Source: an uncultured Siphonobacter sp. (GTDB taxonomy: Bacteria > Bacteroidota > Bacteroidia > Cytophagales > Spirosomataceae). Taken from it: a stretch of 64,000 nucleotides of DNA. Shown piece by piece: positions 1-64,000 of the stretch; position 1 is the first letter of the stretch, and each line of letters opens with the position of its first letter. The stretch covers positions 62,001 through 126,000 of the forward strand of contig CAJYIW010000015.1 in assembly GCA_913775095.1 (NCBI GenBank), read 5' to 3'. The translations under genes were made by a program, and so were the position numbers. A model generated the notes under the pieces. The model ran no database searches. It saw only the letters and a program-made list of their open reading frames with translations, and had not been told where the DNA came from.

Positions 1-195
1 GCTTCAGAAGCTTATAAGGAGCAGAAAATAGCCGCTGGCTACCCCGAAATCGTCGCCAACTTCTTTGCTCAGTGGGGTGCCGCGACCCGGCACGGCATGC
101 TGGCCGGAACGGACCCTACCGTCGAGCGTTGGTTAGGACGCAAGCCTGCTTCGCTGCGGGAGTATCTGAAAACAACTTATTTTCCAGGTTCCTGA
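1..195 (+). CDS. C-terminal end of an NmrA-like / SDR NAD(P)-binding protein (partial)
   Basis: The window opens inside a reading frame in phase 1 that ends with TGA at 193-195, leaving 64 residues. The tail, with a stretch around TVERWLGRKPASLREYL, resembles the C terminus of NmrA-like atypical short-chain dehydrogenases of the YtfG/QorB quinone oxidoreductase type, where a T-x-x-V-x-x-L-x-G-R-x-P-x-S-x-x-E-F pattern closes the substrate domain. The Rossmann nucleotide-binding part lies outside the window, so cofactor use cannot be seen. A gene of this kind next to a MarR regulator is common, but here the two converge, so a regulatory link is only a guess. Confidence 0.6.
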   Translation, partial: ASEAYKEQKIAAGYPEIVANFFAQWGAATRHGMLAGTDPTVERWLGRKPASLREYLKTTYFPGS

Positions 196-363
196 ACGCT
201 TCTCCTGACGGCTGCCGTATTGTACCATTATGTAATAAAGGGGGGCGGAATAAATTCCGGCAAAAGAGCTTACTCTACTTTGTTTGAGGGCTTTTTTCAG
301 GTAAGCTGTCTCCCTTTCTCCTCTCTTTTACAAGCAACGGATTCCTTACGTAAGGCCTCAGGT

Positions 364-966
364 TCAGCGTGCCTCATGCTCAGGGCAGTCCAGGCGAAGA
401 TGGTCTGACTCCAGTGGAATGCGTAATAATCCGCAGTAATGCACCTGCTGATTGAGTTGGTAATGAATGCAGGTACTGCACATCCGCTGAATGGTAAGTA
501 AGCCAGACTGGGTTAACTCATGAATGAGTTTGAATAACCCCTCATAGAGGCCGGTTTTCAGCCCGGGTTCCAGCCCCTGAATAAACGATTGCAGAACCGA
601 AGAAAAATGGCCCGTTTGCTCCACGATTTGCTGTCCTGCTTCGGTTACCCGCAACTGATGACTACGGCTGTCGGTAAGGTGAGCGATCCGTTCGACCAGT
701 TTTTTCTGATGAAGCACCTTGATGGCATCGCTCATCGTGGGTTTGGTGACGTTAAATTCTTTCGCCAGGTACCCGATTTTGCACTGCTGAGGTTCGTGAA
801 AGGCCAGAAACAGCATGACCTGGATCTGAAGGGGGCTCAGTCCCGTCTGACGACTCTGTTGCCAGAGTAACACCCGGAACACTTCAGCCATGCGTTCGAG
901 TCCCGCGATAATCTTCGCGTCTATTGAGCGGTTCTGGTAGTTTACATCAAAGGGAGAGTCACTCAT
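364..966 (-). CDS. MarR-family transcriptional regulator with C-terminal Cys cluster
   Basis: This is a 200-residue protein. A MarR winged-helix domain spans about residues 20-150: the recognition region near IGYLAKEFNVTKPTMSDAI (64-82) is followed by a wing with the DSRSHQLRVTEAG motif (99-111). It is longer than a usual MarR protein (about 140-150 residues). The extra tail holds C163-x2-C166, H168, C178, C194 and H197, a spacing that suggests a zinc or redox-active metal site. The start codon overlaps the stop of the upstream gene by one base (TAATG), so the two are probably translationally coupled. It is the last gene of a four-gene minus-strand operon and probably represses it through the palindrome at 2438-2450. 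The family call is firm; metal sensing is inference. Confidence 0.85.
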   Translation of the reverse strand: MSDSPFDVNYQNRSIDAKIIAGLERMAEVFRVLLWQQSRQTGLSPLQIQVMLFLAFHEPQQCKIGYLAKEFNVTKPTMSDAIKVLHQKKLVERIAHLTDSRSHQLRVTEAGQQIVEQTGHFSSVLQSFIQGLEPGLKTGLYEGLFKLIHELTQSGLLTIQRMCSTCIHYQLNQQVHYCGLLRIPLESDHLRLDCPEHEAR

Positions 967-1226
967 TACAAATCACACGTTTCACAGTAGAGGTGATATT
1001 CTCGGTATAAAGGAGAAAATCGGCCCCCCGCACTGACCAGTTTCGTTACATCAACCTGATCTCCCGTAGCGAGAAAGACCTTCTCTTCCGGGGCTTGCCC
1101 GTCAAGCTTGAACAGAATAGTATCAAGGGTGATGAGCTCACGAAGGTCGGTAAAATATTGAACTTTAAGGTACCGGCGTTCCTGGATTAGCTCTTTTATA
1201 TACTTCCGAAAAGGCAGCGTTTCCAT
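966..1226 (-). CDS. Small Rof-like (SH3-like) protein, putative
   Basis: This is an 86-residue protein. After a basic helical N terminus it has alternating strands (RYLKVQYFTDLRELITLDTILF) and then a pattern, FLATGDQVDVTKLVSAGG, that recalls the small beta-barrel of Rho-binding antiterminator (Rof/YaeO) proteins. Similarity is at the level of pattern only. The last residues contain CETC, a possible metal-binding CxxC. It overlaps the MarR gene by one base and follows the secreted-protein gene after about 76 bases, so it belongs to the same minus-strand operon. It could also be an unrelated small RNA-binding or metal-sensing protein. Confidence 0.45.
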   Translation of the reverse strand: METLPFRKYIKELIQERRYLKVQYFTDLRELITLDTILFKLDGQAPEEKVFLATGDQVDVTKLVSAGGRFSPLYREYHLYCETCDL

Positions 1227-1302
1227 AAATAAGGCATTTGATTGGAATGAAAAGTAAAGCAGATAGCAGCCGGCAGGGCTGCTACCTGACGAACGTCCCT
1301 GT

Positions 1303-2064
1303 CTATTTTTTCTTTACGGTATAAGGCAGAGAAAGGTTTCCGGAAAGCACTCCATACACCGAATACACGCCCAGCAGGGGTTTGTCGGACGTGCCGTGGT
1401 GGGCGGAACCATGGTCGGAGTGATGCATTTCCAGGTAACAGCTGACGGCATCAAACTTAAAATCAGTACGATTATTGATGCGATACGCGGGGATGGAAAC
1501 CCGAATGCTGGATCCTGTGGCAGCCACCCCATAACCCGGCGAGTCAAAATAAATGGGTACACCCGGAGCCGTCTTCGGTAGCACGACGGATGTATCATCT
1601 TTCTGAAAAGCCTTGACGCTCAGTCCGCCCGGCACGCGTTCATCTTTCTGTAACACGACCCAGTGCGGATGCCAGACCAGTCCGTCATTATCAAAGTTTC
1701 CGTCGTTGTTTTCGTCCCATAACGGCGTATCGTCCATATCCGGGTGCGAGGTAAGTGCTAAGGCCACAATGCCTTCCGTTGCTGAAAACCCAACATCCTG
1801 GGGCTTCAGGGTGGTTGGAAAGACGTAGGCCAGCACGGGAGCATTCGCCGTACTACCCGATGGCCTGGGCGTCGTGCGTCCGGCTTTTCCACTGACCTGA
1901 ATGCTCATTACCAGCAGATCCAGATCTGCGTGATAAACGGCTTCGGTTGAAGTGATTTTGAAGTCAGCGTTATTGTAGACCGCACCCGGATCTTTGCTCT
2001 GAGCGAAAGCGAGGGTTGCACTGGCCAGGAAGGTTGTTAAGGCGGTAGCAAAAGGAAATTTCAT
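1303..2064 (-). CDS. Secreted protein of unknown function
   Basis: This 253-residue protein begins with a Sec signal peptide (MKFPFATALTTFLASATLAFAQ, cleavage after AFA) and is therefore exported. The mature part has no domain I can name. A D-E-N-N-D-G-N-F-D-N-D segment at about 119-129 looks like a calcium-binding loop. Near the C terminus a His-rich run (MHHSDHGSAHH) could bind metal. The central VPGGLSVKAF segment is reminiscent of conserved hypothetical proteins from Bacteroidota and Proteobacteria. It sits between DUF2024 and the Rof-like gene in one minus-strand operon with a MarR regulator. No function is proposed. Confidence 0.6.
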   Translation of the reverse strand: MKFPFATALTTFLASATLAFAQSKDPGAVYNNADFKITSTEAVYHADLDLLVMSIQVSGKAGRTTPRPSGSTANAPVLAYVFPTTLKPQDVGFSATEGIVALALTSHPDMDDTPLWDENNDGNFDNDGLVWHPHWVVLQKDERVPGGLSVKAFQKDDTSVVLPKTAPGVPIYFDSPGYGVAATGSSIRVSIPAYRINNRTDFKFDAVSCYLEMHHSDHGSAHHGTSDKPLLGVYSVYGVLSGNLSLPYTVKKK

Positions 2065-2089
2065 GAGAAAAGGAGATTAAAAAGATGGA

Positions 2090-2350
2090 TTAACAGCCCT
2101 GCATTTCAATGATGTAATAACCCTGACGGGCAATGCTCGATTCTACTTCCGGGGTAGCCTGCTCGATGTGGCAGAACTCACATTCTTTCGTTGTTAGGGG
2201 CTGATTCGCCTGCCCTTTGCTGGTCAGGTATTGCCGACCATACTGGTGAATGGCATCGGGGCAGGTTAAGGAAGAGGGCACCAGAATATCAAAGTGCATG
2301 GTCGCTCCGTCCGTGCGGGTAACATAGGTGTCATAAACAGATACTTGCAT
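2090..2350 (-). CDS. DUF2024 family protein
   Basis: This 86-residue protein matches the DUF2024 pattern along its full length: an N-terminal VYDTYVTRTDG, then MHFDILVPS, and a C-terminal ECEFCHIEQA motif with a CxxC followed by H, ending in YYIIEMQGC. The function of the family is not known. It is the first gene of the minus-strand operon that ends with the MarR regulator, so the promoter for the unit should lie just upstream, in 2351-2460, where a perfect palindrome is found. The length is normal for the family and the ATG start is consistent with family alignments as I remember them. Confidence 0.85.
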   Translation of the reverse strand: MQVSVYDTYVTRTDGATMHFDILVPSSLTCPDAIHQYGRQYLTSKGQANQPLTTKECEFCHIEQATPEVESSIARQGYYIIEMQGC

Positions 2351-2437
2351 GAGTGAAAAGGGAATAAGGGTTCAAATGAGATGGCTCATTCAGCAACTGA
2401 CTCGTAGAAGAGCCGATCAACTTCTCTGCAAATATGA

Positions 2438-2450
2438 TTAGGATTCCTAA
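2438..2450. promoter_or_regulatory. Palindrome, candidate MarR operator
   Basis: TTAGGATTCCTAA is a perfect 6+1+6 inverted repeat about 90 bases upstream of the DUF2024 start. On the minus strand, CATATTTG follows it directly and differs by one base from the Bacteroidota -7 consensus TAnnTTTG, so a protein bound to the palindrome would cover the spacer of that promoter. Size and symmetry suit a MarR dimer. Binding by the MarR protein of this operon is inference. Confidence 0.5.
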
Positions 2451-2640
2451 CTATAATAACTTTTGCCCTTTTCATTTATCAATACCCTTATAGAAGAAAT
2501 CAATACCTCCTTTCCAGCTTATTGCTTTCAGAACTACTCCTGATTCTAAATCACCTTTTTACTGCTCATTCTTCATTAGGTCAATCCTTTTATCAGTCCG
2601 GAACGCTGATCGGACCGGAAGGATATCCTATTAAATACAT

Positions 2641-2690
2641 AACTGGACCATCTGTATTTAGACAAACTGGATGATTTACAGGGACCAGAA
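2641..2690 (+). promoter_or_regulatory. Shared motif, candidate MocR/PdxR-type operator upstream of the cupin gene
   Basis: AACTGG occurs at 2641 and again at 2665 as a direct repeat 24 bases apart. The second copy opens a 23-base unit (AAACTGGATGA, six bases, then GGGACC at 2681-2686). The same unit, with CGGTCC in the last position and identical spacing, occurs at 5922-5944 upstream of the MocR/PdxR-type regulator gene. MocR regulators usually bind direct repeats. I infer that this regulator controls both its own promoter and the cupin/aldolase genes. The rest of the 2351-2760 gap shows no gene. Confidence 0.4.
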
Positions 2691-2760
2691 GTACAGCACC
2701 TTTGTCGAGTCATTCAGCAAAAGCAAATGACGTGCTAACTAACTATATCAATCATCTCCT

Positions 2761-3237
2761 ATGGATACGCCGCAAAACTCCACGAAAGACGAAAAATTTA
2801 CGTCCAAAGATTTTCACAAAACCTACGCTCGTCCTCAGTTCCATCGTCCGGAAAAACTGGTGCACCGGAATGTGGAACAGGCGGGTGAGCATAGCCAGTT
2901 TTCCAGCGAGCGAAAACACCCGGTGTTCTTCGTTGACCTGCCGACTCAGAATGTCAGCATGACCATTGGGGGTTTATTGCCCGATCAGTTAACCAACCGC
3001 CACCGGCACACCTACGAAACCGTTCTGTACGTACTGGAAGGTCAGGGCTGGACGGAGATTGAAGGAGAACGCATCGAGTGGCAGGCGGGAGATGCTGTGT
3101 ATATCCCTTCCTGGGCCTGGCACCGACACCAGAATACCAGTGCAACCGAGCCCGCCAGGTACCTGGCCTGCGAAAATGCCCCTCAACTGCAAAACCTGGG
3201 CGTGGCCCTTCGCGAAGAAGAAGGACGCGATTTGTAA
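2761..3237 (+). CDS. Cupin domain protein
   Basis: This 158-residue protein has a single cupin barrel in its C-terminal two thirds. Cupin motif 1 is visible as NRHRHTYETVLYVLEGQG (metal ligands H-x-H and E) and motif 2 as GDAVYIPSWAWHRHQN (third His ligand). The N-terminal 50 residues are polar and probably lie outside the barrel. The protein lacks a signal peptide and is probably cytoplasmic, binding Fe, Mn or Zn. It is followed after 48 bases by a DapA-like lyase gene, so the two probably share a transcript. Substrate is unknown; dioxygenase, isomerase or sugar/amino-acid binding are all possible. Confidence 0.8.
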   Translation: MDTPQNSTKDEKFTSKDFHKTYARPQFHRPEKLVHRNVEQAGEHSQFSSERKHPVFFVDLPTQNVSMTIGGLLPDQLTNRHRHTYETVLYVLEGQGWTEIEGERIEWQAGDAVYIPSWAWHRHQNTSATEPARYLACENAPQLQNLGVALREEEGRDL

Positions 3238-3285
3238 TCTATTCACCCAGCCGGGACTAATCCTCCCGGCTTTATCTGAAGAACC

Positions 3286-4167
3286 ATGACGAATGTACCT
3301 TTTCAGGGCGTTATCGCCTACCCCATTACTCCATTCGACCCGGCGGGTCAAGTCAATCTGGGTCTCTTTAAATCGCTGGTGGAACGACTGGTCGTCAGTG
3401 GATCGCACGGCATTGCTCCGTTGGGTAGCACGGGAGTCTTACCGTATTTAAGGGATGAAGAAAAAGAAGCCCTTACGGAAGCAACGATTCAACAGGTAAA
3501 GGGCCGCGTGCCCGTGCTGGCAGGAGTATCGAATCTGACGACCGAACGGACGATCTACCACGCCAAATTTGCCGAAAAAGCCGGAGCGACCGCCGTTATG
3601 ATTATTCCCATGAGTTACTGGCGACTCACGGATGATGAGATTGTGGCTCACTATGATAAAGTGGCCCAGGCCCTCTCCATTCCCATCATGGCCTATAATA
3701 ATCCGGCAACGGGTGGGGTGGATATGTCGCCAGCCTTACTCAAACGCTTACTCCGCATTCCTAACGTGACCATGATCAAGGAAAGTACGGGCGATATTCA
3801 GCGGATGCATTACCTGCGTCGGCATTTGGGGGAGGATGTCGCTTTCTTTAATGGTTCCAATCCACTGGCTCTGGCGGCCTTCGCGGCGGGGGCCCGGGGA
3901 TGGTGCACGGCGGCCCCAAACCTGATTCCCCAGCTGAACCTTGACCTCTATCACTCCTTTCAGCAGGGTGACTGGAAAGCGGCTCAGGATGCTTATTACC
4001 AGCAATTTGATCTTCTTCAGTTCATCGTACAGAAAGGGCTTCCCCGAGCCATTCAGGCGGGACTGGAGCTTCAGGGACTCAACGGAGGCGAGTTAAGGGC
4101 TCCGCTGGCCCAGCTAAGGCCGGAAGAAAAGGCTCAGTTGCAAAGCATTCTGGCGGCCTGCTGCTAA
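3286..4167 (+). CDS. Dihydrodipicolinate synthase / N-acetylneuraminate lyase superfamily aldolase
   Basis: This 293-residue protein has the length and TIM-barrel layout of class I aldolases of the DapA/NanA family. The pyruvate-binding loop is GSTG (47-50), the catalytic tyrosine is in AYNNP (Y137), and the Schiff-base lysine is in MIKEST (K165). In true DapA the loop usually continues GTTGE; here the Glu is a Val and the start is GS, so a side-pathway 2-keto-acid aldolase is more likely than lysine synthesis. The cupin gene precedes it and a small membrane protein follows. The convergent MocR-type regulator and the shared upstream motif suggest amine- or amino-acid-responsive control, which is inference. 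Confidence 0.85.
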   Translation: MTNVPFQGVIAYPITPFDPAGQVNLGLFKSLVERLVVSGSHGIAPLGSTGVLPYLRDEEKEALTEATIQQVKGRVPVLAGVSNLTTERTIYHAKFAEKAGATAVMIIPMSYWRLTDDEIVAHYDKVAQALSIPIMAYNNPATGGVDMSPALLKRLLRIPNVTMIKESTGDIQRMHYLRRHLGEDVAFFNGSNPLALAAFAAGARGWCTAAPNLIPQLNLDLYHSFQQGDWKAAQDAYYQQFDLLQFIVQKGLPRAIQAGLELQGLNGGELRAPLAQLRPEEKAQLQSILAACC

Positions 4168-4173
4168 TTTGAT

Positions 4174-4199
4174 AGCGTTAGGCCCCAAAGCCTGACGCT
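4174..4199 (+). terminator. Hairpin after the DapA-like gene
   Basis: AGCGTTAGGC (4174-4183) pairs with GCCTGACGCT (4190-4199) through ten positions including one G-T wobble, with a six-base loop. A pyrimidine-rich tract follows rather than a pure T run, so termination may be partial and leave the next small gene on the same transcript. Confidence 0.5.
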
Positions 4200-4230
4200 G
4201 TTTCTCTTCTCACTTTAATTCGCCAGGGCC

Positions 4231-4470
4231 ATGAAAGACTTAAAACCTAATGTAACGGGTTACCTCGAACCGATTTTCCGATTAACCGGAGCTACGTTTC
4301 TGGTTCCCCTCATTCTCTTCACGGAATGGATGATTTTGATACCCGTCCCCTTCTATATTCTGGTCAGCGTTCTCTCCGGGTATAATCCGCTGAAGGCTCT
4401 GATTATGAATTTTTTAAAGCATAAAAAGCCGCTGAAAGTACAGGTAAAAACTCCTCCTCTCTTCTCCTGA
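4231..4470 (+). CDS. Small membrane protein, function unknown
   Basis: This 79-residue protein has two hydrophobic stretches (about residues 15-30 and 32-52) that can span the membrane twice. A YNPLKALI motif follows and the tail is basic. The PFYILVSVLSGYNPLKAL portion faintly recalls DUF2892/YgaP-type membrane segments, not enough for a call. It lies 63 bases after the DapA-like gene on the same strand, and its stop is three bases from the stop of the convergent regulator gene. Base composition matches its neighbours, which supports a real gene. Confidence 0.5.
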   Translation: MKDLKPNVTGYLEPIFRLTGATFLVPLILFTEWMILIPVPFYILVSVLSGYNPLKALIMNFLKHKKPLKVQVKTPPLFS

Positions 4471-4472
4471 AA

Positions 4473-5909
4473 CTAGTTACGAAGCGTTTTTTTGAGAACG
4501 AGGAGCACCTCCTCCATTTCCGGACTGGTCAATGAAGCAAAGCCGAGCCGCAGAGCGTTTAAACTATTGCCGTCAAAAGAAAACGAATCCGTATTGATCA
4601 GGCTAATGCCCTGATTCAGCAGGCGATGGGTTAAGGCTGGAATGTTCCGATTTTCCCGAAAGGTAATCCAGTACGCCAGTCCGCCTTCCGGTGTTCTGAA
4701 GGTAATTTCGTCCGAAAGATGCTGCCGGAGTAATTGTTGCATCTGAGCGTGCCTTTGTCGATACACATTCAGGGCTTTCCGGGCGTGTTTCTGTATTTCA
4801 CCCGACTGCATCAGCTCCCCTACCGCCTGTTCCAGAACGGTATCTCCCTGACGGTCAATGATCATGCGAAGATCGGCAGCGGCCTGAATAAACGCGGGTG
4901 GGCCCGTAACAAATCCAATCCGAACGGCGGGAGCAATCAGTTTACTTAACGAACTGATGTAAATGATCGGCCCGCCGTAATCATAGCTGGCCAGAGGCAA
5001 AGGAACTTTGGTTCCGTAATGGTACTCGTGATCGTAATCGTCCTCAACGATGGTGAATCCGTAGCGATGGGCTAATTCCAGCAGGGCCATTCGTCGGTCT
5101 GCTTTTAGCGTTACCGTAGTGGGAAACTGGTGCTGAGGCGTAGTCAATAACGCTTTGATGGGCTTTTGCTGGCAAATCCGGGCTACTTCCTCAACGATAA
5201 TTCCCTCACTGTCAACGGGTATCGGAATGAGTTCCGCTCCGGCCTGTTGCCAGACTTTCCAGGCGGGGGGATAGCCGGGATTTTCAATGAGAACTTTATC
5301 TCCGGGCTTGATAAGCGTCATGGCCGTCAGATAAAGAGCCATCTGACTTCCCCGGGTAATGAGAATGTCGTCCGCCTGCACGGGTATGCCCCGGTTTTGA
5401 GTGAGCATCTGAGCCAGGCTCTCCCGCAGTAACTCATTCCCTAACTCACTGCTGTACCCCATCAGTCGCCAGCGGGCTTTCTGGTTAAAAATGCGTCGAT
5501 ACGCCCGGGATAGTTCATCGAGCGGGGCCAGACGAACATCCGGAATTCCATCCGTAATGGTCACTACCGGGGCTTTAGCAGCGGAGGCAGGCCTGGGCAG
5601 GGTCGTACTTACTTTACTCCGGCCCCGGTGATCGGTTTGCTGGGGTAATTGGGGAGAGACAAAAGTTCCGCTTTTATGGCGGCTTTCCAGCCATCCTTCG
5701 GCCAGGAGCTGTTCATAGGCTTCCACGACCGTTTTGCGGTTGACCCCCAGCTGCTCTGCCAGACTACGACTTCCCGGCAGGGCTGTACCGGGAAGCAATC
5801 GACCCTTTTGAATTTCCTGGCGTAAATAATCGGCAATCTGTAAATAAATCGCTTTTGAACCCTCCCAATCAAGGGATAACTGGAGCGTCCAGGATCTTAA
5901 CTGGCCCAT
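4473..5909 (-). CDS. MocR/PdxR-type transcriptional regulator (GntR HTH + aminotransferase fold)
   Basis: This 478-residue protein has the full MocR architecture. A GntR winged helix covers about residues 10-85 (LPGSRSLAEQLGVNRKTVVEAY at 44-65) and a class I aminotransferase-like domain covers about 115-475. PLP-binding features are the EDDYDHEYHY segment (289-298) and the Schiff-base lysine in SSLSKLIAP (K323). Such proteins sense PLP or PLP-amino-acid adducts and usually regulate nearby genes. Here the neighbours are the cupin/aldolase genes (convergent) and the YggS PLP-homeostasis gene (divergent). A motif at 5922-5944 is shared with the cupin promoter region. PdxR (PLP synthesis control) and GabR-like roles cannot be told apart from sequence. 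Confidence 0.9.
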   Translation of the reverse strand: MGQLRSWTLQLSLDWEGSKAIYLQIADYLRQEIQKGRLLPGTALPGSRSLAEQLGVNRKTVVEAYEQLLAEGWLESRHKSGTFVSPQLPQQTDHRGRSKVSTTLPRPASAAKAPVVTITDGIPDVRLAPLDELSRAYRRIFNQKARWRLMGYSSELGNELLRESLAQMLTQNRGIPVQADDILITRGSQMALYLTAMTLIKPGDKVLIENPGYPPAWKVWQQAGAELIPIPVDSEGIIVEEVARICQQKPIKALLTTPQHQFPTTVTLKADRRMALLELAHRYGFTIVEDDYDHEYHYGTKVPLPLASYDYGGPIIYISSLSKLIAPAVRIGFVTGPPAFIQAAADLRMIIDRQGDTVLEQAVGELMQSGEIQKHARKALNVYRQRHAQMQQLLRQHLSDEITFRTPEGGLAYWITFRENRNIPALTHRLLNQGISLINTDSFSFDGNSLNALRLGFASLTSPEMEEVLLVLKKTLRN

Positions 5910-5920
5910 GTATAATTAAC

Positions 5921-5957
5921 AAAACTGGATGAGATGAACGGTCCAAATATAGACAAT
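5921..5957. promoter_or_regulatory. Candidate regulator binding site between the MocR-type gene and yggS
   Basis: AAACTGGATGA at 5922-5932, six further bases, then CGGTCC to 5944 repeats the arrangement found at 2664-2686 upstream of the cupin gene with the same spacing. TATAGACAA at 5949-5957 also has a near copy (TTTAGACAA) beside the other site. It lies just upstream of the regulator start codon, as expected for autoregulation. Binding has not been shown. Confidence 0.4.
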
Positions 5958-6105
5958 CTTTGCTGGCATCTGATAAACCTTTGCAGGTAGACTCGTCAGC
6001 AGTATGATTGAAGTGGCGGCTTAAGGATCAGCCTGGCTGGGGAGTGCTACCTGCGTTTTCGCCCGTTCATCGGACCTAAATCTCAACTATTTACCGTTAT
6101 CAACC

Positions 6106-6825
6106 ATGCCGGTATCCATTCGTGAACATATTCAGACGGTGCATCAGCGGATTACGAATGCCTGTCAGCAATCGGGAAGGTCCGTGCGGGACGTCCGCCT
6201 GTTATTAGCTACCAAAACGGTAGCCGCCGATCAGATTCGTCAGGCCATTGCAGCCGGAGAAACACTCATTGGCGAAAACAAAGTCCAGGAGCTCCGGGAC
6301 AAAGATCCGGAGTTAACTAGGCTACCCATCGAGCGGCATTTCATTGGTCATTTACAGACCAATAAAATCAAGGAAGTTCTGAAATACGTTTCCTGCATCC
6401 AGTCGCTGGATCGATTGGAGTTAGCTCAGCGATTGGATCAGCAGTTACAGAAATCAGGCAAGTCCGTGGAGGTCTATATTCAGGTAAACACGTCCTACGA
6501 AGCCAGCAAATACGGCTTGCCTCCCGAAAAGGTTCTGTCATTCATCCAATCCATTCGAACGCTGGATACCCTGCGGATTAAAGGTCTCATGACCATTGGA
6601 TTACTAGACGTAGATAAGGAAAAAATGCGGCCCTCGCTCAGAATCCTGAGTCAGATTAAAGATCAGATTCACGACCAGGCCATCGAAGGAGTTGAGAATT
6701 TGAAACTTTCCATGGGCATGAGTCAGGATCTGGAACTGGCTATTGCGGAAGGTTCAAACCTGGTTCGGGTGGGCACCTCCATCTTCGGAAACCGCTTTTC
6801 TGGCAGGGAAATCTGGAAAGAATAA
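6106..6825 (+). CDS. yggS: YggS family pyridoxal phosphate homeostasis protein
   Basis: This 239-residue protein is a full-length member of the YggS/PROSC family, a single-domain alanine-racemase-fold TIM barrel that binds PLP without known catalysis and buffers PLP and amino-acid pools. The PLP lysine lies in LLLATKTV (K37). The conserved GENKVQE (about 56-62), FIGHLQTNK and the C-terminal LSMGMSQD and RVGTSIFG signatures are all present. The gene is divergent from the MocR/PdxR-type regulator, which fits a shared link to vitamin B6. Initiation at ATG 6106 gives the usual N terminus. Confidence 0.92.
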   Translation: MPVSIREHIQTVHQRITNACQQSGRSVRDVRLLLATKTVAADQIRQAIAAGETLIGENKVQELRDKDPELTRLPIERHFIGHLQTNKIKEVLKYVSCIQSLDRLELAQRLDQQLQKSGKSVEVYIQVNTSYEASKYGLPPEKVLSFIQSIRTLDTLRIKGLMTIGLLDVDKEKMRPSLRILSQIKDQIHDQAIEGVENLKLSMGMSQDLELAIAEGSNLVRVGTSIFGNRFSGREIWKE

Positions 6826-6869
6826 CTCTCTGATCAGCAGACTACTCATGAAATCACAGCCTTCCTGCC

Positions 6870-7811
6870 ATGACCATCGTACAGCTTGAATACCTGGTCG
6901 CCGTGGCTACGCATCGTAGTTTCAATAAAGCGGCCTCCCATTGCTTTGTAACCCAGCCTACGCTGAGCCTTCAGATTCAAAAACTGGAAGACCTGCTGGG
7001 CGTGAAGCTTTTTGACCGAACGCAACAGCCCGTGGTTCCTACCAAAATTGGCAGGGAGATCATTGAAAAAGCAAAGCTGTTACTGGAGGATTTCCAGCAA
7101 ATCCAAGACCTGGCTCATCTGGAGAAAGAAGAACTCGCCGGTGAGCTGAATATTGGGGTCATCACCACCCTGGCTCCCTACCTCATTCCTAAGTTGATCG
7201 CTCAGTTTTCGCAAAAGCATCCCGGTGTGAAAGTAAATATCTGGGAAGAAACGACCAGTCAGATTGTAAGCAAGTTAAAACAGGGTATGATTGATTGTGG
7301 GATCGTCTCGATGCCCATCCTGGAAAATCAGTTTTCCGAAACACCCCTTTTCACGGAAAAAATGGTCGTTTATGCGGGCAACCAAAGCCCCCTGGCTCAT
7401 AAGAAACGGATCCATCTGGCTGATATTCATGCCCAAGATTTCTGGCTGCTTAAGGAAGGACATTGCCTGAGGGACGACATACTGCGTATTTGCCCGAAGG
7501 GGGATGAGCAGAAAAGCAGTGTCTATGAATTCAATACTGGCAGCATTGAAACCCTCATCAGGCTGGTGGATGAAAACAATGGGGCTACGGTCATTCCTGA
7601 ACTTGCCCTTGGATCGTTAACCAAAGAGCAACGGAAAAAGATTCGACACTTTACGACTCCCGAACCTACCCGGCAAATAGCCCTGCTCAGTCCCCAAAGT
7701 TTTGTGAAACGCCGGCTGATTGAAACGCTTAAAAGTGAAATCATGCATTTCTACCACTCTACTCTTGGGCAGGCCCGGAAAGCTTCGCGAACGTTATTCC
7801 CAGCGTTGTGA
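6870..7811 (+). CDS. oxyR: OxyR-type LysR hydrogen-peroxide sensor
   Basis: This 313-residue LysR-family regulator has an N-terminal winged helix (FNKAASHCFVTQPTLSLQI, about 18-36) and a periplasmic-binding-protein-like effector domain. The redox segment KEGHCLRDDILRICPK places cysteines at 199 and 208, the positions used by Escherichia coli OxyR for its peroxide-sensing disulfide, so this is very probably a true OxyR. It follows yggS by 44 bases and could be co-transcribed. No catalase, ahpCF or dps gene lies nearby, so its targets must be elsewhere. A strong hairpin terminator lies about 95 bases downstream. Confidence 0.92.
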   Translation: MTIVQLEYLVAVATHRSFNKAASHCFVTQPTLSLQIQKLEDLLGVKLFDRTQQPVVPTKIGREIIEKAKLLLEDFQQIQDLAHLEKEELAGELNIGVITTLAPYLIPKLIAQFSQKHPGVKVNIWEETTSQIVSKLKQGMIDCGIVSMPILENQFSETPLFTEKMVVYAGNQSPLAHKKRIHLADIHAQDFWLLKEGHCLRDDILRICPKGDEQKSSVYEFNTGSIETLIRLVDENNGATVIPELALGSLTKEQRKKIRHFTTPEPTRQIALLSPQSFVKRRLIETLKSEIMHFYHSTLGQARKASRTLFPAL

Positions 7812-7906
7812 CGACTCCAGTGTAGGCAGCCTCGTTTGAATCTTTTTCTGAAAATTCTATTCTTCAGCATCGCTCCGCCTGAGCACCGATGTTTTGTGCC
7901 GGACAC

Positions 7907-7932
7907 GGCCACTCTGCTTGGAGTGGCCTTTT
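7907..7932 (+). terminator. Intrinsic terminator downstream of oxyR
   Basis: GGCCACTC (7907-7914) pairs perfectly with GAGTGGCC (7921-7928) around a six-base loop and is followed by TTTT. This is a compact GC-rich stem of the classic type and should end the yggS-oxyR transcript. Confidence 0.8.
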
Positions 7933-8960
7933 GCAGGATCAGGTATTCCCCCATTCACCGTTTATCGAAGTCTTGCCAGAACCGGCTTGCGGTGAGGTTC
8001 AACCGCCTGAGCCTGACTATGCTTACCTGGGAGGCAGACGGCTGGCCTTTCATTCAGTTCATTAGTTATTAATTTATTGATTAACAGACATTTACTATCC
8101 AATAGCTGTTCAGAAAATGAATACTCTGTACACCTTTCTGAACACGTCCTACACCCACAGCCCCAACATAATCAGGTTGTACCCAGGGGCCGGAGTCATT
8201 GAGTAATTACACGTTTTGTTCAAACCTGCCTAATTCATTTTTAGTCGTAAAAAATGAATTTAAGGCCTTTGGTATTCATGAATACCTATTTGAAAGGGTT
8301 TTATATTCTCATTGAATGACTTAACCATCAGTCATAAACCCTATTTGTTAAAATTAAAAGCCTTTTTGTACAATTTAAATATTTTATTATACAATACATT
8401 TGTAGTATTAAAAACCTACCTCCCAAGAGGACCCGTTGCCCGGATATTCAAAACAAATTGCATTCAGTGTATGCCCAGGTGTTAACATCAGATTCGCCTA
8501 TGAAAAAGGAGTTCTCTATAGCGACGTTAAAGAATGGTCTCGTCAATCGGAAAAATAGAAGCTAAGCAGTCGGGCTAGGGCGGGTAAGGACCTACGGTAG
8601 TAGCCCTTCTTCAGGCTCCCGAAATAACGGAAGGAGGTAATCCGTAACAGCAAATGGATCGCCTCTGAGCTCCGATCTCTGCTTCAGCTCAATACTGTGA
8701 TCAAGGGGTACTGATCGCTCATTTTTCGTTGACGTATATCGTACAGGGTTATTTGCACTGTACACGCCTATGATCTGTCTTTTGAATACCATCCTTACTA
8801 CCGGCGAAAAAGAAGTTTCTGCCCTCATCCCTGCTTTTGCCCCTTAGCCAGGATTTATACTTCAGCTTTCATTACCAGCTATATATAAACCAGATACGTA
8901 CACCTTAATCCATACGATTACGTATCGTTCTGCTAATCCATATTCTCAATTTTCTAACGC
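7933..8960. other. Long non-coding gap before the sugar-transporter gene
   Basis: About one kilobase with no convincing gene. The part around 8200-8420 is AT-rich and contains TACATTTG at 8395-8402, a perfect match to the -7 consensus TAnnTTTG, but no TTG lies at the expected distance upstream. A stretch ending at 8558 stays open for about 48 codons and reads like protein (GVNIRFAYEKGVLYSDV), yet it has no clear start and may be the remnant of a lost gene. I see no RNA gene. The gap probably carries control elements for the carbohydrate locus that follows. Confidence 0.4.
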
Positions 8961-10253
8961 ATGAGTTCACGTACCGACCATCAAAAAACAGGCTTTGCTT
9001 TCCTTCTGATTGCTTTTCTTTTTTTCCTGTGGGGTTTTGCTCACAACCTGGACCCCATTCTTATTCCTCATCTGAAGCGGTCTTTTAACCTCACGACGAC
9101 TCAGTCGACACTGGTGGATTCCTCTGTTTTCATCGCTTATTTTTTAATGGCACTTCCCGCCGGGCTGGCTATCAAAAAATGGGGGTATCAAACCAGTATC
9201 ATCCTGGGTCTACTGTTATTTTCAGCAGGCTGTTTCCTGTTCATTCCAGCAGCGAATCTGCAATCCTATACTTTTTTTCTGGTTGCTCTGTTCATTATTG
9301 CCTGCGGCTTAACTTTCCTGGAGACGGCCGCCAATCCCTATGCCAGTGCCTTGGGTTCGCCGGATACCAGTACGCAACGGCTTAATCTGGCTCAGTCCTT
9401 CAATGGGCTAGCTACGGCTCTGGCTCCCGTCATCGGTGCCCGGGTTATCTTAACGAAAGGCTATTCTGATACCGAGCTTTCGGCCATGTCTGATTCCTTA
9501 CGAGTGCAGGCTCTGGCCTCGGAAGCTTCCTCAGTAAAGCTTCCCTATCTGGTTTTAGGCGTAATTTTATTACTCATTGCCATCGTTTTTAAATTCATAA
9601 AACTTCCGCAAATCCATTACAAAACTTCCCTTCAGGAGAAAAGTCAGTCTATTTTACATGCGTTCAAACACCGGCATCTAACCTGGGCTGTAGCGGCTCA
9701 GTTTTTCTACGTAGGTGCTCAGGTTTGCATTTTTAGTCTGTTCATTTTGTACGCTACGCAGGCCGCCTCGCTTTCGGAAATCGAAGCAGCGGATTATTTA
9801 GGAGTTTGTGGGATTGCCTTTCTAATCGGAAGATTCCTGGGCACTTTCTTTATGCGATTCATCGCACCCAATCGACTTCTAGCCCTGTACGCGGGAATAA
9901 ACGTTTTCCTGTGCCTCATTGCGATCCTGGCTCAGGGTCTGATCACCGTGTACGCGATCGTGCTCATCTGCTTTTTTATGTCCATTATGTTCCCAACCAT
10001 TTTTGCTCTGGGTATTAAAGGTTTAGGGGCAGATACGGAATACGGCAGTAGTTTAATTATTATGTCCATTGTCGGAGGAGCCCTGCTACCCAGGTTGTTT
10101 GGTTCCCTGAGCGATGCTACGGGCAGTATTCAGCTGGGATACGTTGTCCCCTTACTAAGTTTTATAGTGATCGTTCTGTACGGTTTATACGGATATCAGT
10201 CGACCTCTTCTGAAAAAGACACGGACCCAACACTCGTTTCTTTAGCTCACTAG
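8961..10253 (+). CDS. Sugar MFS transporter, FucP / glucose-galactose permease type
   Basis: This 430-residue inner-membrane protein has twelve predicted transmembrane helices. Its opening, FLLIAFLFFLWGFAHNLDPILIPHLKRSF, is characteristic of the FucP family of sugar:proton symporters, as is the FLETAANPYASALG segment (about 114-127). Family members take up L-fucose, glucose, galactose or related monosaccharides. It is followed by a zinc dehydrogenase and a secreted GH43 enzyme, so it probably imports a monosaccharide released by that enzyme, for example arabinose, xylose or galactose. Substrate cannot be read from the sequence. Confidence 0.88.
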   Translation: MSSRTDHQKTGFAFLLIAFLFFLWGFAHNLDPILIPHLKRSFNLTTTQSTLVDSSVFIAYFLMALPAGLAIKKWGYQTSIILGLLLFSAGCFLFIPAANLQSYTFFLVALFIIACGLTFLETAANPYASALGSPDTSTQRLNLAQSFNGLATALAPVIGARVILTKGYSDTELSAMSDSLRVQALASEASSVKLPYLVLGVILLLIAIVFKFIKLPQIHYKTSLQEKSQSILHAFKHRHLTWAVAAQFFYVGAQVCIFSLFILYATQAASLSEIEAADYLGVCGIAFLIGRFLGTFFMRFIAPNRLLALYAGINVFLCLIAILAQGLITVYAIVLICFFMSIMFPTIFALGIKGLGADTEYGSSLIIMSIVGGALLPRLFGSLSDATGSIQLGYVVPLLSFIVIVLYGLYGYQSTSSEKDTDPTLVSLAH

Positions 10254-10372
10254 TTAAGCAGGCATCTGACGGAAATGGGTACCCAAGAAATTCCAGTGAA
10301 GTTCTGGATTACGCTCGTCCACAGACCATGCATTATTTCCAGCTTTGTTAACCCTTTGACGTATCAATCACT

Positions 10373-11386
10373 ATGAAAACACTCGTTTGTGTTTCGCCGG
10401 GGCACTTTGAATACCAATCCACCGCAACGCCTTCTCTTAAACCGGGTTTCTCCCTGCTTTCGATTAAACGCATCGGCATTTGTGGTACCGATCTGCATGC
10501 CTATCAGGGCAATCAGCCCTTTTTCACCTACCCCCGCACCCTGGGACACGAGCTTTCCGCCGAAGTGCTGTTCACGGATAATCCCGATTTTAAACCTGGC
10601 GACGCCGTCACTGTTATTCCCTATTTCTATTGTGGGATTTGTATCGCGTGTCGAAGTGGTAAGCCTAATTGCTGTAAACATATTCGGGTCAGTGGGGTAC
10701 ACACGGATGGGGGCATGACCGAAGAGCTGCTGGTTCCTTCCTATTCGTTAATCAAAGCAGAGGGACTTAGTTATGATGAACTTGCCTTAGTCGAACCCCT
10801 GGCAATTGGAGCCCATGGCATTCGTCGGGCGAATATTATCAGGGATGAATTTGTACTGGTCATCGGTGCCGGACCTATTGGCTTGGGATGCATGGAATTT
10901 GCCCGAATTGCCGGGGCGAAGGTCATTGCTATGGACATCAACGACGACCGGCTTGCGTTCTGTAGTGAAACTCTGAATGTAAATTATACCGTAAACCCAC
11001 AACGGGAGAATCCGGAGGAGACCCTGAAACTCCTTACGAATGGAGACATGCCTACGGTCGTGATTGATGCGACGGGCAATCGGAATGCCATTCACTCGGG
11101 TTTTACGTACCTGGCCCATGGCGGCAGGTATGTGTTGATCGGCTTACAAAAGGAAACCATTGCTTTTAGCCATCCGGAATTTCACAAAAGAGAAGCTACC
11201 CTGATGAGCAGTAGAAATGCCACCCGAGCCGATTTCATGCACGTCATGGACTGTATGCAGAAAGGTTTGGTTTCTCCGGCCACCTACATTACGCATCGGG
11301 TAGATTTTGATCAGGTGCAGGACTGCTTCGAAGACTTTTTGAACCCTGAGAATAAGGTTATTAAAGCGATGATTCATTTACAATAG
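10373..11386 (+). CDS. Zinc-dependent sugar/alcohol dehydrogenase (MDR superfamily)
   Basis: This 337-residue cytoplasmic enzyme shows the medium-chain dehydrogenase plan. The catalytic zinc site uses C37 (GICGTD) and H59/E60 (LGHE), with E141 nearby. A structural zinc lobe carries C87, C90, C93 and C101. The NAD-binding Rossmann motif is GAGPIG (165-170). The closest kin by feel are L-galactonate oxidoreductase, threonine dehydrogenase-like and polyol dehydrogenase proteins. It lies between a sugar permease and a glycosidase and starts only three bases before the next gene region, so it probably oxidises the imported sugar or its acid. The exact substrate is unknown. Confidence 0.85.
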   Translation: MKTLVCVSPGHFEYQSTATPSLKPGFSLLSIKRIGICGTDLHAYQGNQPFFTYPRTLGHELSAEVLFTDNPDFKPGDAVTVIPYFYCGICIACRSGKPNCCKHIRVSGVHTDGGMTEELLVPSYSLIKAEGLSYDELALVEPLAIGAHGIRRANIIRDEFVLVIGAGPIGLGCMEFARIAGAKVIAMDINDDRLAFCSETLNVNYTVNPQRENPEETLKLLTNGDMPTVVIDATGNRNAIHSGFTYLAHGGRYVLIGLQKETIAFSHPEFHKREATLMSSRNATRADFMHVMDCMQKGLVSPATYITHRVDFDQVQDCFEDFLNPENKVIKAMIHLQ

Positions 11387-11389
11387 TTA

Positions 11390-12997
11390 ATGCATTCCAA
11401 TAGTATGCTGAGAAAACTCTTTTTTACCCTTACCAGCTTCACGCTGGCTACCTTCGCAGCGATGGCCCAGACTCAACCGCCATGGGGAGCCTGGAATCAC
11501 TGGGGAGATCAGAACAATGGAACCTACCGCAATCCCATTATTCCCAGTGATTACAGCGACCTGGACTGTATCCGGGTAGGCGATACCTACTACGCCATTT
11601 CTTCTACCTTCCAGTTCTCGCCCGGTATGATTATTCTGGAATCGAAAGATCTGGTAAACTGGAAAATCTGTGGTCATGCCGTTTCGGATCTCACGCAGAT
11701 CTCCGACGAGTTATCCTGGCAGAAAATGAATCGGTACGGCAAAGGCATCTGGGCGGGTTCGTTAAGGCACCATAACCATCGCTTTTACCTGTATTTCGGA
11801 ACCCCCGACGAAGGGTATTTCATGACTTCAGCGGCCAAAGCCGAAGGTCCCTGGGAACCCCTGACTCCCCTGCTCAGGGAACCCGGCTGGGATGACTGCT
11901 CGGCCATCTGGGATGAGCAAGGGAAAGGCTATTTCATCGGTACGCACTTTGCCGACGGGTATAAAACTTATCTTTTCAATATGTCAGCCGATGGAAAATC
12001 CATTGACCGGCAATCGGCCGTTTTGGTAAACGCCGGGTCAGGCAGAGAGGCCAGTAAGTTACTGAAGGTCAAAGACTGGTATTACCTCATCTTCAGTGAA
12101 CATAAGTCCGACAAAGGACGGTATGTGATGGCCAAACGCTCCAGAACGATTACCGGCCCGTACACCGAAGAAAAGCAGCTGGCTTTGACGAGTCAGGAAG
12201 CGATGGAGCCCAATCAGGGAGGAATTATACCGGGAAAGGATGGGAAGTGGTACTTTTTGACTCATCATGGCTCAGGTGACTGGTCAGGACGAATCGTCAG
12301 CCTACTACCCGTTACCTGGATCAGGGACTGGCCGATCATTGGCACCGTGCTCGGGGATTCCATCGGAACCATGACCTGGGAGGGCAAAATGCCCTACACC
12401 CATTCCGGCGGCTACACCCTGGCCCGAAGCGATGAGTTCAATGCTCCGGTCATCGCCCAGCAATGGGAATGGAATTACCAGCCCCGAAACGATAAGTATT
12501 CCCTTCGTGAGCGAAAGGGATGGCTGCGACTCAAGGCTTTTAAACCCCTGAAAAACAATGAACTATTAACAGCGGGCAATACCCTCACGCAACGTTGTTT
12601 CAGAACTTCCAGAAATGAAGTCATTGCGAAGCTGGATATAAGCCGCATGGCTAGTGGACAGCGAAGCGGGCTCTGTCATTTTTCCCAGCAACAGGCCGCC
12701 CTTGGCATTGCTCAGGAGGGCTCTACCCGCTGGATTGAATATCGAAAGAATGGAACCATCGTCAAAGGAGAACCCTTTACCGGGTCTTCAATCTGGCTGC
12801 GTTCCGTCTGGGGACTGGATGGGAAATCTACTTTTTCGTATAGCCTGGATGGCAAAAAGTACACCTCTTTCGGCGAGCCTTATGCCCTGGCCTGGGGTTA
12901 TTACCGAGGCGATAGGATCGGGCTTTACTCGTTCAACAACGAAGCCGAAAAAGGATCCGTCGATATTGACTACTTCCACCATATGATCGAAAAATAG
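11390..12997 (+). CDS. Secreted GH43 family glycoside hydrolase with C-terminal beta-sandwich
   Basis: This protein has 535 residues from ATG 11390. A second ATG at 11405 would put the signal peptide (MLRKLFFTLTSF...FAAMAQT) right at the N terminus and may be the true start. The five-bladed GH43 propeller covers about residues 45-320. Candidate catalytic residues are D57/D59 (general base, YSDLDCIRVG), D169 (GWDDCSAIWDE) and E220 (GREASKLLK, general acid). The C-terminal 200 residues look like the concanavalin-like domain of beta-xylosidases. Arabinofuranosidase or beta-xylosidase activity on hemicellulose is expected. It forms a catabolic unit with the dehydrogenase and permease and lies upstream of the sigma/FecR/SusCD genes. 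Confidence 0.88.
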   Translation: MHSNSMLRKLFFTLTSFTLATFAAMAQTQPPWGAWNHWGDQNNGTYRNPIIPSDYSDLDCIRVGDTYYAISSTFQFSPGMIILESKDLVNWKICGHAVSDLTQISDELSWQKMNRYGKGIWAGSLRHHNHRFYLYFGTPDEGYFMTSAAKAEGPWEPLTPLLREPGWDDCSAIWDEQGKGYFIGTHFADGYKTYLFNMSADGKSIDRQSAVLVNAGSGREASKLLKVKDWYYLIFSEHKSDKGRYVMAKRSRTITGPYTEEKQLALTSQEAMEPNQGGIIPGKDGKWYFLTHHGSGDWSGRIVSLLPVTWIRDWPIIGTVLGDSIGTMTWEGKMPYTHSGGYTLARSDEFNAPVIAQQWEWNYQPRNDKYSLRERKGWLRLKAFKPLKNNELLTAGNTLTQRCFRTSRNEVIAKLDISRMASGQRSGLCHFSQQQAALGIAQEGSTRWIEYRKNGTIVKGEPFTGSSIWLRSVWGLDGKSTFSYSLDGKKYTSFGEPYALAWGYYRGDRIGLYSFNNEAEKGSVDIDYFHHMIEK

Positions 12998-13138
12998 GGC
13001 ATTCAGAGATCATAACGCACTATTCCCTAATCGGTCCAGATCAGGTAGAATCAGCATAAAGTCTGGTTCTGTCTTAAACTTGGTCTGAATTTTATTGATT
13101 ACTCTTTTCTTCCCTGCCTGGTTGGATCAGCTGTCTGT

Positions 13139-13444
13139 GTGAACGTTCATCCAGTGTATTCATCTTATAAAAATAGAACTGAGTTTATCTCAGTCCAGAT
13201 AACCCCCCGGAGAACAGCGGCTCGCTGGTATGAGCCAGGCCTTAATGGAGAAGGTAGATCGAAACAAGTAGCCATCCCCTTTCATTTCCGGATTAAAGAC
13301 AAAATCCATCGGGCCGAACTGATTGCCGACGGTGACTATGACTCAGGATTCAATGTAACATACCAGATGATTAAACAGGGAGATACCTTGGAAGTGAAGT
13401 GCCTGCCCCGGGGTGGTTTTACGGTAATTCTAAATGAAATCTAG
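13139..13444 (+). pseudogene. C-terminal fragment resembling a GH97-type glycosidase
   Basis: An open frame of 101 codons starts with GTG and has no good ribosome site. Its last 60 residues (VAIPFHF, then AELIADG, then DTLEVKCLPRGGFTVIL) resemble the C-terminal beta domain of GH97 alpha-glucosidase/galactosidase proteins, which normally end with a similar L-x-V-x-L-x-P-G-G-G-x-x-I-x-L strand pair. A complete GH97 protein has about 650 residues, and no catalytic part is visible upstream. I read it as the tail left by a deletion, next to the GH43 gene. It could instead be a chance-open frame, so confidence is modest. Confidence 0.4.
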
Positions 13445-13885
13445 TACTATTACTTACTTATAAAAAGAAAATCATAAGTTTATATGCCAGTAAATTAATT
13501 ACTACTAGTTTAGCTTATCGCAGGTAGCTATTTTTAAGTATAAGCATTTACCAAAGCGTCAAGACTGAGAATATTCTTCTACCTGCAATCCATCTTCCTA
13601 GCGTCATTGATAGTAGATTATCTTCAATACTGTAAGTAGATGAAGTAGGGAGCTAGCTAATAGGCCCGTTTTATATGAAAACCCATGATTAACCTAAATA
13701 CCTGAAAATGAATAAATTGTAGCCAATTTTAGTAAGCATCCATCCAGGCCAGAGAGAGACCGAATTGCTTGCTTCCCAGCGGCTGCAAATAAAAGCGGGA
13801 ACACCAGTAGTGTTTTTTGTATTTTTTGCCTTTTTTTTGTGACTTTTGGTATCTAGTATAGAATATATTACTCCCTACCCTTGCT
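13445..13885. other. Non-coding gap upstream of the ECF sigma gene
   Basis: An AT-rich gap of 440 bases with no gene. A T-rich run at about 13808-13842 (repeated TTTTTTG and ACTTTTGG) precedes the sigma-factor start and probably contains its promoter, though no clean -33/-7 pair can be assigned. Confidence 0.35.
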
Positions 13886-14467
13886 ATGAAAAGTCGCTCC
13901 TTTCACTCCGACGGTACATTGCTTGAGTTACTCCGACAGGGGGATACACAAGCCTTTGAAACGATTTATACCACTTACTGGTCCCGCCTGTATAACCAGG
14001 CTTATAAGCGTTTGAAATCGAAGGAAAGTACGGAAGAACTCATTCAGGAGTTGTTTGTAGATTTATGGGAAAGGAGAGCGGGCCTGATCATTACTCACTC
14101 GCTGGAGGCCTACCTGCGAACGGCGACCAAATACCTGATTATCCAGTATTTTCAGAAAGAAGAAGTCCGGAGCCGATACCTCCTTTATTACCAGCATTGG
14201 CAGGAGTCGGCTACCTCCTGCACGGAAGAAGTCGTCGCTCTTCATGATCTGGAAGACGCTCTGGAGCAGCATTTGTCTGCCCTTTCCCCGCAGAGTAAGC
14301 TCGTGTATCAGCTAAGTCGCCATCAGCATCTGACGATTACCGAGATTGCCCATCGCCTGAATATTTCCGAAAAGACGGCAGAAAATCACTTGGGAAGGGC
14401 CCTTAAATCCTTGCGGATGTCTCTCAAAGACTACGTCGCTCTGGTGCTATTCCTGATCTGTGAATAA
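13886..14467 (+). CDS. ECF-family RNA polymerase sigma factor
   Basis: This 193-residue protein has sigma-70 region 2 at about 20-90 (AFETIYTTYWSRLYNQAYKRLKS, then ELIQELFVDLWERR) and region 4 at about 125-180 (ITEIAHRLNISEKTAENHLGRALKSLR). This matches the FecI-like sigma factors that are expanded in Bacteroidota. The FecR-like anti-sigma gene follows after 81 bases, then SusC and SusD homologues, so it probably responds to substrate bound at the outer membrane and switches on the SusCD genes. The full length and an intact HTH contrast with the broken paralogue at 34742. Confidence 0.93.
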   Translation: MKSRSFHSDGTLLELLRQGDTQAFETIYTTYWSRLYNQAYKRLKSKESTEELIQELFVDLWERRAGLIITHSLEAYLRTATKYLIIQYFQKEEVRSRYLLYYQHWQESATSCTEEVVALHDLEDALEQHLSALSPQSKLVYQLSRHQHLTITEIAHRLNISEKTAENHLGRALKSLRMSLKDYVALVLFLICE

Positions 14468-14548
14468 AAAATCATTTTTTTTCAGTATCCCTTGGGGGTA
14501 AAGTTACCTTAACCTCACTTCCTCTATAGAAGCCAGCCTACTCACTTT

Positions 14549-15505
14549 ATGAAGCCGCTTTTACCCATTCAATTACTGGAAAAATACCGCACGGGCCAGG
14601 CTTCTGAGGAGGAAGTTAAGCAGGTGGAAGACTGGTATGACTCGCACGAGAAAGAGGAAAGCCCGTTAAACGAATTAGACGAGCAGCAGCAATGGGAAGT
14701 GGGTAGCTCCCTCTACCAGGAAATTCAAAGCCAGATCGTACCGGCCAGCCGTTTTTCAGGGTACAGACGATGGATTATCCTGGCTGCCAGTATTGTTTTG
14801 GTTGTGCTGAGTGGGATCGCTTTCTGGACCTTCCGAAGCCGGGATAAGGCCATTCTCGTTTATCAGAATCCGATGAAAAACATTCACCGGGTTACGCTTA
14901 CTGATGGCTCTCAGGTATGGTTATATCCCGGAGCTGTCATTAATCTGAATGCTGACTTTAATCAGCAAACGCGTTCGCTAAGCCTGGAGGGTATCGCTTT
15001 TTTTCAGATTAAACGCGATGAAACCCGTCCCTTTAAAATTCATAGCAGGGGACTTTTAACTCAGGTATTAGGAACGAGTTTTCTGATTGATGCCAGTCCA
15101 GTACACAGAAACGTAGAAGTATCCGTACTAACCGGAAAAGTTCGTTTGCAGGCAGAGCAGTCTCAAACCTACATAGTCGTGCATCCCAAACAAAAGGGTT
15201 ATTACCGAAAAGGGCAGGAAACAAAAATCTATCGAACACCGGATCAGGACGTTTCTTCGGTTTGGGAAAAAAAAGATTTTGTCTTTGATAATATTCCTCT
15301 ATCCGAAATTATTCAGGCGTTGTCTCAGCGGTTTGGAGTGAAATTCCAGGCAGAAAACGAACAGATCTATCAGTGCAGACTCACGGCCCATCTGGTTCAT
15401 CAGAATTTGCCGGATATTCTGGAAATGATTAGCAAGTCCCTGTCCATTTCTTATGAGTATGACCAGAATCATGTATTATTTAAAGGACCCGGCTGTTCTC
15501 CCTAG
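14549..15505 (+). CDS. FecR-type anti-sigma factor
   Basis: This 318-residue protein has a short cytoplasmic sigma-binding region (1-70), one transmembrane helix at about 73-92 (WIILAASIVLVVLSGIAFW), a periplasmic FecR domain at about 105-205 (VTLTDGSQVWLYPGA, then LTGKVRLQA), and a C-terminal DUF4974 domain (DNIPLSEIIQALSQRFGVKF, near 255-315) that contacts the receptor's STN domain. It transmits a signal from the SusC-like receptor to the sigma factor. The gene order sigma, FecR, SusC, SusD is the standard Bacteroidota cell-surface signalling operon. An N-terminal STN domain in the receptor supports direct coupling. Confidence 0.93.
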   Translation: MKPLLPIQLLEKYRTGQASEEEVKQVEDWYDSHEKEESPLNELDEQQQWEVGSSLYQEIQSQIVPASRFSGYRRWIILAASIVLVVLSGIAFWTFRSRDKAILVYQNPMKNIHRVTLTDGSQVWLYPGAVINLNADFNQQTRSLSLEGIAFFQIKRDETRPFKIHSRGLLTQVLGTSFLIDASPVHRNVEVSVLTGKVRLQAEQSQTYIVVHPKQKGYYRKGQETKIYRTPDQDVSSVWEKKDFVFDNIPLSEIIQALSQRFGVKFQAENEQIYQCRLTAHLVHQNLPDILEMISKSLSISYEYDQNHVLFKGPGCSP

Positions 15506-15550
15506 TCTCCAGCTGTACTTCAACATCTTTATCTGATTTTTTATAAGTAA

Positions 15551-15575
15551 AGAAGGGTGTTGGAAGCACCCTTCT
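15551..15575 (+). terminator. Hairpin between fecR and susC-like genes
   Basis: AGAAGGGTG (15551-15559) pairs perfectly with CACCCTTCT (15567-15575) around a seven-base loop. No T run follows, so it may attenuate or process the transcript, or separate sigma/FecR expression from that of the receptor. Confidence 0.5.
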
Positions 15576-15651
15576 CGAATCTTCCCCAAGCACTTTCGCC
15601 GAGTGTTCGGGAGGGTATTGTCTCACGTTTACAATTGAAACATCTAAATCT

Positions 15652-18600
15652 ATGAAAGAAACGTTACTCCGACCAAAACTGGTTAGAAGAATTATTCGTA
15701 TTGGCTTTATGCAACTGGCCTTCCTCCTGCTGGTGGGCGTGCTGAAAGCAGAAGTCAGTACCGCACAAACGGAGCTCGATAAAAAGGTAAGCGTTCACTG
15801 GGTCAATGTTTCCCTGAAGCAGGCCATCCAGTCCATAGAGAAACAGGCTTCCATTCATTTTGTCTATAGCCCCAGTCTGATTGCAGTGGACCAGAAAATA
15901 AGTCTGGTGAGTAAAGCAGAAAAAGTAGGGACGGTCCTGAACCGAATGTTAACGCCACTGCTCATTAAATATGAGCTGGTGAATGGAAACATTATACTCA
16001 GCCGGGTCACGGCCACGCCAGGTATGGTTCAGCCCGTAGAGAAGTTTGCTTCGCTGGCGGAGCCGGAATTATCCAGGGCCAGGGATCGGGTCATCCAGGG
16101 AAAAGTCACCTCAGAAACGGGAGAAGGCCTTCCCGGCGTGAATGTGCTGGTGAAAGGAACCACTATTGGGGCCAGTACTAACCCCGAGGGCAATTTCCAG
16201 CTTTCCCTTCCCGATCAGTCTGCCGCTACCTTAATCTTTACTTCCATTGGGTATCAAAAGCAGGAAATTGCTATCGGTAATCAAACCTTTTTGAATGTTC
16301 AACTGAAGTCCGACGAAAAAGCTTTACAGGAAGTGGTAGTCGTGGGCTACGGCGAGCAGAAGAAGGTAAGCTTCACCGGAGCGGAATCGGTGATCACAAC
16401 CCGGGAGCTAAAACAAAGCCCAACGGCCTTACTCAGCAATGCCCTGGGCGGACGCATGGCGGGGTTGGTAACCGTTCAGCGTTCGGGGGAGCCGGGTTAC
16501 GATGGAGCCAATATCTGGATTCGGGGCATGGGAACGTTTGGCTCCAATCAAGCCCCTTTGCTGCTCGTAGATGGCGTAGAAAGGGATTTTAATAACATTG
16601 ATCCCCACGAAGTGGAGAGCTTTACGATTCTCAAAGATGCTTCCGCTACGGCCGTCTTCGGCGTCAGGGGTGCTAACGGCGTCGTGCTGGTCAACACGCG
16701 TAAAGGAACGAGTGGCAAGCCCAAGGTATCACTGACCCTTGAGAAAGGTTTTCTGAGTCCGACTCGGTTGCCTAAGTACGTGGATGGCTATACCTACGCC
16801 ACGCTGTATAATGAAGCCAATGCAAACGCTAATTTACCCTTACCCTACACGCAGGAAGTACTGGATAAAATCAAGGATCAGAGTGACCCCATTCGTTACC
16901 CGGACGTAGACTGGATGAAGCTCATGAAGCATTCCGCTGGTCAGGAGCACATGAACCTGAATATTTCGGGCGGTAATCCAACGGTACGGTATTTTGTCTC
17001 GGCCTCCTACTTTCACGACAAGGGGTTTTTCATTGAAGATCCCCGTAATGAATATTCCACGAATCTGAACCGGCAACGATTCAATTTACGCACCAATGTG
17101 GACATCAATCTGAGTAAAGAACTGGAGCTTAGCATTGGCATTACGGGTATTTCCGAAAACCGGACGTTTCCCGGAACGGGCACGCAGGATATATTTAATC
17201 TGATGAATAAAGCCACGCCGGTACTTTATCCCATGGTATATCCTGATGGACGTATACCCGGTACCGTTGCTTCTGCCCGGGAAAATCCGTATGGTAAACT
17301 TACCCAGACGGGATACGCCACTGAATTCAGAGGAACCAACCAGGGAACCTTCGGCTTGAAGTACAATCTAAACCGATTGATCAAAGGCTTAAATGTCCAG
17401 GGCCGATTTGCCTTTGACAGCTACAGCAGTAATAACATTGGCCGAAAAAAGAATTTTGAAACCTGGCTGGCTTCTGCCCAAAATGATCCAACGACTGGCC
17501 AGCCCATCTATAACCTAACCGCCGAAGGAGATAAGTTTCTGGGTTACAGCATTTCCACGACGGGCGAAAGCAGAAGTTACCTGGAAGCGAGTTTAAACTA
17601 CAACCGCTCCCTGGGTAGTCATGACATTGGTGCCATGGTGCTTTACAATCAGGGCGGACGGCAGTACACGGCTTCAACCGCCATCGGCTCACTGCCCTAT
17701 CGCCGCATGGGCCTGGTCGGAAGAGCTACGTATGGCTTTAAAGAACGCTACTTTACGGAAGTTAACTTTGGGTACAATGGTTCGGAGAACTTTCCCCGGG
17801 GGAAACGATTCGGCTTCTTCCCTGCCTTCTCAGCCGGGTGGGTCGTTTCTGAAGAGCCTTTCTTTAAGAACAACGTTTCTTTCATCTCGCTTTTTAAACT
17901 CAAGGGTTCTTACGGCATTGTGGGTAACGATCAAATTAATGATCAGCGGTTCATGTATCTAACGACACTGACCACAACCGATGGCTATTTGTTTGGTACG
18001 GAGTTTAATAATTCAATAGGAGGCATCAAGGAAAATACAATTGGCAATCCGAACATTACCTGGGAAACCTCACGGAAGAGTAACATCGGCATGGAAGTGC
18101 ACGCTCTTAAGGACCGTATTACCTTATTACTCGACTTTTTCCGCGAGCATCGAACCAATATCCTCACCCAGCGGGGAACCGTTCCTGACCTGCTGGGAAT
18201 CCAGTCTCTGCCGTACGCCAACATTGGTATCGTCGATAACAAAGGCATTGATGCCACGCTTAATTACCGGGCTTCCATTGGGAACGTTCGAATGGATTTG
18301 AAGGGTACGTACACCTTTGCCCGCAACCGCATTGTTTACAATGATGAACCCACTCGACGCTATGATTACCTGCGGCGAACGGGGCAACGCATTGGTCAAC
18401 CCTTTGGTTTGGAAGCCATTGGTTTATTCAGCAGCCAGGAAGAAATTAATAACAGTCCGAAGCAGGCCTTTACGTCTACCGTGGCTCCGGGGGATGTGAA
18501 ATACCGGGATGTCAATGGAGATGGCGTCATTGACATCTATGATGAAAAGCCCATTGGTTTTTCAAACGTTCCCGAAATGGTTTTTGGCTTTGGCGGAAAC

Positions 18601-19050
18601 TTTACCTATAAGGGGTTTGATCTTTCGGTATTGTTTCAGGGCGTGGGCCGGGTGACGGTCTTCCGCAATTATCAGGGTTACATTCCGTTTACGCAGGGAC
18701 AGTTTGGCAATGTGCTAACCGCCGCTCTGGATCGCTGGACGGTAGAAAATCCCAATCCGGAAGCTTCCTTTCCCCGACTGTACCCGGGTAGTAATGATAA
18801 CAACTACCGCAACAGTACGTTCTGGCAGATCAGTGGCAACTACCTCCGATTAAAAAATGCTCAAATTGGGTATACCATAGACAAACGGTGGGCCCAGAAA
18901 ATCAAGGCCGATAACATTCGCCTGTACATCAATGGCTTGAATCTGATGCTTTGGGACCGCATCAAGCACTACGATCCCGAGAGCGGCGATGGTGCGGGTA
19001 AATATCCGCCTTCAAGGGTCATCAACCTGGGCTTAAACCTTAACTTCTGA
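15652..19050 (+). CDS. SusC/RagA-type TonB-dependent receptor with STN domain
   Basis: This 1132-residue outer-membrane receptor begins with a signal region and an STN (secretin/TonB N-terminal) domain at about 45-115 (VNVSLKQAIQSIEKQASIHFVY), used for signalling to FecR. A carboxypeptidase-regulatory-like domain follows at about 145-225 (VIQGKVTSETGEGLPGVNVLVKG). The TonB-dependent plug contains the SusC signature (ALQEVVVVGYG, then LKDASATAVFGVRGANGVVLVNT), and a 22-strand barrel closes the protein. It pairs with the SusD homologue 12 bases downstream to bind and import an oligosaccharide. Position next to the GH43/permease genes suggests a hemicellulose-type glycan. Confidence 0.95.
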   Translation: MKETLLRPKLVRRIIRIGFMQLAFLLLVGVLKAEVSTAQTELDKKVSVHWVNVSLKQAIQSIEKQASIHFVYSPSLIAVDQKISLVSKAEKVGTVLNRMLTPLLIKYELVNGNIILSRVTATPGMVQPVEKFASLAEPELSRARDRVIQGKVTSETGEGLPGVNVLVKGTTIGASTNPEGNFQLSLPDQSAATLIFTSIGYQKQEIAIGNQTFLNVQLKSDEKALQEVVVVGYGEQKKVSFTGAESVITTRELKQSPTALLSNALGGRMAGLVTVQRSGEPGYDGANIWIRGMGTFGSNQAPLLLVDGVERDFNNIDPHEVESFTILKDASATAVFGVRGANGVVLVNTRKGTSGKPKVSLTLEKGFLSPTRLPKYVDGYTYATLYNEANANANLPLPYTQEVLDKIKDQSDPIRYPDVDWMKLMKHSAGQEHMNLNISGGNPTVRYFVSASYFHDKGFFIEDPRNEYSTNLNRQRFNLRTNVDINLSKELELSIGITGISENRTFPGTGTQDIFNLMNKATPVLYPMVYPDGRIPGTVASARENPYGKLTQTGYATEFRGTNQGTFGLKYNLNRLIKGLNVQGRFAFDSYSSNNIGRKKNFETWLASAQNDPTTGQPIYNLTAEGDKFLGYSISTTGESRSYLEASLNYNRSLGSHDIGAMVLYNQGGRQYTASTAIGSLPYRRMGLVGRATYGFKERYFTEVNFGYNGSENFPRGKRFGFFPAFSAGWVVSEEPFFKNNVSFISLFKLKGSYGIVGNDQINDQRFMYLTTLTTTDGYLFGTEFNNSIGGIKENTIGNPNITWETSRKSNIGMEVHALKDRITLLLDFFREHRTNILTQRGTVPDLLGIQSLPYANIGIVDNKGIDATLNYRASIGNVRMDLKGTYTFARNRIVYNDEPTRRYDYLRRTGQRIGQPFGLEAIGLFSSQEEINNSPKQAFTSTVAPGDVKYRDVNGDGVIDIYDEKPIGFSNVPEMVFGFGGNFTYKGFDLSVLFQGVGRVTVFRNYQGYIPFTQGQFGNVLTAALDRWTVENPNPEASFPRLYPGSNDNNYRNSTFWQISGNYLRLKNAQIGYTIDKRWAQKIKADNIRLYINGLNLMLWDRIKHYDPESGDGAGKYPPSRVINLGLNLNF

Positions 19051-19061
19051 GCTTATTACCT

Positions 19062-20813
19062 ATGAAAAAGACTACTATTCGATTCACCATGCTGCTGGGG
19101 CTGGCCTGTTTAAGCTCCTGCGAAAAATATCTGGATAAAGCCCCGGAAGAGCTCCTGTCTCTGGAAGTTACGTTTGCCAATCGTCAATACACGGAGAATT
19201 TTCTCTACCGTATTTATAATTACCTGCCCAATTATGACTTCTGGACGGATCAACCCTTCAATGGCATAGCTGATGATACGGACATTACCTGGAATCGGAG
19301 TAATTACCCCAGCTACGATATGAACCTGGGCAACTGGAATCCTACTTCGGCCATTGTGGGGAATATCTGGCGAAATCAGTATCAGGTGTTCCGGCAAATA
19401 GCCATTTTCCTGGCCAATGTAGATAAAGCTCCTATTTCCAACGAAAGCAAAACGCTGTACAAAGCTGAAGCCAAGTTTTTGAGAGCTTATTATTACATGA
19501 ACCTCGTTCAGTTGTACGGCCCCGTTCCTCTGATCACTTCGGAGGTATCCTTTGATGATCCCAGCTTTAACATTCCCCGGAACACGATGGATGAATGCCT
19601 GACCCAGATTGTCAAGGATCTGGATGAGTCGGCTCAGGACTTACCACTCAAACATGAAAACATCTGGGCGGGAAAGCCAACCAAGGGAACGGCCCTGGCC
19701 ATGAAAGCCCGGATTTTGCTGTGGGCCGCCAGTCCGCTGCTGAACGGAAATACGGACCTGGCCGGACTGGTTAGTAAGGATGGAAAAGCCCTGTTTTCTA
19801 CCAGCTTCGACAAAAATCGGTATAAGCTGGCGATGGATGCCAGCAAGGCCGTTCTTGATTTAAATATTTACAAACTCTATACCGTACTGGATAGTAAAGG
19901 AGCCATTGATCCCGTGGCTTCCTACAAAGGTGTATTTATTAGCCAATATGCCAACGATGAAGTCATCTGGGGCAGAAATCTGAATGGGGGTAGCTCGCTG
20001 GTGCTGGATCAGCACTGCATGCTTCGTAGCAAGGGCGGCTGGAACGGGGTTGCAGTCACTCAGAAGTCAGTAGACGCCTATGAAATGGCCAATGGAAAAC
20101 CCATTACCGACCCTGCTTCGGGGTATGTTGAAACGGGTTTCTCCAAAGAAGCTACGGCCTATGCCCCCAAAGGCACCTGGAATATGTACGTCGGCCGAGA
20201 GCCGCGGTTTTATGTCACGGTTAACTACTCAGGGGCCCCCTGGTGGGATAACAGCAAAGCGGAATTCTTCTACAAAGGCAAAGACGGCAAGGAAATTGGC
20301 AGGGACGATCATTCGCGAACGGGTTACCTCGTACGCAAGTTCATGGACCCGGTCAGTGATCCCATCGCGAACCGAAACCGGGCGAAAGTCTTTTCCTACA
20401 TTCGTCTGGCTGACGTGTATCTAATGTACGCCGAAGCTTCTAATGAACTCTTGGGCCCCACCTCAGAAGCCATAGACTACGTCAACCGGATTCGCCAGCG
20501 GGCGGGCCTCCCTGTTCTGCCGACGGGAATCTCCCAATCGGATTTCCGCGAACGAATCCGGCACGAGCGGGCTATCGAACTCGCCCACGAACAGCTCCGT
20601 TATTTTGATCTACGCCGCTGGAAACAGGGCAGTGAAATGAAAGGAGCTTTTGAGGGTATGTCGGTAGACCTGGGCTCTAATGCCAGCGACGAGAGTTTTT
20701 TCAAGCGTTCGATGTTTGAGACCCGGGTGTTTGAAAACAAACATTACTGGTGGCCCATTCCACAAAGCGAAATGGATAAGAACCAGGCGATGGTTCAAAA
20801 CCCAGGCTGGTAA
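19062..20813 (+). CDS. SusD/RagB-type surface glycan-binding lipoprotein
   Basis: This 583-residue protein has a lipoprotein signal (FTMLLGLACLSSC, lipid-modified Cys at about 20) and the SusD fold. N-terminal TPR-like helices include FLRAYYYMNLVQLYGPVPLI (about 138-157), and the C terminus has the typical RIRQRAGLP, IRHERAIELAHEQLRYFDLRRWK and PIPQSEMDKN motifs. It forms the lid over the SusC-like receptor and binds the glycan at the cell surface. The genes are 12 bases apart and must be co-transcribed. A long perfect hairpin follows the gene. Confidence 0.95.
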   Translation: MKKTTIRFTMLLGLACLSSCEKYLDKAPEELLSLEVTFANRQYTENFLYRIYNYLPNYDFWTDQPFNGIADDTDITWNRSNYPSYDMNLGNWNPTSAIVGNIWRNQYQVFRQIAIFLANVDKAPISNESKTLYKAEAKFLRAYYYMNLVQLYGPVPLITSEVSFDDPSFNIPRNTMDECLTQIVKDLDESAQDLPLKHENIWAGKPTKGTALAMKARILLWAASPLLNGNTDLAGLVSKDGKALFSTSFDKNRYKLAMDASKAVLDLNIYKLYTVLDSKGAIDPVASYKGVFISQYANDEVIWGRNLNGGSSLVLDQHCMLRSKGGWNGVAVTQKSVDAYEMANGKPITDPASGYVETGFSKEATAYAPKGTWNMYVGREPRFYVTVNYSGAPWWDNSKAEFFYKGKDGKEIGRDDHSRTGYLVRKFMDPVSDPIANRNRAKVFSYIRLADVYLMYAEASNELLGPTSEAIDYVNRIRQRAGLPVLPTGISQSDFRERIRHERAIELAHEQLRYFDLRRWKQGSEMKGAFEGMSVDLGSNASDESFFKRSMFETRVFENKHYWWPIPQSEMDKNQAMVQNPGW

Positions 20814-20879
20814 AGTCAATTGGCCTGTTAGGTCTTTTTAATTGGATTATAGTAACAGATCTTTTCTTAAGATTTCTAG

Positions 20880-20930
20880 TGGGATGTACTGATTAAAAGT
20901 TGCATGGAAACTTTTAATCAGTACATCCCA
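20880..20930. terminator. 22-bp perfect hairpin after the SusCD operon
   Basis: Bases 20880-20901 and 20909-20930 are perfect reverse complements with a seven-base loop. The stem is AT-rich and not followed by a T run on the plus strand, so it is unlike a standard terminator. It could stop transcription in either direction, or be the trace of a mobile hairpin element. Confidence 0.7.
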
Positions 20931-20996
20931 TTATGGCCCTCTTTTAAGCTTTCCGTTCTCTCAAATCCTCAAAACGAACTTTAAATTTATAACAAA

Positions 20997-21440
20997 ATGA
21001 ATCTGAAATGGATAGGATTACTGGTGATGGTATGGGGGACAATCTGGTTGGCTTCCTGTCGATCTACCTGTCCCGACCCCGTAGAAGTAAGTATCGATGC
21101 GTCAAAAGATACGATACTGGCGATCGGGGCCTGCAGAAATGGTACGGGTGTGGGTCAGGCGGCTTTAATAGTGAAAGGTTACCAGGATGATTCCTCGGGC
21201 TTCTCTATTCACACGGGTGGACCACTTAATCAATCTTTATTACAATTTTATAAAACTAAAGAAGTGCATTGTAAGCTTTCGTCCAATTCAGTTTGGTTAA
21301 AACAGGACTGGTTTGACTCCTACTATGATACTTTATTTATAGTCTATCGGCATAAGCTGGTCAAAAAAGGACAGCTAAATTTTACAATCTATTATTCAAC
21401 ATCTCAAAATCAGAAGTTAGTTTCGTCGCTTCACAAGTAG
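20997..21440 (+). CDS. Small lipoprotein of unknown function
   Basis: This 147-residue protein has a lipoprotein signal (IGLLVMVWGTIWLASC, Cys at 21) and is probably anchored in the outer or inner membrane. The mature part is strand-rich, with a CPDP start and a second Cys in GACRNGTG that could form a disulfide. It ends in beta-like segments (DTLFIVYRHKLVKKGQLNFTIYYS). I recognise no family. It is an orphan, bounded on both sides by strong hairpins (20880-20930 and 21454-21489), so it is expressed on its own. Confidence 0.6.
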   Translation: MNLKWIGLLVMVWGTIWLASCRSTCPDPVEVSIDASKDTILAIGACRNGTGVGQAALIVKGYQDDSSGFSIHTGGPLNQSLLQFYKTKEVHCKLSSNSVWLKQDWFDSYYDTLFIVYRHKLVKKGQLNFTIYYSTSQNQKLVSSLHK

Positions 21441-21453
21441 GTATAATTCTAGC

Positions 21454-21489
21454 CAAGTAAAGAGACGGTTGGGACCATCTCTTTACTTG
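21454..21489 (+). terminator. Terminator hairpin after the small lipoprotein gene
   Basis: A 12-bp perfect outer stem (21454-21465 with 21478-21489), one mismatch, and a further three-pair GGT/ACC stem close a four-base loop. It lies 13 bases after the stop codon and is symmetric enough to act on both strands. Confidence 0.7.
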
Positions 21490-21634
21490 AGTTATAAGGT
21501 TACGATCTGAACCCTATAAAAGGACTTTTTTAATTTATTCAAAGTACACGTATTGCCAACGCTACTAGTTATGAATCTCATTCATATAACCATTTAAGAG
21601 CTTCTTCTTTCATCAATCCAGACCTGCCAACTGG

Positions 21635-21895
21635 CTAGCTTGGGGCTGGATATACTTCAACTTTTGTTTCTTTAGTTCCTGGAACAGGAAGCACCTCATT
21701 TACCTTATACGGGCCGGGAGGCAGCTTTTTAATCCACTGATACGTATGCAGGGTATCTGATGTCCAGCCAATGGTTAACGTTTCTCCAACGGCTACGGGG
21801 TGGGTTATCTCTACTTCCATCATTCCTATCCCAGGCTGAGTGCCAGCCTGCTGAACGGTTTCTACGGAATCGTAAAATTCAACATAATATTTCAT
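21635..21895 (-). CDS. Hypothetical protein
   Basis: From ATG at 21895 this encodes 86 residues (MKYYVEFYDSVETV...). A longer frame would need a TTG start. The sequence is rich in beta-strand pattern (MMEVEITHPVAVGETLTIGW, then YQWIKKLPPGPYKVNEVLPV), with no signal peptide and no membrane segment. I recognise no family; it may be a small beta-barrel protein. It stands alone, with the nearest minus-strand gene more than 200 bases away. Confidence 0.45.
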   Translation of the reverse strand: MKYYVEFYDSVETVQQAGTQPGIGMMEVEITHPVAVGETLTIGWTSDTLHTYQWIKKLPPGPYKVNEVLPVPGTKETKVEVYPAPS

Positions 21896-22106
21896 AAGCA
21901 AATACGGGGAAATAAAATCGTTGAAATAATAAAAATTGACACTACTTTAATTCGTTTTAAAAAGCAGAAGCGTTGTAAAAGACTGGCTTTTTATGATGTG
22001 CTTTTTATGTTCCTTTTTCATAGGTTTATACCTAATCCATTTCACCTGATATAAAGAGGCCATACATTCCTTTTCAGGCACTTCATCCAGCATTACCTTT
22101 AAAGTT

Positions 22107-22514
22107 TCATAAGGCTTTTATTTTACTGAGTGTCAGTTTAAATAAGCCCGTTACCTCCGCATGAATTGTAGCGTAGTGCTTCTGTTTATACACCTTCTGC
22201 ATTTCCAGGCTGGTAAGCCGCAGCTCAGCCAGATCGGTAGCCATGGCAATCAAGTCGGCGAGTTCGTAACTAATCAATTTTTCATAGGCCGCCTGTACAC
22301 TCGCCAGCCCCAGGTCCATCAGTTCTTTTTGAAGGACTTGGATCTGATCGTTGTGCCTGGCCGAGTATCCCTTTTGAGATTGGTAATCCCGTTCTACTGA
22401 TTCGATTTGCTCCGAAATACGGTAGAGGGTTTTCTGGTAAGTATTTTGAGCGTTAGCCGGAAGGCCTATTACCCAGCCACTCAGCAAAAGCAGATACACA
22501 AGACTTTCTTTCAT
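22107..22514 (-). CDS. Secreted coiled-coil protein of unknown function
   Basis: From ATG at 22514 this encodes 135 residues; an alternative start at 22526 adds MKLA. A signal peptide (SLVYLLLLSGWVIGLPANAQ) is followed by a mostly helical mature protein with heptad-like runs (ISEQIESVERDYQSQ, LQKELMDLGLASVQAAYEKL, LAELRLTSLEMQKVY). It is probably periplasmic. It lies 59 bases downstream of the DUF5686 gene on the same strand and may be co-transcribed with it. No family is recognised. Confidence 0.55.
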   Translation of the reverse strand: MKESLVYLLLLSGWVIGLPANAQNTYQKTLYRISEQIESVERDYQSQKGYSARHNDQIQVLQKELMDLGLASVQAAYEKLISYELADLIAMATDLAELRLTSLEMQKVYKQKHYATIHAEVTGLFKLTLSKIKAL

Positions 22515-22585
22515 GGCTAATTTCAAAGGCTTTTTATGATCTGATCTGGTACAGAATGAACCCGTGTATATTAGTAATCAACGGC

Positions 22586-25138
22586 TTAAAATGAGACGTG
22601 TACGGCCGCCCGGATTCCAAAGGATCTAGCCCCCGCCGCATCCAGGTGAGTCAGGCGGTGAACCGCTACGATACGCAGAACCCGGAAAATATTGTCCACG
22701 CCATAACCGACTTCAACGTAGGGTACATCAGCCAGCGATTTAGGCAGGTAGAACTGGGACAAGGGTATTTCTCCGTTCGTGAAATACTTGGAAAGCAGGT
22801 TTTCATTTTCCGGGCGTAAATTCCCTACCAATACTTTCCCTACGGCAAACGTTCGTAAATTCCATCGATTTAGTAAGGGTATGCGGTTAGTAAACAATCC
22901 TTCAAACGAATGATGAAACGCAAGGGACACGTACCGATCACTGGCAAATTCAGCATACTTCATTAAGTTGAAGGCATTTTTAGCGTACAGAAATGTTTCA
23001 TTCCCCAAATGAACATTCAGCAGGTTGACCGGCAGTAGTGAAGGCGTGTACATGGCTTCAAGCGTATAATCCGTTTTACCCAGAATACCCAGGCGAAGCG
23101 TATGCGATACGTCCGCTTTAAAGATGTGATAATCACCCAGGTTCTTCTCTAAGGGGCTTAACTCCGCATCGGTAATATGTCCTAAGGTGTAATTCAACCC
23201 AATACTTGGCAGAGTGCTACCCTTTCGAATGCGAATCCGATTGGGATTTCGGGTGGGCAGCCGGTTGGGTACGTAGCGAAGAGCAATACTGGCTTCGGGA
23301 GCATCGTAAGGCCCTAAAATGGAGATACGATCATTGACAAATTCCACCGGGCGGAACTCAAAAATGGGATTAAAACGACGATGCCGCAGCGTAAGGGTAC
23401 TCGTAAAATCCTGGAAAAAATCCCGTTGCCAGAACAACTGAATGTCCCGCTGATAAAAAGCCCCATTAAGATTGCCAAACCGTGAAGCCAATCGTAACAA
23501 GGGATTGTCGCTAATATCTACCTGACGGATACCGATTTGGTCAATGTCAAAATCCGTCTTGAATCCTACCCGCGTCAACGGAGCCAGCGAGGGAATGAAC
23601 GTTACTTGCAATCCATGCTTTATCATCTGGTCACGCGTGCCATAGGCCAGGTATCCCTTGGCTAACCACTTTTTGCTAAATCCTGGACTCGTCCGCATAC
23701 CTACCCAAAACCGATTATGCTCAATGGCATTATAGGCATAACTGGAAAACAAAGACCCTAATTCAAGACTTCTGGAAAGAGGAATATAGCCTCCGTTCAT
23801 GCCAAAATCAACCAGGCGAGCCACGCGTTTGAAGGAAGGCACTTGGCTTACCGTATCGATTAAGCCTAAAGAAAGCTGCTCCTCCCGGGTCATTTTCTGC
23901 TGATGCTGCTGATGCCAGAAAGCCTGGTCTTCGGTATGGCTATCGGCCACTATCTCAACGGGGGTATTAAAAAATTCAAGGGGCCTGGGCTGATTAACGA
24001 CGACCTCATCCGTACTCACGGTAAGACCCACTTCTATACCCGTGGATTGATCGAAAAGTCCCGAGGCATCAATCGTTAGCCTGGTTTGCTGGGGTATCCA
24101 GACGTGTTCGTTTGAGGCGAGCGGTTCAAACTCCTGCTGGATGAGCAGGTGATCAATGAAGTTAATATTAGCCGTTTTTTCAATAGCCGCGTCGATTTGA
24201 ACCAGGGCGTAGGAAGTAGTATCAATCCACATCGATCCCCGAAATGCCAGGTCATGCTCATTTTTGGGATCAAAATCAATTTTGTAGCAGGCCTGTGCTC
24301 CTACCCGCACCGTATCGCTCAGGAAGTATGTGTAAAACCCGGCTCCGGTTTTAGCCAGAGGCGAACTAAATTCTTTCCGAAAAAGTCCTACCCAGTTCTG
24401 ATAGAAGTTGATGGTATTATAACCGGAGGCGGTTAACCGGGCAATAAAATCTTCGTCCGCCACGCCGAGACCTTTGGCGTATTTTTTCTGAATAATTTCT
24501 TTCATGCGAACCGGGTCTTTCCGGAAAAAAACGGTGGAAACCGACTCCGAAGCGTAAATGGGAATCTTCACTTCCGCCTTCGTGTGCCGCGTCGACTCCA
24601 GTTGAGCCATTTTATCATAGATATCGCGAATGACTTTTTTCTTTTTAAACGCTTCCGATAGGTTCCTGACCGAAAGATTGATTCTACTATACGCCTGCCA
24701 TTGATAGGCTTTTAATTGGGCAAAATCATTTTGTTTCCGATGTTCGTCCACCAGACGCATCACCCGATAGGCCGGATCCTGTCCGCGGCCCCGAACGACT
24801 ACCTCCCGAAGCTGTTGGGAGGTAGCCGATAGCGGAACGTGGATGGTTTGTTGAAGGTGATACGTCATGGGCACGCTTTTACTTTGATAGCCAACGGCCG
24901 TGACGAGAAGTGAATCCGATCGCTCCCTGGTCAGGAATCGAAAATTACCTTCAAAGTCGGCCTGCGTTCCCTGAGCTTTGCCTTTGAGCCCAAGGGTGGC
25001 AAATGGAATTCCTTCCCCCGTTTTGGCATCGGTGACCTTGCCCGTAAGCACATAAGTGTCCTGCGTTTGCCCCCATGTGGCTGGAATACCCAGGAAAAAT
25101 ACAGCAATCAGGAAAAGGAATTTAGTTTGGATGATCAT
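22586..25138 (-). CDS. DUF5686 / carboxypeptidase-regulatory-like outer-membrane protein
   Basis: This 850-residue protein has a signal peptide (FLFLIAVFFLGIPATWGQ), then a carboxypeptidase-regulatory-like domain (about 28-110, LTGKVTDAKTGEGIPFATLGLKGKAQGTQADFEGNF), and then a long DUF5686 region that ends in a predicted beta-barrel with a terminal aromatic (AVHVSF). Members of this family occur in most Bacteroidota outer membranes; their function is not settled. There is no TonB plug. The gene is upstream of the small coiled-coil protein and 57 bases after the DoxX gene, so a short minus-strand operon is plausible. Confidence 0.88.
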   Translation of the reverse strand: MIIQTKFLFLIAVFFLGIPATWGQTQDTYVLTGKVTDAKTGEGIPFATLGLKGKAQGTQADFEGNFRFLTRERSDSLLVTAVGYQSKSVPMTYHLQQTIHVPLSATSQQLREVVVRGRGQDPAYRVMRLVDEHRKQNDFAQLKAYQWQAYSRINLSVRNLSEAFKKKKVIRDIYDKMAQLESTRHTKAEVKIPIYASESVSTVFFRKDPVRMKEIIQKKYAKGLGVADEDFIARLTASGYNTINFYQNWVGLFRKEFSSPLAKTGAGFYTYFLSDTVRVGAQACYKIDFDPKNEHDLAFRGSMWIDTTSYALVQIDAAIEKTANINFIDHLLIQQEFEPLASNEHVWIPQQTRLTIDASGLFDQSTGIEVGLTVSTDEVVVNQPRPLEFFNTPVEIVADSHTEDQAFWHQQHQQKMTREEQLSLGLIDTVSQVPSFKRVARLVDFGMNGGYIPLSRSLELGSLFSSYAYNAIEHNRFWVGMRTSPGFSKKWLAKGYLAYGTRDQMIKHGLQVTFIPSLAPLTRVGFKTDFDIDQIGIRQVDISDNPLLRLASRFGNLNGAFYQRDIQLFWQRDFFQDFTSTLTLRHRRFNPIFEFRPVEFVNDRISILGPYDAPEASIALRYVPNRLPTRNPNRIRIRKGSTLPSIGLNYTLGHITDAELSPLEKNLGDYHIFKADVSHTLRLGILGKTDYTLEAMYTPSLLPVNLLNVHLGNETFLYAKNAFNLMKYAEFASDRYVSLAFHHSFEGLFTNRIPLLNRWNLRTFAVGKVLVGNLRPENENLLSKYFTNGEIPLSQFYLPKSLADVPYVEVGYGVDNIFRVLRIVAVHRLTHLDAAGARSFGIRAAVHVSF

Positions 25139-25195
25139 TCAATGAAGCATAAAGGGGTAGAATCAGGAAGACTACCTATGGGGATACACTCGATT

Positions 25196-25603
25196 TTAAT
25201 ACCGATAGATCAGGGCATCCAGGCTGTATTCGCCCGCCCCGAGCAGAAAACTGGTTCCATACCCAATGAGCAACAAAAAACCAACAGAGCCCTCGCCCGC
25301 TATGTCCCCCTGGTGAGCAATGAAGACAATTACCAGAGCGGTACCCATCAGGGGAATCAGCACCAGGCGGGTTAATAAACCCAGCATCAGAAAGAGGGAG
25401 CCCAGAAATTCGGCCCCGATGGCCAGAATCAGTGACCACATGCTGCCGATGCCAAACAGGTTAAGAAAGGACGTATGCTGTTCAGCGAAATGACTTAGTT
25501 TTTCGTAGCCATGGGGAAGCATGGCCAGCCCCAGGCCTAGGCGTAACCAAAGGCTGGCACTGTTAATGGTCCAGAGGGTAAACCCTGGCTTTAACATCTG
25601 CAT
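25196..25603 (-). CDS. DoxX family membrane protein
   Basis: This 135-residue protein has four predicted transmembrane helices. It carries the DoxX signature WLRLGLGLAMLPHGYEKL near residues 20-37 and the MLGLLTRLVLIPLMGTALVIVF segment in the third helix. DoxX proteins are quinone-linked inner-membrane subunits or accessory redox proteins; the role here is unknown. It lies between a TonB receptor and the DUF5686 gene on the same strand, with short gaps. Length and topology are normal for the family. Confidence 0.85.
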   Translation of the reverse strand: MQMLKPGFTLWTINSASLWLRLGLGLAMLPHGYEKLSHFAEQHTSFLNLFGIGSMWSLILAIGAEFLGSLFLMLGLLTRLVLIPLMGTALVIVFIAHQGDIAGEGSVGFLLLIGYGTSFLLGAGEYSLDALIYRY

Positions 25604-25661
25604 GGTAAGAATGAATTAGAATACACGAAACGTTGGGGAACATGACCCTGTGCCGGACTCT

Positions 25662-28106
25662 TTATTTGGAGCGGACATCGTCATGGGTAATTTTCTTTCC
25701 TTCTTCTTCTGAATGATTCCGAAGCTGACCAAACTGCCAGCTAAAGGTTAGCTTGACGGAGCGGGTGAAATACTGATGAGCCGTTTGAGCCCGGAACGTA
25801 TCCGATTGGGAATTTTCTCTCTGACGGAAGGGGTACGTAAACGGATTATTGACACCTAAAATCAAACTACCTTTTTTATCCCAGAACTCTTTACGAACCG
25901 CCAGGCTATAGTCGTACCAGGCTGAGTTCCGACCTTGCAGCAGTATCCAACCCGTGCTATACATACCATTCACCTGAAGGGAATAATTCCGGGGTAACTC
26001 ATAGGCCATATTCAGATTCAGCTGCCAGAGCCAGCCCGAATTTTTAATTCCCAGCGATGGACTATTAAAGTGGGCGTAGTAAAATTCCCCTCCCCCGTTT
26101 ATCTTCCAGTTCCGCCCTAATTCACCAGCCGCATTGATGTTCAGACCCGTACGCTCGTTGCGGGCGACGTTTTGCCTTAAGGTGGTAGAAACCCCGGCTT
26201 TATCAACGGTTCGGACGTCCTCAATGGAATTAGCCGTTTGCCTTCGGTACAGATTCAGGTTCACGTACGTTCCATTTTCAGTAGTAACGGAGTAGGCCAG
26301 CTCGGCCAGATGAGCTAATTCGGGTCGCAGTCCGGGGTTACCCGCGACCAGATTTTTGGGATCACTGGCATTCACGAAAGGATTCAAGTCCCAGATCATC
26401 GGCCGCGAAATCCGCTGGGTATAGGATGCTTTAATCGACTGTTGGGGAGTGAACTCTTTAGACAGTACAACACTGGGAATCAGGTTTTGAAACTGTACCT
26501 GAAAAGCAGGAATGGTACTTTTAAACTGTCCATCCATCCGGGTGCTTTCCAGCCGGGTTCCCAGCTGAAGGGTCCATAAGGTTCGGTTGGTCAGTTTCAA
26601 AGAGGCATAACCCGCCATGACTTGTTGCGTGTACCTGAACGTATTGGAGCGATCGTTACTCAACAGAAGCCGGGTCACGTCTTCGGACTGGCTCGTATAT
26701 ACTTCGTAGATGCTGCTTACCTCTCGCCGTACGAGTTTCGCTCCCATTTCAAACACTTGTCGACCCTTGCTGGAAAAGGGATGGATATAATCGACTTGCC
26801 AGGTCCACTGGGGGTTTCGGCTCAGATTGGTACTTGTTTCCCGGTACAGGGGCTGACTCGTCAAATCAAATTGATTCGTCACATACCGGGTGTTATCGAA
26901 CGTATAACTGTACTGCCCCATCAGGCTAAGTTCCTGCCTGGGCTTGCGGAACAACCGGGTATAACCCAGATTCCACTCCAGATTACCGAAAGGATTCTTT
27001 TGATCGACAATCTGATTGTATTCCTGAGTGAGGGAAGGACTAAGGGAATGAAAACGATTGTACAGCCTACTCGACCCCGGCCAGGTTCCGCCCCAGCTGC
27101 TCATGGAAAAGTTGACTCGATTGAGGGTATCGAAGGCATACTCCATACTCAGATCTCCGAACCAGCCCCGACTCACATTGTCGGCCTCATTTCGCTGAAA
27201 CAGTTCGCCCGCGGCTTTCCCATCGACAAGGGCGGTCCGGGTCATTTCCGAGATGGTTTTCTCCCGTTCCGCGTTGGTATTTCCTGAAAAGGTCAGGCCA
27301 AATTTTTCCCGTTTAAACCCGTAACTCCCGCCCAGCGACTGCACGTAGTTTCCCGCCGTTACGTCCAGATTACCGTTGGATCCCCTGAGCTGCTTCTTGG
27401 TAATGATGTTAATCACACCACCGGCCCCTTCGGCATCGTAGCGGGCGGCGGGACTCGTCATTACTTCAACGGCCAGAATGGTGTTAGCCGGAATCATTTT
27501 CAGAGCTTCACTCAGGTTGCGGGCCAGTAAGCCCGAAGGCCGTCCGTTCAATAATACTTTGATACTCGAGCTCCCCCGGATCTGAACTTTTCCTGAGACA
27601 TCAACCGTGAGCATGGGAGCCTTCCGCAACACATCTACGGCCGTACCGCCCTTATTGGTAAGATCACTGCCCGCATTGTAAACCAGCCGATCCCCTTTCT
27701 CTTCAATTAATGCTTTGGTGGCCGTGATTTGTACTTCTTTTAATTGCTGACTCTGAGCTTTTAATCGAATGGACCCCAGCTCATACGCAGGTTGGGTAGC
27801 CGTAATTCGGATGCCATGCAGGGTTCGGGCCTGATAACCGACGTAGGTAATGTTCAATCCATAGGTGCCTTCCCTGAGTTTGGTAAAAGAAAAATGGCCT
27901 GATTCAGCGGTCGTCTGACCCGTTAGTATGGATCCGGATTCCGATAGAAGTGCTACGCTGGCAAAAGGAATGGGCTGACCCGTCAGGGAATCCATGAGTA
28001 GACCCGTAATCCGGCCCGGACTGAGCGAAGAGGTGGATGGCTGCTGTCCTTGCGTCAGCAGAGATAAAAGTAATAAAGGTATAACCCAGAAATTTCGTTT
28101 ATGCAT
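25662..28106 (-). CDS. TonB-dependent receptor, OMP_b-brl_3 type
   Basis: The protein has 814 residues from ATG 28106, which places the signal peptide (MHKRNFWVIPLLLLSLLTQGQ) at the N terminus; an upstream ATG at 28148 would add an unlikely polar leader. After a carboxypeptidase-regulatory-like domain (GRITGLLMDSLTGQPIPFASVALL) comes a plug (VDVLRKAPMLTVDVSGKVQIRG, then YDAEGAGGVINIITKK). A barrel of the OMP_b-brl_3 class follows with the SYTQRISRPMIWDLNPF motif. It is not a SusC pair member. It is divergent from a LytS-type kinase and LytTR regulator, an arrangement repeated at 41-45 kb, suggesting that this two-component pair controls the receptor gene. Ligand unknown. Confidence 0.9.
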   Translation of the reverse strand: MHKRNFWVIPLLLLSLLTQGQQPSTSSLSPGRITGLLMDSLTGQPIPFASVALLSESGSILTGQTTAESGHFSFTKLREGTYGLNITYVGYQARTLHGIRITATQPAYELGSIRLKAQSQQLKEVQITATKALIEEKGDRLVYNAGSDLTNKGGTAVDVLRKAPMLTVDVSGKVQIRGSSSIKVLLNGRPSGLLARNLSEALKMIPANTILAVEVMTSPAARYDAEGAGGVINIITKKQLRGSNGNLDVTAGNYVQSLGGSYGFKREKFGLTFSGNTNAEREKTISEMTRTALVDGKAAGELFQRNEADNVSRGWFGDLSMEYAFDTLNRVNFSMSSWGGTWPGSSRLYNRFHSLSPSLTQEYNQIVDQKNPFGNLEWNLGYTRLFRKPRQELSLMGQYSYTFDNTRYVTNQFDLTSQPLYRETSTNLSRNPQWTWQVDYIHPFSSKGRQVFEMGAKLVRREVSSIYEVYTSQSEDVTRLLLSNDRSNTFRYTQQVMAGYASLKLTNRTLWTLQLGTRLESTRMDGQFKSTIPAFQVQFQNLIPSVVLSKEFTPQQSIKASYTQRISRPMIWDLNPFVNASDPKNLVAGNPGLRPELAHLAELAYSVTTENGTYVNLNLYRRQTANSIEDVRTVDKAGVSTTLRQNVARNERTGLNINAAGELGRNWKINGGGEFYYAHFNSPSLGIKNSGWLWQLNLNMAYELPRNYSLQVNGMYSTGWILLQGRNSAWYDYSLAVRKEFWDKKGSLILGVNNPFTYPFRQRENSQSDTFRAQTAHQYFTRSVKLTFSWQFGQLRNHSEEEGKKITHDDVRSK

Positions 28107-28282
28107 GGCTATGGTTCCGCTATCGATTAGCTGGTCATCTGGCCACAAAGTAGGGGTGTTGCTCTGGGAAACGTCGGGTAAAAATGATCAACGCTACTGA
28201 ATTAAGGACCAATTGTGTTGGTCCTTTTCTAATTGTAAATACTGATTGAATGTGATTGCTTTGCTGGAAAATAAGTCCAACG

Positions 28283-29320
28283 ATGATTCAATCCAAAGGC
28301 AGGCCTACTATGCAAGGCTGGCTTCAGGAAGCCCTGATTTTTGTATTTCTTTTTATTCTCATGTCGCTCAATGCCTGGAACCAGCTTACTTCCTGGGATG
28401 AGTTGAGACGAGCCCTGCTGTATTTTCTGGTTCTGTATGGACAGGCTCAATTTCACCGATTCTTCTTATTTCCCCTGTTGTTCAGGCAGCGGATTAAACC
28501 CTATATCGCGTATACCGCCTCTGCTTTAGTGTGGGGTAGCCTTCTTTTATACGGAGCAAATTTCTGGATTTACCCCGAGCTATGTACGGAAGATGACTGG
28601 CAGGAAACCGGTCTTTTTCTATGGGCTACTCATTTCGTTAGCTTACTCGTACTCGTTACCATCTTTCTTGTGCAACAGTTCTATCAACAACAGCAACAAC
28701 GCAGTACGGACCAGTTACTTCAACAGGATGAACAAATCCGGTTTTTACACGATCAGTTAAATCCCCATTTCTTTTTCAATACCTTAAACAATCTCTACGG
28801 CATCAGCCTGCATGAGCCCGACCGAATGCCCAATCTGATCATGCAGTTATCGAAGCTCATGCGGTATCAGGTGGAAAGCAGTCGCCGCTCGCTGGTTTCC
28901 CTCCCACAGGAAATAGAATTCATTACCAGTTACATTACCCTGGAACGGGAACGATTAGGGAAACGGTGCCAGATTACGTATCATCATCCGCCCGAAGATC
29001 GTTCGCTTCAAGCGTTGCAGGTCGCTCCGCTCCTATTGATGCCACTCGTCGAAAATGCCTTTAAGCATGGGACTACTGACATTACCGGTTGTTTCGTGTA
29101 CCTCTCCCTGGAGTTACAAGGCCATGAGCTGGTGTTACTGATTGAAAACTCACGGCCTTCCCACAAACCTCAAGCAGAATCGACCGGGGTAGGTTTGCAA
29201 AACACCAGGCAACGGCTGGAGATGCTGTATCCCAATCAGCATGAACTCGTTTTAAGGGAGCAACCCGATCGATTTATCACTCAATTAAGAATCCATTTAG
29301 CCGATCCAGCCCATGCCTAG
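28283..29320 (+). CDS. LytS/YehU-type sensor histidine kinase
   Basis: The open frame begins with a TTG at 28256; the ATG at 28283 is the better start and gives 345 residues. Four hydrophobic helices (up to about residue 133) form the membrane part. A Gln-rich linker leads to the His_kinase domain with the phosphorylation motif QLNPHFFFNTLNN (H162) and an ATPase domain with LMPLVENAFKHG and GVGLQNTRQRL. The last 8 bases overlap the start of the LytTR regulator gene, so the two are translated together. It is divergent from the TonB receptor at 25662. No extracytoplasmic ligand domain is seen, so the signal is probably sensed in the membrane. Confidence 0.92.
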   Translation: MIQSKGRPTMQGWLQEALIFVFLFILMSLNAWNQLTSWDELRRALLYFLVLYGQAQFHRFFLFPLLFRQRIKPYIAYTASALVWGSLLLYGANFWIYPELCTEDDWQETGLFLWATHFVSLLVLVTIFLVQQFYQQQQQRSTDQLLQQDEQIRFLHDQLNPHFFFNTLNNLYGISLHEPDRMPNLIMQLSKLMRYQVESSRRSLVSLPQEIEFITSYITLERERLGKRCQITYHHPPEDRSLQALQVAPLLLMPLVENAFKHGTTDITGCFVYLSLELQGHELVLLIENSRPSHKPQAESTGVGLQNTRQRLEMLYPNQHELVLREQPDRFITQLRIHLADPAHA

Positions 29321-30026
29321 CCGATTACGATGTTTAATTGTGGATGATGAAATGGCCGCTCACTATGTATTGCAGCATTATTTGGAGAAGGTCGATCAGT
29401 TAGAACTTGTAGGGAATTGCTACGATGCCCTGGAAGCCATTAACTTCCTGCACCGACAACCCGTTGATGTGCTGTTTCTGGATATCAACATGCCCCAGGT
29501 TACGGGCTTACAACTCCTGCAATCGCTGGCTCATCCGCCCCGCGTTATTTTAACGACCGCTTATTCAGCATTTGCCCTGGAAAGCTATGAGTATGGGGTG
29601 GTCGACTATTTACTCAAACCCATTGAACTGCCCCGTTTCCTGAAAGCGATTGACAAAGTAGTAGCCTCCCTGGAAACCAGCAGGAAGCAGGAAACAACCG
29701 AAGTGTTGCCCCCGCAAGCTCTGGTACTAAAAGTAGATACGGACTGGGTTCGCATTCCCTATAGCGAGTTGGAATACATTCAAAGCTGGGGAAATTACAT
29801 CAAGTTGTTCACTGCTCAGCAAATGTATCTGGCGACGATGACAATGACTGAAGTGGAGCGTCGATTACCTTCGAGTCAATTCATGCGAATTCATAAATCG
29901 TACCTGATTGCTCTCTCTAAGATAGACCGGATGAGTGGGAATGAAGTATTTATGGGTAAAGCTGTGCTGCCCGTTGGAGTGACTTACCGCCGGGAACTAC
30001 TCGATAGGCTGAGAGAAATCCAATGA
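29313..30026 (+). CDS. LytTR-family response regulator
   Basis: This 237-residue protein has a receiver domain (1-120) with the acidic pocket IVDDE (about 9-13), the phosphoacceptor D57 in FLDINMP and the conserved lysine in DYLLKPIE. A C-terminal LytTR DNA-binding domain follows (about 135-235; YIQSWGNYIKLF, FMRIHKSYLI). It overlaps its kinase gene by 8 bases. Targets are unknown, but the divergent TonB receptor is the obvious candidate because a paralogous trio has the same arrangement at 40935-45216. Confidence 0.93.
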   Translation: MPSRLRCLIVDDEMAAHYVLQHYLEKVDQLELVGNCYDALEAINFLHRQPVDVLFLDINMPQVTGLQLLQSLAHPPRVILTTAYSAFALESYEYGVVDYLLKPIELPRFLKAIDKVVASLETSRKQETTEVLPPQALVLKVDTDWVRIPYSELEYIQSWGNYIKLFTAQQMYLATMTMTEVERRLPSSQFMRIHKSYLIALSKIDRMSGNEVFMGKAVLPVGVTYRRELLDRLREIQ

Positions 30027-30186
30027 TTTACATTACATGATCATCCAAGTACTTGGAAAATGGGAGCCTAAGAAACACCAGTCAGGACGACTGGCGTAAG
30101 TAAATTATCACTGAAAACTACCGGTTTTAAAACCGAAAATTTCACACTACTTACCTGAAGTCCGGCTCCAGTGACACGTGTATTTC

Positions 30187-30236
30187 CGAGTCTTTACCTC
30201 ACCCGTCCAGGTGTCGCGGGTTGAGGTAAAGACTCG
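30187..30236. repeat. 15-bp perfect inverted repeat downstream of the LytTR gene
   Basis: Bases 30187-30201 and 30222-30236 are perfect reverse complements with a 20-base loop containing a further CC/GG pair. It lies 160 bases after the LytTR stop. It may be the transcript end. The 80-codon frame that crosses it (GTG start, 30178-30420) is not convincing as a gene, so the 30027-30429 gap is treated as non-coding. Confidence 0.6.
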
Positions 30237-30429
30237 TGAAGGTGCTTCCGTACGTTTAGTAACGGACCAGGCAATACGTCTGGATTTAATCTCCATAGCT
30301 TACTTTCAGCAGGCAGATCCCCTTCCATTTGGTAAGTCAAAGAAACACCTCTCGCCTGGTATTCTCACTCGCGTCATTTTTGAGGGTCAATACCGTTTGA
30401 AAGGTTATGAATTAGCTTGAGTAAGTCAG

Positions 30430-30963
30430 CTATTCCATTCCAGCTAAAAAATCCATATATAACTTCACTCCAAGCGTAAGGTAACTATCTGAAACGTTGT
30501 TATCCATTCCATAAAAGGCAAAGGGTGGCTGGTAATTCGCTTTGATGTATTCAAAACTTAATTCGAAGGGTCTGGTGAGTTCATCGAGCGTATATTTATA
30601 CTTTCCTGACCCATTCAAATCGCTTTCCTTTACTCCTAAGGATATCGCCAAAGCTATTTTTTTTCCTTTCATTCGATAGCCACTTTTACTACCATAGGCC
30701 CATCCGTGAGTCAATACTTCATCAAGCCATTTCTTCATTAAAGGAGGACAGTTAAACCAATAGTAGGGGAATTGAAAAACAATGGTGTCATGTTGTTCCA
30801 CTAACTTTTGTTCCGCTAACACATCGATTTGTTCATTCGGGTACGTCTCGTACAATTGGTGCACAGTGTACTTTTCAGGGAATTTAAGCAGCTCCGTAAC
30901 CCATCTTTTATTAATGACGGATTCACTGATTTTAGGATGCACAACGATTACTAACGTTTTCAT
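30430..30963 (-). CDS. NAD(P)H-dependent oxidoreductase (flavodoxin-like fold)
   Basis: This 177-residue protein belongs to the NQO1/KefF/MdaB group. The start MKTLVIVVHPKISESVINKRW carries the FMN/FAD phosphate loop (HPxxxxS). The central FQFPYYWFNCPPLMKKWLDEVL is the conserved flavin-binding and dimerisation segment, and HGWAYGS follows. It probably reduces quinones or nitro compounds with NAD(P)H. It is divergent from an HxlR regulator, a very common pair in which the regulator responds to electrophiles and represses the reductase. Confidence 0.9.
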   Translation of the reverse strand: MKTLVIVVHPKISESVINKRWVTELLKFPEKYTVHQLYETYPNEQIDVLAEQKLVEQHDTIVFQFPYYWFNCPPLMKKWLDEVLTHGWAYGSKSGYRMKGKKIALAISLGVKESDLNGSGKYKYTLDELTRPFELSFEYIKANYQPPFAFYGMDNNVSDSYLTLGVKLYMDFLAGME

Positions 30964-31059
30964 TTTATGGGTATTGATAAGTGTAAGGCAAAGGTAAGCG
31001 AGTACCTATTTATTCGTATATTGCCTGCCAATTGTTAGGTACTATACAAAATGTAAGTA

Positions 31060-31422
31060 ATGAGTGAGATCAAGCAAACGTCAACTAATTTTTCCAATAA
31101 GCTCGCTCTGAGCGATGAATGCCCGGAAGCGTATGCCTCCACTATTATTGGTGGCCAATGGACTCTGGTGATCTGTTCCTGGTTACTTGGAGGGAAGCTC
31201 AGGTTTGGAGAACTGAAAAAGAAACTACCCAACATTACGGAACGGATGTTAACCTTACAGCTGCGTAAGCTTGAAGAGAATAAAATAGTCAGCAGGACTG
31301 TTTATGCAGAAGTTCCACCACGTGTGGAATATGAATTAACACCGATTGGCTACGCTTTGAAATCAGTAATCAAAGAGCTGGAAGAGTGGGGTGATCGTCA
31401 TAAGAAACTGATCAGTGAGTAA
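31060..31422 (+). CDS. HxlR-family transcriptional regulator
   Basis: This 120-residue winged-helix protein carries the HxlR signature: a Cys near the start (SDECPEAYAS), then GGQWTLVICSWLLGGKLRFGELKKKLPNITERMLTLQLRKLEENKIVSR and PPRVEYELTPIGYAL. Related YodB/CatR-type proteins sense quinones and diamide through that N-terminal Cys. It is divergent from the NAD(P)H oxidoreductase gene with 96 bases between start codons, where an operator would lie. Autoregulation and control of the reductase are inferred. Confidence 0.9.
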   Translation: MSEIKQTSTNFSNKLALSDECPEAYASTIIGGQWTLVICSWLLGGKLRFGELKKKLPNITERMLTLQLRKLEENKIVSRTVYAEVPPRVEYELTPIGYALKSVIKELEEWGDRHKKLISE

Positions 31423-31482
31423 CTTAGGCAGGCAGCTGAAATTTTCCAGGTTATGGTTGATGAGTCACTTATTTTAGATGTA

Positions 31483-31606
31483 CGCCGGTAAAAAGTTAAC
31501 CTTGATATTGATACCTGGAACTGATATCTTTGCCAGGCAAGCAGCACATGAATAAATACGGCCTATTTCAAAGGTTACTCCAGGGTATCCTTCTGAAATA
31601 GGTTTT
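31483..31606 (+). repeat. Dispersed intergenic repeat, copy A
   Basis: About 124 bases that recur, with divergence, at 53717-53817 (same orientation) and 39588-39716 (inverted). Shared landmarks are GGTAAAA-GTTAACCT, AGCAGCACATGAATA, CTATTTCAAAGG, and a terminal hairpin based on CCTATTTCA/TGAAATAGG. In this copy the hairpin is followed by TTTTTT and could act as a terminator. There is no open frame, and the copies lie between unrelated genes. Confidence 0.6.
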
Positions 31607-31705
31607 TTAATACATCACTGTTTTTAGCGTATAAAGGCAACAGATTTATTTAATGTGATTGAATTGATTCACCTGATAAAAACCTATGGAATTCAGTATG
31701 AATCT

Positions 31706-32587
31706 TTATTGCCAGGGTTTATTGCTATGATTGCGATATACCTCAATAAATGTGTTCAAAGCTTTCGAGGGCCGTTTATCTTTTCTGAATACCAGAACCG
31801 TGTGCATCGTTCCAAGCTCTTTATTCAGGCCATGGGTGGCAATTTTTCGGGCTGCATAATAGTTGGACATGACTTCTTCAGGCAACAGGCTTATGCCAAG
31901 ACCGGCTTCCACGAAATTGACAATTCCCTCCATAGAATTAAGTTCCGTGCTTTTATACTGGACAATGCCTTTGGAGCTTAGCCAGGATTCGAGTCGTGAC
32001 CGAAATACACAGCCCTGACCAAACACCACGATGTTTAGCGGATGCCTGCCCAATAGTTCTTCCAGTTTCGGCCCCTGCCTGGCGGTTAAAATGACCAGCT
32101 GTTCTTCCCTGACTGGCACCTGATCCAGTCCGGCAACGTTAACGGGTCCTGATACAAATGCGGCGTCGAGATCAAAGTTCAATACCTCATGCAGTAACGC
32201 TTGCCTCATGTGGGATTTGAACTCCAGTTCAACCTGGGGATAATGTTCATGAAAGTAATGGAGTATTTCCGGAGCTTTTAAAGCCATCGTTGTTTCGATA
32301 CAACCAATTCTCAGGGTACCACCCAAAGTATCCATATGTTGGATATTGCTTTTAGCCTCCGCGATTAACTGGCTGATCTGCTTGCAATACTCCATGAATA
32401 TCTTTCCGCTCCCGGTGAGCTCTACCTTCCGGGATGTCCTGGAAAACAACTCTGTTCCGAATTCTTCTTCCAGACTTTTAATCCTGGCTGTCACATTGGA
32501 TTGTACCGTAAACGTAGCAGCAGCCGCTTTAGTAAAACTGCCCGTGGAGGCAACGGCCTCAAATATTTTCAGATCATTCGTATTCAT
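31706..32587 (-). CDS. LysR-family transcriptional regulator
   Basis: This 293-residue protein has an N-terminal LysR helix-turn-helix (TGSFTKAAAATFTVQSNVTARIKSLEEEFGTELFSR, about 15-50) and an effector-binding domain from about residue 90 (GTLRIGCIETTMALKAPEIL). The binding pocket lacks OxyR-type cysteines. It is divergent from an alpha/beta hydrolase gene with about 200 bases between them, so it probably regulates that enzyme. The effector is unknown. Confidence 0.9.
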   Translation of the reverse strand: MNTNDLKIFEAVASTGSFTKAAAATFTVQSNVTARIKSLEEEFGTELFSRTSRKVELTGSGKIFMEYCKQISQLIAEAKSNIQHMDTLGGTLRIGCIETTMALKAPEILHYFHEHYPQVELEFKSHMRQALLHEVLNFDLDAAFVSGPVNVAGLDQVPVREEQLVILTARQGPKLEELLGRHPLNIVVFGQGCVFRSRLESWLSSKGIVQYKSTELNSMEGIVNFVEAGLGISLLPEEVMSNYYAARKIATHGLNKELGTMHTVLVFRKDKRPSKALNTFIEVYRNHSNKPWQ

Positions 32588-32784
32588 ACATACATCATAA
32601 ATAGTGATTTATTGTATCATAATTAATCGTTTGTAGTGATTAAAGGTCGTGATTAGTTTTGAAAAAAAAAAAAGAGATGACGAAGCTATACTCTTACGTA
32701 AGGACTGCCTTGTTACTAAAATTAGTACGGGTTAGTGATACGTCAACTCCATCCAATCGTTCATTCATTGTTAAGTAATCAGCC

Positions 32785-33654
32785 ATGTCCAACTCATCCG
32801 TTCAGTACCGTACCATTGAAGTAAAGGGCCTGAACCTGTTTTACCGGGAAGCAGGAAACCCTGAGGCTCCTACTATCCTTTTACTACACGGGTATCCGAC
32901 CTCTTCACACATGTTCAGGAATCTGATTCCGATTTTGAGCCAGCAATTTCATGTCATTGCACCGGATCTACCCGGATTTGGCTATTCTGACGCACCCGAT
33001 CACCAGGACTTTGAATACACTTTTGATAATCTTGCCGGAACCATGCAGGGGTTTATGGAGAAGCTTGGCATGAAACGCCTGGCCCTTTACATTTTCGACT
33101 ATGGAGCCCCCGTTGGACTGCGACTGGCCATGGCCAATCCGGAAAAAATTACGGGTATCATTTCCCAAAACGGGAACGCTTACGAAGAAGGCTTAAGTCA
33201 GGAATGGAATCCCATACGGCAATACTGGAAAGAGCCAACGCAGGCCAATCGCGAGTCGCTTCGGGATTTTGTCTCGGAAAAGGCTACCTGGTTCCAGTAT
33301 CATGAAGGGGTGCCGGACTCATCACTCATTGCCCCGGAGACCTATACGCTGGATCAGCATTTTCTGGACAGGCCGGGCAACATAGAGATACAATTAGACT
33401 TGGTGAGAGACTATAAAACCAACGTGGAGCTGTATCCGGCATTCCATCGGTACTTCAGAAAATACCAGCCCAACTTGTTACTGGTTTGGGGAAACAAAGA
33501 CCCGTATTTTTTACCCGTGGGAGCGGAAGCCTATAAGAAAGATCTGCCTGAGGCCATCCTGAAATTCTACGATACAGGGCATTTTGCCCTGGAGACGCAT
33601 GCCGCAGCAATTGGAAGTGAAATACTTGACTTTATGCATTTGCTGCCCAGGTAG
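32785..33654 (+). CDS. Alpha/beta hydrolase, haloalkane dehalogenase / epoxide hydrolase type
   Basis: This 289-residue enzyme has the HGYPTSSHMFR oxyanion segment (35-45), the APDLPGFGYSDAP strand (59-71) and a nucleophile elbow FDYGAPVG in which D105 takes the place of Ser. An Asp nucleophile points to the dehalogenase/epoxide hydrolase branch. The catalytic His is H266 in YDTGHFALETH. There is no signal peptide, so the enzyme is cytoplasmic. It is divergent from a LysR regulator that is its likely controller. Substrate is unknown. Confidence 0.85.
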   Translation: MSNSSVQYRTIEVKGLNLFYREAGNPEAPTILLLHGYPTSSHMFRNLIPILSQQFHVIAPDLPGFGYSDAPDHQDFEYTFDNLAGTMQGFMEKLGMKRLALYIFDYGAPVGLRLAMANPEKITGIISQNGNAYEEGLSQEWNPIRQYWKEPTQANRESLRDFVSEKATWFQYHEGVPDSSLIAPETYTLDQHFLDRPGNIEIQLDLVRDYKTNVELYPAFHRYFRKYQPNLLLVWGNKDPYFLPVGAEAYKKDLPEAILKFYDTGHFALETHAAAIGSEILDFMHLLPR

Positions 33655-33762
33655 CTGAAGTTAACTTCTGTTCAATCCAGACAGCCTGGTGAAGCTACCG
33701 TTCTTACGCTTCATCGTTCAGCTTCCGCTGACCCCTATCTGCCCTTTTAATCCTTCCTAACC

Positions 33763-33850
33763 TTTCACAAACGACCCTTTAAAGACCTTTACACGAATAA
33801 GAGGCCATTTTACTGAGACATTTTCTACTCTTTAACGGTCGTTTGTGAAA
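33763..33850. repeat. Inverted repeat enclosing 60 bases
   Basis: Bases 33763-33776 and 33837-33850 are perfect 14-bp reverse complements. The pairing continues inward with one offset (TTAAAGA against TCTTTAA). It lies between the convergent ends of the hydrolase gene and the broken lipoprotein gene, so it may be a bidirectional transcript end. Confidence 0.6.
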
Positions 33851-33852
33851 TA

Positions 33853-34302
33853 TTATAAATCCCAAGGATTTTCTAAAACTAATGAAGGAGGAACCTGCAA
33901 CTCCTTTTTTTTTCGATCAAATTCTACTTTAGTAAATGGACCGTAGAGTATTCCTTTTCCCTGATGATTCAGAATCCAGTAGTTTTCCTTGGCAGCAAAG
34001 ATCCGCTTGTAGTAAGGATCAGCAGACAGGATACGATCAGCTAAAGCTTCTGCATATACACTCTCGTATGGGGTGCGTCTTTGCATACAAACAGAAATTT
34101 CCGTTTTGTGAGCCCTTAGATCTGGCACTTGTTTAGCAATGATAAAATCATCGTTGAAGGCTATTTCTGTAACCTTACCATAGATACTTTTTCGGGTTGT
34201 ATCCTAAATCATGATCCCGTCGCCATCCCCTCCCCAAAACAAGTATCCGTTAGGCAGATCTACATACTAGTCTGCTCCCCCTCCCATAAATCCACTTATC
34301 AT
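33853..34302 (-). pseudogene. DUF3997-like lipoprotein gene broken by two in-frame TAG codons
   Basis: Read from ATG 34302 there are 149 codons in one frame down to the stop at 33853, interrupted only by TAG at 34267-34269 (codon 12) and 34204-34206 (codon 33). The N terminus looks like a lipoprotein leader (VLLMISGF, GGGAD) in which the expected Cys is Phe. The following DLPNGYLFWGGDGDGIMI and a C-terminal NYWILNHQGKGILYGPF segment resemble small DUF3997-type lipoproteins. Both stops and the Cys loss could each come from one G to T change (GAG to TAG, TGT to TTT). The family call is tentative; the continued frame is clear. Confidence 0.55.
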
Positions 34303-34741
34303 CAATAATACATACACAAAGAATAGAAGGGACCGGGTACCAGGCAGGAGAAATAGCTTCTGTTTACGAGAATGCCTAAGCAACTATTTAATACTTACTT
34401 ACATAACAGTATTTTGAGCGTTGGAGTCTATTTTTATGAAATTCAAACCGACGCTCGCTTCCAACAATTCTCATTGCTCTGCTTACTCCATATTCTGTAT
34501 GCTCAACAAAGTCAAGCAGACTTTATGGAAATGTACAACGTATTAACTCCGGAAATGGAAAAGACCGAGATGGCTAATGAAACGCTGCAATTAGCTCCAA
34601 AGGCTCTATCAGGTATGAAAAGATCTTTAGATACTATTTAAAGGCTTTTATAGGTATACTGTTCTATAAACGTTCTATTTGTAAAGAGTTATAGGTAGCG
34701 TAATACAGTAACCTTTCTGATAGTGCTTTTATCAATAATAC

Positions 34742-35323
34742 ATGGAGAAATATGTGACTTTAACGGATTTACAATTGGTCGATCTTTTAAAAAAAGATGA
34801 CAGTGATGCATTTTCTGAGATTTATAGTCGATATGCCGTTTTGTTGGTAGGTTTTACAAGCTCCAAATTATTTGACCTCGAGGATAGCAGAGATATCATT
34901 CACGATGTTTTTGTAAAGCTCTGGCAGGAAAGAAAGCAATTGAAAGTTGACTATGATTTAAAGGCCTACCTGTTTAAACTCACCCGCTATCGCATCGTAG
35001 ACAAAATCCGGAAGAATATCACACGCCAGGAGTACGCAGCAATGGTGAATTCGCTGGCTGTCAGCTATGGAGTTACGACTGAGCAGGAAATAGCCGCGAA
35101 AGAACTGGCCCAAATTATTGAAACCTCGCTGGATAAATTATCACCACGAGTGAAAGAGGTTTATTTATTAAGCCGGGAAGAAAATTTAAGTATTACATAA
35201 ATTGCTGACAAACTGCAAGTTTCTGAACAAACGGTAAAAAACCAGCTTTCTACTGCTTTAAGACACCTTCGAGCTTCACTGGCCGTGGCATCTGCCGCTG
35301 CGGTAGTGTTCTGGCTTTCCTGA
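34742..35323 (+). pseudogene. ECF sigma factor gene with a premature TAA
   Basis: Sigma-70 region 2 (AFSEIYSRYAVLLVGFTSSKL, DIIHDVFVKLWQERKQL) is intact, but the frame meets TAA at 35198-35200, in the first helix of the region 4 helix-turn-helix. The same frame then continues IADKLQVSEQTVKNQLSTAL and ends at TGA 35321-35323. Homologues have ITEIA here, so the stop is a GAA to TAA change. Without the recognition helix the product could not bind a promoter. The FecR gene downstream is intact and the receptor gene is also broken. Confidence 0.85.
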
Positions 35324-35462
35324 ATTCCGCATTACCCGCTCCTTATTCAAGGAGCGTTAGCCATCCCATAGGATTGCTGTCATTCTGCACCTCTGAAAAA
35401 ATAATTCATTTCCCAGTAGTACTATAGGGCATCTCATACGGCTACTGTGAAATGGATAGCCA

Positions 35463-36455
35463 ATGAATCGTCATCAACTAGTCGCCTTACTGGACCGTTA
35501 CGTGAAGGGCGAAACTACAAACGAAGAAAATCAGCTGGTAGAACGCTGGCTGGAAGAGAACGGCAATCGCAATCAGGTATGGCAAAGCCTGGATCAATCC
35601 GACAAAGATCAATGGCTTTCCAGTGTGCTTAGCGACATTAACAGCACTATTCACCCGGCAGAAGTTAAAGTGGTGCCACTCCCGCCAACCAAGCGTTGGT
35701 TATGGCAACGTATTGCGGCGGCGGCGGCAGTAGTGCTAGTCGTTTTTACGCTGTACCTGCAATGGCCCTACTGGCAAAGTCTCCTGCATCCGGTGCAGCT
35801 CACCGTACTCCACGCCCCCGTTAACCAGAAACAGGTAATCACGCTTGCTGACGGCAGCCGGGTTTGGATTAATGCAGGGTCGGAGTTAAGATATCCTAAG
35901 ACATTTAATGGCAAAATAAGAGAGGTTTACCTTTCCGGCGAAGCATATTTTGATATTCATCATGACCCTGCAAAACCCTTTATTATTCATACCGGTGAGG
36001 TGCGGACAACGGTATTAGGGACGGCTTTTAATATTAAGGAGGACGAAAACAAACATACTGTTCAGGTTACGGTAACCCGGGGTAAGGTAAGCGTTGCCAA
36101 TGGCCGTAAACTATTAGGTATACTTATCCCGAATCAGCAGATCAGTTTCAACACCTTAAAAGAGGAAGCTTCCCAGGCAACGGTTAATGCAGCTGCCGTC
36201 ATTGCCTGGCAGCAAAGCGATCTGTATTTTGAGGATGTGAGCTTTGGTGAAGCGATTGAGCGATTGCAACAGCACTTCCAAGTGAAAATTAGTTTCAGGA
36301 ATGAAAAATTGAAGGACTGCCGTTTTACCGGCACTTCAGCTCATGGAGAAGAATTAGATAAAGTACTAAGAGTCATGTGTGCTTTTAATAAGGCTACCTA
36401 TGAGGTCAAGCCGGATGGCAGCATCGTAATAGATGGACCAGGATGCAGTAACTGA
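35463..36455 (+). CDS. FecR-type anti-sigma factor
   Basis: This 330-residue protein is complete: an N-terminal sigma-contact region, one transmembrane helix at about 78-100 (WLWQRIAAAAAVVLVVFTLYLQW), a FecR domain (VITLADGSRVWINAGSELRYP, GEAYFDIHHDPAKPFIIHT, TVLGTAFNIKEDE) and a C-terminal DUF4974 domain (FEDVSFGEAIERLQQHFQVKI). Its cognate sigma factor upstream and receptor downstream both carry nonsense mutations. The protein may therefore have no partner, or may now act on another sigma factor such as that at 13886. Confidence 0.9.
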   Translation: MNRHQLVALLDRYVKGETTNEENQLVERWLEENGNRNQVWQSLDQSDKDQWLSSVLSDINSTIHPAEVKVVPLPPTKRWLWQRIAAAAAVVLVVFTLYLQWPYWQSLLHPVQLTVLHAPVNQKQVITLADGSRVWINAGSELRYPKTFNGKIREVYLSGEAYFDIHHDPAKPFIIHTGEVRTTVLGTAFNIKEDENKHTVQVTVTRGKVSVANGRKLLGILIPNQQISFNTLKEEASQATVNAAAVIAWQQSDLYFEDVSFGEAIERLQQHFQVKISFRNEKLKDCRFTGTSAHGEELDKVLRVMCAFNKATYEVKPDGSIVIDGPGCSN

Positions 36456-36621
36456 AAACCTAAGATGCAAAAGATGAACAGTCGCTAAGCCTTATAAATG
36501 CTTTCGTGTTCCGGGTAGGATCATAAAGTCAAAATAGCCTGTAAACTGACTGCAATCGGCTTACAGGCGTTCCGGAAAACCGGAGTTTTAAATAATCGCG
36601 TCACTTAAAACATTTAAAAGT

Positions 36622-39336
36622 ATGAATATTTCTGCAAAAATGCGGAAACGGGGAGGATTATGTACTCGCCTCAGCGGTGCTATTCAAGCAGGCAAGCCAT
36701 TTATTTTTAAGCTCATGCGTGTAAGCGTTGTAGTTACCTTCATTCTGCTAACAACTTTCCAGTTACTGCTGGCTACTACCACCCGGGGCCAGGACATGCA
36801 CACGGACCGGGTCACTATCGGTATGCAGGAGGAAAGCCTGGCCAGTGCACTCCAAAAGATCGAAAAACAGACCTCGCTTCGCTTTTACTACCGTAAAGCG
36901 GAAATTAAGTCACTGACCCACCTTACTCTACCCTTAGCATCAAGAACTATAGAACACACTTTGCAGGAACTTTTGCAAAATACTTTTCTTTCATTCCGGC
37001 AAATCGAAGGTCATATATTCATCGAGCGTAAGCCTATACAGATCAACTATGAGATCAAAGGCCATGTACTAGATATCAATCATAAACCAATAGCGTTTGC
37101 CAATGTAGGTATAAAACAGCTCGCCAGCGATCAGTTAATCCAAGGTACCCACACTGATACCGAGGGATTTTTCAGACTTACAGTAACTGAAAAAGGGGAC
37201 TATCTGATCAGAATTTCGGAAGTAAGTAAAGATAGTTTGTCTCTTGCTCTAACACTGGGCGACATAAAGACCATTCAATTACCAGATATCATACTTATCG
37301 AATCAACCAGACAACTCAAGCAGGTAACCATCACCCGTAAACGTCCGGTTCTTGAACGAAAAGCGGATCGATGGATATTTAATTTGAACAACACTATCAC
37401 GGCCAATGGTTCTTCACTTTTTGAGGCTTTGCAGGTAGCACCTTTTCTAAAAGTATCTGACAATGAAGTTTCTATGGTGGGTAAAGGCAGCATGGGGGTA
37501 ATGGTAAATGAAAAAATAATTTACCTGAGTGGCACTGACCTGACTAATTATTTGAAAACACTCCGATCCGAAGGGGTAGATAAAATCGAAATCATTACCA
37601 ACCCGCCGGCAAAATATGAGGCCCAGGGCAATGCCGGCCTGATCAACATCGTGTTAAAGAAAAACGAATCTCTAGGCTGGCGTGGGTCATTAAGTTCGTC
37701 GTTTATACAGCGAACCTATAGCTCCTATACTAACAATCTGGCTCTTTTTTTTCGATCAAAAAAAATCAACAGTTCTTTTACATTTAACCAATCAAACTAT
37801 CGTGGTATTATTAAAGAGTCGAACGATATAATGAATCGACCTAACCCCATTCTTAGTAAGGGTCAACGGATAACGACAACACCCGACCTGCAGGCCAGTC
37901 TGAGTCTGGATTATGAGTTGAATAAACGCAATAATATCGGAGTTATTTATAATTCGTCAGGCAGCGAATCGCACACGGCCCTCACTAATAAAACCAGCTA
38001 TACTACGGGCAACACGGTTGACTCGGTTTTGAACACCACGGCTGAAATTTCAAGGCCAATGGTTACGCAGACGTTAAGTCTATACCATGATTTAAAAATC
38101 GATTCAACGGGTACTAAATTAACCAGTTCCATTAATTTTTTTTCGAATAAACCTAAAATAAAAAATGACTTCGTTTCTGAATCAGAAAATATTAAATCGA
38201 CCGTTTTAAATAATAGCTTTTCAAAATATAATATTGGGTCCATTCAATCAGATCTAACCTTGCCTTATCAATGGGCAACCCTGGAAAATGGCTTTAAACT
38301 TGCCCATTTTAAAAACAGTGCCCTGGTAGAATATTATAATTATTTTCATGAAAATTTCCTCATAGACGAGACGCGTAGTAACGAATTCGACTATTCCGAA
38401 AATAACCTGGCATGTTATTTCAGTATGGAATCTGAATTGTTCAAACAATGGATCGCTAAAGCAGGATTACGCTATGAGTATACGACCATGAATGGCTATT
38501 CGCCTACCTTAGACCAGCGTAGTAAACGTCAGTATGGAGCCTTGTTTCCTACGGCCTATCTCCTTTACAAAGCCAGTGAGAATGATGTAATTTCTTTCAA
38601 TTACTCGCGAAGAATCAATCGTCCTGGCCTTAATTTCTTAAACCCTTTCGCATTTTATTCCAATATCTACAGTTACTCCGTCGGAAATCCGCTCCTATTA
38701 CCTTCCTATAGTAATAATCTGTAAATCAGTTATTTATACAAGGACATAGGGGCATTAACCTTATTTGCCCAACATAACAGTGATTTATTTTCATCAATCA
38801 CGACGGTAAACGGACCATCCGTGATTTCAAGGGTAGAAAATTATTTGTCACAGGAAAACCTGGGAGCTTATGTATCATTCAATAAAACGTTATTTAAGTG
38901 GTGGGAAAATAGCACCTCCGCCTCTTTTTTCTTTGCATCCTCAAAATCTAAAATAGAAAATGTTCCTACTCAGAATGGAACTTCCACATCGTTTAGTGTC
39001 AATAATAGTTTCAAGGCAACTTCCAATTTAAGTTTTTATCTTAATTTCAGTCAAAATCTTCCCTCAACCAGCGGAAACGTTTATACCTACAGTCAAAGTA
39101 ATTTGACTACTGGTACCCGATTAAAGTTACTTCATAACCATTTGATCGTTAGCTCATCCCTTTCTATCGGTACAGTAACCAGGTACGATATACGTTTCAG
39201 TGATTTTGTGCAGGCTATTAAAACAGATTACGATTATAAAACCTTCAACCTCGGTGTTACCTATTTATTTGGAAGATCCAAGGTTTCTGGTAATGATAAG
39301 GATATATCCTTTGATGAGAAAAGAAGAGCTCAATAA
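36622..39336 (+). pseudogene. TonB-dependent receptor (STN + OMP_b-brl_3) with a premature TAA
   Basis: The frame runs 700 codons to TAA at 38722-38724 and then continues open in phase to 39336, for 904 codons in total. Order of domains: signal region, STN (ESLASALQKIEKQTSLRFYYRKAEI), carboxypeptidase-regulatory-like (IKGHVLDINHKPIAFANVGI), plug (NGSSLFEALQVAPFLKVSD, KYEAQGNAGLINIVLKK) and OMP_b-brl_3 barrel (FNYSRRINRPGLNFLNPF). The stop replaces what is probably Glu in NNLEISY, so it is again GAA to TAA. The truncated product loses the last barrel strands and should not fold in the outer membrane. Confidence 0.85.
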
Positions 39337-39587
39337 TGATGGGGTTTAAAAACCTGGTAAATTGCAATTGCCCTCAACGGTTCCAAGTGTTCGTCCAAAG
39401 GACGCCACCAGGAAAAAAAGATGAAAAGCAGTTTACAACTGTCTTCAGTCATCGACTGATTGCTAATCACTACTCATGGCAGGAGTGAATAGCGAAGCCT
39501 CACCAATCACTATTCCACCTCATGCGTAAGAAGACCCCATTTCCTGAAGCTAAGGCAGGGATCTAATTCATAATGTTTGAAAGATAT

Positions 39588-39716
39588 ACCTATTTCAGGA
39601 AGATACCCGCCAGTATCCTTTCAAATAGGTTCTATAGATTTTACGTATGGGCTACTTGTCTGGCAAAAATAGCGGTTCCTGAGGTCAGTATTAAAGATAA
39701 CTTCTATCAGATGTAG
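39588..39716 (-). repeat. Dispersed intergenic repeat, copy B (inverted)
   Basis: Read on the minus strand, this stretch aligns along its whole length with copy A at 31483-31606. The hairpin part here is ACCTATTTCAGGAAGATACC with a partner ending in CAAATAGGT, followed on the plus strand by GGCAAAAATAGCGGTTCCTG, which matches the reverse complement of the middle of copy A. About 20 bases further lies TAGCTTTG (39735-39742), a perfect -7 consensus match. The surrounding 39337-39875 gap holds no gene. Confidence 0.6.
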
Positions 39717-39875
39717 GTATAAAGCATGTAAAATTAGCTTTGTAATATACTTAATTATAGAGTAGAGAAACATTCATTTGAAAAGGCTATAAGCTTACCA
39801 TTGAAATAATTTCGTTAGAGAAAATGAAGTTACTACAGTAGCTTTATTCCAAGCCAACCGTTTAACCTCTAGCTT

Positions 39876-40808
39876 ATGAAAGCACTCGTTCACGTGATGG
39901 CAGTGATGTGGACAGGAATGTCATTCTCCAGCTGGGCACAATTCCCCTGCGAGCATCCTTCCCCCTCAAGTCCTGCCACGGTTCTCTGGAAGATTTCGGG
40001 TAAAACCTTGTCTCAGCCTTCTTATCTGCTGGGAACGATGCATCTGATGGAGGTAGAATGGCTCTATGAGCACTCCCAAATCCTAACCGTGCTGGATCAT
40101 ACCGAGTACCTGCTTACCGAAGCATTTACGACTCAATCCAACCAACCTTCCGTTAAGGCATCTTTGCTTAAGGCTCTACCCTTATTGACTCCTTCCCAGT
40201 ATAACACGTTAGATTCTTTCTTTGTGGCCCGGATAGGAGAAGGCATCAAACATAACCCGGAAGCCGAAGCCATGACCGTAACCGAAATGGAAACGGCGAT
40301 TCTAACCGTACTGACGGCTTCTTCTTCAAAACCGGATGGACTTACCCGATTCATGGATCTGGATTTATTTAAACGTTATGAATCCCAGGGCAGGCAAGCG
40401 GAGCGTCTGGACCGTATTCCGTTCACGGCTTTTGATTCGACAACGACAGATCAGGCAAAAGCGTACCTCTCCCGCTCGCTCAAGTATATTAAGAATAGCG
40501 ATAAGCCCAGCTGGAATGTATATGGGATAGACGATGCCGATCAGGCCCGGCTCTATTACAGGCAAATGAAATTTGATTATCAACTCGATCAGCAGCCCAC
40601 CCCGATGGAGCACTCCAGCGATTTTGATTTCATTCCCATCGAGCAGCGAAATAAAAACTGGATCCCTAAAATTATTACCTGTATTTCCAGTAAGCCCTGT
40701 CTGATTGCGGTAGGAATAGGGCACCTTTTTTACAGAACGGGAGTCATTAGTCTGTTACGGAACCAGGGCTATACAGTGGAACCCATTTATTTAACAAAAA
40801 CGAAGTAA
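39876..40808 (+). CDS. TraB/GumN (TIKI-like) family protein
   Basis: This 310-residue protein has a signal peptide ending in SSWA and then the two hallmarks of the TraB/GumN family: SYLLGTMHLMEVEWLYEH near residues 49-66 (GxxH with metal-binding His) and a C-terminal GIGHLFYRTGVISLLRNQGYTVEPI (second GxxH). Related TIKI proteins are metalloproteases; bacterial members have no settled role. It is probably periplasmic. It stands alone, with a large gap upstream that contains repeat copy B. Confidence 0.85.
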   Translation: MKALVHVMAVMWTGMSFSSWAQFPCEHPSPSSPATVLWKISGKTLSQPSYLLGTMHLMEVEWLYEHSQILTVLDHTEYLLTEAFTTQSNQPSVKASLLKALPLLTPSQYNTLDSFFVARIGEGIKHNPEAEAMTVTEMETAILTVLTASSSKPDGLTRFMDLDLFKRYESQGRQAERLDRIPFTAFDSTTTDQAKAYLSRSLKYIKNSDKPSWNVYGIDDADQARLYYRQMKFDYQLDQQPTPMEHSSDFDFIPIEQRNKNWIPKIITCISSKPCLIAVGIGHLFYRTGVISLLRNQGYTVEPIYLTKTK

Positions 40809-40934
40809 TTCAAAGGTTCAATACTATTACATCTCATCATAAAAGAACGTATGATAGCTTTTTTAAACGGTCTTACTTTTAGCAATAGGAGTACTATTAT
40901 TTACCTGTATCAATAAAAACATTTATACCCTTTC

Positions 40935-41648
40935 CTATAAGTTATTAATTAATTCGTAAAAGCCCGCCTTGTACGTGTCACTAATAGGAATGGCCTTAGA
41001 ACCCAAGTAAATCATCCCTCCATCAATCAGCCGGATGTGTGCGAGTGAGACAATGTAGGAGCGGTGAACCCGGCAAAACTGCCCAGGCGGCAGTAGCTCC
41101 AGGATCTCTTTCAAAGCCATATACGTCACAATGCGTTGCTGAATAGTGTATACCGATATGTAGTTATTCAATCCTTCAATGTAAAGGATGTCACTGAAAG
41201 CCACCCGATGAAAGGTGTGTTTGGCATCTCCTTTCAGAAAGAGGTGCGTTTTTTCCGGCGTGGAACCCGAGGGACTCGCCCTCTGCAGAGCTATAAATTT
41301 GGACAAGGCTTTTTGAAAGCGTTCCAACGCAATCGGCTTGACCAGGTAGTCCACTACGTCCAGATTGAAGCCCTCCAGAGCGTAGTCAGGATAAGCCGTA
41401 GTCAGGATCACTTTACAGGTATCCCCGCAAATTTTAACGAATTGAAGCCCGGTCAGTTCCGGCATCTGAATGTCTAAAAACACCAGGTCAATCATTCCGG
41501 CGTTCACCAGCCGTATGCTTTCGTACACATCCGTAGTGGCTTTAACCAGGGTAAAGTCGGCGTTTTCAGCCAGATACGTTTCAATTATTTGCGTCGCGTA
41601 GAGCTCGTCATCCAGGGCTAAACAGCGGTAGGGTCGTTTAATACTCAT
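40935..41648 (-). CDS. LytTR-family response regulator
   Basis: This 237-residue protein has a receiver domain with ALDDE (11-15), phosphoacceptor D59 in FLDIQMP and lysine in DYLVKPI, then a LytTR DNA-binding domain (YIEGLNNYISVYT, FCRVHRSYIVSL). It is identical in length and plan to the regulator at 29313, which points to duplication of the module. Its start overlaps the kinase stop by four bases (ATGA), so the pair is translationally coupled. The divergent receptor gene at 42835 is the likely target. Confidence 0.93.
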   Translation of the reverse strand: MSIKRPYRCLALDDELYATQIIETYLAENADFTLVKATTDVYESIRLVNAGMIDLVFLDIQMPELTGLQFVKICGDTCKVILTTAYPDYALEGFNLDVVDYLVKPIALERFQKALSKFIALQRASPSGSTPEKTHLFLKGDAKHTFHRVAFSDILYIEGLNNYISVYTIQQRIVTYMALKEILELLPPGQFCRVHRSYIVSLAHIRLIDGGMIYLGSKAIPISDTYKAGFYELINNL

Positions 41649-42655
41649 AAGCTTAGCATCAGAGAAACATGGTAGGTGTCGGCCTGGCTTCGGATGGTCA
41701 GGTCGTGGCGGTCTGCGTACAGCAGGGCCAGCCGCCGTCTTACGTTTTCCAGTCCAATGCCGGTCGATGGTAGTTGGGAATGGCGATTTACGCGATTACG
41801 GACCTGAAACAGGAGTTGGGAATTACGGATCGTTAGTGTAATCGAGACAGGAAACTCCGGATCGTTGGTAACCCCATGTTTGAGAACATTCTCGATGAAC
41901 GGCAGCAGCAATAAAGGAGGGATTTCTACGGACTCCACGGGCCCCTGCACCCGAAACTGGTAATGAAAAGCCGGTGAAAAGCGTAGCTGGTATAGACTCA
42001 GATAATCCTGAATAAACTGGATCTCTTCTTCCAGGGATACCTGCTCCCTGCGGTTCCTGGTGAGCGTATACTGCAGCGTTTTCGATAGTTTCATTACGGC
42101 CGGGGCTAGTGGACCCGGCAGGGGTAAGGCCATCGCGTAAAGATAATTCAATGTACTGTAAAGAAAATGCGGGTTGAGCTGCGACTTCAGCAAGGAGAGC
42201 TCAGCCTGCCGAAGCTCCTGAGCTAACTGCTGATTGTGGGTCTGGGTCGCATACGATTTGGTTAACAGATAAATGATAAAGCCAATAAAAACGCCCGGGA
42301 ACGAGTAATACATGTTTTCATAGATGAAAAAGGGTAAATCGATTCGTTCCCGGGTGGACAGACCCAGCCATTCAACAAGCAGGATTTCTTCCAGCCCATA
42401 GCGGGTCAGGACAAATCCGATCAGAATAGCCCCAATGCTTCCTGACAGTTTAAACAGCGTTTGCCGCTTCCAGTACCGGGGAAAGATGTAGAGAGCACTG
42501 GCCAAGATTACGCCCATTTGTAATAGCTGTGAGCTTACAATCAGCAGGATGCTTTGCAGGGATACCCGGTTAAACACAATAGCCCCGGTTAGTAAATACA
42601 GGGTAGATATAAACCAGACCAGCACAAAAATCAAGGGCAACTGACTTCGCTTCAT
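41645..42655 (-). CDS. LytS/YehU-type sensor histidine kinase
   Basis: This 336-residue protein has four transmembrane helices in the first 135 residues, a coiled-coil linker (HNQQLAQELRQAELSLLKSQ) and the His_kinase domain with SQLNPHFLYSTLNYLY (H163). The ATPase part contains LLPFIENVLKHG and GIGLENVRRRL. It is the partner of the LytTR regulator that overlaps its end, and is divergent from the OMP_b-brl_3 receptor at 42835. The equivalent trio at 25662-30026 has the same domains, with the receptor and kinase genes again head to head. Confidence 0.92.
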   Translation of the reverse strand: MKRSQLPLIFVLVWFISTLYLLTGAIVFNRVSLQSILLIVSSQLLQMGVILASALYIFPRYWKRQTLFKLSGSIGAILIGFVLTRYGLEEILLVEWLGLSTRERIDLPFFIYENMYYSFPGVFIGFIIYLLTKSYATQTHNQQLAQELRQAELSLLKSQLNPHFLYSTLNYLYAMALPLPGPLAPAVMKLSKTLQYTLTRNRREQVSLEEEIQFIQDYLSLYQLRFSPAFHYQFRVQGPVESVEIPPLLLLPFIENVLKHGVTNDPEFPVSITLTIRNSQLLFQVRNRVNRHSQLPSTGIGLENVRRRLALLYADRHDLTIRSQADTYHVSLMLSL

Positions 42656-42834
42656 CCTTCAAAAATACAGCTTAATCCAGCGAGGTGCTGAACATTATGT
42701 TAATGGCCTGATCTATTATGTAAATACCTGTTTACCCGCTTCACATACCGGTTCAGGGCATCGGGATAATAAACTAGGATCGGTTCGAGGGCCATGGAAT
42801 CTTTGCTATCAGAACACCTCCCCTCCTACTGGTT

Positions 42835-45216
42835 ATGCCCCGATTCATTTTCTCTCTCTATTTTCTTACCCTGTTAAGTAATTGGACTCTATTCCCTTTG
42901 AATGCTGCCTATGGCCATTCTTTCGCCCTGAGTGGTCAAGTCAGCAGTTCCACGGACAGCCAGCCGCTCGCAGGGGTACAGGTGATTCTGGAGTCTTATT
43001 CCAGCCCTGCTCGTTCCCACGATGCCGTTTCGCAGAGTGACGGGCGATTTTCCTTCGGGAAAATAAAGGAAGGACTTTACCGACTGAGCCTGTCGCATGT
43101 AGGCTATCAAACCCTGGTTATGGATTCGATCCATTGTTACGCTTCGCGAATGGATTTAGGAAAGCTGAGTTTACTGGCTTACTCACAGACCTTGAATGAA
43201 GTAGTAATCCGGACTAAAAAGCCGGTGATTCATTATGAGTCCGATCGCTTTCGAGTAGACGTTCAGGCCATGAATACCCGGGGCGATCAGGCTCTGGATC
43301 TTTTGCAACGCATTCCGGGCGTCAAGCTGGAACAATCAGGTGACTTAAGTTTACAGGGGAAAATGAATGTTCTGGTCTATATCAATGGCAAGCAAAGCTA
43401 CCTGACGGGCAGTGCCCTGCTGAGCTATCTGAAAAGCTTACCGGCGGGTGATATGGCCTCCATTGATTTTTTGCCCACGCCACCGTCATCCTACGATGCA
43501 GCGGGCTCGGGAGGGGTGATAGACATTCACCTCAACCAGCGTAATGAAGACGGCTATTCCGTAAACACCTCGCTTTCCATCACCCCACTGGCCCGAACCC
43601 GATCCGGGCTGTCTACCATGACTACGATCCGGAAAGGCCGATGGCAGGGATATGGTCAATGGGGGGCAGATTATAGTCCTTCTTTCGAGATAGAAACGAC
43701 GAACCGACAAACCCAGGAGCATCGCATGGATCAGGTAAGTCAGCAACTCGCCCGGCCCAGGGGTTTTTCAAGCCTCATGGGTCTGAGTTACCAACGCTCT
43801 CTGCACGAAGTCATAGGCCTGGATGGTAAGCTCATGCAACAGTGGACTACGCGGCAAACGGAGAGTCAGCTATCGCAAGCAGGGTCCATAACCTCAGTAC
43901 ATGTAAACCGGCAGGACAACCACCAGTCTCAGGCTCAGAGTGAGGCTCTCCATGCCTTTTATAAGCGAACGCTGGATACGCTGGGTTCCACCCTCACCCT
44001 TGACGGGGACTACTACCACATCAAATCAGACCAGGAGGACTGGTTTAGCAATTTCTACACCATGGGCTCTGCACCTGAGTTTCGTTTTGATTCCAGGCAG
44101 AATCTGTTTCGTTCCTCCACCCTTTACGCTTTTAAAGCAGACTGGATCAAAAAAACGGCCTTTGCCACGTTAGAATTGGGCGTAAAGGCTGGTCAGGTTA
44201 CCAATACAAACGTCGTTAATCAGGATTCCCTGTTAGGATCCGATCAGCGACCTATCGTTGGATATACTAATGTGTTCACGTATCGGGAACACATTCAAGC
44301 CGTCTATCTATCCCTTCAGAAATCATTCGGGCCTCTGGATCTGAAGGTGGGTGTCCGGTATGAGTACACCCAGGGCTTTGACGACACGCGTCAACTCGTT
44401 CATCACCAGTATGGATACTTATTCCCATCCGCTTCTCTGATGGTCCGGCCAGGAACCCATCAGCTTACCTTTTCCTATCGAAAGAGTATCATCCGACCAG
44501 TGTATACGAATCTGAATCCCTTCTCCTACTACTCCGATTCTTATACCCTTCAAGCCGGAAATCCCGCCTTGAAACCTGCTTTAGCTCAAATCGCAGAATT
44601 CAACTATGTAGTAAACAACACCCGGCTTTTAACGGTCAATTATATTTATTTGAAGGATGCGACCCTGGACATATTCACGTATGATCCGCTCCGGCAAGTC
44701 AGTGAATCCAGCCCTCAGAGCATTGGCCAGTTGCAAACCTGGTACATCGCTACGGGTCAGGCCCTGCAACTCAACAAAAGTTGGTCGCTAAGTACGGATC
44801 TGGCCGTATTGTATAATCGCATCAGCACCCCCCTTCATCAGACTCAATGGAACTGGACGGCTCAGCTTAATTCCGACTGGCCGTTGAAAAAAGGCTGGTC
44901 AGCTTGGTTACTCCTGAAATATGCCTCCCCTAGTCTCTATGAATTATCCCGCGTTTTTTCGGTAGGTACTGCTTCGGCAGGAATAAAGAAAATGGTTATG
45001 AAAGGAAAAGGCTTTGTAACGGTGGAAGGAAGTGATCTGTTCTACAGCGACCGCTATAAGACTAGCTATGACTATCAGAACATTCAACAGGAAACCTTAA
45101 AAAAATGGCAGAGTCGGATCCTACGGCTTACGTTGAACTATACTTTTGGTCGGTCACAGGTAACGTTAACGAATAAACGGGACGTAAGCCCGGACGAAAT
45201 GGAGCGTTTAAAATAG
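42835..45216 (+). CDS. TonB-dependent receptor, OMP_b-brl_3 type
   Basis: This 793-residue outer-membrane protein has a signal peptide (FIFSLYFLTLLSNWTLFPLNAAYG), a carboxypeptidase-regulatory-like domain (LSGQVSSSTDSQPLAGVQVIL), a plug (ALDLLQRIPGVKLEQSGDLSLQG, YDAAGSGGVIDIHLNQR) and an OMP_b-brl_3 barrel (SYRKSIIRPVYTNLNPFSYYSD). No STN domain is present, which fits control by the divergent kinase/LytTR pair and not by sigma/FecR. It is a paralogue of the receptors at 25662 and 36622. Ligand unknown; peptides, siderophores or glycans are possible. Confidence 0.9.
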   Translation: MPRFIFSLYFLTLLSNWTLFPLNAAYGHSFALSGQVSSSTDSQPLAGVQVILESYSSPARSHDAVSQSDGRFSFGKIKEGLYRLSLSHVGYQTLVMDSIHCYASRMDLGKLSLLAYSQTLNEVVIRTKKPVIHYESDRFRVDVQAMNTRGDQALDLLQRIPGVKLEQSGDLSLQGKMNVLVYINGKQSYLTGSALLSYLKSLPAGDMASIDFLPTPPSSYDAAGSGGVIDIHLNQRNEDGYSVNTSLSITPLARTRSGLSTMTTIRKGRWQGYGQWGADYSPSFEIETTNRQTQEHRMDQVSQQLARPRGFSSLMGLSYQRSLHEVIGLDGKLMQQWTTRQTESQLSQAGSITSVHVNRQDNHQSQAQSEALHAFYKRTLDTLGSTLTLDGDYYHIKSDQEDWFSNFYTMGSAPEFRFDSRQNLFRSSTLYAFKADWIKKTAFATLELGVKAGQVTNTNVVNQDSLLGSDQRPIVGYTNVFTYREHIQAVYLSLQKSFGPLDLKVGVRYEYTQGFDDTRQLVHHQYGYLFPSASLMVRPGTHQLTFSYRKSIIRPVYTNLNPFSYYSDSYTLQAGNPALKPALAQIAEFNYVVNNTRLLTVNYIYLKDATLDIFTYDPLRQVSESSPQSIGQLQTWYIATGQALQLNKSWSLSTDLAVLYNRISTPLHQTQWNWTAQLNSDWPLKKGWSAWLLLKYASPSLYELSRVFSVGTASAGIKKMVMKGKGFVTVEGSDLFYSDRYKTSYDYQNIQQETLKKWQSRILRLTLNYTFGRSQVTLTNKRDVSPDEMERLK

Positions 45217-45805
45217 CAGGCATAAGCGTAAAGGTTTCTTTTAATTTGGATACCTATGATTAAAATAGTTGAAGTGTTGGGTAGTATCCTAGTATATCCC
45301 GGTGAATTAAAAGAGCAATCGTGAATTCAAACATGCCTATCAGAAGCTCCAGATTATAAAAAAAACGATAGAATTTTAAGTTACCTTTCAGAAGAACTAC
45401 CAAAGAGTATTCAATCAAATCTTTGCAACAGTTTGGCTAAAACCACCTTTATGCTTCGTCTTCTATTGCATGTTACACTAGCAACATTCTTACAGAGCAA
45501 GAGCCAGCCAATTTTATGTATGCAGCATACTTGTCCTATGATTAGAATTTAAGCTAACCCATTAATATATTATTTCGTATATAGCTAATTAAGAAACTAT
45601 TTAACTCTAATTCATAATTAATTTAGTGAATTTTCTATTAAACAATAGTCATATATATATAAAGGAAAAATTATATATATTTATATGTCACAACTTATAA
45701 TATTGTAGAATAATTTCTACTATATATTTTATTTTTTATTCATTGATAATGAATAAATTTGCCTGTTGATAAAAAATATTTATCAACTTTAATTCTCTAT
45801 TAGAT
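45217..45805. other. AT-rich non-coding gap with candidate promoter and operator
   Basis: 590 bases without a gene, strikingly AT-rich from about 45540. TAAATTTG at 45754-45761 is a perfect -7 match 45 bases before the next start codon. Immediately after it, GTTGATAAA (45765-45773) and TTTATCAAC (45779-45787) form a perfect inverted repeat with a five-base spacer that could be an operator. No -33 TTG lies at the usual spacing. Confidence 0.45.
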
Positions 45806-47194
45806 ATGAAACATTATTACAAAATTGGTTTTAATTTAACCATAGTAACATGCTTATGCATAAGTATGTTTGCTTGTCGGCAAAACGAAGTCACTGAAAT
45901 TCAACCCGTACACCAAGCTAAACTGCTAACAATTCAAGAGCAGCAATCTGATTTTGATCAAGCAGCTCTTTTGATAAGCTCAATTTCTAGTGAATCTGGG
46001 ATAACAGATGAAGTTTTTAAAAGCGTAAAACTTAAATATGAAGGCTATTCCCAGATCATGTTTAAGTATTTATTTGATAATTTATCAGATAAGCAAGGTC
46101 GTTTGAGCACGAATGAAAAAATATTTTCGATTGCACTTACAGCAAAATATAAATCTGGGAATTACCCTAAAAGTAAAATAATCTCTCCTAATAAGGGTGG
46201 TAGATCAGTTAACAATGATTTATTACAATATCTTAAAGAGCAAAATGTAGAAATTTACTGGCCTTATTGGCAAGAGTGGGATGGAAAAGAATTACCTACT
46301 ATTACATATACCCCAGCAGACAATGACTCGGTTAATATTGGCTACAAATTAAAAGTTAATCCTAACGGTAACGGATATTTAACAGAAACCGTACGTGTAA
46401 ATGATGACTATGCTTTTGCTCATCCAACTTGGATATTACAAAACAACAAGCCATTACCAACTACTGATCCACGTAGTGGTATTTTTATTCCTAATTACGG
46501 GGATGATTCATATACTGGATTAAATCCTTATACTAAAAGTGCAAGGATAGCTGAAAGTCTTGTCCCTGCTGATAATAGAAATGGTCTTGCTGATATCAAC
46601 AAAATTTTCGTAGGTAAAGCAAGAACTAATGGAAAGAATTTCAACAATATATTTAATGGTGGTTCAAATGATTTAATTCTTTATTGCGGAGACGAACGTA
46701 CAGCTGGAAGTTCTGCTCCTCAAACCACAACCTTCAGTATTGACCGCTGGGCTGGCCGTAAAGGCGTCTGGCGTCGAGTGAACAGTGTATGGGATGAAAA
46801 CTGGAAAGGTGCTGAAGTAACACAGTGGATGGGAATTGAGTGTATTAACTGCCAGCAAGAGCATGAAACCACCTTTACTGCAAATGCAAAATTAGTTAAG
46901 AAAGCCACCGGATCTATTTCTTCTGAAGATGAAAAGAAATTAAAGGCTGGCCTAAGCGTTGAAGGGGGTTTTGAAGCTGGAATAAGCTGGAGTATAAAAA
47001 CTACTCATATAAACAAACTCATGTCCCGTAGAGAACGGGATCGGCGTCAGTTTTTTGCTGAAAACTACATGAATGCTGATGGAAAGGGAATGGAAGAAGG
47101 AGTAGCAGTACGTGACGGTGGCCAAGCTGATAGAGGCGGACAATCACAACTTTACTTTACTATTGAAGTGCAAGCTTATAATTACGTGCCTTAA
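45806..47194 (+). CDS. Large lipoprotein of unknown function
   Basis: This 462-residue protein has a lipoprotein signal (IVTCLCISMFAC, Cys about 24) and is probably exposed at the cell surface. The N-terminal 110 residues are helical. A middle part carries YWPYWQEWDGKELPTITYTP. The C-terminal part contains WMGIECINCQQEHETTF (CxxC), a Lys-rich helix with KKLKAGLSVEGGFEAGISWS, and a basic MSRRERDRRQFF segment. The last 50 residues are Gly- and charge-rich. I recognise no family. Codon use is more AT-rich than in most of the window, which suggests recent acquisition. A beta-barrel protein gene follows after 45 bases and is probably its partner. Confidence 0.6.
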   Translation: MKHYYKIGFNLTIVTCLCISMFACRQNEVTEIQPVHQAKLLTIQEQQSDFDQAALLISSISSESGITDEVFKSVKLKYEGYSQIMFKYLFDNLSDKQGRLSTNEKIFSIALTAKYKSGNYPKSKIISPNKGGRSVNNDLLQYLKEQNVEIYWPYWQEWDGKELPTITYTPADNDSVNIGYKLKVNPNGNGYLTETVRVNDDYAFAHPTWILQNNKPLPTTDPRSGIFIPNYGDDSYTGLNPYTKSARIAESLVPADNRNGLADINKIFVGKARTNGKNFNNIFNGGSNDLILYCGDERTAGSSAPQTTTFSIDRWAGRKGVWRRVNSVWDENWKGAEVTQWMGIECINCQQEHETTFTANAKLVKKATGSISSEDEKKLKAGLSVEGGFEAGISWSIKTTHINKLMSRRERDRRQFFAENYMNADGKGMEEGVAVRDGGQADRGGQSQLYFTIEVQAYNYVP

Positions 47195-47239
47195 TTTGAT
47201 TAATGGGGATCAGCATGTACTGGTCCCTACTCTTTTGTT

Positions 47240-47962
47240 ATGAAAAAAATACAATACAAACATTTAATTATTCAGTTGATTTTATTTGTTTTTTGCTCCG
47301 AAAGCTTTTCTCAATCCTTTTCCGGAGGTTTCAAAGTAGGATTACATGGATATCGTAATCAAGGTCAAGTTACAGTCGCAGGACCCTTTCAAGTGAAGAC
47401 TAATTTAGACGCTGGTTTTGATGACCCTTCGTACCACTTGTTTGGGCGTTTAGACTGGGCAAAATTTTATGTACAATCAGAAGTTCGGTATAGCACTCCT
47501 TCGATTAGCTATACCCTATATAATGTAGATCCTGACAATCCTGCTTATAATCGGTATCGCCCTTTCGATGTTTTAACCTATGGAGATGATGCTCCAACTG
47601 TAGATATTCCTCTCACGGCAGGAATTAAAATTTTAAAACATATTCGTGTCTATGCCGGGTTAACTCCATCCTTTGCCAGGAAGCCTAAATTGCAGAGTCC
47701 ACAAATGAGTGGCGTGAATATAGAAGTTGTTGATGCGATTACTCGTTCCTATAACAGCTCTCAGCTTTATGGTTCGATAGGGTTAGGATTAGATTGGAAA
47801 CGTTTCTCATTAGACTACACTTTTGAATCATCCATAACGCCCGTATCCAGATCATTTATTTTGGATCATAAAATATATCCTTTCAGAAGAGTATCAGATA
47901 GAAGCTTTATTGGTCTTTCCTATCGTTTTTACCCTTGGCCCTGGAATGCTAAGTTTAATTAA
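47240..47962 (+). CDS. Small outer-membrane beta-barrel protein (PorT-like)
   Basis: This 240-residue protein has a signal peptide (LIIQLILFVFCSESFSQ) and then alternating amphipathic strands separated by short turns (GGFKVGLHGY, WAKFYVQSEVRY, IRVYAGLTPSFARK, SQLYGSIGLGLDWKRFSLDYTFESSI, SFIGLSYRFYPWPW). This is the pattern of an 8-10 stranded barrel of the PorT/OMP_b-brl type. It is 45 bases downstream of the large lipoprotein gene and shares its AT-rich composition, so the two are probably one operon: an exposed lipoprotein and an outer-membrane anchor or channel. Confidence 0.7.
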   Translation: MKKIQYKHLIIQLILFVFCSESFSQSFSGGFKVGLHGYRNQGQVTVAGPFQVKTNLDAGFDDPSYHLFGRLDWAKFYVQSEVRYSTPSISYTLYNVDPDNPAYNRYRPFDVLTYGDDAPTVDIPLTAGIKILKHIRVYAGLTPSFARKPKLQSPQMSGVNIEVVDAITRSYNSSQLYGSIGLGLDWKRFSLDYTFESSITPVSRSFILDHKIYPFRRVSDRSFIGLSYRFYPWPWNAKFN

Positions 47963-48056
47963 AACATCATTCATATCTACTACCACAGTTTTTATAATCA
48001 GAAAAGAGGTAATAGATAATGATAAATAACAAATTATCATAGACTACATTCATTCT

Positions 48057-48668
48057 CTAACTCATTGTTAGGCGACAAACTTCCTTATGGGTTCAGCTAC
48101 CTCCTGGCTTCAGTGCTAGTGTTGATAGGTATTGGCTTCCTGAGCCTATTCATTACTGAAATCAATACTTTTACCGATTCTCTATTTTGCAGGGATCATT
48201 CTGCTGGCTTATAGTAGCCTGACTCAAACATCCATTTACCTAACAGAGGCTTCTCTTGCCGTAGAAAAAGACGAGATAGAAGCCAAGAAAGAGGCAAATG
48301 AACGACTGACGCCCGCTCAGGTTGGCAAGCTCCAAAGGATCATCCTGCAAAAAACTCAGGACGAGAAGCTCTATCTGGATCCACAGCTCACCCTTCCAGC
48401 CTTGGCACTGAAGACAGGGATCACCACCCATGAGTTATCGTACGTACTTAAGAAGGGATTAAGTAAGAACTTTTACCAGTTTATTAATGAACTGCGAATT
48501 CAGGAAGCGAAAGCCTTGCTTTTATCCGATGACCTCAAGCATACTGATCTGCTGGGTATTGCCCTCAAAGCCGGTTTTAATTCCAAAACTACCTTTTACA
48601 CAACCTTCAAAAAAGCCACTCATCTTACGCCTAAAGAATACATCAAGGCTCATAGCTCAACCACTTGA
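48057..48668 (+). pseudogene. AraC-type membrane-linked regulator, truncated and frameshifted
   Basis: The 3' part encodes an AraC helix-turn-helix (LALKTGITTHELSYVLKKGL, then ALKAGFNSKTTFYTTFKKATHLTPKEY) ending at 48668. The same frame is open upstream with a linker (LTPAQVGKLQRIILQKTQDEKLYLDPQLTL) and one transmembrane helix (IILLAYSSL). Around 48160-48190 the protein-like reading moves to another frame (LPYGFSYLLASVLVLIGIGFLSLF), so there is a frameshift, and the first several transmembrane helices of this regulator class are missing. Intact members have about 350-400 residues. It marks the left edge of the accessory island. Confidence 0.7.
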
Positions 48669-48960
48669 ACGTACTTATACTCATGAACAAATTTGCAAGG
48701 CAAGTTCATATGCCGTAAGTCCCTATGTATTTGAAATTGAATTAAATCAGCAGTTCTAAAGCAGGTTGTAGCGTAGTGATTAATCTTAATCCTTTATCTA
48801 GATATGCTCGTGTAGATAATAAGTTAAAATCATAAGCAACCAACGTTACTTTTAATAACGCCTTGGAAAGGTTCGTTTGTAAAAAGCCATAAGGTTTTTG
48901 TCATTCCTTGTTTAACAGTTTCTAATCATGTATTAGCTACTATAAGTTTAATACTCCTTA

Positions 48961-50268
48961 TTATGTAACTAATAACTCAAGCAACTCTTGCTCTAATCCA
49001 CACAAAATCTCCTGTTTGGTGAATCCCGTTATCGGTACATCTCTAGCCGTAATGACTATAGGTTCCTGCATAAACGTTGGAGCAGCTACCGTAAATGTAT
49101 GGCTGGAGGGAGTCTGTCCGGGTAGACTAGGGTATACTAGAAATACCCGGCGACTCCCTCTCCGAAGAGCATAACTGATCATCTGGTAAAGATCCGTCTG
49201 ACTGATCCCCGCCTTAGCATCCGCTTCTACTGAACGCACTTTGTATTTGGTATCAATGATTATCACCTCCCCTTCATGGGTCATAAGAAGAGCATCATTT
49301 TTAATGATAAATACGCCTTCCTGAGTTAGTTTACCCGCTTTTTGTAAATCAATGGAACTAAATTGAGAAGCTAGCTTCTCTTTCATCACGCCCGTTACAA
49401 ACTCTTCAAATACCCGATCCATGGGTACAAGGAAACAAAACTGCTGTTCGGTAGAAGCCGTTTGATTGCTGTATCGATCCGAGAGGAAAAACCGGCATAA
49501 ATCCAGGCAATGCTCATAGCCTTCGTAAAACCGATGCAGAGCCATTCGGTCACAGTCTTCCCGGCTGACGGGCACATCGGCTACTTCATCTAAATGGAAC
49601 AGCAGTCTTTCTAATGGCTGCCTGGTTTGTAGCCGTTTGGAAAGTCCTACCAGTTTGCGGGTAACAAACTTGATGATCTGATTGAGCCGGTTATCGAACG
49701 CAAACGGCTCATATTCACAGACTAGCTCTTGCCAGTTGCCCTGGCTTACACTACTGCGTATATAACCTAACGTATCAAGCCTTCCCCGCAAGTAAGGCAT
49801 GCGTTCGGTGACTGACTCGTACTGATGATACGGTTGCTCCTGGATTAAGGTCTCTGCCGTATAAGCAAAGTATTGAAAGAAAGCCTCCGGCAAATCTTCT
49901 ATAGAATCTGAATCGCTACTAAGTTTCGTAAAAGGGAACTTAAAGCTTTGAGCATACGATAACCACCATAGCACGTGTTGAAACGCCAGGCCCGCCTGCT
50001 CTACGTTGAAAAGCTTGGGAATGATCTCGATGGTTATGCCCTGAAACTGAATGAAACCCACATATTTGCCTGCTCTGATGCGAGGTCCCAGGTTAGGGCC
50101 TGCGTATTCAAAACTTAGAAAAGGCTGCTTCAAAGACGCTTCTTGTGAGGGATCCTCCCAAAGTCTGCTTTGCCACACTTCGTCCAGGTAGTTTTGCAGA
50201 GCGGGCACGTCAACGGTTAGGGGAAGCGTTACGTCTGCCTTTTGATGCTCAACCAGGGTTATTTTCAT
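48961..50268 (-). CDS. mcrC: McrC family 5-methylcytosine restriction subunit
   Basis: This 435-residue protein has the McrC plan: an N-terminal DNA/McrB-contact region (YAGPNLGPRIRAGKYVGFIQFQGITIEIIPKLF) and a C-terminal PD-(D/E)XK nuclease core visible as DALLMTHEGEVIIIDTKYK, with D and the D-T-K-Y-K signature, followed by QTDLYQMISYA. Together with McrB it forms a type IV restriction complex that cuts modified, usually methylated, foreign DNA. Its start overlaps the end of mcrB by four bases. The nuclease residues are intact. Confidence 0.92.
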   Translation of the reverse strand: MKITLVEHQKADVTLPLTVDVPALQNYLDEVWQSRLWEDPSQEASLKQPFLSFEYAGPNLGPRIRAGKYVGFIQFQGITIEIIPKLFNVEQAGLAFQHVLWWLSYAQSFKFPFTKLSSDSDSIEDLPEAFFQYFAYTAETLIQEQPYHQYESVTERMPYLRGRLDTLGYIRSSVSQGNWQELVCEYEPFAFDNRLNQIIKFVTRKLVGLSKRLQTRQPLERLLFHLDEVADVPVSREDCDRMALHRFYEGYEHCLDLCRFFLSDRYSNQTASTEQQFCFLVPMDRVFEEFVTGVMKEKLASQFSSIDLQKAGKLTQEGVFIIKNDALLMTHEGEVIIIDTKYKVRSVEADAKAGISQTDLYQMISYALRRGSRRVFLVYPSLPGQTPSSHTFTVAAPTFMQEPIVITARDVPITGFTKQEILCGLEQELLELLVT

Positions 50269-52484
50269 CCTAAATCTTTTACCTTGAGTTGATACGTCCT
50301 GGTATCCAGCTCTGCGGATAGTCCGGCTTCCGTTAAGATCTCACGTACAATAGTGGTCTTTCCATTAAAGTATTCCATGAGCAGGGGAATTACACGCTGG
50401 TTAAACACCTCCCCTAACGCTTCGTAAGGTTTATGAAGAAAGTAGGCATGGCCTATCAGATAGTCAGCGGTGCTTTTACGATGGTAAATACTATCATTTA
50501 GTTTTTTTAGAATGTTCGCGACCCGGCCTTCCATCCCGGCAAGCTCATAGTCCGGATATTTCCCCATAAATTCAAATCTCCGCCGCAGAGCGATGTCGAG
50601 TAAGGCTAACGACTTATCGGCCGTGTTCATCGTCCCGATTACGTAGAGATTCGGCGGTAAAGCAAAGCGTTCGCCCGAGGGAAGTGTTACACTCAGGGCA
50701 TTGGCTTGTCCCAGGCGTTTATCTTCTTCTAAAAGCGTAATCAGCTCGCCAAACACGCGGGAGATGTTAGCCCGGTTGATCTCATCAATTACTAAAACAA
50801 AGTTTTTAAGCGGCTCCGTATGGGTTTGATGGCTACCAGAACTAATGAGCACATCCAACAAGGGTTGATAATACGGCTTTAACCCATTAGTCTTCAGATC
50901 CTGATTTCCTTCATACAAAGCCTTGAGAGTGGCAATACTCAATGTATGCTGCGAGTCCCCGCGGTTCTTTCGAAAGCTGATACTTCGTTCCGAAATATCC
51001 GTGATATAAAATGGTATTCCCGAAGTCATCTGAACCCGTATTTCCTCGCCCTGCTCGGTGAAAGGCTGCATAAAACGCTGAAACACCTCTTCAAAAACAG
51101 TACGCGAAGGAATCTGTATCTGGCTACTCTCATAGTTAAGTCGTGCCCGCTTCGCGATCTGATAGAAAATCCCATAGTTCCGCTGGAACCGGAGGTCTTC
51201 TCCGTCCACATCAGGCTTTAGACCCATGACGAAATCTTCGTAGGAGTAATTTTGATGGAACGTAATAAACTCAATTAGCCCCGCTTCCTGCAATGCGTCG
51301 AATCGTTGTTTATGCTCGACATGTGAACTACCTTCGGATCCTTCAATGATTTTTACGGCTAAATCAATGGTTTCATACGTTTTACCCGTACCTGGAGGAC
51401 CGTATAAAATGATGTTCTTCGGATAGGTAGGTAACACGGGAGACTGACTCATGGCGGAATGATGAAAAATAAGTTGGATGTCTTCGAGACTAGTTACTTC
51501 CTGAATGGTGCTTTGATACGAACCTTTTCCTAATAGTTCAAATGGCTTAAAATCTTTTTCCCATTCTACTTTCAAACTCCAGCCATCACCAGGATTACTT
51601 TTCACCGTTCCAACTCCTCTAACACCCAATACCGAGACCGAATGACCAGGTCCTTGGGTGTAAGTAACCTTTGATGCCAGCTTGGCTCCAACAGGAATGC
51701 TCTTAATTAAATCAAACTCTTTTGGCTTTGTTTCTCCATGCCCATTTACCCAAATACCTTCAGCTATGAAGCGGGCGAGTTGATCCTCTTTGGTACTATT
51801 AAACTTAGCTCCTACGCAAAAGTAACGGATAGCCTTTTCCTGAGATGCCACATTTTCGACATAAGCGGCTTCGGAAATTTCATAAAAAGGGCGGGCATCC
51901 AGAGCTTTCACTGACTCTAAAATCGAGTGATAGTCTTCCAGGGTTTTAAAAGAAGAACGAAGCCCTCTTTTGTCAAGCCAGGATCTGGTCTGTCCATTGA
52001 TGGGCAAATAGCGATCGGGCTTATGATAGAACAGAGCCTCCGATAACTTAGCTGGAGCGGTCTTATAGATTTGTAAAACTTCTTTGAAGAGTTCTGGAGC
52101 TACGGCATCCTGTTCAACCTGCTCATAGAGTAATCTTAGTTTGTCTATATCTCTTTCTTTTCGAACTTTTGAATCTCCGAATAAGCGAACATTTTGAGCC
52201 GCTGCATTGGGAAGCCCGTTTACATCTAAGGGAGCCGTTGCTTTCAGGGCTAGTAGTTGCTTGAGCTTGCGTAATAACACAATCCGTCTTTGATCGCCGT
52301 ATTTGTTTAGATACGAAAGAAAGGAATACGGATCCATATCCGTAAGATCGATGATCTGTCCACTATGATCTTTTTCCGTAAGTCCTTCAATGTCCAGTTG
52401 CTTTAGAAGGTCTAGCAGCTCAAGGCCGGTATAGGAAAGAAGTTTAGCGGTTAATTCTTGATAAAAAGGCACCCAGGTATACAT
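50265..52484 (-). CDS. mcrB: McrB family AAA+ GTPase subunit with an unusual N terminus
   Basis: This 739-residue protein carries the McrB AAA+ motor in its second half: Walker A LYGPPGTGKT (about 367-376), VLVIDEINRANISRVFGEL (Walker B) and the McrB GTP signature IGTMNTADKSLALLDIALRRRF. The N-terminal part should read DNA modification. Residues 1-215 are helical and unassigned. Residues about 216-330 (YFCVGAKF, FIAEGIWVNGHGETK, VGAKLASKVTYT, VRGVGTVKSNPGDGWSLKVEWE) look like a small beta-barrel of the EVE/PUA-like kind, which is inference. It is co-transcribed with mcrC. The target modification may differ from the 5-methylcytosine read by the E. coli protein. Confidence 0.92.
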   Translation of the reverse strand: MYTWVPFYQELTAKLLSYTGLELLDLLKQLDIEGLTEKDHSGQIIDLTDMDPYSFLSYLNKYGDQRRIVLLRKLKQLLALKATAPLDVNGLPNAAAQNVRLFGDSKVRKERDIDKLRLLYEQVEQDAVAPELFKEVLQIYKTAPAKLSEALFYHKPDRYLPINGQTRSWLDKRGLRSSFKTLEDYHSILESVKALDARPFYEISEAAYVENVASQEKAIRYFCVGAKFNSTKEDQLARFIAEGIWVNGHGETKPKEFDLIKSIPVGAKLASKVTYTQGPGHSVSVLGVRGVGTVKSNPGDGWSLKVEWEKDFKPFELLGKGSYQSTIQEVTSLEDIQLIFHHSAMSQSPVLPTYPKNIILYGPPGTGKTYETIDLAVKIIEGSEGSSHVEHKQRFDALQEAGLIEFITFHQNYSYEDFVMGLKPDVDGEDLRFQRNYGIFYQIAKRARLNYESSQIQIPSRTVFEEVFQRFMQPFTEQGEEIRVQMTSGIPFYITDISERSISFRKNRGDSQHTLSIATLKALYEGNQDLKTNGLKPYYQPLLDVLISSGSHQTHTEPLKNFVLVIDEINRANISRVFGELITLLEEDKRLGQANALSVTLPSGERFALPPNLYVIGTMNTADKSLALLDIALRRRFEFMGKYPDYELAGMEGRVANILKKLNDSIYHRKSTADYLIGHAYFLHKPYEALGEVFNQRVIPLLMEYFNGKTTIVREILTEAGLSAELDTRTYQLKVKDLG

Positions 52485-52490
52485 ACTAAT

Positions 52491-52853
52491 TCAAAACTGA
52501 CTAGATGGATTGAAACGAAATAGGCTCAGCTCCCTTGGCTTGGCTCTTCCGAAGATACCGGTGTGACCACAACCTAGTTGGGAAATGATTGGGGATAACA
52601 AGTTAAAAAATTCGAAGGCCGTTAGCTTATGGTCAAGCAGCCTGCTGGTGCTGTCCCACATGTGGTCAAGCTTCTCTTTAGCAATAACGTCGTACAGGGC
52701 GGGATGCATCCTCTCAAAGAGTTGCCGGGTTAAGCCAAAGTCCTGCTGCAGTTGTTGAGGTGTAAACGCGTTTTCAGGAGTAGTTTTGGCCGTTTGGGCA
52801 TGCGTGGGAAGCAGAGTCCATAGAATGACTAAAACGACAAGTGCTGATTTCAT
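52491..52853 (-). pseudogene. N-terminal fragment of a secreted S41 family peptidase
   Basis: From ATG 52853, which gives a signal peptide (MKSALVVLVILWTLLPTHAQ), the protein has 120 residues. The mature part matches the helical N terminus of C-terminal-processing-like S41 peptidases (QLQQDFGLTRQLFERMHPAL, ending near LGCGHTGIF). Intact members have 400-500 residues with a PDZ and a Ser/Lys catalytic domain, which are absent here. The coding similarity ends right at the start of mcrB, so insertion of the mcrBC unit probably removed the rest. Confidence 0.65.
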
Positions 52854-53034
52854 CGGTAAAGGCAAGGGCATAAAAGTCACAGTTCAACGAAGGGTGGATG
52901 ACTAATCGGTTAAGCACGAACCACAGTAGACTAGAAGTGCAAAATTATTACACAGGTCAGGATTTTTCTTTCTATCTTTTGAACCTAAACGCAATTTTGT
53001 TTCATCCTCTCTACCTCTTTCTTTTTCTTAGCCT

Positions 53035-53502
53035 ATGGAACTTGATTCATTTGATCGCCATATTCTTACCATTCTGCAAGGGGCCAATACGACACCACAG
53101 CGACTAATTGGTGAGCAAGTAAATCTCTCAGCCGCTTCCGTTCATCGTCGAATCAAAAAGATGGAAGAGCAGGGGGTCATTCAAGCCAATATTGCCGTGG
53201 TCGATCCGGCCCAGGTTGGGCAGCGTATCACGGTGATTGTGGAAGTGGAGCTGGCCAGCGAGCAGATTGATTTGATTGATGAAGCCAAGAAGAGCTTTTA
53301 TTCGGCCCCTGAAGTTCAGCAATGCTACTATGTGACGGGCGAAACCGATTTTATTTTGATTGTCAGTGTGAGCAGTATGGAAGACTACGAATTACTTACC
53401 AGACAACTTTTTTTTGGCAATACGAATGTGAAACGCTTTCGTTCGTTTGTTACGATGGATCGGGTAAAGGTAGGTTTATCCGTCCCATTGCATCCATACT
53501 AG
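53035..53502 (+). CDS. Lrp/AsnC family transcriptional regulator
   Basis: This 155-residue protein has an N-terminal helix-turn-helix (LDSFDRHILTILQGANTTPQRLIGEQVNLSAASVHRRIKKMEEQGVI) and a C-terminal RAM ligand-binding domain (VQQCYYVTGETDFILIVSV, GNTNVKRFRSFVTMDRVK). Lrp proteins form octamers and sense amino acids. It is divergent from the truncated S41 peptidase gene, which it may once have regulated together with amino-acid metabolism. It is complete and of normal length. Confidence 0.92.
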   Translation: MELDSFDRHILTILQGANTTPQRLIGEQVNLSAASVHRRIKKMEEQGVIQANIAVVDPAQVGQRITVIVEVELASEQIDLIDEAKKSFYSAPEVQQCYYVTGETDFILIVSVSSMEDYELLTRQLFFGNTNVKRFRSFVTMDRVKVGLSVPLHPY

Positions 53503-53716
53503 CTGGCACATTTGCTCAACGGCAGTTACCTGATCTGTTGCTATTACGCTTCTTTCTGTTACTAATCTAGATTACAAGAAAACGATCTTTTAAATGAAAG
53601 ACATTTATTCATTTCGGATGTTTATATGTTTAAGCCTTGTAATTAAATTTAACTATAACGATTCCACCTTTATAATTGTGATATAAAAGTTATAACGTTT
53701 TATAAAGGAACACATT

Positions 53717-53817
53717 GGTAAAAGGTTAACCTCCTTTGTCAGACGAGCAGCACATGAATAGATACCGTCTATTTCAAAGGATACTTGTAGGAATTTTAGG
53801 AAATAGGCTATCACTCT
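53717..53817 (+). repeat. Dispersed intergenic repeat, copy C
   Basis: This matches copy A (31483-31606) in the order GGTAAAA-GTTAACCT, CTTTG-CAG, AGCAGCACATGAATA, CTATTTCAAAGG and a closing GAAATAGG, with about 20 bases fewer in the first half. The hairpin partner arm is more degraded than in copies A and B. It lies in the gene-free gap 53503-54125. Confidence 0.55.
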
Positions 53818-53925
53818 AAAGCCTTTGGGATCAGATCTAAGAATTAGGTTAGGAAAATTTAGTTTTTTTCACTTACCAGGTGGAGTAGATACTGTTAAAG
53901 CCTAATTAAACAACACAAATAGCAG

Positions 53926-53980
53926 TTATATCAACGATTCCATTCTTTTTAATTAGCAAAGAATAGAATCGTTGATATAA
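53926..53980. repeat. 23-bp inverted repeat with one mismatch
   Basis: Bases 53926-53948 and 53958-53980 are reverse complements except for one C-A pair, with a nine-base loop. The stem is AT-rich and no T run follows on either side beyond three or four bases. It lies about 145 bases past the 3' end of the broken nuclease-like gene and may be its transcript end, or an independent hairpin element. Confidence 0.6.
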
Positions 53981-54125
53981 TGGAGAAAAAAATGAAGACT
54001 GTATACTACAAACGTATACTAATGTTTTTCTCAGAAGTACTATACATCCTTCCTGTATCTTTCATACGAATCAAGTACAATGATATCTATTTATTAAATA
54101 ACTGCCAGTCAATATTTTCTTTGGC

Positions 54126-54648
54126 TCATTGCTTGGCGGAAGTAGTTTGAATACCCTTTTGAAAGTTAAAAGTCTTCTCCATTTCCCAGGAAACTCCTTG
54201 CCCTGCACCAAATATGGACCGATATTTCTTAACGAAATTGGTGGGATCCTTTTTGAGATCGCCCTGTATTTCCGTTAGGTCAGAAAGCGTGCGTTCAAAC
54301 GTTTGTCCAGATAATGATTCCGCTATATCAGCTAATTGCCCATAGGTAATGGTATCTCCACCGATATAAACGAGCCAGGTACAGATTACTGCGTAAGGTA
54401 TGATTCCAAGACTTCTTCGTTACAAATACATAGCTATTGGTTCCTCGCACAGTTTTTACCTGCACATCAATATGTTTATCATGATCAAGTCGAATGACAA
54501 AGTCAATCCCTCGATCATCCACATCATTATAGTAGACCTCGAAGCCAGCCATGGTGAGCCAGATTTTCACCCAATACTCTCCGATTCTACCTACTTGCAA
54601 ATGACCCAATGTAGTAAAATCCAGTTCTTCAAAGTAATGATGATCCAT
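54126..54648 (-). pseudogene. PD-(D/E)XK (DUF4365-like) nuclease-like gene with a frameshift
   Basis: From ATG 54648 the frame reads GRIGEYWVKIWLTMAG, then DDRGIDFVIRLD and DVQVKTVRG. This is the E ... D ... x-V-K-T spacing of PD-(D/E)XK proteins such as DUF4365. The frame closes at 54328. Another minus-strand frame takes over near 54375 (TWLVYIGGDTITYGQLADIAESLSG, ending FNFQKGIQTTSAKQ, TGA at 54126-54128), which gives about 173 codons in total. I read this as one gene with a one-base shift at about 54370-54385; two overlapping genes are the alternative. It starts 19 bases after the recombinase remnant and lies in the same island as McrBC, which fits a defence role. Confidence 0.5.
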
Positions 54649-54666
54649 ATTTTGAAGAAGTTATAA

Positions 54667-55170
54667 TTAGCCCATCAATTTAACTACTCTTTGCACTTGT
54701 GTAAACTAAAAGCTACCTCCGTTGCGGGTAGTAAACCCATTGGCATTGAGTTGCCGGGTAATTTCGACTCAACTATAGCTAAAGTCCCGTAATATCTTGG
54801 TGAAAGTCCTACCCTCCGGTTTTTCTGATCGGTTTGAGCATTGAGCTGCCTGTTCAGCATTGCATTGCGTTTAGTCTACTCCGTTGAATAGTGGGTGTTA
54901 ATAAATTAAGCTTCATTTCTTCTTCTTGGCCAAAGCTATTTTAGTTCGACTCGCGATTAGCTCGCATGGGGCCATCGTAGTCAAAATACCAATCGTTACT
55001 CGCCAATATCAAGATTATCAATGCCAGTGGTACCAAAGGCATTTATTTAGAGTGCCAAGAGATAATTTAGTAGTTCTTCTTTTAGCTGGAAGGGCGATTA
55101 AAATCTTACTATTGTCATATGAGCTGCTTTTAGAACGTACTCTTGTACAGACTTTGCTGTAAATCCGCAT
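54667..55170 (-). pseudogene. Serine recombinase remnant (central and C-terminal part)
   Basis: Three minus-strand frames together give a recognisable small serine recombinase (resolvase/invertase). VTIGILTTMAPCELIASRTKIALAKKK (about 55000-54920) matches the conserved AxxERxxISxRTKxALA helix. LTPTIQRSRLNAMLNRQ is the linker. RTFTKILRDFSYS-VEITRQLNANGFTTRNGG and a final TQVQRVVKLM form the C-terminal DNA-binding domain, interrupted by TGA and TAG. At least two frameshifts and two stops make it dead. The 78-codon plus-strand frame over this region is its shadow. The matching N terminus lies 4 kb away at 59414. Confidence 0.65.
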
Positions 55171-55622
55171 TAGTAAGGGCCGTTCGAAGCCTGTTTCAGA
55201 TTTGGGCTAGAGTATCGTCCTGCCAAAATCCCAGTGAGGTCCAGATAGAAAGATGTCTGATCGCTCAGGGCTTCTTTAATCACCTGACTATAATCGGCAG
55301 GTTGGATCTGTGAGAGGGCAAAACCCTCCTAACAGAAAATAATCGATAAGATCGTAATATAATATCTAAGGTCAGATAGTAGCTTTGATCAAGCTTCCAA
55401 GGCTCATAAGGGCTCAAAAAAGCTTTGAATTTGGTTTACTACTGTCTTACTAAGGTGAGCAATTAAGGTCACTCGCCTTCTTTGATTGGAAAATAAACTG
55501 ATGACCAGGTTTATTTGATATCGATCCGACGTTATTTTTTCGAAGGCATCTCCAAACATACATCTTATCACCAAGCTATATTCATAGGTATAATATGACC
55601 AAGTATAATTCCTAAAAAAACT
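55171..55622. other. Gap with an unassigned coding-like remnant
   Basis: No intact gene. On the minus strand, about 55350-55190 stays open and reads like protein (GFALSQIQPADYSQVIKEAL, then YLDLTGILAGRYSSPNLKQ). I could not assign it. It may be the C-terminal remnant of a gene that came with the adjacent glycosyltransferase cargo. The rest is AT-rich filler. Confidence 0.3.
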
Positions 55623-56438
55623 CTAAGAACTTATTTGCAAGGATATTAATCTAGATATCCAAACTTTCACTTCTTCCTGTAACTCTTCCTTAGACATAAC
55701 TCCAATTCTGTTTAACTCTCCTATCAATTTTAATTTAGTTTCCTCAGAACTGAAATTGCTATTAAATCCTCTAGGATGATACAAATGAAACATATAACCT
55801 TTTACACGCCCCACTTTCATATCAAGAGTCTGCCATCTTCTTAATCTTTCTGCATCTTCGGGTCCCCAACCATAAAAGTTCTCATTTTCTAATCCAACTT
55901 TAAAATATGCTGCTTTTTCAGCTAAAAAGCCACCGCCACATGCCTTTTTTGTATAGGGAGCCATCATTGAATCAGCACTCTTCTCTAAGGAAATAATATT
56001 GTGAGTATCAATAAATTGTCTTCGAAAAGAAATACCAGTCTCCATGTAGCTTCCGTCATATGGGTATATAAATTCAAAATTTCCAGAACGCAGACAATGT
56101 ACTGCAGAATACATTTGACTAGGATTTACGATTACATCGGCATCCCATACTGCTACATATTTAGTTTTTGTGTAAAAAACTAAATTATTTATATACTTTG
56201 TTCTATGAAAAATAGGATTATGGTCTTTGATAAAAATTATTTCTACCCTAGGATCTAAGCATCTTCTCAATAAATCATTATCTTCTTTATCCGCTTCCAA
56301 TACTATTATATTCGTATCAAAATTGCTTAATATATAATTGGTTACTGAAACAAGATTTTCAAACCTTTCTAGCGAATCTATTCTTACAGGTATAAGGAAT
56401 GAAGTATCCCTTAAATTTATTACTTGATTAACTGCCAT
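55623..56438 (-). CDS. Galactosyltransferase-related glycosyltransferase (GT-A fold)
   Basis: This 271-residue protein has a GT2-like N-terminal half (SFLIPVRIDSLERFENLVSVTNYIL) and the metal-binding DxD-type motif WDADV at 98-102. The second half matches the galactosyltransferase C-terminal pattern: CGGGFLAEKAAYFKVGLENENFYGWGPEDAERLRRW (167-202), with the acceptor-binding G-W-G-x-E-D. HPRG at the end of the fold is also typical. No membrane segment is seen. It probably transfers a hexose from a UDP sugar onto a glycan or protein. The AT-rich composition, and a small membrane gene and lipoprotein gene on the same strand, mark it as part of the inserted cargo. Confidence 0.85.
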   Translation of the reverse strand: MAVNQVINLRDTSFLIPVRIDSLERFENLVSVTNYILSNFDTNIIVLEADKEDNDLLRRCLDPRVEIIFIKDHNPIFHRTKYINNLVFYTKTKYVAVWDADVIVNPSQMYSAVHCLRSGNFEFIYPYDGSYMETGISFRRQFIDTHNIISLEKSADSMMAPYTKKACGGGFLAEKAAYFKVGLENENFYGWGPEDAERLRRWQTLDMKVGRVKGYMFHLYHPRGFNSNFSSEETKLKLIGELNRIGVMSKEELQEEVKVWISRLISLQISS

Positions 56439-56466
56439 TATGAATAATATAAATTTTGAAAAAAAT

Positions 56467-56883
56467 CTACTTATTTAAAAATAAATAAGTATAAATAATA
56501 TCTATACCAATTCCACAAAATACTACATACACCAATGCAAATAAAAAAGCAACCAGAGCCTTTCTTTTGTACATATCAACATCATCAATATGATCAATAT
56601 CTTCAAAATCCTCTTTAGGTAAAATTGGTTTAACTAAAAATCTATATAGTATTAAATATACAATAAAAATGAAAAATATAGCTCCTAAGACAGAAAGTTT
56701 ACGATTACCTAATTTATTTAAATATATCTTATAACATAGAATGAATGTCCCAAAATAATAAAGAAACAGTAAGCCTATCATTCTTATACTCAAAGAACTC
56801 TTTGCAGTTTCCTTGCTTTCTTTTATAAGTGAATAAAAATATATTCCTTTATAAATATCATTTAGATTTTGTTTAATATTCAT
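56467..56883 (-). CDS. Small three-helix membrane protein, candidate immunity partner
   Basis: This 138-residue protein has three hydrophobic segments (about 34-52, 64-84 and 110-133), an acidic loop with EDFEDIDHIDDVDMYK between the second and third, and no signal peptide. I recognise no family. It lies 57 bases downstream of the surface lipoprotein gene on the same strand, with the glycosyltransferase gene 28 bases further on. Small polytopic membrane proteins encoded right after a membrane-active toxin are often its immunity protein, so that role is suggested here by position only. Confidence 0.55.
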   Translation of the reverse strand: MNIKQNLNDIYKGIYFYSLIKESKETAKSSLSIRMIGLLFLYYFGTFILCYKIYLNKLGNRKLSVLGAIFFIFIVYLILYRFLVKPILPKEDFEDIDHIDDVDMYKRKALVAFLFALVYVVFCGIGIDIIYTYLFLNK

Positions 56884-56940
56884 ACATAAGTAAATTATTG
56901 ATGGGACTAATAGTAGTACCCATCAATGTACAAAAATTGT

Positions 56941-58209
56941 TTATGGGTGATGTTCCTGCTGCTCTAAAGCTGTAGCATAAAAACCTACTGCTGCAGATAC
57001 ACCTGATATTGCAAATGCCCACCATCCGATAGGGGCAAGGGCTACGCCACCTAACACAACCCCTGCCAAATTCCATTTTTGCGAAGGGGTCATCGAGTTA
57101 AAGTCAAAGCCTGTGTCTGATACCGCTATTGCAAACTGTATAGCTCCAACACTAGCACCTACTATCCCAATTCGCGTCGATGCACTTTCCAGTATTGTTG
57201 AAGTTTTTACAAAGTAGGCATCTTGGACACCTAGCGTTTTAATAAAGTTGCTAGCATATGTTGCAGATGTTCCAAGAGAAAAAGAGCTTATGTTAATAGT
57301 AGTCAAGGTTTTATTTAACCTTTCCATAAACAATTGAAAGTCTGGCGTTTGCTGCTCGGCAACTTTCACCATATCGTAATTTGCAAATGGCGAATATACA
57401 CTGTTAGTCGGTGGCGTTGGCGTTACTCCAGGAAAATAGCCCCCGCCGCCAGTAGGAGCACCACCTCCAGTATATCCGGATCCATTGTTCCCATCAGAGC
57501 AATAAACAAATACCTCTCTATGCAATGTGTACACCACTTCGTGACAGTTTGGACCACAACTGAAACCAGTTACTGTCTGATAAGAGTAATATACGTTCTG
57601 GCAAAAGGTCGATACTTTAGCACTTCTCTGACGCTCAGCATCATAATAGGTTTCTAATTGACCTTCCAGAAACCTCCATATACGTATAGGCTGCTCATCC
57701 CAAGAACAATGTATAATCATTCCAGTAAATTTGGCAATATCAATATTTGTCCCTGGTTCATGTATAAAAGGATCATATGCAATTTGCATCAGGGCCCCTT
57801 CAGTTTCGCCGTTTTTATTAGTGTATACAATAAATCCTTCAGAAATGCTCCACTTCAGAAATTCTGCTAACTGAGGTATATACTCCTCTCCTTCCCTCCA
57901 CGTAACTAATGTAGGTAATTGATTTTCTGATGCATAGTTAGCTGGAGCCCACACAAAATCTTCCTTCTGGCCCTTTACTTTTGACCCTTTATTCCAGTCT
58001 AATATTCTCTGAATTGAGGCAGATTTTTTTCGAGCTGCATCACCTTTATATTTAGGTAAATATTGGTTTTCAAACCAATCCTTAGACTCTTTAATTGATA
58101 GTGATTTTCTTGGTATATCTCCATCAATATCAAATGAATCTTTACATCCATACGTAAATGCGGTACCCGTTAAAGCAATCAAGCTCTTAACAAAATCTTT
58201 TCTATCCAT
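56941..58209 (-). CDS. Surface lipoprotein with Gly-rich linker and membrane-active-like C terminus
   Basis: This 422-residue protein has a lipoprotein leader (VKSLIALTGTAFTYGC, Cys at 22). Residues 23-238 form an unassigned extracytoplasmic domain with seven Cys, including CGPNCHE and a preceding CQNVYYS, likely disulfide-bonded. Residues 239-270 are a flexible Gly/Pro/Thr linker (GSGYTGGGAPTGGGG). Residues 275-422 form a separate C-terminal domain with two glycine-rich hydrophobic hairpin-like stretches (348-363 and 380-412, with GGVALAPIGWWAFAISGVSAAVG) around SMTPSQKWNLAG. That layout resembles membrane-inserting C-terminal domains of polymorphic toxins. No family was recognised; toxicity is inference. 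A small membrane protein gene follows. Confidence 0.6.
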   Translation of the reverse strand: MDRKDFVKSLIALTGTAFTYGCKDSFDIDGDIPRKSLSIKESKDWFENQYLPKYKGDAARKKSASIQRILDWNKGSKVKGQKEDFVWAPANYASENQLPTLVTWREGEEYIPQLAEFLKWSISEGFIVYTNKNGETEGALMQIAYDPFIHEPGTNIDIAKFTGMIIHCSWDEQPIRIWRFLEGQLETYYDAERQRSAKVSTFCQNVYYSYQTVTGFSCGPNCHEVVYTLHREVFVYCSDGNNGSGYTGGGAPTGGGGYFPGVTPTPPTNSVYSPFANYDMVKVAEQQTPDFQLFMERLNKTLTTINISSFSLGTSATYASNFIKTLGVQDAYFVKTSTILESASTRIGIVGASVGAIQFAIAVSDTGFDFNSMTPSQKWNLAGVVLGGVALAPIGWWAFAISGVSAAVGFYATALEQQEHHP

Positions 58210-58351
58210 AATGACAATATTATTGAGGTATTATAAAATTTTGCCAAAAAATATATTGGATAATTTCTTTGAGCAATTGCTCTATGGCAATAAATACGTA
58301 TAGCGTATTATTTATTTTACTAATATTGCATGCTCATCATTTTTATTAGGC

Positions 58352-58939
58352 ATGAGCAATATGAGTAAGATTTTTCAAGAGTTAAATAGGCATATTAAAG
58401 TGTGTACTAAACTGATAAACAAAATCAATAATTTAGGTATAAAGTACACATTTACCGCAGGTGAAAAGTTATTACAACCAGGAGAACAACAAAATAATTT
58501 ATTTTTCTTGGATAGTGGAATAGTAAGAGGCTACTATAAGTCAGGAGAAAAAGAGTGGACAAGTTATTTCTTTCAACCAGGAGAGTTTATTTTATCGATT
58601 GATAATTTTTTGTTTGACTTGCCATGCACAGAATATATTGAAACATGTACTCAAGTCAAATTAATAAGCTTCAAAAAAAGCGACTACCTCTTGTTATTAA
58701 TGGAACATCCTGATTTACATATATTTGCAAAAAATATATCAAACGAGGGGTTAAGAAAGTTTACAAGTCGAATGTATAAATGGCGGATGTTACCAGCGAA
58801 GGAAAGATATTACAGTTTTGTTGATGAATTCCCAGAGATAAATAAGAGTGTCCAGCTCAGACATATTGCAAGCTATCTTGATATTACTCCCTATAGTCTT
58901 TCTAGAATTCGTAAATTTTATAGAGAAAAATTTCACTAA
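58352..58939 (+). CDS. Crp/Fnr-family transcriptional regulator
   Basis: This 195-residue protein has a cyclic-nucleotide-binding-like beta roll (FTAGEKLLQPGEQQNNLFFLDSGIVRGYY, FFQPGEFILS) and a C-terminal winged helix (QLRHIASYLDITPYSLSRIRKFY). Bacteroidota members of this type usually lack the Arg-Ser pair needed for cAMP, as here. The HTH is slightly short. It is divergent from the surface lipoprotein gene with 142 AT-rich bases between them, so it probably controls that gene and the two behind it. A 26-bp perfect hairpin follows about 80 bases downstream. Confidence 0.85.
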   Translation: MSNMSKIFQELNRHIKVCTKLINKINNLGIKYTFTAGEKLLQPGEQQNNLFFLDSGIVRGYYKSGEKEWTSYFFQPGEFILSIDNFLFDLPCTEYIETCTQVKLISFKKSDYLLLLMEHPDLHIFAKNISNEGLRKFTSRMYKWRMLPAKERYYSFVDEFPEINKSVQLRHIASYLDITPYSLSRIRKFYREKFH

Positions 58940-59018
58940 AATACTGCATGTTATAAATAACCACCTAAATAAATCAGCACATCCACATTAATAGGTAAAT
59001 CTACTTATATAATATCTT

Positions 59019-59082
59019 AATTCGCTCTTTACTCCCTATGTTGCAGGCGAATGAAACATAGGGAGTAAAGAGCGAATTAAAT
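59019..59082. repeat. 26-bp perfect hairpin after the Crp/Fnr gene
   Basis: Bases 59019-59044 and 59057-59082 are perfect reverse complements with a 12-base loop. It lies between the Crp/Fnr gene and the recombinase N-terminal fragment, close to the right boundary of the inserted cargo. It could be a bidirectional terminator or an end structure of a mobile element. Confidence 0.75.
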
Positions 59083-59126
59083 GATCACTGTCACTTTTGG
59101 GGGTTTATAAACTCCTCCGTAATTTG

Positions 59127-59414
59127 CTAGGGCACTTTCAATAATGCATTAGAAGCAATAAAGCTCAGCGGAAAATGCTCAATTATCAAACTGAATTCAT
59201 TCTTCGATTGAGTCGATCCTATTTTAAGGTAGACAAGGTTGTAGCATGAGCCGTTCATTCTACTTTCTAGATTTGATAATGGCGGAGCTGGTGAGACCCT
59301 CTCCTTGACAGTAAGTAAAATTTCATTGGTCTGTTTTTGGGCTTCGAGTCCCAGCCCCGACCTCCCCTGCTTGACAGTCGATACTCGGTAATAGGCCACA
59401 AACACTTGCCTCAT
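59127..59414 (-). pseudogene. Serine recombinase N-terminal fragment
   Basis: The first 30 residues (VFVAYYRVSTVKQ, GLGLEAQKQ) are the unmistakable start of a small serine recombinase, with the catalytic Ser in YRVST. After about residue 35 the sequence no longer fits the family and the frame ends at 95 codons. The missing central and C-terminal parts are found, decayed, at 54667-55170 on the same strand. One gene interrupted by a 4-kb insertion is the simplest reading; two independent remnants are the alternative. Confidence 0.65.
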
Positions 59415-60220
59415 CTTTTAAATTATTTTAGTAATTAATTGTTTTACGAAGGAAATTTTTCAAAAGTAGTAAAAATTACAAAGCATGAAGGTTCCTTTAG
59501 AAAATGTTATATAGGTTTGAAATATAACTAAAAACTATTATAATAATCAAATCATCATTAACACTAATAAATAAGCAGAATATATAAAGTCTGAAAAACT
59601 ATTTGTAAAATGGTGTAAAAGCACTAATCATAATTATCATCTATTTAATGTAGTAACACATCAATATTATTTATAAAGCATAGGAAGTTTATAGTTTGTG
59701 ATTGACCATTCTTAAAAACACTGTATACCTAATGGTTATAATTTTATATTATGTTTTATTATCAATTATCAACATATCTTATATATACGAAAGGTATGGC
59801 TCCTGTTACCTCTTTAAGTGTTACGTTTCTTCATCATCAGGATAATTAATAATATACCTTATTAAATAGAGAATAGCTATAATACATTTGATCATTAAAT
59901 TTTAGGATCCGCTAATGGCTGCTTACAAATTCAAGTATGAATGCTAAATTTCTCCTATTCATCTTTATGGAAGAGATAGTACTGTAGTAAGCTAGACAGC
60001 TCATCCAGGGAACCTCCTAAACTCTCCTTTCAGTCATGTACGCAGTCTATGCCTTGGCTGAAGGAGGTGTATCCTTGATTTGGCAATACCCTTTTACTTA
60101 CTCCCCCACCCTGCCGTTAATTTGCTCAGCATTATGAGCCGCTTACATTCCGGTTGATTCGCGTAACTCAACTATACCGGTCCTAATTCCAACCCAGGAC
60201 CACTGATAAAATCATTGACC
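59415..60220. other. AT-rich non-coding stretch
   Basis: 800 bases with no gene, very AT-rich to about 59900 and then mixed. I see no long repeat and no RNA gene. It borders the replicon repeat region and may include an AT-rich unwinding element, which cannot be shown from sequence. Confidence 0.35.
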
Positions 60221-60598
60221 TCTTCAAGACGTCTTACATCTATCTTATAGACGTCTTGAAGACATTTGAATTTATTTTTTGGTTTCTGTAGCCAACCCAG
60301 CCAGACAATGCTTAGACTAACCGTTTCCTCTAAATCACCCAATGGGAAACAAACGGTAGTTACCAGAAAAATAACTCATTCAGCGGTGTCTTGGTTATGC
60401 CTTAGAGACGTCTTAGAGACATAACGCAGGTGCCTGGATTACTGGTGATCACTAGCATGAATAGTTTCTTCATTCCCTCTCGCCTATTGCTTTGCAGAAG
60501 ACTTATAAACTCTACCTTCCTTTTTACGAATACATTCCCTCAGGATTTACTTGTCTCTTATTACTGCACATCAATAGCTAAGTAAAAGATCACCGCTC

Positions 60599-60663
60599 TA
60601 GAAAGCGGGCAGACACCTATCAGACGTCAATCTGACGTCTGATAGGTGTCTGCCCGCTTTCTA
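60599..60663. repeat. 31-bp perfect hairpin inside the palindrome cluster
   Basis: Bases 60599-60629 and 60633-60663 are perfect reverse complements with only a three-base loop. The tip of each arm is a GACGTC site, so the structure combines the array motif with a cruciform-forming sequence. Possible roles are a single-strand initiation site, an origin cruciform or a recombination site. Confidence 0.8.
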
Positions 60664-61602
60664 TTTCTCTGAACAGCAACGTAAATTTAAGCAGGTAAAA
60701 GGCAAGCCTAATATTCAGCTAATAACACACCATTAACCAGCAGATTCATTCCTTAGGAATACTATGCAAGTATCCTTTTTCTGTAAAGGCAGTAACTGAT
60801 TCTATATAAATAATAGTTACCATAAGACGTCTCTGAGACATACATTAGACGTATAAAAGACGCCTTGATTAAATTCGAAGGTGTTTACCGATTTGCTTGA
60901 ACCCGTCATCTATTCCTAATGTCTCAAAGACGTCTTAGGGGCGTCGGTAAGACATTCCTAAGACTATTGATCTCTCTCAAAGAATCCTTGCCCACGGACC
61001 TCTGAGCGACTCATGTAAGGTGTCTGATAGACGTACCTAAGACGTCTTAACCAATTTCCCTTTGACCCAGAATTCCCTGTACGTTTCTAGGCAGCGTGCG
61101 TTTTGCCCCAAAGCAGGCGGACCTAACTTCTGCCTTCAGTGAGTACACGTTAAACCTGGTCCTGTTTGATCCTTTAATTCCCTATGCGAAGCAATGGCTT
61201 GTTGTTTTATACGTTCCGGATTCCAAGGGGGTCATGACCGGCCGTTCGGGCTATCACTGACATATCTGAATCCATACAATTGGATCACTGCTTCGACGCA
61301 TAGCCAAAGTCACCCGCCTGAAGGCTTATGTAATTCAATAAATGTACGCAGCTACTCCTTGAGCTTTTTACGGGTTCATTATGCCTGCATTGCCGCTTTT
61401 AAGAAAACCATCTTAATTGCCGATCGCAGGTTAGCTCGCAGGGCGTCAAAAGACAGGAGAGAATACCGCGTTAATCATAAAGTTCAAAGACATCTCTTAG
61501 ACTGACTAAAGACGTATAAAAGACGTCTCCTAACTGAATACATTATTTTTCAGCCAAGGTCATTTAAACGGAGACAAGCAACATCAATTCTATGCATATC
61601 TT

Positions 61603-61638
61603 TATTGACATCTTTGAGATGTCTTAAAGATGTCAATA
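61603..61638. repeat. 13-bp inverted repeat upstream of parA
   Basis: TATTGACATCTTT (61603-61615) and AAAGATGTCAATA (61626-61638) are perfect reverse complements. The ten bases between them contain GATGTCTT, so the ATGTCT/AGACAT variant of the array motif appears three times in 36 bases. It is about 150 bases before parA and may be a regulator site. Confidence 0.6.
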
Positions 61639-61790
61639 GCCTGTATCTAATAGAAGTTCTTTTAGATAATTCTTTTAAAACGGCCTAATGAGCTTGGAAT
61701 CAAAGAAATTAATGATTTACTTTGGCGTCATAAGGACGTCGTTTTGACATATTAGAGACGTCTTCAATAGGTCTCACAATTGACACTACC

Positions 61791-62459
61791 ATGGTCATTA
61801 CAGTAGGGGGTACCAAAGGAGGAACGGGTAAAACCACCATCGCTACGAATGTAGCGATCTATCTGACTCAGCTCGGAAGAGATGTGTTATTAATCGATGC
61901 CGATGACCAGCAAACGGCCTGGGATTTCTCGACGTTCAGGCATGAAACCCTGGAAGGAAGTCTGGGATATAACCCCATTAAAATGAATGGCGAAACCATT
62001 CACACGCACATTCGGAATCAGTCTAAACGGTACACCGATGTGGTAATCGACACGGGTGGGAGGGATACCGCATCCCAGCGTTCTGCCCTCGTGGCCTCAG
62101 ACGTTTACCTCATTCCTCTGGTCCCGCATATGTTTGAAATGTGGAGTCTGGCTAAAGTGGATCACATGGTACGGGAAATTCATACCTTTAATCCAAACCT
62201 GAAGGCGATGGCGTTTCTCAATAAAGTGGAACCCCGTTCCATTTACGTCGAAGACAGTGTAAGCCTTCTCCAGCAGGCTACTGACATTGAGTACCTCAAC
62301 GCTCCTTTAGGAAACCGGATTGTTTACGTACATTCTTCCGTACAGGGATTAGGAATTGGAGAATATAAGCCGGTCGACAAAGCGGCGACCAAAGAGTTTA
62401 CTGATTTGATGACTCTGGTTCTGGAGCGAGCCGGACAACCTGTACCCAACCATGGCTAA
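61791..62459 (+). CDS. parA: ParA-family partition ATPase
   Basis: This 222-residue protein has a deviant Walker A motif with the signature lysine (GGTKGGTGKTT, K9 and K15), LLIDADDQQTAWDFS (switch I/Walker A') and VVIDTGG (Walker B). Its short length and lack of an N-terminal helix-turn-helix place it with type Ib plasmid ParA proteins, where the small partner and not ParA represses the operon. It overlaps the next gene by 8 bases. It moves or positions the replicon on the nucleoid together with that partner. Confidence 0.93.
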   Translation: MVITVGGTKGGTGKTTIATNVAIYLTQLGRDVLLIDADDQQTAWDFSTFRHETLEGSLGYNPIKMNGETIHTHIRNQSKRYTDVVIDTGGRDTASQRSALVASDVYLIPLVPHMFEMWSLAKVDHMVREIHTFNPNLKAMAFLNKVEPRSIYVEDSVSLLQQATDIEYLNAPLGNRIVYVHSSVQGLGIGEYKPVDKAATKEFTDLMTLVLERAGQPVPNHG

Positions 62460-62763
62460 GAAAAAACCAGGACTGGCCATGCCGAAATCCACGCTGATGT
62501 CGGCGGCCGAGTTAGAAGAGCAATTCATCCAGAAGGGAGGGTCGTCTCCTTCGTTATCCAAACCGGCTCCGGAATCGGCCCCTGACGCTGAAGACGAAGA
62601 AGCCATCCACCGTTTTACCCTGCGGCTTCCGAAAAGTCAGAAACTGGCCATTGATCAGGTCATTAATCAGAGTGCGATGTTGAAACGCCTCGGAGCCACT
62701 CATTTCATCATTCAGGCCATTGAAGAGAAACTCGCCCGGGAAGCTAAATCCCAGCAGAAATAA
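62452..62763 (+). CDS. Small ParA partner, ribbon-helix-helix-like centromere-binding protein
   Basis: This 103-residue protein has a flexible, Pro/Ser/Glu-rich N-terminal half (after MAKKKPGLAMPKS) and a C-terminal segment HRFTLRLPKSQKLAIDQVINQ ... LGATHFIIQAIEEKLARE. Its strand then two helices fit a ribbon-helix-helix fold. Type Ib plasmid partition partners have this layout: the flexible arm stimulates ParA and the RHH binds short repeats. It overlaps parA by 8 bases. The AGACGTCT array upstream is the expected binding site. No close family name is claimed. Confidence 0.75.
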   Translation: MAKKKPGLAMPKSTLMSAAELEEQFIQKGGSSPSLSKPAPESAPDAEDEEAIHRFTLRLPKSQKLAIDQVINQSAMLKRLGATHFIIQAIEEKLAREAKSQQK

Positions 62764-62764
62764 T

Positions 62765-62800
62765 AGGCAGAAAGGCTCGATGACTCGAGCCTTTCTGCCT
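62765..62800. terminator. Bidirectional terminator between the partition and rep genes
   Basis: AGGCAGAAAGGCTCGA (62765-62780) pairs perfectly with TCGAGCCTTTCTGCCT (62785-62800) around TGAC. It starts two bases after the partner stop codon and touches the stop codon of the convergent rep gene, so it should end both transcripts. Confidence 0.85.
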
Positions 62801-64000
62801 TAATCCAGCGTGAAACCCAGGTTTTCGGCCAAGGGCTGAAAAGTGGTCCTGATCTCTTTGAGTTTTTCCGGGTATTTCTGCTGAAAATAATGAATTTTCA
62901 ATCCCTGAATCATTCCGGAACCCTCCTTCAATTGCTCGGCCAGGGTGGAAGGAGTAACCTTCATTTTATTGAAAATCGTAATGGCAATCTCCAGGTGCAC
63001 AGGGATGCGTTCCTGCTCACTCAAAGCCTGAATGAATTCAATGAAATGCCGGGCTTCCTGAAGGTCCCGAAGAGCCGCCACCATTACTTCATTCAGATGA
63101 TTGGCGTACAGATCACGTAAGGTATTACGGGCCGTTTCCAGCGAATCTTCTGCCTTGGGTTTGGGAACCGTGTGTACCACGGGCGGGGCCCCTGTCTTAA
63201 CTTTTCTGCGGGAAGCCGTTTCCTTATTACCCACTACTTTCGCCAGATAGGCCACCGGATTTTTTATATCATTCCGCTGTTCCAGATACGAGAGTCCCAT
63301 TTCCAGATTACGCTGCACCTGATCCGTACCGTATTTATCAATCCAGCCCTGGTAGGTTGCCTTGGAGACAAAATACATTTTGAGACGGGTGAATAAGGGA
63401 TCCTCCGGAGCTGATTCATCGTCGGCCGACAGAAAATCCTCCGGATCGTCCACGCCCGTTAATTCCAGACTTGGTTTGCCTTCCAAAACAAAACAAACCG
63501 TGTGCGTAACCCGCTGTCGTTTGACTTCGGTAATATCCAGAATCTGAATGTCCGTTTCCCGGTTAATCTCCTCCATGCAACGCAGGAGAATCCGGTGCTT
63601 GAAATCCGAATACTTTTTATAGGAATCCTTGGGCACCGAAAGCATGAATCGCAACTCATCAACATTGTACTTCGGGTAGGCCGTTTGCTGACGCAGCCGA
63701 TGCTTAAGAATCATGTACAGCTTGATCGAGTAGGGGGAAGCCAGCTGAGTCAGATACTTCGTGGATATGCTTAAATACTCGCTCTTGAGCTGAAGCAAAT
63801 AAGGCTTTAAATCGGGGTGGAACCTGACCAGAATATGAGTTTTATCGTCTTCCAGTAAAGGTTCGGCTTTTTTATCCAGCACCGGAATGGTAATTCGGTA
63901 GGGCTTCCCGTCAATTTCACCAATGCGGGAGAACGTTCGGTGCGACAGATTGAATACCGCCTCCCGTAGGAGTTCATACTGGCCTCCCGAATCATTTAAA
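62800..64000 (-). CDS. Rep_3-type plasmid replication initiator (5' end outside the window)
   Basis: A GTG-initiated frame would begin at 63882, but the same frame stays open to the window edge and is clearly coding (ELLREAVFNLSHRTFSRIGEIDGKPYRITIP), so the start lies beyond 64000. At least 399 residues are present. The winged-helix Rep_3 (initiator replication) signature is visible as LASPYSIKLYMILKHRLRQ ... YNVDELRFMLSVPKDSYKKYSDFKHRILLRCMEEINRETD. The C-terminal 200 residues include a helical segment with GWIDKYGTDQVQRNLEMGLSYLE. It initiates replication by binding iterons. Convergent with parA across a shared terminator. Confidence 0.88.
   Translation of the reverse strand, partial: LNDSGGQYELLREAVFNLSHRTFSRIGEIDGKPYRITIPVLDKKAEPLLEDDKTHILVRFHPDLKPYLLQLKSEYLSISTKYLTQLASPYSIKLYMILKHRLRQQTAYPKYNVDELRFMLSVPKDSYKKYSDFKHRILLRCMEEINRETDIQILDITEVKRQRVTHTVCFVLEGKPSLELTGVDDPEDFLSADDESAPEDPLFTRLKMYFVSKATYQGWIDKYGTDQVQRNLEMGLSYLEQRNDIKNPVAYLAKVVGNKETASRRKVKTGAPPVVHTVPKPKAEDSLETARNTLRDLYANHLNEVMVAALRDLQEARHFIEFIQALSEQERIPVHLEIAITIFNKMKVTPSTLAEQLKEGSGMIQGLKIHYFQQKYPEKLKEIRTTFQPLAENLGFTLD

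Follow-up and report, generated by a model that had tools for sequence, protein, structure and literature searches.

The 1.5-kb array of AGACGTCT palindromes and half-sites upstream of parA is, as judged from the sequence, very probably the centromere (a putative parS) of a type Ib ParABS system carried by a circular plasmid. This reading is based on the strict 11-bp phasing of the sites, the concentration of a phased doublet in the array, similar clusters at an orthologous locus, the array periods of relatives, the predicted ribbon-helix-helix (RHH) partner of ParA and the separate iterons of Rep. A partition site had already been proposed in the preliminary description of this DNA, and the proposal was strengthened by the location of the array next to parA, by the similar clusters of Siphonobacter sp. 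BAB-5405 and by the phased arrays that many relatives carry. Centromeres of the type Ib kind are known; the array would be a variant of this kind, useful for the set of relatives, varying in half-site and pitch, to which it leads.

The replicon and its phased array

The contig measures 144,767 bp and begins and ends with exactly the same 127 bp; the window, i.e., the whole analysed stretch of 64,000 nucleotides, spans its positions 62001-126000. Terminal repeats of this kind are what an assembler produces from a circle, and the contig was therefore taken to be a circular plasmid, about 144,640 bp in size. A search of 142,867 of its bases for Rfam families, which include the rRNA and tRNA models, gave no match. 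Both observations support a plasmid, the earlier statement having been that the window is on a plasmid or chromid. The same plasmid carries McrBC-type restriction genes (window 48961-52484); one product matches PF10117 (E 2e-63), and another contains an AAA_5 domain. On the upstream side of the array there is a 95-aa ORF (59127-59414, minus strand), the start of which (YYRVSTVKQG) resembles that of a serine recombinase; it had no Pfam match at E 0.1. Since a recombinase gene is found upstream of parA in two relatives, this ORF may be a recombinase remnant. On another contig of this genome (G000:C6), pattern matches occur in three pairs (10352/108655, 43948/75059, and 55317/63690) that have identical letters on opposite strands and are mirrored about one centre; this contig may represent an assembly artefact or a palindrome about 119 kb long.

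Exact AGACGTCT was found eight times, as reported before; the copies, at 60227, 60249, 60406, 60825, 60928, 61040, 61521, and 61756, all lie between 60227 and 61763, against 0.45 copies expected in the 64-kb window; eight copies were reached in none of 100 shuffles, and the remainder of the window contains none. The last copy ends at 61763, leaving 27 bases to the parA ATG at 61791. It was fair to call this DNA otherwise empty, as the sole ORF of at least 60 aa inside the array is 61194-61505 (103 aa). A count over the whole genome had been proposed as a check, and the 5.65-Mb genome holds 30 copies, eight of them inside the 1.5-kb array, which shows that the palindrome is concentrated there and does not have a similar density throughout the genome. 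Among the other copies, one lies on contig C17, 236 bp upstream of another parA, and three are elsewhere on the plasmid (G000:C15 16518, 24556, and 50303), each of them single and without the phased doublet AGAC-N7-AGAC. This doublet occurs 73 times in the genome, with 15 occurrences in the array and 0 elsewhere on its contig; as the reversed pattern, used as a control, gave 212 matches in the genome, the doublet is notable for its concentration in the array and not for its genome total. No DNA resembling the array was found among 72,556 plasmid records.

The spacing of the sites had been described as irregular, which holds only between clusters, a strict 11-bp grid being kept inside them. When every AGAC or GTCT in 60220-61790 was placed on its own octamer (34 positions), all 34 pairs of half-site centres separated by up to 36 bp were at 11 (17 pairs), 22 (10) or 33 bp (7), and no other distance was present in this range; the number of 11/22/33-bp pairs in 1000 shuffles had a mean of 0.304 and a maximum of 3. 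Extension from the best sites resulted in nine clusters of 3-5 consecutive slots, 36 slots in total (Table 1), where a slot is one copy of the palindromic octamer AGACGTCT, in many cases degraded in one half, followed by 3 bp. The full octamer is present in 8 slots, and 7 more match it at 7/8 bases. Distances between cluster starts range from 92 to 470 bp and fit neither 11-bp nor 10.5-bp periodicity.

The arms of the perfect inverted repeat around cluster 3 reach past the four grid units that it contains. Folded as RNA, this hairpin has an energy of -61.1 kcal/mol (z -13.6) and a terminator-like score on the plus strand; it could be a cruciform or a transcription end.

Table 1. Features of the array and of the adjacent genes (window coordinates).
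Feature	Coordinates	Strand	Description
Cluster 1	60216..60267		5 slots on 11-bp grid, 2 exact AGACGTCT
Cluster 2	60406..60435		3 slots, 1 exact AGACGTCT
Perfect inverted repeat	60599..60663		31-bp arms, 3-base loop; encloses cluster 3
Cluster 3	60611..60651		4 slots, 0 exact; within perfect inverted repeat
Cluster 4	60825..60865		4 slots, 1 exact AGACGTCT
Cluster 5	60917..60968		5 slots, 1 exact AGACGTCT
Cluster 6	61018..61047		3 slots, 1 exact AGACGTCT
Cluster 7	61488..61528		4 slots, 1 exact AGACGTCT
Cluster 8	61606..61635		3 slots, 0 exact; AGATGTCT-like
Cluster 9	61723..61774		5 slots, 1 exact AGACGTCT; end 16 bp before parA ATG
parA	61791..62459	+	222 aa; Pfam AAA_31 E 4.6e-16, match from residue 2
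Partner (putative centromere-binding protein)	62452..62763	+	103 aa; N-terminal FIQKGGS, linker, C-terminal RHH-like domain, strand HRFTLRLP
rep	62800..64000	-	Rep_3 initiator, convergent with parA; continues past window end

Partition genes, known systems and rep

The genes parA, the partner of 103 aa and a Rep_3-type rep are all situated where they had been placed. ParA/MinD-type ATPase models match ParA from residue 2 onward, and the best NCBIfam match there is ParA_partition (144 bits, with a curated cut-off of 180). Type Ib ParA proteins are described as having 192-308 aa and no N-terminal DNA-binding domain (PMC3235114), which agrees with the 222 aa of this protein and with an ATPase match beginning at residue 2; the motor is ParA-like and not an actin-like ParM, as it would be in a type II ParMRC system. 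The partner gene starts 8 bp before the end of parA, and its product falls within the 46-131 aa of type Ib partners encoded next to parA. The presence of a repeat array upstream of the operon likewise follows the type Ib layout, for which repeats in this position and an operon-repressing partner with an arginine-finger flexible arm and an RHH domain have been reported (PMC5016525).

No family of Pfam or NCBIfam was matched by the partner, and a match with phrog_13890 (unknown function; E 1.1e-5) covers residues 48-102; 6 of 16 partners matched this group at E<=0.1. Among 39 distinct partners encoded beside related ParAs, the N-terminal motif is [KR]GG[STKA] in 35, a variant with a basic residue in 3 and QGGS in 1, i.e., an arginine-finger-like position in the N-terminal arm, which may serve to stimulate ParA, is K or R in 38 of 39. 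The motif is followed by a variable linker and by a C-terminal domain patterned as strand, helix, helix. Comparison (hhalign) of a partner profile with 27 RHH_1 proteins of other Bacteroidota gave a probability of 76 (E 2.3e-5) over 45 columns, which include the ribbon and both helices, and four controls (HTH proteins and reversed partners) gave probabilities below 1. The Pfam RHH_1 model itself gave no match in 19 relatives, this genome included; of 26 domain sequences it matched 3 (best E 0.019), and an unrelated model matched as many. In PDB sequence searches the matches were weak, with two CopG-family RHH proteins (E 0.22 and 0.61 in one search, 0.75 and 2.4 in another) being slightly outscored by ribosomal S3Ae. 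AlphaFold models of the partner (pLDDT 71.3 for a single sequence and 67.5 for two sequences) consisted of helices with no strand and were too poor to help. The identification of the partner as an RHH protein with a flexible N-terminal arm, made in the preliminary description, is thus supported by one profile-profile match of moderate probability, whereas the Pfam RHH_1 model itself does not detect the partner.

The nearest experimentally tested precedent is parCAB of the Myxococcus plasmid pMF1, for which footprints and gel shifts of ParB on AGATGTCT-like sites, present in several clusters on the plasmid, were reported (PMC3235114). Both systems have a small type Ib ParA (28% identity over 201 residues, E 6e-24; record EU137666), and the small ParB of pMF1 is described as acting on clusters of AGATGTCT, a AGACGTCT-like octamer (PMC3235114). 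However, the octamers of pMF1 abut, with all close site pairs at multiples of 8 bp, whereas those of the present array are set at 11 bp and do not follow the pMF1 type; moreover, pMF1 ParB shows no significant similarity to the 103-aa partner (E 0.45), and a third gene, parC, is located upstream of parA in pMF1. Similarities were also found with delta/omega/parS of pSM19035, which is reported to combine a small ParA and an RHH centromere-binding protein with parS repeats divided among several clusters, each of 7-10 short units and overlapping a promoter (PMC9499535, PMC5016525). Full activation of its ParA is said to depend on a run of four or more contiguous repeats (PMC9499535), the clusters here having 3-5 slots; unlike the present units, its repeats are described as non-palindromic 7-bp heptads at a 7-bp pitch, with clusters on the promoters of several genes. 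In parFGH of TP228 the repeats and the layout are different, the centromere being described as continuous (PMC5016525). As for type II systems, ParR/parC of R1 and pB171 are reported to comprise an RHH protein and repeats at 10-11 bp, and ParR of Clostridium perfringens to use the same 8+3 geometry, i.e., two imperfect 8-bp repeats 3 bp apart, with binding lost once the 3-bp spacer was removed (PMC9426499). The motor of the R1 and C. perfringens systems is the actin-like ParM and not ParA, and the likeness is one of description. Within open-licence PubMed Central text, no 11- or 12-bp phased centromeres of such plasmids were recognised; this statement concerns that text, subscription papers (e.g., on pTAR and pCXC100) lying outside its scope, and does not imply absence from print.

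MetJ is an RHH protein with strand contacts. The octamer AGACGTCT is identical to the met-box consensus, of which E. coli met genes are reported to carry two to five contiguous copies (PMC4239095, PMC12925634), and this identity, together with the presence of cluster 9 at the position of the parA promoter, may suggest that the array serves chiefly as an operator region, at which a MetJ-like or other regulator controls transcription, and not as a centromere. We regard this as very improbable. The pitch of 11 bp differs from contiguous 8-bp boxes, the partner matches no Pfam family and hence not the MetJ model, and these two facts led us to reject membership in the MetJ/met-box group, which is moreover described as acting in gene repression with SAM and with no ParA. 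Furthermore, the distance to parA downstream is 744 bp or more for clusters 1-6, 263 bp for cluster 7 and 156 bp for cluster 8, and 36 slots would exceed the need of an operator. As a part of the putative centromere, cluster 9 is probably also the operator of the parA operon, given its end so close to the parA ATG.

The array is located within 3 kb of rep, plasmids with Rep_3 are reported to have iterons, and on chromosome II and the megaplasmid of Deinococcus radiodurans the repeats upstream of parAB have been reported as origin and parS. It could therefore be supposed that the array is a replication origin composed of Rep_3-bound iterons, alone or besides a partition role; this is highly improbable, as rep has iterons of its own, CCGAGATATTTGTCGCC, on its other side, just past the window (contig 126273-126877). 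Within 3 mismatches, nine copies of CCGAGATATTTGTCGCC are found there on one strand and one on the other, with five at 21- or 42-bp steps, whereas the AGACGTCT region contains none even at 4 mismatches, and the array thus shares no iterons with those beside rep. Since Rep has these separate iterons, its binding to the AGACGTCT array is unlikely. A similar repeat, TTTGTCGCC, was recognised by eye beside rep of the BAB-5405 locus, and a phased array is also present upstream of parA in a Deinococcus locus where the annotation shows no rep at a distance of up to 3 kb. In two other loci (L073 and L077) rep itself is upstream of parA, and the 21-22-bp repeats found there may be Rep iterons.

Periodicity and half-sites in related loci

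The orthologous locus of Siphonobacter sp. BAB-5405 (L004) encodes a ParA of 94% identity and has, by eye, similar clusters directly upstream of parA (period 11, p 0.04). Given this identity, the host of the present plasmid is very probably a Siphonobacter as well. Its partner (NZ_NJAG01000109.1, after 1233; the same contig as G004:C65) is divided between two frames, matching residues 1-40 and 29-102, which is either a real frameshift or a sequencing error.

For the analysis of periodicity, the strongest period among 7-17 bp was determined in the 300 bp upstream of parA for 44 loci oriented by the ParA match and for L079, of which 42 had distinct upstream DNA. The best period of these 42 loci was 12 bp in 32, 11 bp in 7 and another in 3; p<=0.01 was reached by 24 of them (21 at 12 bp and 3 at 11 bp) and missed by 18. 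In 15 further loci the best period was invariably 12 bp (13 at p<=0.01). Together this gave 57 loci (52 of the 71 listed matches, four plasmid records and one viral contig) with the best period at 12 bp in 47 and at 11 bp in 7, where several loci are close relatives and thus non-independent, and where the 300-bp stretch may in some cases, L069 being a likely one, include coding DNA favouring multiples of 3. Among viral contigs one partner relative (L079) was found, and none with two other alignments. In the control composed of regions upstream of other ORFs, p<=0.01 was reached by 8 of 116 (one at 12, none at 11), and the best period overall was 12 in 11 and 11 in 12 of them; random segments of the plasmid contig, a less suitable and imperfect control, reached p<=0.01 in 10 of 150 cases, four of them at 12. 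Of 12 further plasmids, 11 of which came from other phyla, four reached p<=0.01, all at 11 (Chondrocystis, two Pseudanabaena, and Methylobacterium nodulans, in which the stretch overlaps a gene), and eight, two Deinococcus among them, missed it; a third Deinococcus (L074), belonging to the first set, reached p<=0.01 at 12 bp.

The nearest relative within the same genome is located on contig C10. Its ParA is 56% identical, and its array is built from another half-site at a period of 12 bp (z 3.6 and 4.1), which was also the best period in the test described above (p 0.03). In the ParA tree C10 groups with this plasmid (C15) and L004, and the plasmid thus appears to be an 11-bp variant within a clade in which 12 bp prevails. 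The label 11 was given in this tree to C15, L004, L066, and L067 only, and these four loci imply a minimum of three changes; the signals of L061, L017, and L052 at 11 were weaker, and these loci received the label 12. The array of this plasmid is larger and more scattered than the arrays of relatives inspected by eye; the AACGTT-type arrays of L026 (G000:C17) and L013 (G005:C206), also judged by eye, are near-continuous at 12 bp over 500-600 bp and denser. On a 27.8-kb contig of another relative (G008:C3), partner and parA are present twice, with equal scores (8281-8559 and 22903-23181), at a distance of 14.6 kb; the two stretches are not letter-identical, and the contig is possibly a plasmid dimer.

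Fixed periods do arise from tandem duplication, yet it is hardly credible that the grid of this plasmid is a functionless by-product of a decayed duplication of an 11-mer, as distant relatives also have grids upstream of parA, built from unrelated half-sites, a recurrence not expected from duplication alone, and as the commonest base is kept in 24-33 of the 36 slots in the eight octamer columns against 15-17 in the three spacer columns, a difference partly due to the choice of slots by octamer match.

Half-sites were assigned by eye and with phased k-mers, and were compared with a triad of partner residues (positions 2, 4, and 6 of HRFTLRLP in the partner alignment). Triad STK was accompanied by TACAAC or TAGAAC, RSE by AACGTT, GNK and ANK by ACTAA, NNK and NNR by ACACC, STQ by AGAAC, and RTR, the triad of this plasmid, by AGAC; TLR was accompanied by GATATC in two of four loci, this half-site not being seen in L017 and L021. 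Half-sites seem to follow the strand residues of the partner. A rough test pointed the same way: at 45-65% partner identity, the phased 5-mer similarity of same-triad pairs was 0.50 (n=53) vs 0.18 for the others (n=117), the pairs being non-independent, and the sole same-triad pair at 30-45% identity had a similarity of 0. Four such systems, with triads RTR, STQ, TLR, and RSE, are present in this genome, and six systems with six triads in G071. A triad was shared in 0 of 34 within-genome pairs (30 systems of 11 genomes, leaving out the second G008 copy and the G004 system with the broken partner frame) vs 2.3 expected; with P 0.07 this is not significant, and avoidance of shared triads within a cell is only suggestive.

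A model of the partition complex and its significance

In the proposed model, one dimer of the 103-aa RHH partner would bind each unit and read the octamer with an antiparallel beta ribbon, and the 11-bp grid would bring neighbouring dimers to almost the same side of the helix, each step adding a turn of about 17 degrees at 10.5 bp/turn. Neighbouring dimers may bind cooperatively, the grid setting how they meet. These two parts of the model, i.e., the reading of the octamer by the dimer and the role of the grid in dimer contacts, were drawn from the comparisons with type Ib systems, pSM19035, ParR of C. perfringens, pMF1 and the met boxes. Each cluster would then seed a partition complex, and the nine clusters would constitute a multivalent handle of the plasmid. 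The ATPase of nucleoid-bound ParA may be stimulated by the N-terminal arm, whose KGGS motif contains the conserved basic residue, and ParA in turn would move the plasmid and bring its copies into the daughter cells. Bound at cluster 9, the partner would presumably repress its own operon.

A broader idea, which we put forward tentatively and consider rather doubtful, is that a widespread centromere-binding family, unnamed in Pfam and NCBIfam and consisting of an [IV]xKGGS motif and an RHH domain, encodes plasmid identity in two separable variables, namely the half-site, specified by three outward beta-strand residues, and the array pitch, which is 11 bp here and 12 bp in the majority of relatives. 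A near-helical pitch would put the dimers on one face, so that the DNA might wrap a protein core as in ParR segrosomes, despite the ParA motor, this direction of wrapping being itself conjectural; the four systems with four triads and different arrays in one Siphonobacter cell would be an instance of such coding.

According to a 2026 survey, 52% of public plasmids have no partition system or an unidentified one. If the centromere reading of the array holds, the centromeres of many Spirosomaceae-like Bacteroidota plasmids, and perhaps those of some Deinococcus, cyanobacterial and alphaproteobacterial plasmids, would be detectable from sequence by an 11- or 12-bp grid upstream of parA. The octamer common to MetJ, pMF1 and the array, used at pitches of 8 and 11 bp, offers a neat comparison. 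The natural variants in half-site and pitch make it testable how RHH centromere proteins switch specificity and whether the pitch decides between a protein wrapping DNA and DNA wrapping a protein. The coexistence of several low-copy plasmids with related partition genes in one cell is a further question touched by this reading.
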